This document shows positions 1-49,471 of a stretch of DNA of 49,471 nt, piece after piece (the first letter of the stretch is position 1; the number at the start of each line of letters is the position of its first letter). Source of the stretch: Flavobacteriales bacterium (lineage in GTDB: Bacteria; Bacteroidota; Bacteroidia; Flavobacteriales; UBA7312). The notes beneath the pieces were generated by a model, which worked only from the letters and a program-made list of their open reading frames with translations, was not told the origin of the DNA and ran no database searches. A program made the translations under genes and the position numbers. Location of the stretch: positions 1 through 49,471 of the forward strand of contig JAQWJZ010000009.1 in the NCBI GenBank assembly GCA_029248105.1. Reading direction: 5' to 3'.

Positions 1-880
1 GAGTAACCGCTAAAGCTGTTCTATATCCTCCACTTTGGTGAGCAATACCCCAACTAATACCACCATTTGTTGACAGATACACTCTGCTTGATGTTGCGGC
101 AATTAAAATATTGGCATTGTTGGGTTTTATAGCTAATCTAGATATTACTCTATTATTTCCAGTAGGAAGACCAGCACCTGCTAATGGAGCCCATGTTGTT
201 CCCCCATTAGTAGATTTCATTATTTTACTAAAGAAAGTATCTCCCCCATCGTAATCTCCTGTTACCCAGCAAATAACATTTGGGTTGGAGTTTTGTATTG
301 CAATATCCGAAACGCCTAGGTTGGTGATAAAATCGGAATGAACTGCCCAGGTACTTCCTCCATCTGTTGTTTTCCATATGCCTCCTGTAGGAGAACCTAC
401 ATAAATGATATTGGTATTTGTGGGATGGAATGCAATGGCATTTACACGTCCGATTCCATTTCTTGTAGTGATACTTGGATGGTCGTATACTTTGGGGTTA
501 TCGATAGGGCCAACAAATTCCCAATCTGTAGTTGATGCTGCTGCTGCAGGCGCTGCCATTGAAGGAGCCATCATCTGTGGCGGATTATGGCGATTATTGT
601 TCTCATTATACACTTCAAGGAATTCATTAAAGACTGTTTCTGCATCAAATACTCCTGTTGGATATACCCGTGGCTCCATGTGTGATTCCCATCGTTTAAA
701 TTGTTTGAACATAGGGGCAGAGTCACAAGGTAGATCGCCACACCCTTCATAAAAAGCGGCTTGAATGTCGTAAAAGTTTTTGGTGGTATCGTACATCATC
801 TCTTGCCAGTTTTGCTGAGCAAAAGAATTGGAAATGCATAAAAGTAAAAGTATAAAAAGTATGTAGGAATGTTTTTTCAT
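1..880 (-). CDS. Secreted BNR/VPS10-type beta-propeller protein, 5' part only
   Basis: The reading frame runs on the minus strand from an ATG ending at 880 and is still open at the window edge, so only the N-terminal ~293 residues are present. It begins with a signal peptide (MKKHSYILFILLLL, ending near SFAQ). A linker rich in Ala/Met/Pro follows, then at least two propeller blades with the sortilin/BNR signature: GGIWKTTDGGSTWA and a second copy MKSTNGGTTWAP, plus phrases such as NPNVICWVTGDYDGGD. Such proteins in Bacteroidota are usually large, exported, and end in a type IX secretion sorting domain; that end lies outside the window. Ligand or substrate is unknown. A TAnnTTTG-type box lies 20 bases upstream. 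Confidence is high for a secreted propeller, low for function. Confidence 0.85.
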   Translation of the reverse strand, partial: MKKHSYILFILLLLCISNSFAQQNWQEMMYDTTKNFYDIQAAFYEGCGDLPCDSAPMFKQFKRWESHMEPRVYPTGVFDAETVFNEFLEVYNENNNRHNPPQMMAPSMAAPAAAASTTDWEFVGPIDNPKVYDHPSITTRNGIGRVNAIAFHPTNTNIIYVGSPTGGIWKTTDGGSTWAVHSDFITNLGVSDIAIQNSNPNVICWVTGDYDGGDTFFSKIMKSTNGGTTWAPLAGAGLPTGNNRVISRLAIKPNNANILIAATSSRVYLSTNGGISWGIAHQSGGYRTALAVT

Positions 881-900
881 TGTTTCAGTTCTAAGGCTAA

Positions 901-908
901 CAAAATTA
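901..908 (-). promoter_or_regulatory. Putative -7 promoter box (TAATTTTG) for the propeller gene
   Basis: Read on the minus strand this is TAATTTTG, a full match to the Bacteroidota -7 consensus TAnnTTTG, 20 bases before the ATG at 880. No clear -33 TTG element was picked out. Confidence 0.5.
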
Positions 909-963
909 CTGAATTTTTTTGAAGATTACCCCTATTACCTAACAAAAGAGGTAATATTTAACC

Positions 964-971
964 TATTTTTG
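964..971 (+). promoter_or_regulatory. Putative -7 promoter box (TATTTTTG) for the DUF3089 gene
   Basis: TATTTTTG matches TAnnTTTG and ends 19 bases before the ATG at 991. The 110-base gap between the two divergent genes holds nothing else recognisable. Confidence 0.5.
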
Positions 972-990
972 CGCCAACTATTTGAGGTCG

Positions 991-1989
991 ATGTATTTAA
1001 GGTATTTATCTTTTTTTCTTTACTTCTTTTTGCTATCGTGTTCACCCCGTTTGCAATCGCCTACAACTACTTTTGATGTTAGTATAGTCCCACCAGCACC
1101 TCAATACGACTCGTTGTTTTATTGGGCTTTTCATCCCGATAGAGACAAACCCAAGGAATTGTTACCCAAAAACTATATAGACCCCTTATTTGACAACAAC
1201 CCTCTTGTTGATGTGTTTTACATTCATCCTACCTCTTATCATTCTGGCGATAATTGGAACGCTAGTCTAAAAGACTCCCTTGTCAATGTGGAGAGAACAG
1301 ATGTTTTATTGAGAAATCAAGCCTCTGTTTTTGCGGGTGTTGCTCGTTTGTATGCGCCTCATTACCGACAAATGCACATCGATTCTTATACCGATTTAAG
1401 CAACGGTTATCCGGCTTATCATTTGGCATTTTCGGATGTACGAGCGGCTTTTTTACACTATTGGAAACATTGGAATAAGGGCAGACCATTCATTATTGCG
1501 GGGCATAGCCAAGGTACCAACCACGGCGAACGCTTAATAAAAGAGCTTATTTTAAATGATGATACGATGTCTGAGCATTTAAAAATGGCCTATTTATTAG
1601 GCATGCCTATTACCACTATATCGGATAACTTTTTACCTTGTGAAGACCAAACACAAATCAATTGCTTTGTGTCGTGGCGCAGTTTTAGATCTGGATTTTA
1701 TCCGACCAACCCCATTGGCGATTCCATCGTAAGTGTTAACCCCATTCATTGGACAAGATCCAATTCTATCTCTGAATATGCCGACCATAGAGGAATATTA
1801 TTCCCTTCGGGCAAGTTGAAGTTTGACCAATCCATCTCGGTCAAAAATCACCAAGGTATGCTTTGGGTAGAGCGTCCTAAAGGTATTATTTTACGCCAGT
1901 ACAAACGTGACGACTATCACGTTGCTGACATTAATTTGTTTTGGCTAAACATCAGAGAAAACTTGCGCCAGCGATTGACTAAATTGTAA
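991..1989 (+). CDS. DUF3089-family alpha/beta-hydrolase-like lipoprotein
   Basis: About 332 residues. The frame also has a TTG at 982, but ATG 991 gives a clean lipoprotein signal, MYLRYLSFFLYFFLLSC, with the lipobox Cys at residue 17. The body resembles DUF3089: VDVFYIHPTSY early in the mature part, and a nucleophile elbow FIIAGHSQGTNHGERL, whose GHSQG serine is the expected catalytic residue. A probable late catalytic His lies in the C-terminal part. It is expected in the cell envelope facing the periplasm or surface; the substrate is unknown (esterase or lipase-like). It is divergent from the propeller gene and convergent with umuC, with 51 bases between. The family call is confident, the reaction is not. 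Confidence 0.85.
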   Translation: MYLRYLSFFLYFFLLSCSPRLQSPTTTFDVSIVPPAPQYDSLFYWAFHPDRDKPKELLPKNYIDPLFDNNPLVDVFYIHPTSYHSGDNWNASLKDSLVNVERTDVLLRNQASVFAGVARLYAPHYRQMHIDSYTDLSNGYPAYHLAFSDVRAAFLHYWKHWNKGRPFIIAGHSQGTNHGERLIKELILNDDTMSEHLKMAYLLGMPITTISDNFLPCEDQTQINCFVSWRSFRSGFYPTNPIGDSIVSVNPIHWTRSNSISEYADHRGILFPSGKLKFDQSISVKNHQGMLWVERPKGIILRQYKRDDYHVADINLFWLNIRENLRQRLTKL

Positions 1990-2040
1990 ATTTTTTATCG
2001 GCAAATACTCCCCTGCCAATCCGAGTAACTTGCTCTTGCT

Positions 2041-3294
2041 TTATACATACACTTTCAAAGCATCCTCTATGCGTGTAGAGTAGCACGGGGATAGTTGTTC
2101 TTGTTTCATTTTCCATTGCCTGCCGTTGCCTTGTACGGCCAGTCGCACCTTATCTTTCCCTATTTTATCGTTGATGTTGTCTAGAGCCGTCATAATGGAT
2201 TGGTGCTTTTTACGGTCTAGGGTATCAAACAAACTGAGTTGCTGTTGTTGCTGAGGGCTGATGTCGCTGACAATAACCCCTGCCTTTTTGTAAGTGCAGT
2301 CCGAACGGTATATTTTTTCCAAACCCTCCAAAGCCAAGCGGACGAGTTCTATGGAGTCGTTAGTGGGTGTGTCCAACACAAAAGAAGTGAAGCCTTTGTA
2401 CTGTTTATCGGTCGGCTTGAAAGGGTTGGTGTGTATAAATATGCTAATTCGTGAGGCACAGCTTTTTTGTTTGCGCAGTTTGTAGGCGCAAGTACTGGCA
2501 TAAGTGCTGAGAGCTTCCTTAAGGTCTTCCATCTGCTTGACCGCTTTTCCAAACGAACGTGAGGTGCAAATGTTCTTTTTTCTACTGGCACTTTCTTCTA
2601 AAGGAAAACAAGGTATACCTCTTAATTCTTTAACCATTCTTAGGCCTACGACCGATAGTCGTCTTCTTATCCAACTGTCATCGGCACGGCACAAATCGTA
2701 AGCGGTTTTTATACCAACGCTATCTAGCATACGGGCGTGCCTTCGACCTACCCCCCAGAGTTCTGCTACGGGCAACCATTTTAAAGCCCGTTCTATAAGG
2801 GCTTTGTCTTGCAATACGAAAACGCCTGTTTTGGTATGTTTTTTAGCAATAAGTCCAGCTACCTTGCATAGGGTTTTGGTGGGGGCAATACCTATGGATA
2901 TAGGAATACCCACATGCTGTTGTACTTTTTTCTTCAGAGCAATGCCTTTTTCTAAAGGACTGCCCTCTCCGCTAAAGTCCATAAATGCTTCATCTATGGA
3001 ATAGACCTCCATGGCTTTGACTTCTTGGCGCATGCTGCTCATCACTCGTTTGGACAAATCGCCATATAAGGTAAAGTTGGACGAAAATACCTGTATGTTG
3101 TGTTGTTCTATGATTGTTTTGACTTGAAAAACAGGCACTCCCATTTTTATGCCTAGAGCCTTACTTTCGTTGCTACGAGCAATCACACAGCCGTCGTTAT
3201 TAGACAGGACTACTATGGGTTTGCCTTCTAAATGCGGTTGGAATACACGTTCGCAAGAGGCATAAAAGTTATTACAATCCGCCAGTGCTAGCAT
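2041..3294 (-). CDS. umuC: UmuC-like Y-family DNA polymerase (DNA polymerase V catalytic subunit)
   Basis: 417 residues, normal for UmuC. It copies across damaged template bases with low fidelity, together with processed UmuD. The palm begins with [18 protein letters not shown] (catalytic Asp6); the second acidic pair is in [11 protein letters not shown] (Asp101, Glu102). Then come the helix-hairpin-helix region ([17 protein letters not shown]) and the little-finger domain. The C-terminal part contains [13 protein letters not shown]; the QLSLF segment fits a beta-clamp binding motif. The start ATG overlaps the end of umuD by 23 bases, indicating one transcript and coupled translation. No LexA-type SOS box was recognised upstream of umuD. 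Confidence 0.95.
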
Positions 3295-3742
3295 TTGCCT
3301 TATGTATAATAAAAGTAACTACTCCCCAGACTTGAAAGTCCATGTCTTCTGTGATTTTCATGGGTCGGTAGTTTTCATTAGCTGGCATAAGGTACAGTTC
3401 GTTATCGTTTTTCTTGATGCGCTTAACGGTGAATTCTCCATTCACTACAGCCAATACGATATCGTTATTTTTAGGGGTCAGAGCTCTATCCACTACCATA
3501 ACATCTGAGCTTTGAATACCCGCATCTACCATGGAATCGCCGATAGCTTTAACACAGAATGTAGCCGAAGGGTGTTGCACCAAATAATCGTGCAAATTCA
3601 AGTCCATATCGAGGTAATCGTCGGCAGGTGAGGGAAAGCCTGCGGGGACTGCATCGCCATACAAAGGAACGTCTCCAAGTGAAGAGTCTTCAATGGTATA
3701 AAAATTCAACTTATCGTTGGTATTTAGGAACTTAAATTTCAT
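3272..3742 (-). CDS. umuD: UmuD-like S24 (LexA-type) self-cleaving polymerase V subunit
   Basis: 156 residues when started at ATG 3742; the longer frame begins at a TTG four codons earlier and is less likely. There is no DNA-binding domain. The cleavage site fits Ala34-Gly35 ([13 protein letters not shown]), with the catalytic serine in GDSM (Ser70) and the general-base lysine in GEFTVKRI (Lys107). After RecA-stimulated self-cleavage the family binds UmuC to form polymerase V. The gene directly precedes and overlaps umuC. Two copies of AGCCTAAAA lie just upstream and might bind a regulator. Confidence 0.93.
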
Positions 3743-3758
3743 TGTTAGGGTCAATTGA

Positions 3759-3778
3759 AGCCTAAAATTAGCCTAAAA
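3759..3778 (-). promoter_or_regulatory. Tandem direct repeat AGCCTAAAA upstream of umuD
   Basis: AGCCTAAAA occurs at 3759-3767 and again at 3770-3778, an 11-base period (one helical turn), 17 bases before the umuD ATG. Such placement suits a protein binding one face of DNA over the promoter. The binding protein is unknown; chance in AT-rich DNA is possible. Confidence 0.3.
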
Positions 3779-3902
3779 ACACCAAAAAGAATGATTTTTT
3801 ATAAATTTTTTTAGCGAACAAATTACTAGATTAAAAAAGAAAAAAAACTTAAAATAACACAAAATGTATAGAAAAAAATACAAAAAGTTATACAAAATTA
3901 TA

Positions 3903-3910
3903 TATGTTTG
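3903..3910 (+). promoter_or_regulatory. Putative -7 promoter box (TATGTTTG) for proteorhodopsin
   Basis: TATGTTTG matches TAnnTTTG and ends 29 bases before the proteorhodopsin ATG, leaving an AT-rich leader. The 197-base gap back to umuD is very A-rich with no other feature seen apart from the direct repeat near umuD. Confidence 0.55.
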
Positions 3911-3939
3911 TACCACTAACTAATTAAAATTAACAAGTT

Positions 3940-4662
3940 ATGCTATTAGACATTCAAGTTATGAGGCCAGACGATTATGTTGGCTTCACGTTTTTTATCG
4001 GCTACATGGCAATGTTTGCCGCATCTGTATTCTTTTTCTTTGAAAGAGGCAGTGTAGACGATAAGTGGAAGTTATCTCTTCTCATTTCAGGTTTAATCAC
4101 AGGTATTGCCGCAGTGCATTACTTCTACATGCGTGATTATTACATGGCAACAGGAGATAATCCAACCTTCTTTAGGTATGTAGACTGGACATTAACAGTG
4201 CCATTGATGTGCGTAGAATTTTATCTACTTACAAGGGCTGCCGGAGCTACTAAAAGTTTATTGTGGAAATTAATTATTGCATCAGCATGGATGTTGATTG
4301 CGGGTTACATTGGTGAAGCATTTACGGATGGTTCAACAGCTCACTCTGTAAAATGGGGTGTATTATCTACAATAGGTTATATCTACATTTTGTACACAGC
4401 ATGGTTTGGTGAAGTAGCACAATTGGCTGAGAAGAGCAATTCTGACGTAGTCAAAAAAGGTGTTCGTACACTAGCATGGTTTGTATTGGTTGGATGGGCA
4501 ATCTATCCAATTGGATACATGTGTATGGAAGGTGGATGGTTAAATACTGCTTTGGGTTGGGAATCAACAAATGTTGATTTATGGTACAACATAGCAGATG
4601 CTATCAACAAAATTGGATTTGGTTTAGTGGTATATAATATCGCTATTACTGAATCAAAATAA
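3940..4662 (+). CDS. Proteorhodopsin, light-driven proton pump, green-tuned
   Basis: 240 residues, seven membrane helices. Helix C reads RYVDWTLTVPLMCVEFY: Asp82 (Schiff-base counter-ion, Asp97 in the SAR86 protein), Thr86 and Glu93 (proton donor, Glu108), i.e. the DTE pattern of proton pumps rather than the NDQ of sodium pumps. The spectral-tuning position (Leu/Gln105 in references) is Met90, as is common in green-absorbing flavobacterial proteins. His60 corresponds to the His75 that pairs with the counter-ion. Lys224 in NIADAINKIGFGL is the retinal attachment lysine. Helix E has Gly140 where the SAR86 protein has Phe152, the position that opens a window toward a carotenoid antenna. Blh downstream makes the retinal. 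Confidence 0.98.
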   Translation: MLLDIQVMRPDDYVGFTFFIGYMAMFAASVFFFFERGSVDDKWKLSLLISGLITGIAAVHYFYMRDYYMATGDNPTFFRYVDWTLTVPLMCVEFYLLTRAAGATKSLLWKLIIASAWMLIAGYIGEAFTDGSTAHSVKWGVLSTIGYIYILYTAWFGEVAQLAEKSNSDVVKKGVRTLAWFVLVGWAIYPIGYMCMEGGWLNTALGWESTNVDLWYNIADAINKIGFGLVVYNIAITESK

Positions 4663-4685
4663 TTTGTTCCGTATTTGATTAATTG

Positions 4686-4727
4686 TAAAAGCAGACTCAA
4701 CGAAAGTTAGTCTGCTTTTATTTTTTT
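4686..4727 (+). terminator. Strong hairpin terminator between proteorhodopsin and blh
   Basis: A perfect 12-base stem TAAAAGCAGACT / AGTCTGCTTTTA (4686-4697 and 4709-4720) is capped by an inner AAC-GAAA-GTT hairpin with a GAAA tetraloop and a single bulged C. It is followed by seven Ts. It ends only eight bases before the blh ATG, so blh must be reached by read-through or by a promoter inside the hairpin or the rhodopsin gene. Confidence 0.9.
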
Positions 4728-4734
4728 CAGACTA

Positions 4735-5634
4735 ATGAACCGCTTTACCTTCATATTTGTAATTTGTCTTTATGCTCTTTTTCTAATATATCAGGCATTT
4801 ACCGAGCTTAATATAGAGCAGCAGTTACTCTATTCTTCCTTTTTTATTCTACTATTTGGAATACCTCATGGAGCAATAGATCACATTTTATTTTTTAGAA
4901 AAAGAAGCATGTCACAGCTCCAGTTTTATGCTTTATATTTAGGGCTGATTGTTTTATTTGTTGCAGCTTGGTTTTATTTTCCGATACTCAGTTTTGTATT
5001 TTTTCTTGTTCTTTCCGCTTTTCATTTTGGCGAATCGCAATTTGTTGATGCCAAATTATCTTTATGGAAGTTTAATCCTTTGTTATTTCTTTTTTGGGGC
5101 TTAGCCTTATTGGCGACTTTAGTATATTATAATATGGGAGAGCTTGTATCCATTACGGCTTATTTCAAAGATACTCAAGACTTAGCCGTAGTGTATAATC
5201 CCGACTTAATCTTTACTTTTTTTGCAAGTACTAACATAGTTACCTTAGCTTTGCTTATCTATTTGTATGTCACTAAGTACATCAATATAAAGCGTCTTTC
5301 TTCAGAGTTATTTTTGATAGCGCTTATTCACCTTACCTTTTTCCTTTTTCCCTTTACTATTGGCTTTACCTTATACTTCGTGGTATTGCATTCTATTCGT
5401 GTGATGAATCAAGAGTATCTGTTTTTTAAGGCAGAAGATACCAGTTTTAGCTTTCTAAAGTTTTTAAAACTACTATTACCTTATTCGTTATTGAGTATAT
5501 TTTTTACCTCTGTACTTTTAGTACTTTCTCACTTGGGATATCTCGGAATTTCAATTCCGTTTTTATCCATTATTATCATTTCGGTAATCACTTTGCCTCA
5601 CGCTATTGTGATGCATATTTTTTATAACAAATAA
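4735..5634 (+). CDS. blh: Brp/Blh-family beta-carotene 15,15'-dioxygenase (retinal synthesis)
   Basis: 299 residues, strongly hydrophobic with about eight membrane segments. It splits beta-carotene in the middle into two retinals, the chromophore of the adjacent proteorhodopsin. The conserved HGAIDH motif (IPHGAIDHILFF, about residue 43-54), the second histidine motif SAFHFGESQF, a later VLHSIRVMNQE, and a C-terminal LPHAIVMHIFY supply the iron ligands expected of the family. The gene starts just after the terminator hairpin and is convergent with the thioredoxin-like gene, three bases from it. Beta-carotene synthesis genes (crtEBIY) are not in the window. Confidence 0.93.
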   Translation: MNRFTFIFVICLYALFLIYQAFTELNIEQQLLYSSFFILLFGIPHGAIDHILFFRKRSMSQLQFYALYLGLIVLFVAAWFYFPILSFVFFLVLSAFHFGESQFVDAKLSLWKFNPLLFLFWGLALLATLVYYNMGELVSITAYFKDTQDLAVVYNPDLIFTFFASTNIVTLALLIYLYVTKYINIKRLSSELFLIALIHLTFFLFPFTIGFTLYFVVLHSIRVMNQEYLFFKAEDTSFSFLKFLKLLLPYSLLSIFFTSVLLVLSHLGYLGISIPFLSIIIISVITLPHAIVMHIFYNK

Positions 5635-5637
5635 AGT

Positions 5638-5886
5638 CTATTTGTTGAGGTTTCTATCCAGAACCTTTTCTAACTTTCTGTCGCTAGTTCCGCCCCAATG
5701 CTCAATAACTTCGCCCTCATTATAGAGATAGAAATACGGGAAATAAGGAGGTCTAATTTCTTCGGGCATATCTTCTTGCATGATGTGTCTAAAGCCTAGA
5801 GAGCGTTTTTCAGCCTCAGCCTTAACAATGGGTTCAAATGTTTTGCAAGGACCACAGCCCAACTTTTTAATCATTACAATTTCCAT
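5638..5886 (-). CDS. Small thioredoxin-fold protein with CGPC motif
   Basis: 82 residues with no signal peptide, so cytoplasmic. The redox motif is CGPC (KKLGCGPCKTFEPIV, Cys11 and Cys14). A cis-proline site fits FPYFYLYNEGEVIEHWGG. It is shorter than classical thioredoxin (about 105), lacking the first strand and helix, and closer to small glutaredoxin/thioredoxin-like proteins. A likely role is thiol-disulfide exchange; the partner is unknown. It is transcribed divergently from the GNAT gene, from a TATTTTTG box at 5910-5917. Confidence 0.8.
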   Translation of the reverse strand: MEIVMIKKLGCGPCKTFEPIVKAEAEKRSLGFRHIMQEDMPEEIRPPYFPYFYLYNEGEVIEHWGGTSDRKLEKVLDRNLNK

Positions 5887-5909
5887 AATATTAACGTTTT
5901 ATACAGGTA

Positions 5910-5917
5910 CAAAAATA
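5910..5917 (-). promoter_or_regulatory. Putative -7 promoter box (TATTTTTG) for the thioredoxin-like gene
   Basis: CAAAAATA on the plus strand reads TATTTTTG on the minus strand, matching TAnnTTTG, 23 bases before the ATG at 5886. Confidence 0.5.
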
Positions 5918-5940
5918 CGCATTTTCATTCTATAATTCCT

Positions 5941-5948
5941 TAATTTTG
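5941..5948 (+). promoter_or_regulatory. Putative -7 promoter box (TAATTTTG), near-leaderless, for the GNAT gene
   Basis: TAATTTTG ends only four bases before the ATG at 5953. If used, transcription would begin at or next to the start codon, giving a leaderless or nearly leaderless mRNA. Confidence 0.5.
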
Positions 5949-5952
5949 TACC

Positions 5953-6387
5953 ATGACCATTCAACAAGTTGAAGTAGATAAAATACGTCCTTTAAGGCAT
6001 TTAGTGCTTCGTCCAGGACAACCCATTGAATCAACGGATTATGATAGAGACAAGGACGAACAAACTTTACATTATGCTTCTGTATCAGATCATTCGGTTG
6101 TCTGCATAGCGACCTTTTATCCTGAGCCTATGTTAGAAGTGCCTTCTTTAAACGCTTATCGTTTGAGAGGTATGGCAACGCATCCAAATTTTAGACGTCA
6201 GGGTTTAGCAAGAGATTTGATGATAAAGGCTATGGCAGATATTACTTCAGCGAATGGCGATTTGATATGGTGTAAAGCTCGTTTGGTAGCGATTGAATTT
6301 TATGAATCGCTTGGCTTTGTAAAAATTGGACTGATATACGAAATAGAGGGAATAGGTCCTCACTATACCATGTATAAAAGCTTATAA
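5953..6387 (+). CDS. GNAT-family N-acetyltransferase
   Basis: 144 residues, cytoplasmic. The acetyl-CoA binding core is visible as YRLRGMATHPNFRRQGLARDLM (about residues 76-97), where RRQGLA is the pyrophosphate-binding R/Q-x-x-G-x-A/G motif. The C-terminal strand-helix reads LVAIEFYESLGFVKIG, typical of motif B. The acceptor substrate cannot be told. The stop codon is followed after one base by the ATG of the next gene, so the two probably form an operon. Confidence 0.9.
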   Translation: MTIQQVEVDKIRPLRHLVLRPGQPIESTDYDRDKDEQTLHYASVSDHSVVCIATFYPEPMLEVPSLNAYRLRGMATHPNFRRQGLARDLMIKAMADITSANGDLIWCKARLVAIEFYESLGFVKIGLIYEIEGIGPHYTMYKSL

Positions 6388-6388
6388 A

Positions 6389-6808
6389 ATGAAAGATAGA
6401 AAACAGTTGATTTTGGCACTTCGCCCAAACATTGAAAGCATTAACAAGGGTCTGAATACCAAAGAAATTGAGGTATTTCAAAACGAGGTTTTACGCCCTA
6501 TATTGAAATTTCAAAACAAACTATTACTTCATTCCTTTATAAACTATGCTAGACAATATAAAGGCGTGTTTTTCAAATTATCAACTCAAGACCAGATGGA
6601 TTATATTCATCAAGCATTACACACCAACCAAAGGTTTAGGAGCAATCTTGCAGGTTTGGTTATAGGCTTATTTACTATTGAAGAGTACCATTATTATAGT
6701 TTGAATTTATCGGCTTTGAATAAGCGTATTATTTCAATGGTAATACAGCGTTTACAAACTCAATTGGAGCAGCTAAATGATGGACTCTCCGTTGAGGTCA
6801 GTCGTTAG
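6389..6808 (+). CDS. Conserved Bacteroidota protein of unknown function
   Basis: 139 residues, all-helical in appearance, no signal peptide or membrane segment. Recognisable phrases are MKDRKQLILALRPNIESI, EVLRPILKFQNKLLL and LNKRIISMVIQRLQTQLEQ. Related flavobacterial proteins are, to my recollection, sometimes labelled glyoxalase, but no glyoxalase metal-binding pattern is visible here, so I do not adopt that name. It follows the GNAT gene by one base. Its 3' end overlaps the convergent DUF2461 gene by 36 bases, an unusually long antisense overlap that could limit simultaneous expression of the two. Confidence 0.75.
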   Translation: MKDRKQLILALRPNIESINKGLNTKEIEVFQNEVLRPILKFQNKLLLHSFINYARQYKGVFFKLSTQDQMDYIHQALHTNQRFRSNLAGLVIGLFTIEEYHYYSLNLSALNKRIISMVIQRLQTQLEQLNDGLSVEVSR

Positions 6809-7444
6809 TACTTCCGACATAAAGTCAACAAAAGGACGAACGTTTTTTAAGGCCGAATTTATACGCTCTGAAAAATCATCCTGACTGCTTTCCAAATCTG
6901 TAAATGGGATACTGAAAATATATTGCTTCTTCCTTATCAAGTCGATATTTGGATGGTTTTTATCGAAATTCTTAGGTGCTGTTTTTAACTCATCTCCTTT
7001 TAGTTCACCCCAAGTGGTTTTAAATTTATCTGCGTTGATTATTGCTCTAAACTCATTGGCAGAAACTTCAAATTCTTTGCGAATTCGCAACAGGTCGTTA
7101 GGCTCAGGCCCCCAAAAGCCACAAGCCAAAAAGCTATTTGAAGGGGCAATATGAAGATAATAGCCTCCACGATAGTTCGGTTTTGTTCTGTGAAATGCCA
7201 TACTAAAGTGGGTTTTATATGGCGTTTTATTCTTTGAAAAACGAACATCCCTATAGATTCGAAACACTTTCCATTTTTCTAAAGAATCGTGAGCATTAAG
7301 GTCGTTAAAAAGGGATTCGCTGAATTGTTTAAACCCTTGCTCTAAGGCTTTAAACTGTGGCTTGTGTTTTTCAAACCACTCTCTATTATTGTTTTTTTCT
7401 AGCTTTTTTAAGAAGTCAAAAATTTGGGTGTCAATTTTTGTCAT
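6773..7444 (-). CDS. DUF2461-family protein
   Basis: 223 residues, cytoplasmic. Family hallmarks are FLKKLEKNNNREWFEKHKPQ at the start, then FRIYRDVRFSKNKTPYKTHF and GGYYLHIAPSNSFLACGFWGPEP. The family (TIGR02453 type) is widespread in bacteria and fungi but has no settled biochemical function. The ATG overlaps the stop of the Fur-type gene (ATGA), so the two are cotranscribed and translationally coupled. That links this unknown to the metal regulator, although whether it serves metal homeostasis is inference only. Confidence 0.88.
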   Translation of the reverse strand: MTKIDTQIFDFLKKLEKNNNREWFEKHKPQFKALEQGFKQFSESLFNDLNAHDSLEKWKVFRIYRDVRFSKNKTPYKTHFSMAFHRTKPNYRGGYYLHIAPSNSFLACGFWGPEPNDLLRIRKEFEVSANEFRAIINADKFKTTWGELKGDELKTAPKNFDKNHPNIDLIRKKQYIFSIPFTDLESSQDDFSERINSALKNVRPFVDFMSEVLTTDLNGESII

Positions 7445-7827
7445 GCGTTACATTTTTTACAGACTCCGTACACATTCAAATCGCTATGCTCTATAATATA
7501 CCCAGGTAGGTTTAACTCCTTCATTTGATTTTCTACACACAAAGATTCCTTACATTTTGAGCAGTGAAAATGAAGGTGTTCGTGTTGATGCTTATGTTCG
7601 TCACATTCGTCCTTGCACAAAGCGTATTTTTTGCCCTTGGAATGAAGAATTTCATGCATTATTCCCTTTTCCTTAAACAGTTTTAGCGTTCGATAAAGAG
7701 TAATCCTATCAAAATCATTAAGCTGACTTTCAATCTCCTTTAGAGACAAGGCGCTTTCAGAAGTAGTAAATAACTTTAATACCTCTAGTCTAAATGGCGT
7801 TTTACGTATTTGATTTTTTTCCAACAT
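7441..7827 (-). CDS. Fur-family metal-responsive repressor, probably Zur-like
   Basis: 128 residues from ATG 7827; the open frame extends further upstream but that part reads through the operator. The N-terminal winged helix (KTPFRLEVLKLFTTSESALS, then DRITLYRTLKLFKEKGIMHE) binds DNA. The dimer half carries a His-rich loop HKHQHEHLHFH and two CxxC pairs (CSKC and a C-terminal CKKC) forming the structural zinc site. Adjacent and divergent is a TonB receptor with two palindromic operators over its promoter, and a His/Cys-rich lipoprotein follows it. This context favours zinc over iron. Operator 1 also lies just upstream of this gene's own start, which suggests autoregulation. Confidence 0.88.
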   Translation of the reverse strand: MLEKNQIRKTPFRLEVLKLFTTSESALSLKEIESQLNDFDRITLYRTLKLFKEKGIMHEILHSKGKKYALCKDECDEHKHQHEHLHFHCSKCKESLCVENQMKELNLPGYIIEHSDLNVYGVCKKCNA

Positions 7828-7833
7828 AATTAA

Positions 7834-7848
7834 TGCAACATTGTTGCG
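7834..7848. promoter_or_regulatory. Operator 1 of the Fur/Zur-type repressor
   Basis: TGCAACATTGTTGCG contains the perfect 13-base palindrome GCAACATTGTTGC (7835-7847). It lies between the repressor gene (ATG ends 7827) and the receptor gene. Twelve of 15 bases recur in operator 2. The TTG at 7841-7843 sits near the spot expected for the receptor promoter's -33 element. Confidence 0.7.
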
Positions 7849-7865
7849 CAAACTAAAAAACACAC

Positions 7866-7873
7866 TATATTTG
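7866..7873 (+). promoter_or_regulatory. Putative -7 promoter box (TATATTTG) for the TonB receptor
   Basis: TATATTTG matches TAnnTTTG and overlaps the left edge of operator 2 at 7872, so a bound repressor would block RNA polymerase. It ends 18 bases before the ATG at 7892. Confidence 0.6.
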
Positions 7874-7886
7874 CAATGCTGTTGCG
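7872..7886. promoter_or_regulatory. Operator 2 of the Fur/Zur-type repressor
   Basis: TGCAATGCTGTTGCG repeats operator 1 (TGCAACATTGTTGCG) at 12 of 15 positions, differing only in the three central-left bases. It is 38 bases downstream of operator 1 and five bases upstream of the receptor ATG. Confidence 0.65.
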
Positions 7887-7891
7887 AAAAT

Positions 7892-10081
7892 ATGAAAAAA
7901 ATAGCTTTATTCGTCTCACTACTTTTAGTCTGTACTAACACTTTTGCTCAATTAAAGGGTATTGTTTTAGATGCTGATGGGGCTGCTATTTCTACGGCTG
8001 ATGTTTTTTTCGTTTTCCTAGGAGTTGCACTTCAAACCGATGCCGATGGTCAATTTAATCTGGAGTCTACATTACCTACTAGTTCAAAAATTATTATCAG
8101 CAAAGAAGGTTTTAAAACTCAATCTTTTAATACAAATTTGGAGGACGAATACGTTACACTAAAATTAGAAAAGTTACATATTGAAATCAATGAGGTTGAA
8201 GTTTCAGCCATTAATCACCAATTATCTTCCAATCAGTCTATCAATCTTCAATCTAAAAGTTTGAGTACTATAAACGATAACTCATCGTCTTTAATTGAAA
8301 GCTTAAGTCATATTTCGGGTGTTGAGGAATTATCTACTGGTATTGGGATTAACAAAGTTGTTGTTCGAGGGCTTTCGGGTATGCGAGTAGTTACCTATTT
8401 AAATGGTGCACGTATAGAAAATCAGCAATGGAGCGGTGACCACGGTCTCGGTTTTACAGATTTAGGAATAGGGAAAGTAGAGTTGGTTAAAGGACCTGCT
8501 TCTATCATGTTTGGTGCGGATGCTTTGGGCGGTGCACTTTATTTTGTAGACGATAGTTACGTGTCATCTGGTCAGTCGGAGTTTAAATTGGTGTCGAATT
8601 TTGAATCTTCAATGATGCGTTCCAACAATCAACTTGTTGCCAAGTGGGCAAAGAATAACTTTAGAATGAATACCTATGCTGAATACGGCTCAGCGGCAGA
8701 CTACAGATTGCCTCAAGGCAAGTACTTATTCAATTCTCGTTTTTCAAATTTAGCCTTTAAAACGGCAATAGGCTATAGCAAAAATAAATGGCTGATGAAT
8801 GTGCGATATCAGTACAACTACAATATATCTGGTATTCCTGCACATTCGCATGATGCTGAGCCTACATTAAATCAATTATCTTCTTCTTCTCAAGAACGTT
8901 ATCCTACTCGCCCTACTCAGTTTGCGACTAATCATTTATTGCTTTTCCAGAACACGTTTTTCATTAATTCATCTAGTTTAAAAGTAGATTTAATCAATTC
9001 GAATAATCGACTTGAAGAGTTTGAAGCCTGGACGGTAGCCGAGATGGATGCAGTGCTCAACTCCAGTCAAATAAACACCACCTTTTCCAAACCGTTTAAT
9101 ACGCATTTAACGTGGACTGTTGGTAACCAAAACGCCTTCCAAACCAATAAAAATAAACCAGCACGTTCAGAGTTATTACCCGATGCTGAAATTAGAGATT
9201 TTGGTGTTTTTTCAAATATAGATTATCATAAAAACAATTGGTCAATGCTATTTGGAATTCGATTCGACAATAGGCTAGTTGAAACAATTTCTCAATCCTA
9301 TTCTAACGATTTTAATGCGCTAAGTAGCTCGTTTGGCGTTTCCAAAAGTTGGGACGGACACCGTATTAGATTGACTTATTCATCGGCTTTTAGAACACCA
9401 CACTTTTCGGAGTTATTGGCCAATGGACCTCATCACGGAACAAAACGTTATGAAATAGGCGATCGCAACTTGAAAGAAGAAAAAGGTAATCAAATCGATG
9501 CTACTTACGAGTGGTCTAACGAACATTTAGGGTTAATTATAAATCCGTTTTATCATCAAATCAATGATTTTATTGTCTTAAATCCACAGGACTCTTTAAT
9601 AAGCGGTATGCCTGTTTTTGCATACCAACAGGAAGAAAGTGTTAATCTAAAGGGTGTTGAAATGAGCTTGCATTATCATCCTCATTTTTTACATCAGCTT
9701 CATTTCGAAGAAAATATATCTATTATAGAAGGTCGAAATTCTGACAATCAGTTTTTGCCTCTTATGCCAGCCAACAAATTCCAAAGCAAATTACGTTATT
9801 ATTTGACTAAAGAAAACAAGTACAGATGCAAGGAGATTTCTTTGGACCATGTTTATTATGCATCGCAGAATAATGTTGCCTTAAACGAAACACCTTCAGA
9901 GGCTTACAGCTTAATTAACACGGCTCTACATTTTGAGACAAAAAATAAAAATTTAAATCTGTCAATAGGAGTTAAAAATGTGCTAAATCAATCGTACATA
10001 CCTCATTTGTCAAGATTAAAAAGTTACGAAATTCCTAGTGTAGGACGTTCGTATTATTTCAAATTATGTTTAACACTTTAA
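7892..10081 (+). CDS. TonB-dependent outer-membrane receptor, probably for zinc or a zinc chelate
   Basis: 729 residues from ATG 7892; a longer frame begins at 7841 but runs through the operator. The signal peptide MKKIALFVSLLLVCTNTFAQ is followed by a CarboxypepD_reg-like domain (LKGIVLDADGAAIS to about residue 90), a plug domain (ESLSHISGVEELS, VVVRGLSGMRV, VELVKGPASIMFGADALGG) and a 22-strand barrel ending SYYFKLCLTL with the terminal aromatic pattern. It imports a metal or chelate using TonB energy. Its promoter carries two operators of the adjacent Fur/Zur-type repressor, and a His-rich lipoprotein follows six bases later. It is not SusC-length (about 1000) and no SusD partner is present. 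Confidence 0.92.
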   Translation: MKKIALFVSLLLVCTNTFAQLKGIVLDADGAAISTADVFFVFLGVALQTDADGQFNLESTLPTSSKIIISKEGFKTQSFNTNLEDEYVTLKLEKLHIEINEVEVSAINHQLSSNQSINLQSKSLSTINDNSSSLIESLSHISGVEELSTGIGINKVVVRGLSGMRVVTYLNGARIENQQWSGDHGLGFTDLGIGKVELVKGPASIMFGADALGGALYFVDDSYVSSGQSEFKLVSNFESSMMRSNNQLVAKWAKNNFRMNTYAEYGSAADYRLPQGKYLFNSRFSNLAFKTAIGYSKNKWLMNVRYQYNYNISGIPAHSHDAEPTLNQLSSSSQERYPTRPTQFATNHLLLFQNTFFINSSSLKVDLINSNNRLEEFEAWTVAEMDAVLNSSQINTTFSKPFNTHLTWTVGNQNAFQTNKNKPARSELLPDAEIRDFGVFSNIDYHKNNWSMLFGIRFDNRLVETISQSYSNDFNALSSSFGVSKSWDGHRIRLTYSSAFRTPHFSELLANGPHHGTKRYEIGDRNLKEEKGNQIDATYEWSNEHLGLIINPFYHQINDFIVLNPQDSLISGMPVFAYQQEESVNLKGVEMSLHYHPHFLHQLHFEENISIIEGRNSDNQFLPLMPANKFQSKLRYYLTKENKYRCKEISLDHVYYASQNNVALNETPSEAYSLINTALHFETKNKNLNLSIGVKNVLNQSYIPHLSRLKSYEIPSVGRSYYFKLCLTL

Positions 10082-10087
10082 AAAAAA

Positions 10088-10405
10088 ATGATGAAAAAAT
10101 TATTGTTTATACCAGCTCTAGCTTTATTCTTGTTTTCTTGCTCAGACAGTGACGAATGTCATGAATGTCATATTGCATTTGACAATGTTGATGGAACTGA
10201 AACTATGTGGGAAATTCAAGCACCTTCTGGTGATGATGAGTTTTGCGGATCAGAACTAGAAACAGTTGAGGACCCAAGCTATATGCACAACGTCTCAGCG
10301 CCTCTTATTTCTACCGATGGAAATGACACCTTACAAGCAGGTGAATACGGATCATCAAACGGTTATGAAATTCATTGTGAAGAACACGCTGATCACGACC
10401 ACTAA
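10088..10405 (+). CDS. His/Cys/acid-rich lipoprotein, candidate metal-capture partner of the receptor
   Basis: 105 residues (or 104 from the second ATG). The lipoprotein signal is MMKKLLFIPALALFLFSC, and the residues after the lipid Cys, SDSDE, are acidic like Bacteroidota surface-export signals. Potential metal ligands cluster at both ends: ECHECH near the N-terminus and IHCEEHADHDH at the C-terminus, with one more Cys in the middle. No known domain was recognised. Position in the Fur/Zur-type controlled unit and composition suggest that it binds zinc at the cell surface and hands it to the receptor. That role is inference; the sequence shows only the lipobox and the ligand-rich ends. Confidence 0.8.
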   Translation: MMKKLLFIPALALFLFSCSDSDECHECHIAFDNVDGTETMWEIQAPSGDDEFCGSELETVEDPSYMHNVSAPLISTDGNDTLQAGEYGSSNGYEIHCEEHADHDH

Positions 10406-10431
10406 AACGACTACTTAGTTTAATTTTATTT

Positions 10432-10468
10432 AAAGACTTGTTTTTACGAAAACAAGTCTTTTTTTTTT
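10432..10468 (+). terminator. Rho-independent terminator of the receptor-lipoprotein unit
   Basis: Perfect 13-base stem AAAGACTTGTTTT / AAAACAAGTCTTT with loop TACG (10445-10448), running into a long T tract up to 10468. Confidence 0.92.
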
Positions 10469-10503
10469 GCTTTATCCTACTTCTGACGGACCAACAAATT
10501 GAC

Positions 10504-10511
10504 TATTTTTG
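10504..10511 (+). promoter_or_regulatory. Putative -7 promoter box (TATTTTTG), near-leaderless, for the beta-barrel gene
   Basis: TATTTTTG ends five bases before the ATG at 10517, predicting a very short or absent 5' leader. The sequence context TTTTGTACC before ATG is nearly the same as at 5945-5952. Confidence 0.5.
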
Positions 10512-10516
10512 TACCC

Positions 10517-13000
10517 ATGAAAACTAACTTAACAATTTTAATACTTTTCATTAGTACATTGGTATATGCCCAACCTCCTGGCATGGGTGGCTTTGGCGGA
10601 AAAAATGCCTCTCTTCATAATGGACAAATAAGCGGTAGATTGGTAGATTCTAAATCCGGCGATGAATTAGCTTTTGCTAATGTGCGTCTTTTCAGAAAGA
10701 ACGATATTCTGATGGAAGGAACTATAACGGACGAGAAAGGAGCTTTTCAATTCAACAAGTTGGGGTTAGCCGACTATTATTTTTTAGTCAATTATATTGG
10801 TTATGAAGAGAAAAGAGTAGAGGTTTCTTTGAACAAAAACAAAACCTTTATATACCTTAAAAAGGTAAAAGTAGAACCGGGCGCTGTTAATCTCAAAGAA
10901 GTGTCTATTAATGAGGACAGACCCGTTTATGAAAGTAAGATGGAGAAAATCGTTTACAATGCTGAAAACGATTTGAACGAAGGACTTGATGACGCAACGG
11001 ATGTTTTGCGTAAGACACCTTTACTATCTGTTGATTTGGAAGGCAATGTAAACCTTAGAGGGTCTTCCAATATTAAGTTTTTAGTTAACGGTAAAGAGTC
11101 TACTTTCTTTTCAGGCTCGGCGGCGGACGCCCTACAAATGATACCTGCCGAACAAGTTAAAAGCGTTGAGGTCATTACTAGCCCTACCGCTAAATACGAT
11201 GGTGAAGGCGGTTCAGGGATTATAAATATTATCACACAGCAAAAACAAATTTCAGGCTTTAAAAGCACTATAAATGGCTCGGTAGGTACTCGTGTAAATA
11301 AGCAGTCTTTAGACCTAAATTATGGAAAAGGGAAGTTTGGTGTTTCTGTACGAGGTAGAGTCCGTTATGGATGGCCACTTTCAGGAGAGCAGACTTATCA
11401 CCGATTTAATTATGCCGACTCTACTACACTAACAAAAAACGCCCAAACAAAAGGGCAATGGATAGGCTTTGGTGGTACATCAGAAATGTATTATGATATC
11501 AACCCCTACAACAGTATTGTGACTAGTTTTCAAATGCGAGGTAATCGACAAACCAATCAAGAATGGGCGGACGATTATTTATATTCGTCTATACTTTCAG
11601 ATAACTTCATTGAAGAACTAGCTTATCAGATTAACGATACCGTAAGGTATACGGACTCTAAAAATCTGAGTTTAGGCTACGAATGGACCACCGATTATGT
11701 CAAGCAATTCAGTGACCATGAGGACCGAGAATTGAGAATTGCATTTCAGTTAGGTGGCGATGTATCGGATCAAGATAATTACGTTTATCAAGGCTATGTT
11801 TTTGGCAGGCCCACCGATACTATTGTTAACAAAAACGATGGAAGCCCACTGACATATACCTATCAATTGGACTATACTCACCCTGTAAAAGACAAACACA
11901 CCATAGAGGTGGGAGCAAAATACGTCAACAGAAATTTGTTGAACAATTACAATACAGAAAACGCAAATCCTATTATTTTTCAGCCCTTAGAGCAATTCGA
12001 TTACATTCAAAATGTAGCCGCCTTATACCTTTCAACAAAGTGGCAATTAAGCAAAGAGTGGGGAGCTGTAGTAGGACTGAGAGCTGAAAATACACTCATC
12101 AAAGGTCAGTGGAATTCTAAACAAAACGACGAATGGGTTCAAAATGACAATGATCCTTTTGAAAATGAATACACCACCTTATTGCCAAGCTTCATTTTAT
12201 CCAAAAAGATAGATATGATGAAGTCGCTTAAGGCAAGTTATAGTAAACGAATATACCGACCAGGGATGAGGTATATCAACCCAAATATTTCTTATACAGA
12301 TACGCTTTCTTTGTCAGAAGGTAATCCGCTTTTAAAACCTGAAATTACGCATCAATTAGAAGTAGGCTATAATAGCTTTGCTAGAAAATACAAAGGCAGC
12401 TACTATATCTTTGCTAAACAAACCTACGACCTCATAGAGTCTAACGTTAGTTTGTTAGGAGATTCTACCGTAACTTCTTATAATAACATTGGAGAAAATT
12501 TATCTATCGGCTTCAACTACTACGGTTCTATTAAGTTGGGTGATGCTAACTTGAGAGCAGGTTTTAACCTTTACACTTATCAGACTACTTCGGATGATTT
12601 GGGAAGAGTATTATTCAATTGGAATATGGGCGGTAATTACGATATAGGCAAGGGCTATAAAGCCGAAACCTTTGGTTTTTTTCGACCACCTAATCAAACG
12701 GCACAAGGTTATGTGCCAGGATTCTCTATGTTTTCTTTTGGCTTTAAGAAAGACTTTAAAAACAAAAAAGGATCCATCGGTTTACGTTTTGTTGAGCCAT
12801 TCAAGAAGTACAAATCTTTTAAAACAGAGCTAGAAGGCAATGACTTTTATATTTATAGTAACAGAAATACTGTTTTTAGATCCATTGGTATTAGCTTTAA
12901 ATATACTATCGGTGAATTGAAGTTTGATGTTATAAAAGACCGTACTAATATCCGTAATGATGATATCAAAGACGGCGGCGGTGGCGGCGGTGAATTCTAA
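10517..13000 (+). CDS. Outer-membrane beta-barrel protein with CarboxypepD_reg-like and plug-like domains
   Basis: 827 residues from ATG 10517. The signal peptide ends near LVYAQ and is followed by a Gly/Met-rich stretch PPGMGGFGGKN. Next is a CarboxypepD_reg-like domain (ISGRLVDSKSGDELAFANV, about residues 29-110), then a plug-like domain (DATDVLRKTPLLSVDLEGNV, LRGSSNIKFLVNGKES, VEVITSPTAKYDGEGGSGI), and a long barrel of the OMP_b-brl_3 type. The tail DGGGGGGEF is low-complexity and ends with a phenylalanine. This family resembles TonB receptors, but its substrate is generally unknown. It is flanked by terminators on both sides, so it is monocistronic. Confidence 0.88.
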   Translation: MKTNLTILILFISTLVYAQPPGMGGFGGKNASLHNGQISGRLVDSKSGDELAFANVRLFRKNDILMEGTITDEKGAFQFNKLGLADYYFLVNYIGYEEKRVEVSLNKNKTFIYLKKVKVEPGAVNLKEVSINEDRPVYESKMEKIVYNAENDLNEGLDDATDVLRKTPLLSVDLEGNVNLRGSSNIKFLVNGKESTFFSGSAADALQMIPAEQVKSVEVITSPTAKYDGEGGSGIINIITQQKQISGFKSTINGSVGTRVNKQSLDLNYGKGKFGVSVRGRVRYGWPLSGEQTYHRFNYADSTTLTKNAQTKGQWIGFGGTSEMYYDINPYNSIVTSFQMRGNRQTNQEWADDYLYSSILSDNFIEELAYQINDTVRYTDSKNLSLGYEWTTDYVKQFSDHEDRELRIAFQLGGDVSDQDNYVYQGYVFGRPTDTIVNKNDGSPLTYTYQLDYTHPVKDKHTIEVGAKYVNRNLLNNYNTENANPIIFQPLEQFDYIQNVAALYLSTKWQLSKEWGAVVGLRAENTLIKGQWNSKQNDEWVQNDNDPFENEYTTLLPSFILSKKIDMMKSLKASYSKRIYRPGMRYINPNISYTDTLSLSEGNPLLKPEITHQLEVGYNSFARKYKGSYYIFAKQTYDLIESNVSLLGDSTVTSYNNIGENLSIGFNYYGSIKLGDANLRAGFNLYTYQTTSDDLGRVLFNWNMGGNYDIGKGYKAETFGFFRPPNQTAQGYVPGFSMFSFGFKKDFKNKKGSIGLRFVEPFKKYKSFKTELEGNDFYIYSNRNTVFRSIGISFKYTIGELKFDVIKDRTNIRNDDIKDGGGGGGEF

Positions 13001-13011
13001 ACAATACATTT

Positions 13012-13043
13012 AAAACCCTTCAAATATGGAGGGTTTTTTTATT
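13012..13043 (+). terminator. Rho-independent terminator after the beta-barrel gene
   Basis: Ten-base stem AAAACCCTTC / GGAGGGTTTT (one T-G wobble) with loop AAATAT, then a T-rich run. It ends within ten bases of the cutC ATG, so its T tract may also serve as part of a near-leaderless cutC promoter (TATTTTTA, a one-base miss from TAnnTTTG). Confidence 0.85.
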
Positions 13044-13051
13044 TTTACCTT

Positions 13052-13741
13052 ATGACAAAATTAACAGTGGAATGCTGTGCAAACTCTGTACAATCTGCCA
13101 TAAACGGTCAGGCAGGAGGCGCACAACGTATTGAGCTATGTTCAAACTTAGAACTGGAGGGCACTACACCTTCAGCAGCAGCCATATGTATGGCAAGAGA
13201 AGCCCTTGAAGTGGACTTATTTGTTCTTATTAGACCACGAGCTGGAGACTTTATATATACCGATTTGGAAGTGGAAGAAATGATACAAGACATTGAGTTT
13301 TGTAAAGAAATTGGTTGTGATGGGGTCGTTATAGGATCTTTAAATACAGACTCTACAGTTAATGAAAAACAAACCAAAGCCCTGGTCAAAGCGGCTTATC
13401 CTATGCAAGTGACTTTTCATAGAGCTTTCGATAAAACGAACGACCCATACGCGGCTATGGAATCTATTATAGCTTGTGGTTGCCAACGTATTTTAACCTC
13501 TGGACAAGCCACTAGTGCTACGGAGGGAATTAATCAAATAAAAGAATTAGTGACAAAGGCCGATGGGCGCATCTCTATTATGGCTGGAGGCGGTTTACAC
13601 GCTGGTAATGTGCTACAATTTTACCCTATTGGTGTCAGAGAATTTCATTTGTCAGGGACTAATAAAAAGGATAAAGAAATAACACAAACTAAGGTAGAAA
13701 AGATAGAAGAAGTCCTTGAAAATCTAGAGGGGCTTGATTAG
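13052..13741 (+). CDS. cutC: CutC-family protein (labelled copper homeostasis; TIM barrel)
   Basis: 229 residues, cytoplasmic, normal CutC length. Family motifs are VECCANSVQSA, GAQRIELCSNLELEGTTPS, LIRPRAGDFIYTD, VTFHRAFDKT and RILTSGQATSA, following a TIM barrel to IMAGGGLHAGN. The copper role given to E. coli CutC is weakly supported. Here the gene is the first of six tightly packed genes for N-glycan breakdown, and its stop overlaps the beta-mannosidase start by eight bases. The context suggests an enzyme in sugar or amino-sugar metabolism; that is inference from neighbourhood. Confidence 0.9.
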   Translation: MTKLTVECCANSVQSAINGQAGGAQRIELCSNLELEGTTPSAAAICMAREALEVDLFVLIRPRAGDFIYTDLEVEEMIQDIEFCKEIGCDGVVIGSLNTDSTVNEKQTKALVKAAYPMQVTFHRAFDKTNDPYAAMESIIACGCQRILTSGQATSATEGINQIKELVTKADGRISIMAGGGLHAGNVLQFYPIGVREFHLSGTNKKDKEITQTKVEKIEEVLENLEGLD

Positions 13742-16175
13742 GCTAATCCTAATAGCGTCTTTATTTCTTTGGTCTTGCCAAGATCAAAAAAACATAAATA
13801 CACAACACCTATCGGACTGGAAGATGTTACACCATGGCAATGAAATTGCTGTTAGCATACCGTCAAATAACATTTCAGATTTATTAGCAAACCGACTTAT
13901 TCTTGACCCTTTTATAGCTTCTAATGAAGACTCCATACAATGGATAGCCAATCAAGTTTGGGAGTATCAAACGACCTTTGATGTTTTGCCTTCAGTATTT
14001 CAGCATACTAAAAAACAATTGCTCTTTAAGGGTTTGGACACCTACGCTGACATTTACCTCAACGATTCACTGATTTTGCAAGCCGATAATATGTTCAGAA
14101 CTTGGTCTATAATGGCAGACGGTATTCTCCAAGAGAAAGCCAACCAATTGAAAGTAATTTTTCAGCCTGTCGGTGAGCTAGAAAACCAAAAAATTAATGC
14201 GTTGGGTTATGACTTGCCTGGTGGTAGCAGAGTATATAGTCGCAAAGCAGGTTTTCATTACGGATGGGATTGGGGCGCAAAAATAACACCATCTGGAATT
14301 TGGAGAGATGTAACTCTTGAAGCCTGGTCAGATGCTAAACTCAAGGATGTTTTTTATGAACAAGTATTTTTAAGCGACACCTTAGCTATTGTTGAAGCCC
14401 AAGTAGAAATGGATGTTGTCTGTTCAGGCGAATATGTAGTGTCAATTAATGGTAGTCATCATACACACCTTTTGAAGCAAGGAAGTCAGACCGTCTCCAT
14501 ACCTATACATATTAAGAACCCTCAACTGTGGTGGCCCATTGGTTATGGTGAGCAATACCGCTATACCTTTACCTGCTCGGTGAAGAAAGAAAGTCATCTG
14601 ATTGATGAAAACACCACTAAATTTGGTTTGAGAGAGGTAGAATTAATTACTGATAAGCAAGATCAAGGCTCGGAATTTTATTTCAAAGTCAATGGCAAAG
14701 CTCTATTTATGAAAGGGGCCAACTATATCCCACAAGACCACCTCCAAAATCGTGTTTCTGAAAGTCACTACCGTAGCTTGCTTAACGATGTATGCACTGC
14801 AAATATGAATATGCTTAGAGTATGGGGGGGCGGTATTTATGAGGAAGACATCTTTTATGATCTATGCGATTCTCTGGGCATATTGGTGTGGCAAGACTTT
14901 ATGTTTGCTTGTGCTATGTATCCTTCAGACACGAGCTTTTTACAGTCAGTAAAACAAGAAGCGATTGACAATGTTGTACGCTTACGTAATCATGCATCCA
15001 TTGTATTGTGGTGCGGCAATAACGAAAATTCGGAGGGTTGGCAACGTTGGGGTTGGCAAGATGTTTTTGATGATACACAGAAAGAAGAAATAGAAAAAGG
15101 ATACAATGCCTTATTCAATACCATTTTACCTTCAGTTGTTGATGAATATACCAATTTGCCCTATTGGGAAAGTTCACCCCAGTTAGGAAGAGGCGACCCT
15201 CAACATCAGTTTGAAGGCGATGCCCACTATTGGGGTGTATGGCACGATGCTGAACCGTTTGAAATATTAGAAGAAAAAGTGCCTCGTTTTATGAGCGAAT
15301 TTGGCTTTCAGTCTTTCCCTACACTTTCAACTATAGCACAGTTTGCAGACAGTAGCCAATGGAGTCTGGATTCTCAAGTAATGCGTTCCCATCAAAAACA
15401 TCCACGAGGCAATGCTCTTATTTTGGAATATATGGCACGAGAATACAATGTGCCATCTTCTTTTGATAAATTAATTTATGCTAGTCAAATTTTACAAGCC
15501 GAGGGAATACGAATTGGACTTGAGGCTCACCGCCGTAGTCAGCCCCATTGTATGGGCACATTGTATTGGCAACTGAACGATTGTTGGCCAGTAGCATCTT
15601 GGAGCAGTATAGACTATTATGGCAATTGGAAAGCCCTACATTATGCTGTAAAAGAAGTCTTTGCCCCATTAGCATTATCCTTGAGTTTGGACAAAAACAA
15701 TCTTCTTCAAGTGTCTGCTATGTCTGAATTAGCCTATGAAATTGACGACACTTTAGAAATTTCTATTTACAATTTAGACGGACTTTTGTTATCTACTTCT
15801 CGTGAAGGAGTAAGCATTCAAGCCAATACCTCAACTGACTTGAAAAGCCTTTCTAATTTTTCTGAGCATCAAATCGTAATAGCTCGATTAGTGGATAATA
15901 AAACAAGCTCAAAAGAACTACTCACCTCCTTGCCAAAGGAGTGTAATTTTAAGTCGCCAAACATAGAATTCTCTTGGCATGGGGATACTCTTGCCCTTAG
16001 TACGGACGTGGCTGCTCATCAGCTGTATTTGCATAATGTACAAGGTCATTTTTCAGATAACTTTTTCACCCTTTTACCACATACTGAAAAGCGCATTATC
16101 TTTAAAGGCAAGGAGTCTGAAAAAAATAAATTATTAATTTGGTCACTATACGATTTACAAGACAATGAAAAATAG
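13734..16175 (+). CDS. GH2 beta-mannosidase, lipoprotein
   Basis: 813 residues. It appears to start at TTG 13734: this is the only start after the in-frame stop at 13725 that keeps the lipoprotein signal IRLILIASLFLWSC (Cys15); the next ATG would lose it. Domain order is an N-terminal jelly roll with GFHYGWDWGAKITPSGIWRD, an immunoglobulin-like domain, and a GH2 barrel with LRVWGGGIYEEDIFYDLCD. The acid/base is Glu431 in CGNNENSEG and the nucleophile Glu522 in FMSEFGFQSF. It removes the beta-1,4-mannose of the N-glycan core. It overlaps cutC by 8 bases and the asparaginase gene by 11. Confidence 0.92.
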   Translation: MIRLILIASLFLWSCQDQKNINTQHLSDWKMLHHGNEIAVSIPSNNISDLLANRLILDPFIASNEDSIQWIANQVWEYQTTFDVLPSVFQHTKKQLLFKGLDTYADIYLNDSLILQADNMFRTWSIMADGILQEKANQLKVIFQPVGELENQKINALGYDLPGGSRVYSRKAGFHYGWDWGAKITPSGIWRDVTLEAWSDAKLKDVFYEQVFLSDTLAIVEAQVEMDVVCSGEYVVSINGSHHTHLLKQGSQTVSIPIHIKNPQLWWPIGYGEQYRYTFTCSVKKESHLIDENTTKFGLREVELITDKQDQGSEFYFKVNGKALFMKGANYIPQDHLQNRVSESHYRSLLNDVCTANMNMLRVWGGGIYEEDIFYDLCDSLGILVWQDFMFACAMYPSDTSFLQSVKQEAIDNVVRLRNHASIVLWCGNNENSEGWQRWGWQDVFDDTQKEEIEKGYNALFNTILPSVVDEYTNLPYWESSPQLGRGDPQHQFEGDAHYWGVWHDAEPFEILEEKVPRFMSEFGFQSFPTLSTIAQFADSSQWSLDSQVMRSHQKHPRGNALILEYMAREYNVPSSFDKLIYASQILQAEGIRIGLEAHRRSQPHCMGTLYWQLNDCWPVASWSSIDYYGNWKALHYAVKEVFAPLALSLSLDKNNLLQVSAMSELAYEIDDTLEISIYNLDGLLLSTSREGVSIQANTSTDLKSLSNFSEHQIVIARLVDNKTSSKELLTSLPKECNFKSPNIEFSWHGDTLALSTDVAAHQLYLHNVQGHFSDNFFTLLPHTEKRIIFKGKESEKNKLLIWSLYDLQDNEK

Positions 16176-17148
16176 AAGACACTTTCTGAAAGGCACTTTG
16201 CTAGGAGCAACGGGTGCTTTATTACTACCAAAAGTATTTACTGCATCAACATCGAAAAAGACCAATCCTCATTCACAATCTGGTTTTCCTATGGTTATTT
16301 CAACCTGGAATCACGGTTTACCAGCCAATGACGCAGCTATGGCAGTTTTACAAAACGGAGGAAAAGTCATCGATGCCGTTGAAAAAGGAGTAATGGTGCC
16401 AGAAGCCGATCCGGAATCTATGAGCGTTGGTTATGGTGGATTGCCTGATAGAGATGGGTATGTTACTTTAGATGCTTGTATAATGGATCATAACGGAAAT
16501 TGCGGTGCTGTATCTTTTTTAGAACATATCAAACACCCTATTTCTGTAGCTAGAAAAGTGATGGACGACACCCCTCACGTTATGCTTTCAGGAAAAGGTG
16601 CTTTTGATTTTGCTATTGAACAGGGCTTTCCCAAAGAAGATTTATTGACTTATAAAGCCAGAGAAAAATGGGAAGAATGGAAAAAAGACTCTCAATACAA
16701 ACCCATCGTTAATGTTGAAAATCACGACACTATCGGCTTATTGGCCTTGGATAAAAATGGAGATATATCGGGAGCTTGTACGACTTCTGGGCTATCCTTT
16801 AAGATGCACGGTCGTGTGGGCGATTCGCCCATTATAGGAGCAGGGATGTTTGTAGACAACGAAGTAGGTGGTTGCTGTGCTACAGGAATGGGCGAGGCAG
16901 TAATGAAAACCTTAGGTTCTTTTTTAGTGGTTGAGTTGATGCGACAAGGAGCATCCCCACAAGAGGCTTGTGAAGAAGCCATTGCTAGAATTGTAAAAAA
17001 CCAAAATTATAAGGATATGCAAATTGGTTATTTAGCCATCAACAAAAAAGGAGAACACGGAGCCTTCGCAGTTCACCCTCAGTTTAATTATGCCTTGCAT
17101 CAGGGCGGAAAAAATGAGCTAATAGACTCACCATCTCATCTCAAATAA
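16165..17148 (+). CDS. N4-(beta-N-acetylglucosaminyl)-L-asparaginase (glycosylasparaginase), Tat-exported
   Basis: 327 residues, about the usual length. It cleaves the GlcNAc-asparagine bond, the last link of an N-glycan to its peptide. The N-terminus NRRHFLKGTLLGATGALLLP is a twin-arginine signal, so the folded enzyme goes to the periplasm. It is an Ntn hydrolase that self-cleaves before Thr189 in NVENHDTIGLLALD; Thr189 becomes the nucleophile. The substrate loop with GRVGDSPIIGAGMF and the GCCATGMGE motif are present. It overlaps the genes on both sides (11 bases with the mannosidase; a one-base TAATG overlap with the hexosaminidase), showing a tight operon. Confidence 0.95.
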   Translation: MKNRRHFLKGTLLGATGALLLPKVFTASTSKKTNPHSQSGFPMVISTWNHGLPANDAAMAVLQNGGKVIDAVEKGVMVPEADPESMSVGYGGLPDRDGYVTLDACIMDHNGNCGAVSFLEHIKHPISVARKVMDDTPHVMLSGKGAFDFAIEQGFPKEDLLTYKAREKWEEWKKDSQYKPIVNVENHDTIGLLALDKNGDISGACTTSGLSFKMHGRVGDSPIIGAGMFVDNEVGGCCATGMGEAVMKTLGSFLVVELMRQGASPQEACEEAIARIVKNQNYKDMQIGYLAINKKGEHGAFAVHPQFNYALHQGGKNELIDSPSHLK

Positions 17149-19304
17149 TGAAGTATTTACTTTTACTTTCTTTGTTCTTGTGCGCCTGTATTCCTCCAGA
17201 AAATATAGGAGTTAATATTCTGCCAAGTCCACAACAATTCGAATTAAAAGAAGGAAAATTTTTATTTGATGCGTCCACAGGTGTATTTGCCGATTCCGTT
17301 TTTTTCGAGCAAATACCCTATTTAAAAAGTATCAGTTCTCAACCTTTGAACGGAGAGTCAACGACTATAGCTTTGCTTTATGAAGGGGCTTTTTCAGATG
17401 AAGAATATATATTGGACATTAGTGAAGATACTATAGCTATTTCTGCCACTACTTCAGAAGGAATTATAAGGGGCATACAAACATTAAGACAGCTTTTGCC
17501 ACTTCAAAAAAAGTCGGCATATATTCCAGCCTTATCCATCCACGATTATCCTCGTTTTTCTTGGCGTGGGATGTTATTAGATTGCTCAAGGCACTTTATG
17601 GAAAAAGATTTTGTCAAGCGTTATATTGATTTATTGGCATTGCATAAAATGAACGTTTTGCATTGGCATTTGACTGAAGACCAAGGTTGGCGAATAGAAA
17701 TTGAGCAATACCCTAAACTAACTGAAATAGGGGCTTGGCGTACTCAAAAAGATGGAAGCATTTATGGTGGTTTTTACACCAAAGAAGATATTAGAGAAAT
17801 AGTTGCTTATGCTAAGGAAAGGCACATCACAGTTGTGCCAGAAATAGAATTACCCGGACACTCTCTTGCCGCTCTAGCATCATACCCCCAGCTATCTTGT
17901 ACAGGCGGACCTTTTGAGGTTGAAAACGATTGGGGTGTTTTTAAAGACATCTATTGTGCAGGTAACGATTCTGTCTTTATGTTTTTGGAAAATGTGCTAG
18001 ATGAGGTTTTGGAATTATTCCCCTCTAAGTATATCCATATTGGAGGTGATGAAGCCCCAAAATATAGGTGGGATAATTGCAATAAATGTAAAGCAAGAAT
18101 GAGAAATGAAGGCTTAGACGATTCTCATCAATTACAAAGCTATTTCATTACTAGGATAGAACGTTATTTAAACAGTAAAGGTCGTCAGATTATTGGTTGG
18201 GATGAAATTTTGGAAGGCGGCTTAGCACCATCTGCCACAGTTCAATCTTGGCGAGGTATGGACGGAGGGATAGCAGCCGCAAAAAGTGGGCATTACGCTA
18301 TTATGTCACCCACTTCACACGCTTATTTTGATTACGATTTAGACGCTATTGATTTACAGAAGGTCTATTCTTTTGAACCAATTCCATCGGTTTTATCAGA
18401 GGAAGAAGCTCAATTTATTTTAGGTGGAGAATGTAATATGTGGAGTGAAAGAGCTCCGCAAGATTTAGTCGACAGTAAGGTTTTTCCAAGGCTATTGGCT
18501 ATGTCTGAGGTCTTATGGACTACAGCCCCCAAGGACTACCCTAATTTTTATAAAAAAGTGCAAAAACATTACGATATCCTTGATGCTTTTGGAGTAGATT
18601 ATGGTTACGAAAGTGTGCCAATTACCTCTCATTGTGAATACAAAAATGGGCAATTTGAATACCGTTTATTTTCGGCTACACCTGACATAACTTTAGAATA
18701 TAGACTCGACAATTCGGATTGGAAAAGTTATTCAGAATCCTTTTTTGTTTCCAACAGTGTTTTAGTTGAAGCTAGAGGCTTTAAAAATGGAAAGCCTTAT
18801 GGCGAATATAAACAGTCTGTAAACAAGCATATAGCTAATGGTAAGAAGGTGAGTTATGCCGTTCCTTTTAGCCCCAATTATCCAGCCAAAGAAGAGCTTA
18901 CTCTGACCGACGGTCTAGTAGGTAGTAATACTAAATTCAGAGATGGGCGTTGGCAAGGTTTTTATGGTGAGTCTTTGGATGTACTAATAGATTTAGAAGA
19001 AGAACAAACTATTAATACCATCGATGTAGGTTGTTTTCAATACAACCTATCGTGGATTTTAATGCCAAAAAGTATCCGAATTTATTCTTCAGATGATGGT
19101 ATAAATTTTGAAAAATTAGTAAGTTTCCAAAATACCATTTCGCCACAAAAAGAGGGGCAGTTTAGGCACCAATACAGTCTATTGTGTTCGGCAAGAACGA
19201 GATATATTCGTCTTGTAGCAGAAAACTTTGGAATCTTGCCCGATTGGCATCCAGCAGCAGGTTCACAAGCCTGGTTATTTGTAGATGAAATAATGATTCG
19301 ATAA
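17148..19304 (+). CDS. GH20 beta-N-acetylhexosaminidase with C-terminal discoidin-type domain, lipoprotein
   Basis: 718 residues. Lipoprotein signal MKYLLLLSLFLCAC. A GH20b domain (PSPQQFELKEGKF to about residue 125) precedes the catalytic barrel: FSWRGMLLDCSRHFM, LHWHLTEDQGWRIEI, and the acid pair Asp-Glu in HIGGDEAPKYRW. A chitobiase C-terminal-like strand region and a discoidin-like F5/8 type C module end the protein (NFGILPDWH, AWLFVDEIMI). It removes terminal beta-GlcNAc from N-glycans or chitin-derived oligosaccharides. Its C-terminal module closely resembles that of the GH92 enzyme two genes on. The ATG overlaps the previous stop codon. Confidence 0.94.
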   Translation: MKYLLLLSLFLCACIPPENIGVNILPSPQQFELKEGKFLFDASTGVFADSVFFEQIPYLKSISSQPLNGESTTIALLYEGAFSDEEYILDISEDTIAISATTSEGIIRGIQTLRQLLPLQKKSAYIPALSIHDYPRFSWRGMLLDCSRHFMEKDFVKRYIDLLALHKMNVLHWHLTEDQGWRIEIEQYPKLTEIGAWRTQKDGSIYGGFYTKEDIREIVAYAKERHITVVPEIELPGHSLAALASYPQLSCTGGPFEVENDWGVFKDIYCAGNDSVFMFLENVLDEVLELFPSKYIHIGGDEAPKYRWDNCNKCKARMRNEGLDDSHQLQSYFITRIERYLNSKGRQIIGWDEILEGGLAPSATVQSWRGMDGGIAAAKSGHYAIMSPTSHAYFDYDLDAIDLQKVYSFEPIPSVLSEEEAQFILGGECNMWSERAPQDLVDSKVFPRLLAMSEVLWTTAPKDYPNFYKKVQKHYDILDAFGVDYGYESVPITSHCEYKNGQFEYRLFSATPDITLEYRLDNSDWKSYSESFFVSNSVLVEARGFKNGKPYGEYKQSVNKHIANGKKVSYAVPFSPNYPAKEELTLTDGLVGSNTKFRDGRWQGFYGESLDVLIDLEEEQTINTIDVGCFQYNLSWILMPKSIRIYSSDDGINFEKLVSFQNTISPQKEGQFRHQYSLLCSARTRYIRLVAENFGILPDWHPAAGSQAWLFVDEIMIR

Positions 19305-19314
19305 ATTCGCAATA

Positions 19315-20220
19315 ATGAAAAAAGTAAGCGCAGGAATAGATATTGGGGGAACAAACACTGTATTTGGTTGGGTGGAGTCTAACGGTGATTTTCTATGGAG
19401 AGGAAGCATTAAAACGACAGATTATAAAGACCCTCAAGAATTGGTTAAGCAAGTGTCAAAACAGTTGCTAGAAAATTTGGCAGAAAACGAAGCTATAGGT
19501 ATTGGTATTGGTGCGCCCAATGGCAATTACTATAAAGGGACTGTAGAATTTGCCCCCAATTTGGATTGGCCTAACTTCGTACCTCTTAAAGATTATTTCC
19601 ACGACTATTTTGATATGCCTGTTATTGTCACCAATGACGCTAACGCTACGGCCATTGGAGAAATGGTTTATGGAAGTGCAAAAGGAGTCAATAACTTCAT
19701 TATGGTTACTCTTGGTACAGGTTTAGGAAGTGGAATTGTTACTAACGGTCAAGTAGTATATGGACACGATGCTTTTGCAGGTGAGTTAGGTCATGTGATT
19801 GTTGAGGAAGGTGGACGAAACTGTGGTTGTGGGCGCAAAGGTTGTTTGGAAACCTATGCTTCTGCTACGGCAATTAGCAGAACCGCTCAAGAATTAACGT
19901 CTAAAGAGTACAGTTCATCTCAAGTATTTGAGGCGGCTAATAATGGAGAACAATGGGCATTAGAGGCTTTTGATTTTACGGCTAGAAAGCTTGGAATGGC
20001 ATTAGCTAATGCTGTGGCTATAACTAGTCCTAGAGTAATCTATCTTTTTGGTGGATTAGCTCAAGCAGGAGATATTTTGTTCAAGCCTACTAAACAATAC
20101 ATGGAAGATAATTTATTGAGTATATATAAAAACAAAGTCCAAATTTTACCCTCTTCACTAGATGGTGCTGACGCTGCTATCTTGGGAGCTAGTGCTTTAG
20201 TGTGGAAAGAAATCAACTAA
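19315..20220 (+). CDS. ROK-family sugar kinase
   Basis: 301 residues, cytoplasmic. ATP-binding motif GIDIGGTNTVFGWV at the N-terminus, catalytic Asp in VTNDANATAIGE, ROK signature LGTGLGSGIV and the zinc site CGCGRKGCLETYAS. It phosphorylates a hexose at O6. In this operon the likely substrates are GlcNAc, mannose or glucose released by the neighbouring hydrolases; the sequence alone does not separate these. It lies 10 bases after the GH20 gene and 4 before the GH92 gene. As the only clearly cytoplasmic sugar enzyme in the set besides CutC, it marks the point where released sugars enter metabolism. Confidence 0.92.
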   Translation: MKKVSAGIDIGGTNTVFGWVESNGDFLWRGSIKTTDYKDPQELVKQVSKQLLENLAENEAIGIGIGAPNGNYYKGTVEFAPNLDWPNFVPLKDYFHDYFDMPVIVTNDANATAIGEMVYGSAKGVNNFIMVTLGTGLGSGIVTNGQVVYGHDAFAGELGHVIVEEGGRNCGCGRKGCLETYASATAISRTAQELTSKEYSSSQVFEAANNGEQWALEAFDFTARKLGMALANAVAITSPRVIYLFGGLAQAGDILFKPTKQYMEDNLLSIYKNKVQILPSSLDGADAAILGASALVWKEIN

Positions 20221-20224
20221 AAAG

Positions 20225-23098
20225 ATGAAAAAAATTTACTTTTTAACCCTTGTCCTATTTGTAGCTTGTCAGCCTACAGAAAAACGATTTATAGATTATG
20301 TAAACCCTTTTATTGGAACAGGAGGGCATGGGCATACTTATCCTGGAGCAGCCTCTCCATTTGGAATGGTTCAGTTAAGCCCTGACTCAAGACTAGAAGG
20401 TTGGGACGGATGTGGCGGATATCATTATTCGGATAGTGTTATTTACGGCTTTTCGCATACCCATCTTAGCGGTACAGGTATTTCAGATTATGCCGATGTG
20501 CTATTGATGCCAACTACAGGAGAACTTTTACTTACAAATGGCGCAGATGGAAGTCAAGGGTATAATTCCTCTTTTTCTCATGACAAAGAGATTGCCCAAG
20601 CAGGTTTTTATCAGGTCCATTTGGAGGATTACGGAGTTGAGGTTGAGCTAACCGTTAGCCCAAGAGCAGGTTTTCATCGATATACTTTTCCTAATGATGA
20701 CGAGGCACAAGTGGTGTTGGACTTAGACCATAGAGATAAGCTAACAGACGTCTACCTTGAACAAGTTGATAGTGTCACGTTTAAAGGGTATCGTTATTCG
20801 CACGAATGGGCGACCGATCAGCGCATTCATTTTTACGCTCAATTTTCTTCACCTATTCAAGACGTTACATACCGTTCGGATAGTTTAGTTGTAGGCTTGA
20901 AGTTTGGCAAATTAGACAATCCACTACTAGTAAAAGTGGGCATTTCGGCAGTAGATATATTAGGGGCTCAACAGAATGTAGAGCAAGAAATACCCCATTG
21001 GGATTTTGATAAAACCAAGCACACTGTACAGAATGCATGGGAAAGCAACCTTTCTAAAATACAAGTGCATGGAAGAGATGAAGATCACAAAACGGTCTTT
21101 TATACCGCCTTGTACCATTCTTTACTGAACCCTAATATTTACATTGATGTGGATGGAAGATATAGAGGCATGGATATGAACATTCATCAAGACTCTACCG
21201 ATAATCATTACACTATTTTTTCACTTTGGGACACCTTTAGAGCTACCCACCCATTATTCACACTTATAGAACAAGAGAAAACGAATGAATTCATCCGTAC
21301 TTTTTTAAGACAATATCAGCAGGGGGGGAAATTACCTATTTGGGAATTAGCAGCCAATTACACCAATTGTATGATAGGCTATCACGCTATACCTGTTATT
21401 GCCGATGCTTATGCTAAAGGCATTCGAGATTATGATGTAGAAAGAGCTATGGATGCTATGATATACAGCGCTAATTTGGATACTGATGGCTTAGAATTTT
21501 ATAAAAACAAAGGCTTTATCGCTGCAAGTGATGAACCTGAATCTGTTTCAAAAACGCTTGAATATGCTTATGACGATTGGTGTATTGCTATGATGGCAGA
21601 CTCTTTAGGTAGAACGGATGTTGCTAATGACTTTTATCAAAGAGGTCAATATTATAAAAATTTATACGACCCTTCAACAGGTTTTTTAAGAGCTAAAGTC
21701 AATAACAATTGGTTTGGTCCTTTTTTAGCCGATGAGGTAAATTTCAATTATACCGAAGCTAATGCTTGGCAATATTCCACTTTTTCACCCCAAGATATTC
21801 AAGGGCATATTGAGCTGATGGGAGGACCACAAAATTTAGAAAAACACCTAGATAGTTTATTTACTGCCGACAGTCAAACCTCAGGACGAGAACAAGTAGA
21901 TATAACAGGACTTATTGGACAATATGCCCATGGCAACGAGCCGAGTCATCACATGGCTTATTTGTACAATTATGTAGGCAAGCCTCATAAAACACAAGAA
22001 AGAGTGCGCCAGATTATGGAAGAGCAATACAGCGTCTATCCCGATGGACTTTCAGGCAATGAAGATTGTGGACAGATGTCGTCTTGGTATGTGTTGAGTG
22101 CTATGGGTTTTTATAGCGTTACGCCCGGATTAGATTACTATACAATAGGCACACCCATGTTTGATCAAGCTCAAATTAAATTAGAAAACGGTCAAACCTT
22201 TGTAGTGAGAGCCGATAAACTTAGTCCTAGAAATAAATACATACAGTCGGCCACTTTAAACGGACAGAATTATGCTATGAGTTATATTCAACACAGTGAT
22301 ATTATGACTGGTGGTGAGTTGATTTTCTTGATGGGTGATGAGCCTAGCGACTGGGGTAGCCAAAGTATTCCGCCCTCATCCATTACCAACACCCCTTTAA
22401 CACCTGTGCCATTCTTTATGGCAGAGAGTCAGACCTTTACGGATAGTCTTGTGGTTGAATTAGGCACAGCCCAAGAAGCCATTATTCGTTATACGTTGGA
22501 TGGCAGTCAGCCTACTTTGGAGTCACCTATATACAGTTCGCCTATTGTTTTATTTAAAGACGCTCTGATTAAGTCAAAAGCCTTTTCTTCTAATGGTGAA
22601 AGTCAAGAGGTGTCGGCACCTTTTTATAAAATTGATGGTAGCAGAAGTATAAGCATACAAAGCGAATACGCCAATCAGTATGCTGCGGCAGGAGATAAGA
22701 CCTTAATCGATTATTTGCGAGGAACGGGCAGTTATAGAACAGGTAGTTGGCAAGGGTATAGAGAAAATTTGGAAGCTACGGTAGATTTGGGAACGATCAA
22801 GCCTATTGATTACTTGGCTATTGGTTTTTTACAAGATATTAAATCTTGGATTTTTTACCCTCCTCAAGTGGAGTTTCTCGTTTCTGAAGATGGTCAAGAT
22901 TTTCGTTCTATTGGAATAATAAACAACACTTTTTCGGATGAAGAATACGGTTCTTTTCATCAAGATTTTGCTACTCAAGTAAATGTATCCGCTCGATATG
23001 TAAAGGTCAAGGCCAACAATTATGGGGTATGTCCAGATTGGCATTTAGGAGCAGGAGGTGTCACTTGGCTATTTGCCGATGAACTTATCATCAAGTAG
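20225..23098 (+). CDS. GH92 alpha-mannosidase with C-terminal chitobiase-like and discoidin-type domains, lipoprotein
   Basis: 957 residues; typical GH92 enzymes are about 750, and the excess is a C-terminal extension. Lipoprotein signal MKKIYFLTLVLFVAC. The catalytic part shows VNPFIGTGGHGHTYPGA, GFSHTHLSGTG, FSLWDTFRATHPL, GNEPSHHMAYLYNY and GNEDCGQMSSWYVLSAMGFY, including the calcium and acid residues of the family. From about residue 730 there is a CHB_HEX_C-like strand domain (IIRYTLDGSQPTLESPIY), then an F5/8 type C module ending YGVCPDWHLGAGGVTWLF. It removes alpha-linked mannose from high-mannose N-glycans. It is the last gene of the operon; no terminator was recognised after it. Confidence 0.95.
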   Translation: MKKIYFLTLVLFVACQPTEKRFIDYVNPFIGTGGHGHTYPGAASPFGMVQLSPDSRLEGWDGCGGYHYSDSVIYGFSHTHLSGTGISDYADVLLMPTTGELLLTNGADGSQGYNSSFSHDKEIAQAGFYQVHLEDYGVEVELTVSPRAGFHRYTFPNDDEAQVVLDLDHRDKLTDVYLEQVDSVTFKGYRYSHEWATDQRIHFYAQFSSPIQDVTYRSDSLVVGLKFGKLDNPLLVKVGISAVDILGAQQNVEQEIPHWDFDKTKHTVQNAWESNLSKIQVHGRDEDHKTVFYTALYHSLLNPNIYIDVDGRYRGMDMNIHQDSTDNHYTIFSLWDTFRATHPLFTLIEQEKTNEFIRTFLRQYQQGGKLPIWELAANYTNCMIGYHAIPVIADAYAKGIRDYDVERAMDAMIYSANLDTDGLEFYKNKGFIAASDEPESVSKTLEYAYDDWCIAMMADSLGRTDVANDFYQRGQYYKNLYDPSTGFLRAKVNNNWFGPFLADEVNFNYTEANAWQYSTFSPQDIQGHIELMGGPQNLEKHLDSLFTADSQTSGREQVDITGLIGQYAHGNEPSHHMAYLYNYVGKPHKTQERVRQIMEEQYSVYPDGLSGNEDCGQMSSWYVLSAMGFYSVTPGLDYYTIGTPMFDQAQIKLENGQTFVVRADKLSPRNKYIQSATLNGQNYAMSYIQHSDIMTGGELIFLMGDEPSDWGSQSIPPSSITNTPLTPVPFFMAESQTFTDSLVVELGTAQEAIIRYTLDGSQPTLESPIYSSPIVLFKDALIKSKAFSSNGESQEVSAPFYKIDGSRSISIQSEYANQYAAAGDKTLIDYLRGTGSYRTGSWQGYRENLEATVDLGTIKPIDYLAIGFLQDIKSWIFYPPQVEFLVSEDGQDFRSIGIINNTFSDEEYGSFHQDFATQVNVSARYVKVKANNYGVCPDWHLGAGGVTWLFADELIIK

Positions 23099-23178
23099 TT
23101 ATTTAACCATTTATTAATCTTGGTTCAACATTCTAGTAACACTATTGAAACACTTTTGTAATGTAAAAAATTATAAAA

Positions 23179-23430
23179 ATGTATTGGAAAGATGAACTCG
23201 ATGCCCTGTATCAAAAGAACTCATACGGGAAGCGACTTTGGAAAGAATTAGTAGGCAACCAAGTCGAATTATTATTAAGAAACAACCTAAGACAGGTAGG
23301 AACTATTTTGGATATTGAAGAAACTAATGAAGGCATGCAATTGCACTTTAGAACTTCTGGAAATTCTGATGATAGTATGTGGGTATTAAGTCAAAAAGAC
23401 ATTAAATACGTAGATCCATATTTAAAATAA
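23179..23430 (+). CDS. Small protein of unknown function
   Basis: 83 residues, no signal peptide. I do not recognise a family. The first third is helical and charged (MYWKDELDALYQKNSYGKRL); the rest reads as alternating strands (VELLLRNN, VGTILDIEE, MQLHFRT, MWVLSQKDIKYVDPYL), consistent with a small SH3/Sm-like barrel, though that is only a reading of the pattern. It has its own 80-base upstream gap, with CACTTTTG resembling a weak -7 box near 23151, and is followed by a hairpin at 23429-23455. The clear start and stop, the local promoter-like sequence and the terminator support a real gene. Confidence 0.7.
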   Translation: MYWKDELDALYQKNSYGKRLWKELVGNQVELLLRNNLRQVGTILDIEETNEGMQLHFRTSGNSDDSMWVLSQKDIKYVDPYLK

Positions 23431-23455
23431 GGACTGTTTAAACTAAACAGCCCTT
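23429..23455. terminator. Hairpin between convergent genes, possible bidirectional terminator
   Basis: Twelve-base stem AAGGACTGTTTA / TAAACAGCCCTT with one A-C mismatch and loop AAC. The T tract is weak on the plus strand and TTATTTT on the minus strand. It sits between the stop at 23430 and the CBS gene stop at 23471. Confidence 0.55.
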
Positions 23456-23470
23456 ATCTTATGCATTCTT

Positions 23471-23884
23471 TTAGTACTGTTCAACTAAATATTTGATGAG
23501 GTCAGTAGTGGTAACTATACCTACTAATTTATCTTCTTCTAAAACAGGTAGAGAATGAAATTCATTTTGGGATAGGATGGTAGCCACATCGTAAATGGTA
23601 TCGTTTTTTTGAACCACTTTAACGTTTTTAGTCATGACTTGCTCTATATTTAATCCATCATATAGGGCTGTTGTGAGCTCATCTCCATCTACTGTATTAA
23701 CGAAAGAGATTTTTTGTAAATCTACTTTACTAAGCATACCAATCACTTTCTCCCCAGACACTACAGGTACATGGCGGATTTTTCTATCTTTAATGATGTT
23801 GCTTACTTCTTGAATGGATTGAGTTTTGTTTACAGTAATGATGTCGTTAGACATAATCTTTGAAATGGGTGTTCTTTTTTTCAT
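23471..23884 (-). CDS. Two-CBS-domain protein
   Basis: 137 residues from ATG 23884 (MKKRTPISKIM); the open frame extends 14 codons further but without support. Two CBS domains occupy the whole protein: ISKIMSNDIITV to LSKVDL, then IEQVMTKNVKVV to TTTDLIKYL. CBS pairs bind adenosine nucleotides such as AMP or ATP and act as energy sensors. With no attached catalytic domain this one probably regulates a partner protein. A perfect palindrome resembling an FNR/CRP site lies about 115 bases upstream (23996-24009), hinting at redox or energy control. Confidence 0.88.
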   Translation of the reverse strand: MKKRTPISKIMSNDIITVNKTQSIQEVSNIIKDRKIRHVPVVSGEKVIGMLSKVDLQKISFVNTVDGDELTTALYDGLNIEQVMTKNVKVVQKNDTIYDVATILSQNEFHSLPVLEEDKLVGIVTTTDLIKYLVEQY

Positions 23885-23995
23885 TGTTTTCAATTTTAAA
23901 TATGAGTTAATAAATGCGTTAATCATAAATGAAATGGATAGGCTAAGGGGGTGCGTATCTGCAACTAAGTTAAGAAATCACAGAGATAAACGAAT

Positions 23996-24009
23996 ATGAT
24001 TTAAATCAT
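23996..24009. promoter_or_regulatory. Perfect palindrome ATGATTTAAATCAT, possible FNR/CRP-family site
   Basis: ATGATTTAAATCAT is a 14-base perfect palindrome with the core TGAT-N4-ATCA, matching the core of the FNR box TTGAT-N4-ATCAA. It lies in the 126-base gap upstream of the CBS gene and one base past the aldehyde dehydrogenase stop. The rest of that gap shows nothing recognisable. Confidence 0.4.
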
Positions 24010-24010
24010 C

Positions 24011-25450
24011 TTATAGTTTCAGACAGACATTTTTTGGTTCAGTAAAAAACTCTAAGGATTTGAAGCCTCCCTCACGTCCTACGCCTGAGTCTTTCATACC
24101 ACCAAATGGGATGCGTAAGTCACGCATCATCCACGTATTTATCCACACTATGCCCGAGCTAACCTTAGCGGCTACTCTATGACCTTTGCTAATGTCTTGA
24201 GTGAATATACTAGCGGCTAAACCGTAACGTGTACTATTGGCCATCTCAACTACATGATCCTCATCTTTGAAAGGCATAATGCTTACCACAGGCCCAAATA
24301 TTTCTTCTTGATTGGTGCGACACAGATGGTCTAACCCCTCAATAATTGTAGGAGCAATATAATAGCCTTGACTTAATTCCCCATCTAAAATCACACGCTC
24401 ACCGCCACATAAAATTTGACCGCCTTCCTCTTTGGCGAGTTCTATTTTCTCAAGAATTTTGTGCATATGTTCTTTGGAGACTACCGCACCGAGGTCGTTA
24501 TTTTCTTTAGGGTTACCCACTTTCAGCTGTTTGGTTTTTTCTACAAAAGCGGCTTTGAATTTTTCGTAAATATTTTCCTCAACAAATAGCCTAGAGCCAC
24601 ACAAACAGATTTGCCCTTGATTTCTAAAAGAGGCTTTTACGGCCATATCTAAAGCGTCTTCAAAATTAGCATCCGCAAAGACGATGTTGGGGTTTTTGCC
24701 ACCTAATTCTAGGGATAGCTTTTTAAACATAGGTGCTGCTACCTCGGCAATCTTAGCGCCAGTTACTGTTCCGCCTGTGAATGAAATGACGGGTGTATCG
24801 GGATGACTACTTATAGCCGCACCAACCTTATGGCCATAACCATGAACAATGTTGAGCACACCTTTTGGGAAGCCTACTTCTTGACAAATTTCACCAAGTA
24901 GATAAGCGGTATATGGGGTTACCTCTGAAGGTTTTGCAACAACGGTATTACCTGCTGCTAGGGCAGGGGCTATTTTCCAAGTAAACAAATAGATAGGCAA
25001 ATTCCAAGGGGATATACAGCCTACCACTCCGATAGGTTCACGAGCAGTATAGTTTATGGCTTTGCCATCCATATCGTGCATTTGCGAGGCAAAATGCAAG
25101 GATGCGGTAGCATAAAAACGTAAATTTTCTGATGCACGAGGGATGTCCACTTGTTTGGCTAACCATTCTGGTTTACCATTATCTTGACTTTCAGCCGCTA
25201 CCATCTCATCAAAACGAGCTTGAATTCCGTCAGCTAAATGCATCATATGGTCGTGGCGTTCTTGTTTGCTTAACCCACTCCAATACGGAAAGGCTCTTTT
25301 GGCAGCTTCAACTGCTAACTCAACATCTTCCTTGTCGCTATCAGCTATATGGGAAAAAACCTGGCCATTTACAGGGCTTTCATTTTCAATGAATTGTTTG
25401 GATAGAGCCTCTTGTAGCTGACCATCAATGTAGTTGAGTATTTTTTTCAT
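24011..25450 (-). CDS. Aldehyde dehydrogenase, probably 2-aminomuconate semialdehyde dehydrogenase
   Basis: 479 residues from ATG 25450 (MKKILNYIDGQLQEAL). NAD-dependent ALDH superfamily: AREPIGVVGCISPWNLPIYL, VISFTGGTVTGAKIAE, the catalytic Glu in LELGGKNPNIVF and the catalytic Cys in GQICLCGSRLFVE, then EIFGPVVSIMPF and the C-terminal DSGVGREGGFKSLEFF. It most likely oxidises 2-aminomuconate semialdehyde to 2-aminomuconate, as it sits beside the dioxygenase and decarboxylase that make this aldehyde. ALDH specificity is hard to read from sequence, so other semialdehydes remain possible. It follows the SDR gene by ten bases on the same strand, as one operon. Confidence 0.88.
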   Translation of the reverse strand: MKKILNYIDGQLQEALSKQFIENESPVNGQVFSHIADSDKEDVELAVEAAKRAFPYWSGLSKQERHDHMMHLADGIQARFDEMVAAESQDNGKPEWLAKQVDIPRASENLRFYATASLHFASQMHDMDGKAINYTAREPIGVVGCISPWNLPIYLFTWKIAPALAAGNTVVAKPSEVTPYTAYLLGEICQEVGFPKGVLNIVHGYGHKVGAAISSHPDTPVISFTGGTVTGAKIAEVAAPMFKKLSLELGGKNPNIVFADANFEDALDMAVKASFRNQGQICLCGSRLFVEENIYEKFKAAFVEKTKQLKVGNPKENNDLGAVVSKEHMHKILEKIELAKEEGGQILCGGERVILDGELSQGYYIAPTIIEGLDHLCRTNQEEIFGPVVSIMPFKDEDHVVEMANSTRYGLAASIFTQDISKGHRVAAKVSSGIVWINTWMMRDLRIPFGGMKDSGVGREGGFKSLEFFTEPKNVCLKL

Positions 25451-25460
25451 AGTAGTAATT

Positions 25461-26243
25461 TTATAGTGTGCCAGTACGTCCGCCATCTACAGGGACGTTA
25501 ATTCCGTTGATGTAGGCAGCAGCAGGAGAACATAAAAAGGCAATAGCATTTGCCACTTCATCGGCCTCACCAAAGCGAGATGCAGGAATGGAAGACAACA
25601 TCGTGTTGGCTATTTCTTCTTCGCTCACCTTTTGGTTTTGTGCTTTTTTGCCAATCAGCGTTTTGAGTCGGTTGGTATTGGTAAAACCGGGCAAAACATT
25701 ATTGACTGTAACGCCATATTGCCCCAATTCGTTGGCCATTGTTTTGGCCCAACTGGCAACAGCACCTCTAATGGTATTAGAAACGCCCAAGCCGTTAATG
25801 GGGACTTTTACAGATGTAGAAATAACATTTACGATTCTGCCAAAACAAGCTTTCTTCATACTTTCTACTACAGCTTGAGATAAGATTTGGTTACAAACCA
25901 CATGCATTTTAAATGCTTTTTCAAAATCATCGCTTTGGGCTGAGGTGATAGGTCCACCAGCTGGTCCACCCGTATTATTTATGAGTATATGTATGTCTTT
26001 ATTTTCTAGCTCTAGAGCCACATCTCTTACGCTATTCACGTCAGAAAAATCAGCGCATAAATAATCGTGTTTTTGACCTTTACTTGCATCTAGTTCGCTC
26101 TTTACTTTTTGGAGTTTTTCTTCATTTCTAGCCAAAAGAAATACAGTAGCGCCCATTTTAGCAAGTGCCTGAGCAGTAGCTTTTCCGATTCCTTGAGTGC
26201 TACCACAAACAAGGGCGTTTTTTCCTAATAAGTCTAAATCCAT
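25461..26243 (-). CDS. Atypical short-chain dehydrogenase/reductase in the kynurenine cluster
   Basis: 260 residues from ATG 26243; the longer frame runs through the promoter. Rossmann cofactor motif GSTQGIG (14-20) and the structural NNTGG are present. The usual catalytic YxxxK is replaced by S155-NTI-R159 (GLGVSNTIRGAV); the catalytic-site serine in ISTS is kept. This resembles the BKR-like SDR group known for imperfect catalytic motifs. It is the first gene of the minus-strand pair with the aldehyde dehydrogenase and divergent from the dioxygenase, 55 bases away. Its role in tryptophan or anthranilate catabolism is inferred from position. The ordinary hydride-transfer mechanism is doubtful. 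Confidence 0.88.
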   Translation of the reverse strand: MDLDLLGKNALVCGSTQGIGKATAQALAKMGATVFLLARNEEKLQKVKSELDASKGQKHDYLCADFSDVNSVRDVALELENKDIHILINNTGGPAGGPITSAQSDDFEKAFKMHVVCNQILSQAVVESMKKACFGRIVNVISTSVKVPINGLGVSNTIRGAVASWAKTMANELGQYGVTVNNVLPGFTNTNRLKTLIGKKAQNQKVSEEEIANTMLSSIPASRFGEADEVANAIAFLCSPAAAYINGINVPVDGGRTGTL

Positions 26244-26248
26244 AGCCC

Positions 26249-26256
26249 CAAAAATA
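26249..26256 (-). promoter_or_regulatory. Putative -7 promoter box (TATTTTTG), near-leaderless, for the SDR gene
   Basis: CAAAAATA on the plus strand reads TATTTTTG on the minus strand, five bases before the ATG at 26243. It lies in the 55-base divergent gap shared with the dioxygenase gene, for which no clear box was found. Confidence 0.45.
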
Positions 26257-26298
26257 GCCAAATTTGTGTAACTTGCTGAACAAACAAAACGATTACTT

Positions 26299-26826
26299 AT
26301 GTCATTCAAAGCACCTTTTAACTTACATCAGTGGATAGCAGATAATAGAGATTTGCTTAAGCCACCCGTTGGGAACAAAAATTTATACGTAGAAGCCGGA
26401 GATTTTATTGTTATGGTAGTTGGAGGCCCAAACGCCAGAAAAGATTATCATTACAACGAAACAGAAGAGTTATTTTATCAAATCGAAGGAGATATTATCG
26501 TTAAAATTCAGCATGAAGGAAAGGCGGTTGAAATCCCTATTAAAGAGGGAGAAATGTTTCTTTTGCCAAGCAAAATTCCACACTCTCCTATTAGGTCGGA
26601 AGGTTCTGTAGGTTTAGTTATTGAAAGAAAAAGGGGCGAAAATGACAAAGACGGTTTAATGTGGTTTTCTGATACTGCTAATGAACTTCTGTACGAGGAA
26701 TACTTTCATTTGACTAATATTGAGAAAGATTTTTTACCTGTGTTTAAACGCTTTTACACTAATGAAAAACTAAGAACATGCCCAGCCACAGGCGAGGTAA
26801 TGGAAGTAGATGACAGGTACTTATAA
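26299..26826 (+). CDS. 3-hydroxyanthranilate 3,4-dioxygenase
   Basis: 175 residues, as in bacterial enzymes. A cupin fold opens the ring of 3-hydroxyanthranilate to 2-amino-3-carboxymuconate semialdehyde. Iron ligands His51, Glu57 (DYHYNETEELFYQ) and His95 (IPHSPIRS), plus substrate-binding Arg47 and Arg99, are all present. The second, rubredoxin-like iron site of the Cupriavidus enzyme is largely gone: its WYCDEC is here WFSDTA and its CPHC is CPAT, leaving one of four cysteines. The catalytic site is intact, so activity is expected. It is followed ten bases later by the decarboxylase and is divergent from the SDR/dehydrogenase pair. Confidence 0.94.
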   Translation: MSFKAPFNLHQWIADNRDLLKPPVGNKNLYVEAGDFIVMVVGGPNARKDYHYNETEELFYQIEGDIIVKIQHEGKAVEIPIKEGEMFLLPSKIPHSPIRSEGSVGLVIERKRGENDKDGLMWFSDTANELLYEEYFHLTNIEKDFLPVFKRFYTNEKLRTCPATGEVMEVDDRYL

Positions 26827-26835
26827 AATTATACG

Positions 26836-27876
26836 ATGCGAATAAACGGACATGGACATATCTTGCCGGAGCCTTCTCAGATTCCTAAGTTTATGAAGGA
26901 CAAGAAACTGTTTTGGATTGATGACAACAAAAAGTTCATGAGGCAAGGCGATTGGTCAAGACCAATAAACGATCCTAGTTTTTTTATACAGGACAAAATA
27001 GAATGGATGAATCAATACAACATTGACCATAGCGTGATGTTGTGTTTGTCGCAGCTATATTGTAACGGTTGGGAAAAACAAGACTGTGCTGATGGTATTC
27101 GTTTTCAAAACGACTTCAATGCTTCTGTTCAGAGCGAACACCCCGATAAGTTTACGTGTGGATTTGTGGTTCAACCCCTATATATGGATCATGCCCTCAA
27201 AGAGATTGAACGCTGCGTTAATGAACTTGGTTTAAAAGTCCTTTGTTTGCCTACTCATTTTTTAAACGCACAAGGAGAATGGCTATCTACTGCTGAATCG
27301 GATGTTGACCCTATATTCGAATTAGCTAACAAATACGGCTTAGCTCTTCAAATTCACCCTTACGATGGTGAGAAAATGATTGCTTTAAAAAATCAGTATT
27401 GGAGATTTCATTTAGTTTGGATGATGGCGCAATGTGCGGACACCTTGCACCTTTTTACTCTGCGAGATTTGCCCAATAAATACCCCAATATACGAACAAG
27501 TTTTGCTCATGGTGGTATGTTAGGTATCGCCAATTATGGTAGAAGAATACAAGGTTTTGATGGCCGCCCGGATATCTTCGAAGAGTTAGAAGACCCTAGA
27601 AAAACATTGGGACACAAAAACTTATTTTTCGATACTTTGGTACACGATTCTTACACTCTCGATTTACTAAAAAAACGGGTGGGAGCAAGTCAAATTATGA
27701 TGGGCTTAGACGACCCCTATCCATTAGGAGAAATGGAAGGTGTAGGAACTTCATACCCTGGAAGAGTTCTAGATTACGCCGTAGAGATTGGTGTACTAAG
27801 TGAGCAGGAAGGAAAAGATATTTGGCACAAAAATGTGCTCGATTGGTTGGGGATGAAAAAATCTGATTTTTTGTAA
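26836..27876 (+). CDS. 2-amino-3-carboxymuconate-6-semialdehyde decarboxylase (ACMSD), amidohydrolase family
   Basis: 346 residues. Zinc-dependent non-hydrolytic amidohydrolase; it decarboxylates the product of the preceding gene to 2-aminomuconate semialdehyde, drawing it away from quinolinate and NAD synthesis. Metal ligands are the HxH pair in INGHGHILPEP (His6, His8), His in LQIHPYDGE, His in SFAHGGMLG and Asp in GLDDPYPLGE. Both pathway neighbours before and after this step are adjacent in the window. Kynureninase, kynurenine monooxygenase, tryptophan dioxygenase and the 2-aminomuconate deaminase are not found here, so the pathway is only partly encoded at this locus. Confidence 0.94.
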   Translation: MRINGHGHILPEPSQIPKFMKDKKLFWIDDNKKFMRQGDWSRPINDPSFFIQDKIEWMNQYNIDHSVMLCLSQLYCNGWEKQDCADGIRFQNDFNASVQSEHPDKFTCGFVVQPLYMDHALKEIERCVNELGLKVLCLPTHFLNAQGEWLSTAESDVDPIFELANKYGLALQIHPYDGEKMIALKNQYWRFHLVWMMAQCADTLHLFTLRDLPNKYPNIRTSFAHGGMLGIANYGRRIQGFDGRPDIFEELEDPRKTLGHKNLFFDTLVHDSYTLDLLKKRVGASQIMMGLDDPYPLGEMEGVGTSYPGRVLDYAVEIGVLSEQEGKDIWHKNVLDWLGMKKSDFL

Positions 27877-27885
27877 GAAATGACT

Positions 27886-27893
27886 TACATTTG
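27886..27893 (+). promoter_or_regulatory. Putative -7 promoter box (TACATTTG) for the PurF-type gene
   Basis: TACATTTG matches TAnnTTTG and ends 20 bases before the ATG at 27914, just after the decarboxylase stop, suggesting a separate transcript. Confidence 0.5.
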
Positions 27894-27913
27894 CCCTTCA
27901 AATATATACCTCT

Positions 27914-29803
27914 ATGAGTGATGCCATCAAGCACGAATGCGGAATAGCTTTTTTAAGGTTAAGAAAACCTCTTGAGTATTACGCTGAAAAGTATGGCACT
28001 CCCCTTTACGGAATTAATAAAATGTGTTTGCTTATGGAAAAGCAGCACAACAGAGGACAAGATGGTGCAGGACTAGCCACTATAAATTTAGACGTTCCTT
28101 TAGGTAGTCGCTATATCAGCCGACACCGTTCCAATGCCAACAAACCCATTCAAGATTTATTTGAATACGTCAACAGTAGATTTGTAGATTTAGCCAACAC
28201 GCACCCAGAAAAGTTGAATGACGTTAAATGGTTGCAAGAAAATGTAGCCTTTACTGGCGAGTTACTTTTAGGGCATTTGCGCTACGGTACTTATGGTGGT
28301 AATAGCATAGAGCAATGCCATCCTTTTTTACGTCAAAGCAATTGGAGAACACGCTCTTTGGTCTTGGCAGGTAATTTTAATATGACCAATGTAGACGAAC
28401 TCTTCAATCAGTTGGTAGAGATAGGACAGCACCCTAAGGAAAAAGCCGACACCGTGACCATCTTAGAAAAGATAGGTCATTTTTTAGATGAAGAAAACGA
28501 CAGAATTTATTACGATAAGCGAGAGGAGTATAGCAAGAAAGAAATTTCTAAGGTTATTGCCGAGGAACTAGACGTTCAAGAGGTACTGACCAACTCAGCT
28601 AAATATTGGGATGGCGGTTATGTGATGTGTGGCATGTTTGGTCATGGTGATGCTTTCGTTCTCAGAGATCCGGCAGGAATTCGACCAGCCTATTATTATG
28701 CCGATGACGAAATTATAGTGGCTACTTCTGAGCGACCAGTAATACAAACCGCTTTTAATGTACCAGCAGACAGCATAAAAGAAATTGAGCGAGGCCACGC
28801 CCTTGTTGTTAAAAAAGACGGCAGTTATTCAATGGCTTCTGTCAAACCACAATTGGAGCGTAAGGCTTGTTCTTTTGAGCGTATTTACTTTTCAAGAGGT
28901 AACGATAAAGACATTTACCAAGAGCGTATGAATTTAGGTAAGCGTTTGTGTCCTACTATTCTCAAAACCATAAACCACGATTTAGAAAATACGGTGTTTT
29001 CTTTTATCCCCAATACGGCAGAAGTTTCTTTTTATGGTATGATGAAAGGGATGAATGAGGCTTTGAATATTGAGAAAACCAAAGCTATACTTGCTTTAGA
29101 AAACCCCAATCAGGAAGAGATAAAAAGCATAATGTCTACCAGCATACGTGCCGAAAAGATTGCTATAAAAGATGCTAAGCTCAGAACCTTCATTACTCAA
29201 GACGATAGTAGAGACGATTTGGTCGCTCACGTTTACGACATTACCTATGGTACTGTTAAAGCTAATGACAATCTAGTAATGATAGACGATAGTATCGTTA
29301 GAGGAACGACACTCAAGCAAAGTATTTTGCGCATTTTGGATAGGCTTAATCCTAAGCAAATCATCATTGTATCTTCAGCACCACAAATACGTTATCCCGA
29401 TTGTTATGGTATCGATATGGCTAAGTTGGGCGACTTCATCGCTTTTCAAGCCGCCATTACTTTACTCAAAGAAAGTGGGCAAGAGCACATTATTGATGAG
29501 GTTTACCAAAAATGTTTGAAGAGTAGTGAGAATGAGGAACAAGTCGAAAATCACGTACAAGCCATTTATTCTCCTTTTACAGCAGTTCAGATTTCTAAGA
29601 AGATAGCCGAATTATTGACACCAGACAACCTTAACGCTAAGGTCAATATTATTTATCAGAAGATTGGCGACTTACACGCTTCTTGCCCTAACCACCAAGG
29701 CGATTGGTACTTTACCGGAAATTACCCTACTGCAGGAGGTAATAGGGTCGTCAATAAATCTTTTATTAATTACGTAGAGGGAAGAAACGAAAGGGCTTAT
29801 TAA
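27914..29803 (+). CDS. Amidophosphoribosyltransferase, long Bacteroidota PurF type
   Basis: 629 residues, longer than standard PurF (about 470-510). An N-terminal glutaminase (Ntn, GATase type 2) begins MSDAIKHECGIAFLRLRKP; Cys9 is the expected nucleophile after removal of an eight-residue leader. Glutaminase features include HNRGQDGAGLAT, LGHLRYGTYG and LAGNFNMTN. The PRPP-binding transferase motif is VMIDDSIVRGTTLKQS. It would make 5-phosphoribosylamine, the first step of purine synthesis. Extra length is spread through inserts between the two domains and a C-terminal segment (PNHQGDWYFTGNYPTAGG). Long PurF proteins often occur beside a standard PurF elsewhere in Bacteroidota genomes, so redundancy or a specialised role is possible. 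Confidence 0.88.
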   Translation: MSDAIKHECGIAFLRLRKPLEYYAEKYGTPLYGINKMCLLMEKQHNRGQDGAGLATINLDVPLGSRYISRHRSNANKPIQDLFEYVNSRFVDLANTHPEKLNDVKWLQENVAFTGELLLGHLRYGTYGGNSIEQCHPFLRQSNWRTRSLVLAGNFNMTNVDELFNQLVEIGQHPKEKADTVTILEKIGHFLDEENDRIYYDKREEYSKKEISKVIAEELDVQEVLTNSAKYWDGGYVMCGMFGHGDAFVLRDPAGIRPAYYYADDEIIVATSERPVIQTAFNVPADSIKEIERGHALVVKKDGSYSMASVKPQLERKACSFERIYFSRGNDKDIYQERMNLGKRLCPTILKTINHDLENTVFSFIPNTAEVSFYGMMKGMNEALNIEKTKAILALENPNQEEIKSIMSTSIRAEKIAIKDAKLRTFITQDDSRDDLVAHVYDITYGTVKANDNLVMIDDSIVRGTTLKQSILRILDRLNPKQIIIVSSAPQIRYPDCYGIDMAKLGDFIAFQAAITLLKESGQEHIIDEVYQKCLKSSENEEQVENHVQAIYSPFTAVQISKKIAELLTPDNLNAKVNIIYQKIGDLHASCPNHQGDWYFTGNYPTAGGNRVVNKSFINYVEGRNERAY

Positions 29804-29842
29804 AGTCTATTTCTTCTGATATATTCCGAAAACAAAGTCGGA

Positions 29843-30543
29843 TTAATTCGATTTTAAGTAATCGTCTTCAAATTCAAACAAGGCATTTAGTATTTCTATT
29901 TTTTCTTCATTTGTATCTACAAAATGGTGTGATAAATCCTTTAAAACATTCATTAAAATATTCCCACCAAAGCCTTTTTCAACAATAGGATTAAAGTCCT
30001 TGTGTAAGCTAGGAATAATACTAGCTGAATCGATACATTCTGAGGGGTCGGCGAGTATCATACGTATAATTCCAGAGCCGTAAAAATTATTTTTCAGTTG
30101 CCCAGTTTTAAAACGGGGTTTAAATTTTTTAGGGATAATTTTCAATGCATCATTTATAGCTTTGATTTGGCTTCATTTAATCGATTTTGAGCTAAATCAA
30201 CACATACTATCTCTTTGAATTGAGGGTATTCAGCTAGAGCTAATTCGTGACTGCATACGCCGCTACCGATGGATAAAAGTTTCAGATTTTTTTCTTTATG
30301 AAGGAGTTCAGTCATCATATACTCCTCGTAAGTTTTGTTTTCATCGCCACTTATAAGCTTGTTCCACCGCTTTCTGACTAAAGGGACAATCCACCAATTG
30401 GAGTGAATTATTTTGCTTTGATTGAAGGCACTTTTAGTTCTTGATATTTGACTGAATGTCAATTTAGAAATCAGATAATCTATTCCTCTTTGTTTACTTT
30501 TAGAATAGACATCTATAAAGTCATCTATGGTTATAAGTTTCAT
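29843..30543 (-). pseudogene. SAM-dependent methyltransferase broken by an internal out-of-frame deletion
   Basis: Two adjacent minus-strand frames together look like one class I methyltransferase. The upstream part (ATG 30543 to stop 30154) holds the N-terminal helices and SAM motif I (LKLLSIGSGVCSHELALAEY, VCVDLAQNRLNEAK) and then stops after SKL. In another frame, readable from about 30175 down to 29843, comes the family's C-terminal part: IKAINDALKIIPKKF, YGSGIIRMILADPSECIDSA, GGNILMNVLKDLSHHF. The middle, with motifs II and III (about 80-100 residues), is missing. The downstream frame has only a TTG as possible start (30145). The simplest reading is a single deletion that also shifted the frame. 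Function before decay is unknown. Confidence 0.82.
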
Positions 30544-30584
30544 TGGTCTAAAGTACAGAAAAGCGACATATAACACAAAAACAT

Positions 30585-30592
30585 TATATTTG
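30585..30592 (+). promoter_or_regulatory. Putative -7 promoter box (TATATTTG) for the small secreted protein
   Basis: TATATTTG matches TAnnTTTG, 52 bases before the ATG at 30645. It lies in the gap divergent from the broken methyltransferase. Confidence 0.45.
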
Positions 30593-30644
30593 TTATACTT
30601 ATAAAGCAAGTTTGTTTAATTATTAACTTAAATAAACTAAAGCA

Positions 30645-31124
30645 ATGAAAAGACTACTTCTATTATTGCTACTGCCAAGCCTATTATTGGCACAAGAAGA
30701 CAAAAAACCCAGAAAGCTATTTTTTGAAATTAAACAAGGGGTGGGGCTACCTTCAATTGGCATAAAATACAAAAACCAAAAAGGCAATTACTTGAATGTG
30801 GGTGCCAATATGGGAAACTTGATGTTTCCAGTGTTACAAACTGAAAATTCAGAAAAAGAAATTGAATTCGGCCCATACATTTCTCATTCCATTTTGTTAG
30901 ACTATAATTTTCATCTTGACATGGGTGCGACTACAATAATTGATAGCACATTTGGAGGCTTTATTTCTTATGTGGGCGTTTTTTATGGAAAGAAAGTGTC
31001 AGTGGGTTTCAATATAGGCATGGCTCATATTGACAATTATATTGTTTGGAAGGCAAGTCATTATAGAACCCAAAGGTGGCAGCATTTTATGGTGTTTTCG
31101 CCTCGTATTAAATTTAGGATTTGA
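30645..31124 (+). CDS. Small exported protein, possible outer-membrane beta-barrel
   Basis: 159 residues. Signal peptide MKRLLLLLLLPSLLLAQ with cleavage after LLAQ. The mature part has alternating strand-like segments with aromatic residues (LFFEIKQGVGLPSIGIKYK, YLNVGANMGNLMF, ISHSILLDYNF, VSVGFNIGMAHI) and ends FSPRIKFRI, resembling a small eight-strand barrel such as those in lipid or adhesion proteins of Bacteroidota. No named family was recognised. It stands alone, with its own promoter-like box and a palindromic repeat directly after the stop (its TGA overlaps the first bases of the repeat). Confidence 0.72.
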   Translation: MKRLLLLLLLPSLLLAQEDKKPRKLFFEIKQGVGLPSIGIKYKNQKGNYLNVGANMGNLMFPVLQTENSEKEIEFGPYISHSILLDYNFHLDMGATTIIDSTFGGFISYVGVFYGKKVSVGFNIGMAHIDNYIVWKASHYRTQRWQHFMVFSPRIKFRI

Positions 31125-31199
31125 CACACCCCTGATGGTTTCACAATCCTCCCCTCTTGAGAGGGGGTAAGATTAGCATAGCTAATCAAGGGGTGTGTC
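31123..31199. repeat. Folded palindromic repeat (three-stem, REP-like)
   Basis: An outer 11-base stem GACACACCCCT / AGGGGTGTGTC (31123-31133, 31189-31199) encloses two further hairpins: CCCCTCT-TG-AGAGGGG (31151-31166) and GATTAGC-ATA-GCTAATC (31171-31187). Single-stranded DNA or RNA could fold as a cloverleaf-like junction. Similar CACCCC...CTCAAGAGGGG elements are scattered between genes in many Bacteroidota genomes. Only one copy is in the window, so dispersal cannot be shown here. Confidence 0.75.
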
Positions 31200-31221
31200 T
31201 GGTGAAATGTATCCAGAACAT

Positions 31222-31253
31222 AAAAAACCCCCGCCAATTTTGGCGAGGGTTTT
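31222..31253 (-). terminator. Rho-independent terminator of the S46 peptidase gene
   Basis: On the minus strand: AAAACCC-T-CGCCA, loop AAAT, TGGCG-G-GGGTTTT (one mismatch in the stem), followed by TT to complete a T6 run. It begins 23 bases after the peptidase stop. On the plus strand it could also stop transcripts coming from 30645, though the T tail there is short. Confidence 0.85.
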
Positions 31254-31275
31254 AACAAGTATTAGAGGAAGTAAA

Positions 31276-33663
31276 TTATCTTTTCTCTGTGGTATAAACT
31301 GTTCCTCTCCAGTAGAATAAGGTATTGGAGTCGCTACCAAATTGAGCTACTGCCAAATCAAATGCTGAACCGAATGAGTGCATCACTATCACAGGGATAT
31401 CTTGCCCTAAATAGTTAATGGTTGATAGTTTATTTACTATGGTTAGCGGGTCGTTCATAGCGTCCTCGGCATCTTTAGCGGCTTGTTCCTCAGCAGTCAA
31501 TGGTCGAGGTCTGTTCGGCGCAATAGTCATCTCGTCAATAAGGTGAGATGCACCAGCAAACTTATCTATGATGAACAGTATGTATCGAGCATCTACCGAT
31601 ATAGTGCGCTGAATATCGTTTTCAAAAGCGATATCTCCACTCATAGCTTCCCAGTTGCCATCGAAAGCTGTACCTATAAGCTCACCGTAAGCATTCAGCA
31701 CCGGACTACCAGAGTTACCACCCGTAATGTCGTTGCCACTGATGAAGTTAATGATAAGCTCACCGTTTTCATCGGCATATCTGCCATAGTCTTTAGCTTG
31801 GTATAATTCTTCCAATCGCTCAGGTACCATAAACTCATCGTCTGAGTTGTCCATTTTATCCATAAGACCATCGAAAGTAGTTACAAAGTCGTAGTGCATA
31901 GCATCACCAGGGGTATAATCGCCTACTTGACCGTAAGTCAAACGCATGGTTGAGTTAGCGTTGGGGTAGAATTTCTTGTTAGGTAACATCTCTCTCAAAC
32001 CTGCGATGTATAAACGCTCACCTTTAGCAAGGTTGGCTCTAACATCTTTTCTTTTAGAGCTGATTTTGTCCATGTAATGGTCCATAATGGAGTTGAACAT
32101 ACGCACGGCATAGTCTTTTTCCATTTTGTAGACCGATGGTCTTTCCAAGAATGCAAAGAACTTACTCTGACTCACAAATGGAGAGGTTTTGTAAACGTAA
32201 GCGGCAAACTTGTGCCAATCGCCTTTAGTGTAGTTGTGCTTTCTTACCTTTTCAAAAGCGTCTGGTTGTTTGCTGTAAGGTACGTTATCGTTGTACAATT
32301 CCATTAGCTCTGCAAACAAATCTTGATCCAAATCTTTGTTGTAATCCTTAAAGTGCTCACGAGCTAGATCTTTCAATTCGTTGATAGCCAAACGTCTAGC
32401 TTTAGGGTCTTCAGGTAAATTTTTGATAGCGTCTTGTACTTGATATACAAAATAGAATACATCGGCACCTTGGAATACAGCTTCGTTAAAGAAGATACGT
32501 ACCTCGTTGATTTTCTCATTATCGTAATAAGCATCGGCTAATAAATCTAAGGCCTCACCGTATTTTTCTAGTCTTTCATCGTTAACATTTACCCAAGCAG
32601 TAAACTGATCTTCTAAGGCTTTCTTTTGGTCATAAACTTTCATGCGCTTTAGACCTTTAGTTTGTCCGATGTAGTACTTCCAATAGTTTGCTGTTCTAGC
32701 GTATTTTGAAGCGTATTGGATACGCACTTTTTCTTTAGCATCCATATGAGCACGCATAACCTCTAGTTTTCTATCTCTAATCTTAACTACTGTTGGGTTG
32801 TATTGCTCAATAGCTTGTTGAACACCCCAAGAAGATAGGTAACGGTCAGTAGAACCAGGGAAACCCATAATCATTGAGAAGTCACCATCTTGCACACCGT
32901 CCAAAGAAATAGGGAAGTGGTGCTTAGGTGTGTAAGGAATATTGTCTTCCGAATACTCGGCAGGCTTACCATCAGGTCCACTGTAAACTCTGAACAAAGC
33001 AAAGTCACCAGTGTGTCTTGGCCACATCCAGTTATCAGTATCTCCACCGTATTTTCCTACAGATGATGGGGGTGCGCCTACCAATCTAACGTCGTTAAAC
33101 GTTTCGTATACCATAAGATAGAAATCGTTGCCACCAAAGAATGATTTTACTCTAGCGTTGTAATGTGAGCTATCTGTAGCTTCTGCCACTATTTCGGCAG
33201 ATAGTTTGCGGATAACACCAGAACGTTCTTCGTCAGAAACAGAATCTAAAGCTGCGTTGATTCGTTCTGTAACGTCTTCCATTTTTACCAAAAAGGATAC
33301 GAATAAGCCTTCGTTCTCTAATTCTTCGCTTTTATCCATAGCCCAAAAGCCATCGGTCAAATAATCGTTGCTCACAGTTGAATGCGATTGTATTTGTCCA
33401 AACCCACAGTGGTGGTTGGTTAATAAAAGACCTTGGTCAGAAACCATTTCGGCGGTACAAAAACCACCTAAAGAAACTACGGCATCTTTTAAAGAAGAAT
33501 TATTAATATCGTAAATGTCTTGAGCCGTAAGTGTTAAGCCTAAGGCTTGCATATCGGCTTCGTTGTCAGAAAGTAATAATGGCAACCACATACCTTCGTC
33601 TGCTTTGACAGAAAGCAAACCGAAGCAAAGTGCCATTGTAATGGTAAATAGTTTTTTGAACAT
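31276..33663 (-). CDS. S46-family dipeptidyl-peptidase, DPP7-like
   Basis: 795 residues; known DPP7/DPP11 enzymes are about 710-720, and the excess is a C-terminal tail after LIDEMTIAPNRPRP. Signal peptide to about SVKA, so periplasmic. Catalytic triad: His85 in LLLTNHHCGFG, Asp220 in HTGDFALFRVY, Ser651 in TGGNSGSPVL. The specificity residue eighteen positions after the serine is Gly669 (AFDGNWEAMSGD), as in DPP7, which prefers hydrophobic P1; DPP11 has Arg there for acidic P1. It trims dipeptides from peptide N-termini for uptake. Monocistronic with its own terminator. Confidence 0.94.
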   Translation of the reverse strand: MFKKLFTITMALCFGLLSVKADEGMWLPLLLSDNEADMQALGLTLTAQDIYDINNSSLKDAVVSLGGFCTAEMVSDQGLLLTNHHCGFGQIQSHSTVSNDYLTDGFWAMDKSEELENEGLFVSFLVKMEDVTERINAALDSVSDEERSGVIRKLSAEIVAEATDSSHYNARVKSFFGGNDFYLMVYETFNDVRLVGAPPSSVGKYGGDTDNWMWPRHTGDFALFRVYSGPDGKPAEYSEDNIPYTPKHHFPISLDGVQDGDFSMIMGFPGSTDRYLSSWGVQQAIEQYNPTVVKIRDRKLEVMRAHMDAKEKVRIQYASKYARTANYWKYYIGQTKGLKRMKVYDQKKALEDQFTAWVNVNDERLEKYGEALDLLADAYYDNEKINEVRIFFNEAVFQGADVFYFVYQVQDAIKNLPEDPKARRLAINELKDLAREHFKDYNKDLDQDLFAELMELYNDNVPYSKQPDAFEKVRKHNYTKGDWHKFAAYVYKTSPFVSQSKFFAFLERPSVYKMEKDYAVRMFNSIMDHYMDKISSKRKDVRANLAKGERLYIAGLREMLPNKKFYPNANSTMRLTYGQVGDYTPGDAMHYDFVTTFDGLMDKMDNSDDEFMVPERLEELYQAKDYGRYADENGELIINFISGNDITGGNSGSPVLNAYGELIGTAFDGNWEAMSGDIAFENDIQRTISVDARYILFIIDKFAGASHLIDEMTIAPNRPRPLTAEEQAAKDAEDAMNDPLTIVNKLSTINYLGQDIPVIVMHSFGSAFDLAVAQFGSDSNTLFYWRGTVYTTEKR

Positions 33664-33803
33664 AATTGTTTTATTTAGAGATATTGGGTTTGATGCAAAT
33701 AAAGAAAAAAAGACTTTCTCAAAGGCAAATGTTTTGATAAACTAATGAACAATTTAATGTAGAAAAACTTACAATTCTTGTTTAGCTTTGAAACAGACTA
33801 CAT

Positions 33804-34604
33804 TTATTGAATGGCCTCTTCTATTTTTCGTTCTTTAATGCTCTGCTCTATCCCGTCCCAAAGTTTAATACGAGCTTTCAAAGAGTCCATGGCTACGATT
33901 TTGGCTTCTTGCCATTTGTTTTCGTCATCGCCACAAAGTTCTTCAATCATTTGAAGGGCTAAAGGAGTATGCACTTCTTCGTCTAGCTCAATGTGTCTGT
34001 CTAGATAGTAGCGAAAGGTGTCCAATTTTCCGGGGAAATTCTTATCCAAATCACTTACAATAGAACGGAACATGTCGGGTATGAGGTCTTCTCTACCGAA
34101 GGTAAAGGCGGCGGCTATTTCGTGCAATTTGCCTCGGTGTATAATTTCAAAAGTAGTGTTGACAAATTCCAAGGTGTAGTCTTTCAGCTGTTCCACATTG
34201 AATTTGAGCAATTCTTTGTGCGAATAGCCTGAAATCAAACGAGCAATAAAGCGTTCCACCTGTTCGGTGTCAGCACCGCATTGCTTCATGGATTGTAAGT
34301 ACATTTCGTAATGGCTAGATGGATTACCTTCAATGTCCATATCGCTTTCTTCTTCAAGTACAATTTCGTTGATGAGTCGGCGCGTCTTAGGGTTGCCGAT
34401 AGGCATCCAAGGGGCGTTGGTGCTGGTCAATCCAAATTGAAGAGCTTTCAATAAAGCCATAAAGTCCCAAACCGCAAAAACGTGTTGTTCCATCAAAATG
34501 TTAAGGTCGTTGAGGTGGCGCAATTGTTGGTAAACAGGATGTTCTAATAACAACTGTCTAAGGGGTAAAATACCTTCTTTTATATCGCTTATTTTTGGAT
34601 TCAT
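33804..34604 (-). CDS. DUF3050-family protein (heme-oxygenase-like helical fold)
   Basis: 266 residues, all-helical, cytoplasmic. Recognisable as DUF3050 by LLEHPVYQQLRHLNDLNILM, EQHVFAVWDFMALLKALQ, TSTNAPWMPIGNPKTRRLINEIVLEEESD and the late EIAAAFTFGREDLIPDMF and RHIELDEEVHTPLALQM. Conserved His and Glu residues fit a di-iron heme-oxygenase-like site, but no reaction is established. It is the last gene of the SUF operon; its ATG overlaps the DUF2480 stop (ATGA), so it is translated together with an iron-sulfur assembly set. It may be an iron-dependent oxidase or use an Fe-S/iron supply; this is inference. The 140-base gap to the peptidase gene shows nothing recognisable. Confidence 0.88.
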   Translation of the reverse strand: MNPKISDIKEGILPLRQLLLEHPVYQQLRHLNDLNILMEQHVFAVWDFMALLKALQFGLTSTNAPWMPIGNPKTRRLINEIVLEEESDMDIEGNPSSHYEMYLQSMKQCGADTEQVERFIARLISGYSHKELLKFNVEQLKDYTLEFVNTTFEIIHRGKLHEIAAAFTFGREDLIPDMFRSIVSDLDKNFPGKLDTFRYYLDRHIELDEEVHTPLALQMIEELCGDDENKWQEAKIVAMDSLKARIKLWDGIEQSIKERKIEEAIQ

Positions 34605-35107
34605 TTCTTCTTGTAAATGGGTACGGAAGAACAGGCTTCTCCATACATGATACTCTTTACTACAGGTCTTAATTTGTAGGTAATAGCAATGTAAGCATAC
34701 TCCACAATTTTCAAATCGCTACACCCTTTGATGATAACTCTTTTATCTTTGTAAGGGGTCACATCTAGATTCATAATTATGGGCTGAAAAAGAAAACTTT
34801 CTAATTGCTCTAAGGAGCCTCTTACAACGGTTTTGGCATGTGGCATTAGTGATGAAGCGATTAGCATATAAGCCCATACGGGCACTATGGCGTCAGCACT
34901 ACAATCGATCGTAACGTGCTGATCTTGGTGTTGTGACCAATCGTAATCATTGACGGCCTGTCTGAAGTCTTTTTCTTTTAGGATTAGGCCTTCAAAAAGC
35001 CAATCTTTGAGATCAATGAGTAGGCGTTGACCTTTTGGATAATGTTCTTCCAAGTCAAAATTGACTAAGCCGCTATTGGCTACTTTATTGACAATTTCAC
35101 CACTCAT
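34601..35107 (-). CDS. DUF2480-family protein, SUF-operon associated
   Basis: 168 residues, cytoplasmic. DUF2480 features: EIVNKVANSGLVNFDLEEHY at the start, IDLKDWLFEGLILKEKDFR, and VIIKGCSDLKIVEYAYIAI near the end, with a C-terminal YGEACSSVPIYKKK. The conserved Cys in KGCSD and that in GEACSS might bind a metal or a cluster, but no function is known. The family appears confined mostly to Bacteroidota and often lies next to suf genes; here it starts one base after the DUF59 stop and overlaps DUF3050 by four bases. Confidence 0.88.
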   Translation of the reverse strand: MSGEIVNKVANSGLVNFDLEEHYPKGQRLLIDLKDWLFEGLILKEKDFRQAVNDYDWSQHQDQHVTIDCSADAIVPVWAYMLIASSLMPHAKTVVRGSLEQLESFLFQPIIMNLDVTPYKDKRVIIKGCSDLKIVEYAYIAITYKLRPVVKSIMYGEACSSVPIYKKK

Positions 35108-35108
35108 C

Positions 35109-35432
35109 TTACAGCATTCCCAATTCGAGTTTGGCTTCTTCGCTCATCATATCTTTATCCCAAGGGGGATCAAATGTGATGTTTACTTTGACATTGCGAA
35201 CCTCTTCAACTACCTTAACTTTTTCTTCTACTTCTACTGGTAAGGTTTCGGCAACGGGGCAGTTTGGCGAGGTTAAAGTCATCTCTATTTCCACATCGCA
35301 TTCTTCACTAACTTGAATGTCGTATATCAATCCAAGTTCGTAAATGTTTACAGGAATTTCAGGGTCATATATTTGACAAATTCTTTCTACTATCTTTTCG
35401 CCTATGGCTTGTAATTCAGCATCTGTTTTCAT
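35109..35432 (-). CDS. DUF59/MIP18-family iron-sulfur assembly factor (SufT-like)
   Basis: 107 residues, single domain. Core motifs YDPEIPVNIYELGLIYDI (the DPE-P-hydrophobic signature) and MTLTSPNCPVAETLP with the conserved Cys, then NVKVNITFDPPWDKDMMS. Family members mature Fe-S proteins downstream of cluster assembly. It lies six bases after sufE and before DUF2480, within the operon. It is shorter than some SufT proteins and has no extra domain. Confidence 0.9.
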   Translation of the reverse strand: MKTDAELQAIGEKIVERICQIYDPEIPVNIYELGLIYDIQVSEECDVEIEMTLTSPNCPVAETLPVEVEEKVKVVEEVRNVKVNITFDPPWDKDMMSEEAKLELGML

Positions 35433-35437
35433 AGTAC

Positions 35438-35860
35438 TTAGTTTTGTGATTGGAACGCTAAAGCGTAAAGTTTCATTTGTTTAACCATCGATAGGAGTCC
35501 GTTGGCTCTTGTTGGCGATAGTTGCTCTTTCAGTCCGATTTGATTGATGAATTCGGTGTCGGCATCTACAATTTCTTGAGCTTTTTGTCCTGAAAAAGTA
35601 CGTACCAAAAGGGCAATAATGCCTTTGGTCATAATGGCGTCGCTATCGGCAGTAAAAACAACGGTATTGTTTTCTTGTTGAGCGTGTAGCCATACCCTAG
35701 ATTGACAGCCTTTAATGAGGTTGTCATCGGTCTTGAATTGCTCTTCAATTAAGGGTAATGATTTCCCCAAGTCAATGACGTGCTCGTACTTCTCCATCCA
35801 CTCTTCGAACATGTCGAATTCGTCAATGATATCTTGTTGTATGTCTTGAATACTTGCCAT
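35438..35860 (-). CDS. sufE: SufE, sulfur transfer partner of SufS
   Basis: 140 residues. It accepts persulfide from SufS and passes it to SufB. Motifs are FDMFEEWMEKYEHVIDLG, the active Cys in LIKGCQSRVW, and GIIALLVRTFSGQKAQEIVDAD. No SufU-like zinc site is present, so this is the SufS-SufE type system. It starts two bases after the sufS stop. Confidence 0.95.
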   Translation of the reverse strand: MASIQDIQQDIIDEFDMFEEWMEKYEHVIDLGKSLPLIEEQFKTDDNLIKGCQSRVWLHAQQENNTVVFTADSDAIMTKGIIALLVRTFSGQKAQEIVDADTEFINQIGLKEQLSPTRANGLLSMVKQMKLYALAFQSQN

Positions 35861-35862
35861 AA

Positions 35863-37077
35863 TTAGGATAACATCATTTGGGCTTTTTTAACACCCTCAA
35901 TCAATCGGTTAATGTCTTCTTTGGTATTGTAAACGGCAAAAGAGGCTCTTACAGTACCCGGTATGCAAAATTGATCCATAACAGGTTGTGCGCAATGGTG
36001 ACCAGTACGAACAGCAATACCTAATTTGTCCAAAATCATACCCATATCGTAAGGGTGAATATCGCCTACTAAAAAGGAGATAACCCCTGCTTTTTCTTGC
36101 GCTTGACCAATGAAGCGAATACCCTCGATTTTACCGAGTTCTTCTGTGGCATAGTCCACTAATCCCTTTTCGTATTCTACGATATTCTCTAGGCCTATTT
36201 CGTTGAGCCAATCAATGGCTGTTTTGAGAGCAATCCCTCCTGCTATATTGGGTGTCCCTGCCTCAAATTTGTGTGGTAAATCGGCATAGGTTGTTTTGTC
36301 AAAACTAACGGTAGCTATCATCTCGCCACCACCCTGATAGGGGGGTAATTTCTTGAGCCATTCTTCTTTGCCATACAGTGCGCCAATACCTGTTGGACCA
36401 TAGACTTTGTGTCCCGAAATACAGTAAAAGTCAGCGTCTAAATCTTGAACGTCAATGCTGCAATGTGGTCCCGCTTGTGCCCCGTCTATCAAGACTGCAG
36501 CACCGACCTCATGAGCCCATTGTATCATTTGCTTAACAGGATTAATTGTTCCCAAAGCGTTTGAGATATGATTAACAGCAACGACTTTTGTTTTGTTCGA
36601 TAAAAGGTTTTTGTAGGCCTCTATATCTAGGACGCCTTTTTCGTCCATAGGGATAACTTTTAAGCTTGCTGATGCACTTTCACAGGTCATTTGCCAAGGC
36701 ACAATATTGGAGTGGTGCTCCATAGCTGAAACAAGAACTTCATCGCCTTGTTTTAAGATTTGTCTAAAACCGTTGGCTACTAAATTAATAGCTTCGGTAT
36801 TGCCTTTAGTAAAAATGATTTCGTGAAGGTGCTCGGCATTAAAATGTTGGCGAATAGTTTCCCTAGAGGCCTCGTAAGCATCGGTAGCTAATTGACTAAG
36901 GTAGTGAACGCCACGATGTATGTTGGAGTTTTGTTTTTCGTAATAATGACTGATAGCATCTATGACCACTTGGGGTTTGTGAGTGGTTGCTCCATTATCC
37001 AAATAGACCAAAGGATGACCATTCACTTCTTGGTGAAGTGTAGGAAATTGATTGCGTATGTCATTAATAGCTATCAT
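35863..37077 (-). CDS. sufS: SufS group II cysteine desulfurase
   Basis: 404 residues. PLP enzyme that removes sulfur from cysteine as a protein persulfide. The PLP lysine is in DFYCISGHKVYGPTGIG, the upstream Asp in VLIDGAQAGPHCSIDVQDL, and the persulfide Cys in VRTGHHCAQPVM near residue 360, on the short loop of group II enzymes. It starts directly at the sufD stop (37078) and is followed by sufE, the standard partner. Confidence 0.96.
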   Translation of the reverse strand: MIAINDIRNQFPTLHQEVNGHPLVYLDNGATTHKPQVVIDAISHYYEKQNSNIHRGVHYLSQLATDAYEASRETIRQHFNAEHLHEIIFTKGNTEAINLVANGFRQILKQGDEVLVSAMEHHSNIVPWQMTCESASASLKVIPMDEKGVLDIEAYKNLLSNKTKVVAVNHISNALGTINPVKQMIQWAHEVGAAVLIDGAQAGPHCSIDVQDLDADFYCISGHKVYGPTGIGALYGKEEWLKKLPPYQGGGEMIATVSFDKTTYADLPHKFEAGTPNIAGGIALKTAIDWLNEIGLENIVEYEKGLVDYATEELGKIEGIRFIGQAQEKAGVISFLVGDIHPYDMGMILDKLGIAVRTGHHCAQPVMDQFCIPGTVRASFAVYNTKEDINRLIEGVKKAQMMLS

Positions 37078-38379
37078 TTATACTTCTATATTCAATTCAA
37101 CACCTAGTTTTTCAGCGATTATACGGTTTAATTTCTCTTTGAGTTCGGGAATTTTAACATTCGAAAGAACGTCATTAGCAAAGGCATACATTAGCATAGC
37201 TTGTGCCTCTTTGAAAGGAATACCTCTTGAGCGCAGGTAAAATAGTGCTTCATCGTCTAGTTGTCCGATAGTACAACCGTGACTACAAGCTACATCGTCG
37301 GCATATATCTCAAGTTGAGGTTTGGTGTCAATAGATGCTGAGTCGGTTAGCAATAAATTGTTGTTGGATTGAAAGGCATTGGTCTTTTGAGCGTGAGGCC
37401 TTACCATAACCTTTCCATTGAAAATGCCTTTAGCATTATCGTCAAAAATACCTTTGTACATTTCATTACTTTGACAATGGGGTACGGCATGGTCCACCAT
37501 AGTGTGGTGGTCAACTAATTGGTCTTGTCCGATAAGTGTTATACCTCGCATATTACTTTCAGAATGTTCACCTTCTAACAAAAAGCTGAGGTTGTTGCGA
37601 ATAAATTTACCACCAAAGCTAAAGGTGTCTACGGTGCAATTGCAGTTTTTGCCTTGCTTTACCCAAGTGTTGTCTATCAAAGAGCAACTGCGTTTATCGT
37701 TTTGAACTTTATAAAAATCAACTACAGAATTATCGGCGGCATGAATTTCTGTTAGGGCGTTGGTAAAGACTTCTTTTCCGTCAAAATTCTGATGTCTTTC
37801 AGTAATTTGTACTTGGGCATTTTCTTCAACTACAATTAAGTTTCGTGTTTGTAAAAATAAGTCGGAAGACACTCCATTGGTGACATATACAATCTGAATG
37901 GGCTTTTCAGCGACTTTGTTTTTGGGCACATAAATAAATGCTCCTTCTTTAGATAAGGCAGAGTTTAGAGAAACTAAAGTATCGGGCGTTTCAGAAATGC
38001 AAGTTCCCCAATATTTCTTTAAAATTTCTGATTCTTTTTGTTCTGCCTCAGCAAGTGAACAGACGGTAGCATACTTATCATCAATGGATGATAATTCTTC
38101 TGAAAACTGACCGTTTACAAATACCATTAAATGTGTATCTGTGTCTGTCAAAATATATTCTTCAAGAGACTTTGCTGTGATTTCACTTTTGGATTCCGAC
38201 AGCTGATAGTCGTTTTTCAGAATAGGTAAAAGATTGGTGTATTTCCACTCCTCGTCTTTTATTGTAGGGAAACCCATTTCGTCCCATCGCTGAATGTGTT
38301 TTGCCCTTTCAGTTTCAAAAGAAAGACCTCGTGTAGCTCCGTCTTTGTATGCTTGTATGAGTTTGTCTTTTAAATTCAC
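37078..38379 (-). CDS. sufD: SufD, scaffold subunit of the SufBCD complex
   Basis: 433 residues. Beta-helix scaffold protein that pairs with SufB on the SufC ATPase. Typical phrases: EWKYTNLLPIL in the N-terminal helical domain, then the helix repeats with NLSFLLEGEHSESNMRGI, MVDHAVPHCQSNEMYKGIFDD, GKVMVRPHAQKTNAFQSNNN, and the C-terminal CSHGCTIGQLDDEALFYLRSRG. The SufD His in the DHAVPHC stretch corresponds to the residue thought to help assemble clusters. It overlaps sufC by four bases. Confidence 0.96.
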   Translation of the reverse strand: MNLKDKLIQAYKDGATRGLSFETERAKHIQRWDEMGFPTIKDEEWKYTNLLPILKNDYQLSESKSEITAKSLEEYILTDTDTHLMVFVNGQFSEELSSIDDKYATVCSLAEAEQKESEILKKYWGTCISETPDTLVSLNSALSKEGAFIYVPKNKVAEKPIQIVYVTNGVSSDLFLQTRNLIVVEENAQVQITERHQNFDGKEVFTNALTEIHAADNSVVDFYKVQNDKRSCSLIDNTWVKQGKNCNCTVDTFSFGGKFIRNNLSFLLEGEHSESNMRGITLIGQDQLVDHHTMVDHAVPHCQSNEMYKGIFDDNAKGIFNGKVMVRPHAQKTNAFQSNNNLLLTDSASIDTKPQLEIYADDVACSHGCTIGQLDDEALFYLRSRGIPFKEAQAMLMYAFANDVLSNVKIPELKEKLNRIIAEKLGVELNIEV

Positions 38380-39131
38380 TTTCCTTCCGCTTCTTTAATG
38401 ATCCAATCGTAACCCTTTTCTTCTAGTTCTAAAGCTAATTCTTTACTGCCAGATTTTACAATTCTACCATCGTATAATACGTGTACAAAGTCAGGTACTA
38501 TATAGTCTAGCAAACGTTGGTAGTGAGTAATAACGATAGTAGCATTCTCTTTTGACTTTAGTTTGTTTACACCATTAGCAACGATACGTAGAGCATCGAT
38601 ATCTAAGCCTGAATCGGTTTCATCGAGGATAGCTAATTTAGGCTCTAGCATCGCCATTTGAAAGATTTCATTTCTTTTCTTTTCACCACCAGAAAACCCT
38701 TGGTTCAGCGAACGGCTAAGAAAGCCTTTCTTTATCTCAAGAAGCTCCATTTTCTCTCTCATCATCTTTAACAAATCGCCAGCTGGCATAGGCTCAAGTC
38801 CTTGCGCTTTTCTACTTTCGTTAAGCGATGTTTTTAGGAAGTTAGATACCGATACACCGGGAATTTCAATAGGGTACTGAAAGGATAAAAATATCCCTTT
38901 GTGCGAACGCTCTTCAGGAGATAATTCCATAATATCGCTACCATTGAAGTCGATAGTTCCGTCCTCTATTTCGTATTCTTCTCTTCCAGCAATAACGGAA
39001 GACAAGGTGCTTTTTCCTGAGCCATTAGGACCCATAATAGCGTGAACCTCTCCAGCATTAACTTTTAGGTTGATACCTGTTAAAATTTTATTGCCTTCTA
39101 CAGAGGCTTTTAAGTTTTTTATTTCTAACAT
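38376..39131 (-). CDS. sufC: SufC, ABC-type ATPase of the SufBCD complex
   Basis: 251 residues. Walker A GPNGSGKST, Q-loop LSFQYPIEIPGVS, ABC signature FSGGEKKRNEI, Walker B LAILDETDSGLD and switch His in VITHYQRLLDYI are all present. Soluble, without membrane partners; ATP binding drives structural change in SufB-SufD during cluster assembly. It starts nine bases after the sufB stop and overlaps sufD. Confidence 0.97.
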   Translation of the reverse strand: MLEIKNLKASVEGNKILTGINLKVNAGEVHAIMGPNGSGKSTLSSVIAGREEYEIEDGTIDFNGSDIMELSPEERSHKGIFLSFQYPIEIPGVSVSNFLKTSLNESRKAQGLEPMPAGDLLKMMREKMELLEIKKGFLSRSLNQGFSGGEKKRNEIFQMAMLEPKLAILDETDSGLDIDALRIVANGVNKLKSKENATIVITHYQRLLDYIVPDFVHVLYDGRIVKSGSKELALELEEKGYDWIIKEAEGK

Positions 39132-39140
39132 AATTCTTTT

Positions 39141-40583
39141 TTATCCAACACTACCTTCCAAACTAATGGCTAGTAGCTTTTGCGCCTCAACGGCAAATTC
39201 CATTGGTAATTGATTAAGTACATCTTTGCAATAGCCATTCACAATCAGTGCAATGGCTTCTTCCGTTCCTATCCCTCTTTGATTGCAGTAGAATATTTGG
39301 TCTTCTCCAATTTTTGAGGTGGTTGCTTCGTGCTCTATTTTAGCACTTTTATTTTTTACTTCTATGTAGGGGAAAGTATGCGAACCGCATTTATCACCCA
39401 TTAAGAGGGAGTCGCATTGCGAGAAATTTCTAGCGTTTTCTGCACCCTTTTGTATCTTCACCAAGCCTCTGTAACTACCTTCACTTTTACCGGCACATAT
39501 ACCTTTTGAAATAATAGTACTTTTTGAGTTTTTGCCAAGATGAATCATCTTTGTTCCTGTATCCGCTTGCTGGTAATTGTTGGTTACGGCCACCGAATAA
39601 AATTCACCGATTGAGTTGTCTCCTTTTAGAATACAAGAAGGGTATTTCCATGTTACTGCCGAGCCTGTTTCTACCTGCGTCCAAGATATCTTAGAGCGGT
39701 TATGACAAACGCCTCTTTTAGTAACAAAATTGAAAACACCACCCACACCATTAGCATCACCAGGATACCAGTTTTGTACAGTAGAATATTTGATTTCTGC
39801 ATCGTCCATAGCGATTAATTCTACTACGGCAGCATGCAGTTGATTTTCATCACGCATAGGGGCAGTACAACCTTCCAGATAGCTGACATAACTGCCTTCA
39901 TCGGCAATGACTAATGTTCTTTCAAATTGTCCTGTTCCGGCCTGATTTATTCTAAAGTATGTGGACAGTTCCATAGGGCATTTGACACCCTTTGGAATGT
40001 AGCAAAACGAACCATCGGTAAATACAGCCGAGTTAAGTGCTGAAAAGAAGTTATCGGTAGTAGGAACAACGGTTCCTAAGTATTTTTTTACGAGTTCAGG
40101 GTGTTCTTTAACGGCTTCGCTGATGGAACAAAAAATGATTCCCAATTCGCCCAGTTTATCTTTAAAACTGGTAGCTACTGAAACGCTATCCATAACGAAG
40201 TCAACGGCTACTCCAGCTAATTTTTTTTGCTCGTCAAGAGAAATCCCAAGCTTGTCAAAAGTCTTTTTCATCTCGGGGTCTAGCTCGTCCAAACTTTTAA
40301 GTTCTTTCTTCTGTTTGGGCGCAGCATAATAGATGATGTCTTGATAATTAGGCTTTTGGTATTTGATATTAGCCCAATTGGGTTCTTCCATCTTTTTCCA
40401 CGACTCGAAAGCCTTCAAACGGTGCTCTAGTAACCATTGTGGCTCTTCTTTTTTCTTGGAAATAAGGCGAATAACATCTTCGTTAAGCCCTTTTTGAATG
40501 GTATCACTTTCTACGTTAGTAGTAAAGCCATACTTATATTCTGCTCCTGTTACTTCTTCTAATATTTTATCTTCTTCAGTCAA
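39141..40583 (-). CDS. sufB: SufB, scaffold subunit carrying the nascent iron-sulfur cluster
   Basis: 480 residues, normal length. Starts [20 protein letters not shown]. Conserved parts: [79 protein letters not shown] and [21 protein letters not shown]. The Cys in the [10 protein letters not shown] segment and the nearby Glu/His are in the region that binds the cluster at the SufD interface. It follows the sufA-like gene by 16 bases. Confidence 0.97.
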
Positions 40584-40599
40584 TGCTAATTGTTATAAT

Positions 40600-40926
40600 T
40601 TAAACTGCAAAACTTTCACCACATCCACATGTTCGTGATGCATTTGGGTTGTTAAAGACAAAGCCCTTGCCATTTAATCCTCCAGAATATTCTAAAACCG
40701 TACCTATCAAATACAGATAGCTTTTCTTGTTAACTACGATTTTTATACCGTTGTCTTCAAAAGATTTATCGTCTTCATTTTCAGTAGTGTCAAAACCCAA
40801 GTCATATGAAAGACCTGAACAACCTCCACTATTAACTCCTACTCTAACAAAAGCATCGGAATTTTTACCTTCCTCTTTCATTAAAGACAGCAATTTTGTT
40901 TTTGCGTCATCTGTTACCTGAATCAC
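40600..40926 (-). CDS. A-type iron-sulfur carrier protein (SufA/HesB/IscA family)
   Basis: 108 residues. The start is GTG at 40926: an in-frame stop lies a short way upstream and no ATG is available there. The three cluster-binding cysteines of the family are present: one in NSGGCSGLSYDLG and the CGC of RTCGCGESFAV at the C-terminus. It carries clusters from SufBCD to target proteins. First gene of the nine-gene SUF operon, downstream of up to three overlapping TAATTTTG boxes. Confidence 0.94.
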   Translation of the reverse strand: MIQVTDDAKTKLLSLMKEEGKNSDAFVRVGVNSGGCSGLSYDLGFDTTENEDDKSFEDNGIKIVVNKKSYLYLIGTVLEYSGGLNGKGFVFNNPNASRTCGCGESFAV

Positions 40927-40942
40927 CTTATTTATAATATTT

Positions 40943-40971
40943 CAAAATTAGAGTACAAAATTACAAAATTA
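40943..40971 (-). promoter_or_regulatory. Triple TAATTTTG box upstream of the SUF operon
   Basis: CAAAATTA occurs at 40943-40950, 40956-40963 and 40964-40971; each reads TAATTTTG on the minus strand, a full TAnnTTTG match. The nearest ends 16 bases before the GTG start. They might be alternative start sites, or a repeated regulator site that happens to resemble the promoter box. Confidence 0.55.
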
Positions 40972-41001
40972 TATGCGTTAAATCATATATTTATTGCGTA
41001 T
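40971..41001. repeat. Imperfect inverted repeat between suf and thiL
   Basis: Arms ATATGCGTTAAAT (40971-40983) and ATTTATTGCGTAT (40989-41001) match at 10 of 13 positions when one is reversed, with a five-base centre. It lies just behind the SUF promoter boxes and could be an operator. The remaining bases of the 108-base gap are promoter-like or plain AT-rich sequence. Confidence 0.35.
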
Positions 41002-41022
41002 CGTTTATGTTATATTTCGCCT

Positions 41023-41030
41023 TACATTTG
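41023..41030 (+). promoter_or_regulatory. Putative -7 promoter box (TACATTTG), near-leaderless, for thiL
   Basis: TACATTTG ends four bases before the thiL ATG at 41035, again predicting a leaderless or almost leaderless transcript. Confidence 0.5.
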
Positions 41031-41034
41031 TAGC

Positions 41035-42084
41035 ATGAGTTTATTAGAAGATAAAACCCCAAAACGAACGCCTTTGTCTGAGCTTGGCGAATTCGGATTG
41101 ATAGAGCATATTAGCAAAAATTTTGAGTTAAAAAACGATACCTCGACTTTCGGAATCGGTGATGACTGCGCCGTTATTGATGCTGGCGAGCATTTTCAGC
41201 TCGTTACAACAGATATGTTGGTTGAAGGGGTTCACTTTGATTTGACTTACACTCCCTTGAAGCATCTGGGCTATAAATCTGTGGTTGTTAACCTTTCTGA
41301 TATTTATGCAATGAACGGTTTGCCAAAGCAAATTACAGTAAGTATAGCTTTGTCCAATCGTTTTCCATTAGAAGCTATCGAAGAGCTTTATGAAGGGATT
41401 CGTTTAGCTTGTGTAGCATATAATGTCGATTTGGTGGGTGGCGATACCACTTCCTCAACTAGCGGTTTATGTTTAAGTATTACGGCTATTGGAGAGGTTG
41501 ACAAAGACAAAATAGTTTACAGAAGCGGTGCTAAAGAACACGATTTAATCGTTGTTTCAGGTGATTTGGGTTCTGCTTATTTAGGTTTACAGTTACTCAA
41601 TAGGGAAAAACAAGTGTTTGAAGCTGACCCCAATACGCAACCCGATTTACAAAACAAAGACTATGTCCTTCAAAGACAACTTAAGCCTGAGGCTAGAAAA
41701 GATATGGTAGAGCTGTTCCATTCTAAAGGAATTGTACCAACTTCTATGATAGATGTTTCTGACGGCCTTTCTTCGGAGTTACTACACTTATGTAGTTCTT
41801 CTAAAGTAGGATGCGCCATTTATGAAGAAAAATTACCTCTTGACTTTATGGCAATATCTACTGCTGAAGAATTTAATATATCTGCAGCTACTTGTGCTTT
41901 AAATGGTGGCGAAGATTACGAATTGTTATTTACGATTTGTCAATCCCATTACGACTCCATAAAAGATGATCCTGATTTAACAATTATTGGTCATATTACA
42001 GATAATAGTATGGGCTCTGTATTGGTTACCAAAGATGAAAATCAACAACCTTTGACTGCTCAAGGTTGGAATGCGTTAAGCTAA
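41035..42084 (+). CDS. thiL: Thiamine-monophosphate kinase
   Basis: 349 residues, cytoplasmic. Phosphorylates thiamine monophosphate to the active diphosphate. Motifs include FGIGDDCAVIDAGE (metal-binding Asp pair), TTDMLVEGVHFDLTYTPLKHLGYKSV, NLSDIYAMNG, VDLVGGDTTSS, MIDVSDGLSSELLHL and ALNGGEDYELLFT, all typical of ThiL. Divergent from the SUF operon. Its last nine bases overlap the end of a decayed gene on the other strand. No TPP riboswitch is visible upstream, which fits a gene with almost no leader. Confidence 0.96.
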   Translation: MSLLEDKTPKRTPLSELGEFGLIEHISKNFELKNDTSTFGIGDDCAVIDAGEHFQLVTTDMLVEGVHFDLTYTPLKHLGYKSVVVNLSDIYAMNGLPKQITVSIALSNRFPLEAIEELYEGIRLACVAYNVDLVGGDTTSSTSGLCLSITAIGEVDKDKIVYRSGAKEHDLIVVSGDLGSAYLGLQLLNREKQVFEADPNTQPDLQNKDYVLQRQLKPEARKDMVELFHSKGIVPTSMIDVSDGLSSELLHLCSSSKVGCAIYEEKLPLDFMAISTAEEFNISAATCALNGGEDYELLFTICQSHYDSIKDDPDLTIIGHITDNSMGSVLVTKDENQQPLTAQGWNALS

Positions 42085-43107
42085 TTTTTTTAATAACCAT
42101 CTGTTATAGTTGACTACGTCATCATCTTCGGCTTGTTCAACAGGTATTTTTGACAATAGTAACATAATGTCGTCCACTAACTCTTGGTCTTGTTTTATTC
42201 TTTGAGTATAAATAAGTTTTTATATGATTTTTAATAGTAAAAACTCTCTTATATTTCTGGTATTATTTAGGGTGTCTTTATACCTTCTTTTCACTTGTTT
42301 TATTCTTTCCTCAAGGTAATCGAAGTCGCCAATTTCATAACGAATAATCAGTTCAGCAGCGATGATTTTTATACGAAATGAAGAATTAAAATTCAAAAAA
42401 CTTTGGTGTAGAATTATTCGACTTAAGGTTTTGATTGCAGACTTGAATTTTTGAACATCAAAGTATTGAAGCGCAAGATTAGAGCATACAAAAAAGTAAT
42501 TGTAATCGGAGTTGGCTATTACTTCTTCATTTTCAGCTTTCATTAACACTTCTATAGCCTTTTCTTTATCTAATTTATTGTAATTAATGGCTAGTCCGTT
42601 ATAATAGTAAAACAAATATTTGTCATAATGAATTCTATCAAACCTTTCCATTTCTTTTTTAAGCTCTTTTGCTTTTTGAAGAGATTGTTTGTACTTTTCA
42701 TTTTTACACAAACAATTCATGTGATAGGTAAGCATTTGAAGTTTTGCGTTATGATTTTTTTTGTTGAATACATTGCTTTTGAGAAAATTATCATAGGTGT
42801 GGTCTAGATAATACTCTAAGGACTTAAAGTCATGTTTCTGCAGTAATATGCTACTTATCGATTGATAGATTTTCATTTTCACATTTTCCATCAACTTAGC
42901 GTCTTCTACAAATTCATTTGCTGTTTTTTCAAGTATTCTCAATGCTTCATCGTTTTTAGAGCTATAATTTTGAGATTTTTTTAGCCTGTAGTTCAATGCA
43001 GCAAGAACATCATCTACCTCTTGTATTCTATTTGTTTCTTTACGGTTCTTTTTTCTTTTTTTGAGTAATAATTCAACATCAATATTTGTGCTTACATAAG
43101 ATAGCTT
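42076..43107 (-). pseudogene. Decayed gene for a large helical-repeat protein, start-less and with an in-frame stop
   Basis: The minus-strand frame is open from 43107 down to a TAA at 42220-42222, then continues sensibly in the same frame for 46 codons (QELVDDIMLLLSKIPVEQAE ... YNRWLLKKLA) to 42076. No ATG lies in the upstream part; only a TTG at 42996 could start the remaining frame. The protein is helical and charged, TPR-like: LNYRLKKSQNYSSKNDEALR, YLFYYYNGLAINYNKLDKEK, YFDVQKFKSAIKTLSRIILH, ELIIRYEIGDFDYLEERIKQ. Bacteroidota have long proteins of this character, of unknown function. The lack of a start, the internal stop and a second truncated gene back to back suggest decay after deletion. 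Confidence 0.75.
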
Positions 43108-43534
43108 TTATTTTAATTCAAACACTTACGAAATTATCCTAGACGACTTATTTATTGAAGTTCATGAAGAAAGAAATTTCAATGTTGGTGATAATATGAT
43201 AATTGTATGGCCAGTCCTCAATGATGAAAATTTAGGCGATTTTATGTTTACCTCTGACCAGTATGTAAAACATATTTATATTCTTGAGCCTTTAAGTGTG
43301 CAAAGCAAACAAAACATCGATTTTAGGCTTTTTTATCAACGTCAAAGCATACAAATACAGTCCTTAAAGACGTTAGATAATGTTTCCATTTACGGCATCA
43401 ACGGAAAGTTAGTTTATAAAGGTAATCAAAAGCAAATTCCTACTTATGGTTTATCTAATGGAATTTATGTGTTCCATATCAGATTTGAGGATGGTGAAGT
43501 TCAAAGAGGTCGTGTATTTATCAGTAACGACTAG
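43100..43534 (+). pseudogene. 3' remnant of a secreted protein with a type IX secretion sorting tail
   Basis: The plus frame is open from just after a TAA at 43097-43099 and reads meaningfully from DSFYFNSNTYEII and DDLFIEVHEERNFNVGDN before the first ATG at 43196, so that ATG is probably not a true start. There is no signal peptide. The last ~80 residues form a T9SS type A C-terminal domain: VSIYGINGKLVYKGN, YGLSNGIYVFHIRFEDG and GRVFISND. Such a tail is useless without export through the Sec pathway. The gene therefore looks 5' truncated; its stop abuts the convergent aminopeptidase gene (4-base overlap). Confidence 0.72.
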
Positions 43535-44817
43535 TTCATTAAATCCTCAATGTCATTCGCTTCCAATGGAATGTTGTCCATTAGGTCAAATGGTTTGTCT
43601 TTTGTGATAACTAAGTCGTTTTCTAATCGGATACCTAAGTTTTCTTCCAGTATGTAAATGCCAGGCTCACAAGTAAAAACCATACCTTCTTTAATGGGTT
43701 TGTCAAAGTGACCTACATCGTGAACGTCTAGTCCTAAGAAGTGACTCGTTCCATGCATAAAATACTTTCTGTACGCTGGGTTTTTAGGGTCTTGTTTGTC
43801 GATATCGTGCTGATCAATTAGCCCTAATCCTAGTAGTTCAGATTGCATGACTAAGCCCACTTCTTTGTGGTATTCGCTTAGCATGACCCCAGGTCTTAAC
43901 ATAGATGTTGCTTCCTTCATTACTCTCAAAACAGCATTATAAACATCTTTTTGCCTTGGCGTAAACCTTCCGCTAACAGGAATACATCGTGTCATATCTG
44001 AGGCGTAGTTAGCATATTCTGCACCTACATCCATAAGAATGACATCGCCATCCTTACAAGTCTTATTATTGTCTATATAATGAAGAACACAGGCATTCCT
44101 TCCCGATGCAATGATAGGCTCATAGGCAAAGCCCTTAGAGCGATTAATAAGGAATTCGTGCATAAATTCGGCTTCTATTTCATACTCCATAACGCCTGGC
44201 TTTACAAAGTTTAGCACACGTCTAAACCCTTTCTCTGTAATGTTACAAGCGTGTTGTAATAAGTCAATTTCAATTTGGTGTTTTACCGCTCTTAAATCGT
44301 GCATTATTGGCGCAGATTTAAGATATTCCTTCCCTGAAAATTCAGCCTTACACCATTGATTAAATCTATCTGTTTGTGTTTGGACTTCCGATGTTGCTCG
44401 GGCGTGTTCGTTAGAATTCAAATACACGCTTGTGGCCTCTTCCATTAATTCTTTAAAAATGCTTTCAAATTGAGAATTCCAATAAACGGTTTTAACACCT
44501 GATGTTTCAAACGCTTTATCCTTGCTGAGTTTTTCACCTTCCCATATTGCTATTAAATCATTGGTTTCTTTCAAAAACAAGACCTCTCTGTGATTGGGGT
44601 TTGAGCAGTCTGGAAATAGAATAAGTTTACTTTCCTCTTGGTCTACACCGCTTAGCCAAAACAAGTCGCTATTTTGTTTGAAAGGCATCGTACCGTCTGC
44701 ATTTGTTGGCATTTGGTCGTTTGAGCAAAAAACAGACAAGGACTTTGTGACGACTTGTTTGTTAAAATTTGCTCTATTGTTTTCGAATAATTTTTTAGAA
44801 ATGGGCTGGTATTTCAT
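43531..44817 (-). CDS. Xaa-Pro aminopeptidase (aminopeptidase P, M24 family)
   Basis: 428 residues from ATG 44817 (MKYQPISKKLFENNRANFNK); the longer frame adds ten unsupported residues. An N-terminal creatinase-like domain (DLFWLSGVDQEESKLILFPD) precedes the pita-bread fold. The two-metal ligands are Asp in VILMDVGAEYANYASDMTR (two), His in FMHGTSHFLGLDVHDVGH, Glu in FTCEPGIYI and Glu in IRLENDLVI. It removes the N-terminal residue next to proline, complementing the S46 peptidase in peptide use. Cytoplasmic. No promoter box was recognised in the gap shared with sdhC. Confidence 0.93.
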   Translation of the reverse strand: MKYQPISKKLFENNRANFNKQVVTKSLSVFCSNDQMPTNADGTMPFKQNSDLFWLSGVDQEESKLILFPDCSNPNHREVLFLKETNDLIAIWEGEKLSKDKAFETSGVKTVYWNSQFESIFKELMEEATSVYLNSNEHARATSEVQTQTDRFNQWCKAEFSGKEYLKSAPIMHDLRAVKHQIEIDLLQHACNITEKGFRRVLNFVKPGVMEYEIEAEFMHEFLINRSKGFAYEPIIASGRNACVLHYIDNNKTCKDGDVILMDVGAEYANYASDMTRCIPVSGRFTPRQKDVYNAVLRVMKEATSMLRPGVMLSEYHKEVGLVMQSELLGLGLIDQHDIDKQDPKNPAYRKYFMHGTSHFLGLDVHDVGHFDKPIKEGMVFTCEPGIYILEENLGIRLENDLVITKDKPFDLMDNIPLEANDIEDLMN

Positions 44818-44925
44818 ATCGTTTAAATTTGGCGTAAAGATATACACTTATCCTTATATATTTAGAATCATTTTAAACTCGGCACATTTAGTTGCAAATC
44901 TGTTGTTTTTAAGTAATTTGGGTAT

Positions 44926-44933
44926 TAAATTTG
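44926..44933 (+). promoter_or_regulatory. Putative promoter of sdhCAB (TAAATTTG with upstream TTG)
   Basis: TAAATTTG matches TAnnTTTG. A TTG at 44903-44905 lies 20 bases further upstream, the right place for the -33 element. The box ends 24 bases before the sdhC ATG. Confidence 0.6.
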
Positions 44934-44957
44934 TACCTCCTTAAAAAAACACACCAA

Positions 44958-45638
44958 ATGAGTAAATCGGTTTTGATAAAATCTTCACTAGCAAAAAAGT
45001 ATTGGATGGCCGGAACAGGTCTTTTTCTTTGTCTTTTTTTAGTGGGGCATTTACTAGGTAATTTACAGCTTTTATTACCTTCTGAAACGGCATCGGATTC
45101 TTTTAACCTTTATGCACAGTTTATGACAACAAATCCTGTTGTTAAAATACTTTCATACATCACATATTTCAGTATTTTGTTTCATGCAATTGACGGTATT
45201 TTGTTGGTTGTGCAAAATAAAAAAGCCCGACCTGTTCAGTATGCTTACAATAAGCCTAGTGCAAATTCTAATTGGGCATCCAGAAATATGGGGCTTTTAG
45301 GAACGGTATTATTATTGTTTCTTATCATTCACATGCGAAGCTTTTGGTACGAGATGCATTTTGGTGAAGTTCCTAAAGTTTTAATTGACGGAGAAAACGT
45401 AAAAGATTTATATTCAATTACTACCTCTGCTTTTCAAGAGTTATGGTATGTTTTGCTCTATGTATTATGCATGATAGCTATCGCTTTCCATTTGTCGCAT
45501 GGTTTTTCTAGTGCATTCCAAACCATTGGAGCTAGTCACCCAAAATATTCACCTATTATTAAAAAGATAGGCTACGCATTCGGAATTTTAATTCCTTTTG
45601 CATTTGCTATCATTCCCTTAGCCCTTTATTTTAGATAA
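44958..45638 (+). CDS. sdhC: Succinate dehydrogenase cytochrome b subunit, Bacteroidota type
   Basis: 226 residues from ATG 44958; the frame is open to 44931 but that part overlaps the promoter. Five membrane segments, a fused cytochrome b of the diheme type (B-type SQR), not the separate SdhC/SdhD pair. Heme-ligand histidines lie in [41 protein letters not shown] and [16 protein letters not shown]. It anchors the complex in the inner membrane and passes electrons to menaquinone. First gene of the sdhCAB operon. Confidence 0.95.
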
Positions 45639-45649
45639 GACATATATAT

Positions 45650-47653
45650 ATGAGCACATTAGACGCTAAAATCCCTGAAGGTCCTTTAAAAGATAAGTGG
45701 ACTAAACATAAAAACGACATTAAGTTAGTCAACCCTGCTAACAAGCGATTGATAGATGTCATTGTAGTAGGTACAGGATTGGCAGGAGGATCTGCTGCTG
45801 CATCCTTAGCTGAAATGGGTTACAATGTGAAGTCTTTTTGTTTTCAAGATTCACCACGACGAGCTCATTCAATTGCTGCACAAGGTGGAATTAATGCCGC
45901 TAAAAATTATCAAAACGATGGAGATTCTGTTTATCGTTTGTTTTATGATACTGTAAAAGGTGGAGATTACCGCTCCAGAGAGGCTAATGTATATCGATTA
46001 GCTGAGGTTAGTGCCAATATTATTGATCAATGCGTTGCACAAGGCGTCCCGTTTGCTCGTGAATATGGTGGCTTATTAGATAACCGTTCATTTGGTGGGG
46101 TTCAGGTTTCTAGAACCTTTTATGCCAAAGGTCAAACAGGACAACAACTCTTATTAGGAGCATATTCAGCAATGTCACGTCAAATTAACAAGGGTAAAAT
46201 TACCATGTACAATCGACATGAAATGTTGGATGTTGTTATCGTTGACGGGAAAGCTCGAGGTATTATAGCTAGGAATTTGGTAACAGGAGAGGTAGAGCGT
46301 CATTCTGCTCATGCTGTAGTATTAGCTTCAGGGGGTTATGGAAATGTATTCTTCCTTTCTACCAATGCTATGGGGAGTAATGTGACCGCTGCCTGGAAGG
46401 CACACAAGAAAGGAGCATTTTTTGCCAATCCTTGTTATACTCAAATTCACCCAACCTGTATTCCTGTTTCTGGAGAATACCAATCTAAATTGACTCTGAT
46501 GTCAGAGTCTTTGAGAAATGACGGTCGTATATGGGTGCCCAAAAATAAAGAAGATGTAGATGCTATTCGTTCAGGCAAAAAGAAAGCTGTTGATTTAAAA
46601 GAAGATGAAAGGGATTATTATTTGGAAAGGCGATACCCTGCCTTTGGTAATCTAGTGCCAAGAGATGTAGCCAGTAGAGCGGCTAAAGAACGTTGCGATG
46701 CCGGTTTTGGTGTTAACGAAACAGGAGAAGCTGTATTCTTAGATTTTGCTTCCGCTATAGAACGTTACGGGAAAGAACAAGCTAACATAAAAGGTCTTGA
46801 TGAAAATGACGCTAAATTGGTTGATACTTTAGGTAAAGCAGTCGTCAAAGCTAAGTATGGTAATCTCTTTCAGATGTATGAAAAAATTACAGATGACAAT
46901 CCGTACGAGATGCCTATGAAAATTTATCCGGCCGTTCACTATACTATGGGTGGTTTATGGGTAGATTATAATCTAATGACTAATGTTCCTGGCTTATACG
47001 CTTGTGGTGAAGCAAACTTTTCTGACCATGGCGCTAACCGTTTAGGCGCATCAGCTCTTATGCAAGGTTTAGCAGATGGGTACTTCGTACTACCTTATAC
47101 TATAGGAGATTATTTAGCTGATGATATTAGAACGGGCTCAATTCCTACGGATTTACCTGAGTTTGTTGAGGCTGAAAATAATGCCAAAGAAAGAATAGAA
47201 AAATTAATCAATAATAAAGGCACTAAGCCTGTTGATTATTTCCATAAAAAACTTGGAAAGATTATTTGGAATGAGTGCGGTATGTCACGAAACAAAGAAG
47301 GTTTGTTGAAAGCCATTGATGAGGTGACTGCATTGCGAGAAGAGTTTTGGAATGATGTTATGATTCCTGGTGATTCTAAAGAGTTAAATCAAGAGCTTGA
47401 AAAGGCAGGTCGTGTGGCAGACTTTTTAGAGTTAGGTGAGCTAATGTGTAAAGATGCTTTGGAAAGAGCAGAATCTTGTGGTGGTCATTTTAGAGAAGAA
47501 TCACAAACAGAAGAAGGCGAGGCCCTAAGAAATGATGCAGATTTTACTTTTGTGTCAGCTTGGGAATATGCCAACAAACCTTCTGAATCTACTTTACATA
47601 AGGAAATGCTGAAGTTTGAAAACATAGAATTAAAACAAAGAAGTTATAAATAA
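45650..47653 (+). CDS. sdhA: Succinate dehydrogenase flavoprotein subunit
   Basis: 667 residues, the long Bacteroidota/epsilon-type form. FAD-binding [20 protein letters not shown] at the N-terminus, the covalent-FAD and glycine-rich site [20 protein letters not shown], and active-site features [27 protein letters not shown] and [14 protein letters not shown]. It oxidises succinate to fumarate in the TCA cycle. It follows sdhC by 11 bases and precedes sdhB by six. Confidence 0.97.
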
Positions 47654-47659
47654 TTCGAT

Positions 47660-48412
47660 ATGAATTTAACGCTTAAAATTTGGCGTCAAAAAAACGCTAA
47701 CGATAAAGGTAAAATTGTAGAATACAAGGCTACAAATATCAGCCCAGATATGTCCTTTTTAGAAATGATGGATGTTGTCAATACGGATATCATCAACAAA
47801 GGAGAAGAGCCTGTCGCTTTCGACCACGATTGTAGAGAAGGCATTTGTGGAAGCTGCTCAATGTATATCAACGGAGAAGCTCACGGTCCAGCAAGAGCTG
47901 TAACAACTTGTCAGCTACACATAAGAGAGTTTAAAGATGGCGAAACAATTTATATCGAGCCATGGAGAGCCAAAGCCTTTCCTGTGGTAAAAGATTTGAT
48001 AGTTGATCGAAGCGCTTTCGATAGAGTTATGCAGTCAGGAGGTTATGTTTCTGTAAATACTTCAGGAAATACCATTGATGCTAACGCTATTCCTGTACCA
48101 AAAGAAGATGCTGACGATGCGTTTAGTGCAGCTACATGTATTGGCTGTGGAGCATGCGTAGCAACGTGTAAAAACTCTTCTGCTATGTTATTCGTTTCAG
48201 CTAAAGTATCTCAATTGGCACTTTTGCCACAAGGTCAAGTAGAACGTGAGGAAAGAGTTGTGAATATGGTGAACCAAATGGATTTAGAAGGTTTTGGTAA
48301 TTGCACCAATACAGGAGCTTGTGAAGTGGAATGCCCTAAAGAGATATCTCTGGAAAATATTGCTCGAATGAATAGAGAGTATTTATCAGCTTCAGTAAAA
48401 TCCAAAAAGTAA
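47660..48412 (+). CDS. sdhB: Succinate dehydrogenase iron-sulfur subunit
   Basis: 250 residues. The [2Fe-2S] site is [16 protein letters not shown] plus the Cys of TTCQLHI; the [4Fe-4S] and [3Fe-4S] sites are in [17 protein letters not shown] and [18 protein letters not shown]. It carries electrons from the flavin to the heme anchor. The N-terminus [19 protein letters not shown] is the usual Bacteroidota start. Last gene of sdhCAB; the nitrilase gene begins 16 bases later and may be read on the same transcript. Confidence 0.97.
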
Positions 48413-48428
48413 TTTTATGTTTTAATAG

Positions 48429-49193
48429 ATGACTAAACTAAGCCTAACATTAGTACAAAGTCATCTGTATTGGGAAAATCCTAAAAAAAACAGAGAACAC
48501 CTCGAATTACTTTTATCAGCTACCCAACAGACTGACCTTATTATCTTACCAGAATTATTCAGCACCGCCTTTAGTGTTAGTTGTAATGGAGAACCTATGA
48601 ATGGCGATTCTATGAAATGGATGTCTTCGTTAGCAAAAGAAAAGAAAGCGAGTGTTGTAGGCTCTTTAATTATTTCAGAAAATAACCACAAGTACAACCG
48701 TTTAATATGGATGAATCCCGACGGCACATATCAGTATTACGATAAGCGTCATTTATTTGGAATGATGCAAGAGGAGTCCTATTTCAAAGCAGGTCAAAAC
48801 AGGCTTATTGTAGATTTTAATGGTTGGAAAATTTGTCCACTTATATGTTATGACTTACGATTTCCTGTGTTCAGTAGAAATAATGTAAACTTTGACCTTA
48901 TGCTTTACGTTGCTAACTGGCCAGTCAAAAGAATTGACCATTGGGACAAGCTATTAGTAGCTAGAGCAATAGAAAATCAATGTTACGTTGTTGGTGTAAA
49001 TAGAGTAGGACAAGATATTAATGATATTGAGTTTAGCGGTCATAGTTCGCTAATAGACTATAATGGACACATTATATATAGGGGAATAGAAAAAGAGCAA
49101 GTAAAAACGTTAGTTATTGATAAAAATGATTTGGCTCAAGGCAGATTAAGATTGCCATTTTTAAAAGACATGGATTCTTTCACAATTAATTAG
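48429..49193 (+). CDS. Nitrilase-superfamily amidase (omega-amidase-like)
   Basis: 254 residues, cytoplasmic. The Glu-Lys-Cys triad is present: Glu in LIILPELFSTAF, Lys in YYDKRHLFGMM, and Cys in ICPLICYDLRFPVFS. Closest in character to the YafV/omega-amidase group, which hydrolyses alpha-keto acid amides such as 2-oxoglutaramate or 2-oxosuccinamate formed after transamination or from damaged metabolites. The N-terminus MTKLSLTLVQSHLYWENPKKN supports the start. Its stop overlaps the stop of the convergent downstream gene by eight bases. Confidence 0.9.
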   Translation: MTKLSLTLVQSHLYWENPKKNREHLELLLSATQQTDLIILPELFSTAFSVSCNGEPMNGDSMKWMSSLAKEKKASVVGSLIISENNHKYNRLIWMNPDGTYQYYDKRHLFGMMQEESYFKAGQNRLIVDFNGWKICPLICYDLRFPVFSRNNVNFDLMLYVANWPVKRIDHWDKLLVARAIENQCYVVGVNRVGQDINDIEFSGHSSLIDYNGHIIYRGIEKEQVKTLVIDKNDLAQGRLRLPFLKDMDSFTIN

Positions 49194-49471
49194 TGTCCCA
49201 TTCTATTAAGACGTCCCAGTTTTCTCTTACAACAATTTCCTTAGGGTATAGCCTAACTCGTTCTGCTTGTTTTTTTTCAGAAAGGATGCCGCTATCCCAA
49301 ATACCATTTTGATTTTCATCTTCAATAACTCTAATATAATAAGTGCCAGCAACTAAAGAGTCTATAATTGTAGGAAATGTACCTTTTGTTCTGAGAATTA
49401 CAGTTTCCTTTTTTAATACTTCTACAACTAAAGAAGTGTTGGTAGGTAGAGAATCGATTATGATTTTTCCA
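49186..49471 (-). CDS. 3' end of an Ig-like-domain surface or lipoprotein gene
   Basis: The minus-strand frame enters from the window edge and stops at 49186; about 94 residues are visible. The piece reads as a beta-sandwich ending: TYYIRVIEDENQNGIWDSG, then ERVRLYPKEIVVRENWDV and IEWDTN. Bacteroidota lipoproteins with N-terminal SbsA-type Ig-like domains commonly end with this ENxNGxWD ... NWDxxIEW pattern. The acidic DENQNG loop may bind calcium. The start and any signal peptide lie outside the window, so the identity remains open. Confidence 0.7.
   Translation of the reverse strand, partial: GKIIIDSLPTNTSLVVEVLKKETVILRTKGTFPTIIDSLVAGTYYIRVIEDENQNGIWDSGILSEKKQAERVRLYPKEIVVRENWDVLIEWDTN

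Follow-up and report, generated by a model that had tools for sequence, protein, structure and literature searches.

A putative Zur-controlled zinc-acquisition operon pairing a ZnuD-like receptor with a Cys/His lipoprotein in Flavobacteriales

Pairing of a TonB-dependent receptor with a surface lipoprotein is a known design, represented by BtuB/BtuG, HmuR/HmuY and SusC/SusD, in the last of which SusD forms a lipoprotein lid on the receptor. A Bacteroidetes pair of the same kind, XusA/XusB, is cited in PMC12574912. Zur repressors and ZnuD-like receptors are likewise already known, and E. coli Zur (4mtd) and ZnuD of Neisseria meningitidis (PMC4557270) were the closest reference systems for the locus described here, together with the GTPase ZigA (NF038288) and the PA4063-PA4066 / ZrgABCDE transporters (PMC11481552).

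As in XusA/XusB-type pairs, the receptor and lipoprotein genes of this locus lie in one operon, with predicted expression under nutrient limitation and an export-signal-like N-terminus on the lipoprotein. It differs from these pairs in that the lipoprotein has no detectable relationship to a known family, is small (about 88 mature residues) and has C4/His ligands, with zinc as the predicted cargo. D99/H100/H499 and the AHSH loop of ZnuD align with, and are conserved in, the receptor, which unlike ZnuD has an additional CarboxypepD_reg N-terminus, an HYHPHxxHxxHxE cluster and a lipoprotein gene behind it. The ZigA-type CobW GTPase of this genome stands under a Zur-type box, in the predicted regulon and outside the receptor-lipoprotein operon. 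A split ATPase and an FtsX/MacB permease with a His-rich loop are present as in PA4063-PA4066 / ZrgABCDE, a likeness judged by Pfam domains; in this genome they have no box immediately in front of them.

The window, a stretch of 49,471 nucleotides (contig JAQWJZ010000009.1), comes from the genome of a Flavobacteriales bacterium of 1.74 Mb that is 99% complete. The host is probably marine, judging from related records and the small genomes of these relatives rather than from the window. The following features were assigned (coordinates within the window):

6773..7444, minus strand: DUF2461 gene (PF09365, E 9.6e-68), in ATGA overlap with zur
7441..7827, minus strand: zur, 128-aa Zur-type Fur-family repressor (from PF01475, 4mtd and Zur residues)
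7834..7848, no strand: predicted Zur-box 1, TGCAACATTGTTGCG, upstream of zur (6 bp from its ATG) and covering the receptor -33 region
7866..7873, plus strand: -7 element TATATTTG of Bacteroidetes type (TAnnTTTG), from sequence
7872..7886, no strand: predicted Zur-box 2, TGCAATGCTGTTGCG, overlapping the -7 element by two bases
7892..10081, plus strand: ZnuD-like TonB-dependent receptor, 729 aa (CarboxypepD_reg N-terminus, plug, barrel)
9671..9703, plus strand: receptor HYHPHxxHxxH codons, a likely periplasmic-turn His cluster
10088..10405, plus strand: Cys/His lipoprotein, 105 aa, lipid Cys18, ECHECH and HCEEHADHDH clusters
10432..10461, plus strand: intrinsic terminator (13-bp stem, 4-nt loop, T-run) closing the receptor-lipoprotein operon

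The zur and receptor genes are divergent, with both boxes between them. The lipoprotein gene begins 6 bp past the receptor stop and, given this gap and the downstream terminator, receptor and lipoprotein look like one transcript. A TTG lies within box 1 (7844-7846), 19 nt upstream of TATATTTG. The first-pass annotation, made from the window alone, had placed one site near -33 and the other on the -7 box, and the coordinates bear this out. The span that it gave (7834-10405) leaves the repressor gene (7441-7827) outside. The ATGA overlap that it reported between the DUF2461 and repressor genes is real (7441-7444); its inclusion of DUF2461 in the module was rejected, as no match adjoined zur in the other loci examined, those of the same genus included.

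The repressor matched PF01475 at 33.8 bits (cut-off 23.1), and its best solved relative was E. coli Zur (4mtd, E 2e-7). It shares with that protein the regulatory residues H77, C88 and H96 (E. coli numbering) and the four structural cysteines (C103/C106/C143/C146); it differs in being shorter, in a His-rich loop, HKHQHEHLHFHC, and in its predicted operator, and the position of E111, the fourth regulatory ligand, falls in an alignment gap. Most neighbouring homologues keep the Zur ligands and structural cysteines, H96 being the most variable. The only other Fur-family protein of the genome (C30) is without H77, C88 and H96. Among NCBIfam models the Zur equivalog scored best, yet at 45.4 of the 167 bits required; the protein was therefore filed as Zur-type and not as a certified equivalog. 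Zinc is the likely signal, because the repressor has the Zur residues, the genome's own Fur is without them, and the predicted regulon agrees. The earlier assignment to a Fur/Zur-type repressor is supported, the protein being a Fur-family member of Zur type.

The two 15-base sites described previously were recovered at 7834-7848 and 7872-7886, 12/15 identical and with starts 38 bp apart, and give the predicted operator pattern YGCAAC-N3-GTTGCR. The exact degenerate pattern occurs at four places in the 1.74-Mb genome, against a chance expectation of 0.16 strand hits genome-wide (P(>=4) about 2e-5), two of the four being the sites in the zur/receptor promoter from which the pattern was written. 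The reversed control pattern had 0 matches in the same genome, and across 148 relatives the strand hits numbered 85 for the exact pattern and 11 for the reversed one. The two further boxes lie on another contig, upstream of zigA, encoding a CobW GTPase (NF038288, E 2.7e-168, 559.9 bits, slightly below the equivalog cut-off of 600), and of a gene for a MerC-domain protein. At all three promoters (receptor, zigA, merC) a TAnnTTTG element lies just downstream of the box or overlaps it. The description of the module as self-contained has to be dropped, because the boxes appear to control at least two more promoters on another contig.

Within the window's own family, exact boxes were found at eleven distinct places, all of which precede zur/receptor, zigA, merC or a His-rich MacB-like ABC transporter. 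Seven of the eleven come from other family members and precede zur/receptor, merC or ABC genes, the ABC genes being box-preceded in two members (L136, L137); in the window's genome the ABC genes lie near boxes, with none directly upstream. The other sites with one or two mismatches examined in the genome were all within reading frames (one of them in the gene for a copper ATPase) and were put down to chance, and exact boxes inside coding genes of other families (L127, L129, L130, L133) were treated in the same way. The genome-wide palindrome search proposed in the first-pass annotation returned boxes placed neither at random nor only at iron genes, and so did not refute it. We consider the boxes to be candidate Zur operators. 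Box position predicts control of zinc genes by the repressor, with zigA and the MerC-domain gene beside the receptor in the putative regulon and the ABC transporter added in relatives.

Profile and structure searches ranked the relatives of the receptor differently. In NCBIfam, heme receptors came first (TonB-hemin, 121.5 bits, 3.6e-35) and ZnuD third, all far below their cut-offs; as the ZnuD profile NF038289 reached 95.2 of 950 bits, the receptor was filed as ZnuD-like and not as ZnuD. Among solved structures ZnuD was the best relative (4.6e-16), with PhuR behind it at 7e-12. By alignment, D183/H184 and H514 correspond to ZnuD D99/H100 and H499 (D99 mapped from chain numbering; the text of PMC4557270 prints D90/H100/E340/H499), and these positions are invariant in 41/41 related receptors. 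Three of the four high-affinity zinc ligands of ZnuD are thus matched; an invariant Glu, E376, is a candidate for the fourth, E340. The receptor also has a PAHSH loop, the first His of the AHSH loop being kept in 39/41 relatives, and the cluster HYHPHFLHQLHFE. This HYHPHxxHxxHxE cluster, which aligns to FKPTPRYRI of ZnuD, was found in all receptors partnered with the lipoprotein (39/39) and was absent from two aligned receptors flanked by other lipoproteins; the barrel pattern places it at a likely periplasmic turn, on the exit side. The structure model (pLDDT 39) was too low for fold comparison. Overall, the conserved residues suggest a zinc-type, ZnuD-like receptor.

The lipoprotein contains the ECHECH and HCEEHADHDH clusters noted earlier. 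Across 25 homologues the lipid Cys, C24, C27, H28, C53, L57, E61 and C97 are invariant in the mature protein and H96 is nearly so, giving the conserved pattern CxxCH, C, (H)C, with further HC-EEH and HDHDH tails at the C-terminus. None of the 25 members had a credible Pfam match; no credible PDB sequence match was found for the lipoprotein, and a fold search with its model returned nothing at E below 0.001. In this model (pLDDT 80, four-sequence input) CxxCH lies in strand 24-32, C97 lies in another strand, and a helix follows C53. The residues SDSDE at +2 to +6 after Cys18 resemble, by eye, the SDDFE/SDDDD sequences that act as functional surface-export signals in Bacteroidetes at the same positions (PMC5080379). 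On the strength of this N-terminus the lipoprotein most likely sits on the outer face of the outer membrane, and its ligands and context indicate that it probably binds and captures zinc. The four conserved cysteines could alternatively form disulfides.

In 42 loci (41 by computation, L203 by eye) a His-type lipoprotein gene lies behind the receptor gene in the same orientation, at gaps of about -15 to 102 nt, and all 42 copies carry CxxCH. Shorter versions of 69-73 aa accompany receptors in other families of the class, and a Zur-like gene also adjoins two of these loci (L203, L206). None of thirteen related sequences without CxxCH adjoins a receptor; most have kept the cysteines and lost nearly all His, and solitary relatives retain CxxC but have other residues where the H would be. 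For five His-type copies no neighbouring receptor was visible: one is truncated at the end of its contig, two form the C-terminal domain of a larger lipoprotein, and the remaining two belong to a divergent second type. CxxCH was associated with receptor adjacency (41/0 against 5/13, Fisher 2e-9, uncorrected for shared ancestry). Many of the relatives appear to be metagenome-assembled genomes, and the counts are not independent of phylogeny.

Order-wide (398 genomes), the 37 genomes with a receptor bearing HYHPHxxHxxH were the same 37 that have a full-length His-type lipoprotein; this count omits weaker or divergent hits and G240, where the lipoprotein copy begins at the end of a contig. Among genomes sampled more widely from the class, 5/11 with an HYHPH receptor were without such a lipoprotein downstream, which ruled out the cluster as an obligate lipoprotein marker; in two of these five a Zur-like gene adjoins the receptor. 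The lipoprotein is therefore regarded as an accessory of the Zur/receptor pair and not as essential. Conservation behind the receptor in 42 loci, together with the lack of a Pfam or solved relative, upholds the earlier suggestion of an undescribed partner.

Our preferred reading, to which we give a probability of roughly 0.68, is a Zur-repressed zinc-acquisition operon in which the lipoprotein catches zinc at the surface and hands it to the ZnuD-like receptor. Its basis is what the sequences themselves display: the boxes, the regulon members marked by the position of those boxes, the arrangement of the operon, the conserved ligands and the co-occurrence. When zinc is plentiful, zinc-loaded Zur would bind both boxes and block the receptor promoter, and via box 1 it would probably block its own promoter too. 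When zinc is scarce, Zur would release, and receptor and lipoprotein would be made from one transcript. The lipoprotein, exported to the surface, would bind zinc through the CxxCH / C / HC cluster and the His tail and pass it to the receptor, which would move it inward by TonB energy from the D-H/H site to the presumed exit-side His cluster. Inside, ZigA, as a cytoplasmic zinc GTPase, and other regulon members would distribute or conserve zinc.

The position of the lipoprotein could also be the reverse, with the protein acting in the periplasm as an exit-side acceptor that takes zinc from the receptor His cluster and delivers it to inner-membrane transport. The HYHPHxxHxxHxE cluster sits at the usual periplasmic turn of TonB barrels and co-occurs with the lipoprotein 37/37 within the order, and a PF00950 search of the window's genome, which has two ZIP genes, found no ZnuB-type importer, so another periplasmic carrier is plausible. 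We nevertheless think this arrangement unlikely, as the stretch that follows the lipid Cys looks like the surface-export signals of Bacteroidetes, and some receptors have the cluster but no lipoprotein, which makes the partnership non-obligate. A purely structural role, in which a disulfide-stabilised lipoprotein serves as receptor lid or metallophore recogniser and binds no zinc, is distinctly improbable: most His-less relatives do keep the four cysteines outside a zinc context, perhaps as two disulfides, and lipoprotein lids such as SusD occur on other TonB receptors, yet all receptor-linked copies have the His, most solitary ones do not, and there are HC-EEH and HDHDH tails at the C-terminus.

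Two further readings change the cargo. Homology carries the metal identity, the COG0523 GTPases and the MerC proteins are both varied groups, and cobalt can be handled by systems under Zur control (PMC11481552); the system might then serve cobalt, nickel, copper or iron under a Fur homologue that is not a zinc sensor. We rate this as very unlikely, in view of the Zur residues of the repressor (C88 included), the separate canonical Fur in the genome, a GTPase at ZigA-level similarity and the ZnuD ligand set in the receptor. Uptake of heme, by a hemoglobin-type receptor and a CxxCH heme lipoprotein in the manner of HmuR/HmuY, appears the least probable of all. TonB-hemin is the best NCBIfam profile and CxxCH, invariant in receptor-linked copies, is the c-heme motif; against this, ZnuD itself was initially misannotated as a heme receptor over the same motifs (PMC4557270), its zinc ligands are invariant among the related receptors here, and PhuR, a heme receptor in that alignment, does not have the D-H pair. 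The Zur-type box shared with zigA also argues against heme, and CxxCH is predicted in a strand and not in a helix, with solitary relatives having CxxC without His, which likewise disfavours reading it as a c-type cytochrome motif. A zinc-acquisition operon, with the metal named in the first-pass annotation, remains the preferred reading, backed by the boxes at zigA and merC, the Zur residues and the ZnuD ligands.

Outer-membrane zinc uptake is little described in Bacteroidota. The open-access literature searched yielded no Bacteroidetes Zur motif or regulon and no zinc-specific receptor/lipoprotein pair; neither a zinc-type receptor served by its own Cys/His lipoprotein nor a Flavobacteriales Zur regulon using a YGCAAC-N3-GTTGCR box appears to be described there. 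The locus offers a testable Zur box, a predicted regulon and a ZnuD-like receptor whose new His cluster probably lies on the exit side, and the His-less lipoprotein relatives outside a zinc context form a natural control set. At about even odds, the lipoprotein founds a zinc-capture family that accompanies ZnuD-like receptors across Bacteroidia, and that arose when His residues were added to a widespread four-Cys lipoprotein scaffold that joined a Zur-controlled receptor operon. These bacteria have small genomes and are probably marine, a setting in which zinc can run short. In such a system the receptor-plus-lipoprotein design, known to serve sugars, B12, heme and siderophores, would also serve a bare metal ion and, if the reading is true, the lipoprotein family would be the zinc counterpart of XusB, BtuG and HmuY.

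The genes listed here lie in the window, at L029 on contig C1 of the same genome (G000), or in relatives (the other L-numbers).

Window 10517-13000: second outer-membrane beta-barrel gene (OMP_b-brl_3), after the terminator
L029:1944-4322: split MacB-like ABC transporter genes and the gene of a 145-aa protein, adjoining zigA
L029:6733-7131: MerC-domain protein gene
L128:1033-1590: 186-aa lipoprotein of unknown kind
L135:4057-4854: DUF4625 lipoprotein with a His/Asp-rich stretch
L131:4095-4439, L132:3394-3744, L204:8082-8381 and L216:1363-1698: small proteins (100-117 aa) that carry His and CxxC motifs

The position of the OMP_b-brl_3 gene was kept in the closest relatives (L107, L108 and L110). 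At L029, the ATPase and the FtsX permease of the transporter are separate, the permease has an HDHDHD-rich loop, and the transporter and 145-aa protein are similar to the Zur-regulated PA4063-PA4066/Zrg system; in relatives L136 and L137, the predicted Zur box precedes the MacB-like genes. Among the genomes examined, zur was often accompanied by the MerC-domain gene (L029 and neighbours), whose product possibly serves an inner-membrane zinc step.

The small His/CxxC proteins adjoin boxes or receptors, and a Pfam search with three of the four detected no family above the cut-off. Some larger lipoproteins that stand alone also carry the Cys/His domain, at their C-terminal end (L191:4925-5590 and L200:4309-5214). 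The receptor gene was split over two or three frames at L101:3034-5257 and L118:2892-5205, through either frameshifts or assembly errors, with the lipoprotein gene intact behind it. The L128 and L135 lipoproteins lie beside a related receptor and Zur with the same box, as if the receptor's lipoprotein partner were exchangeable.
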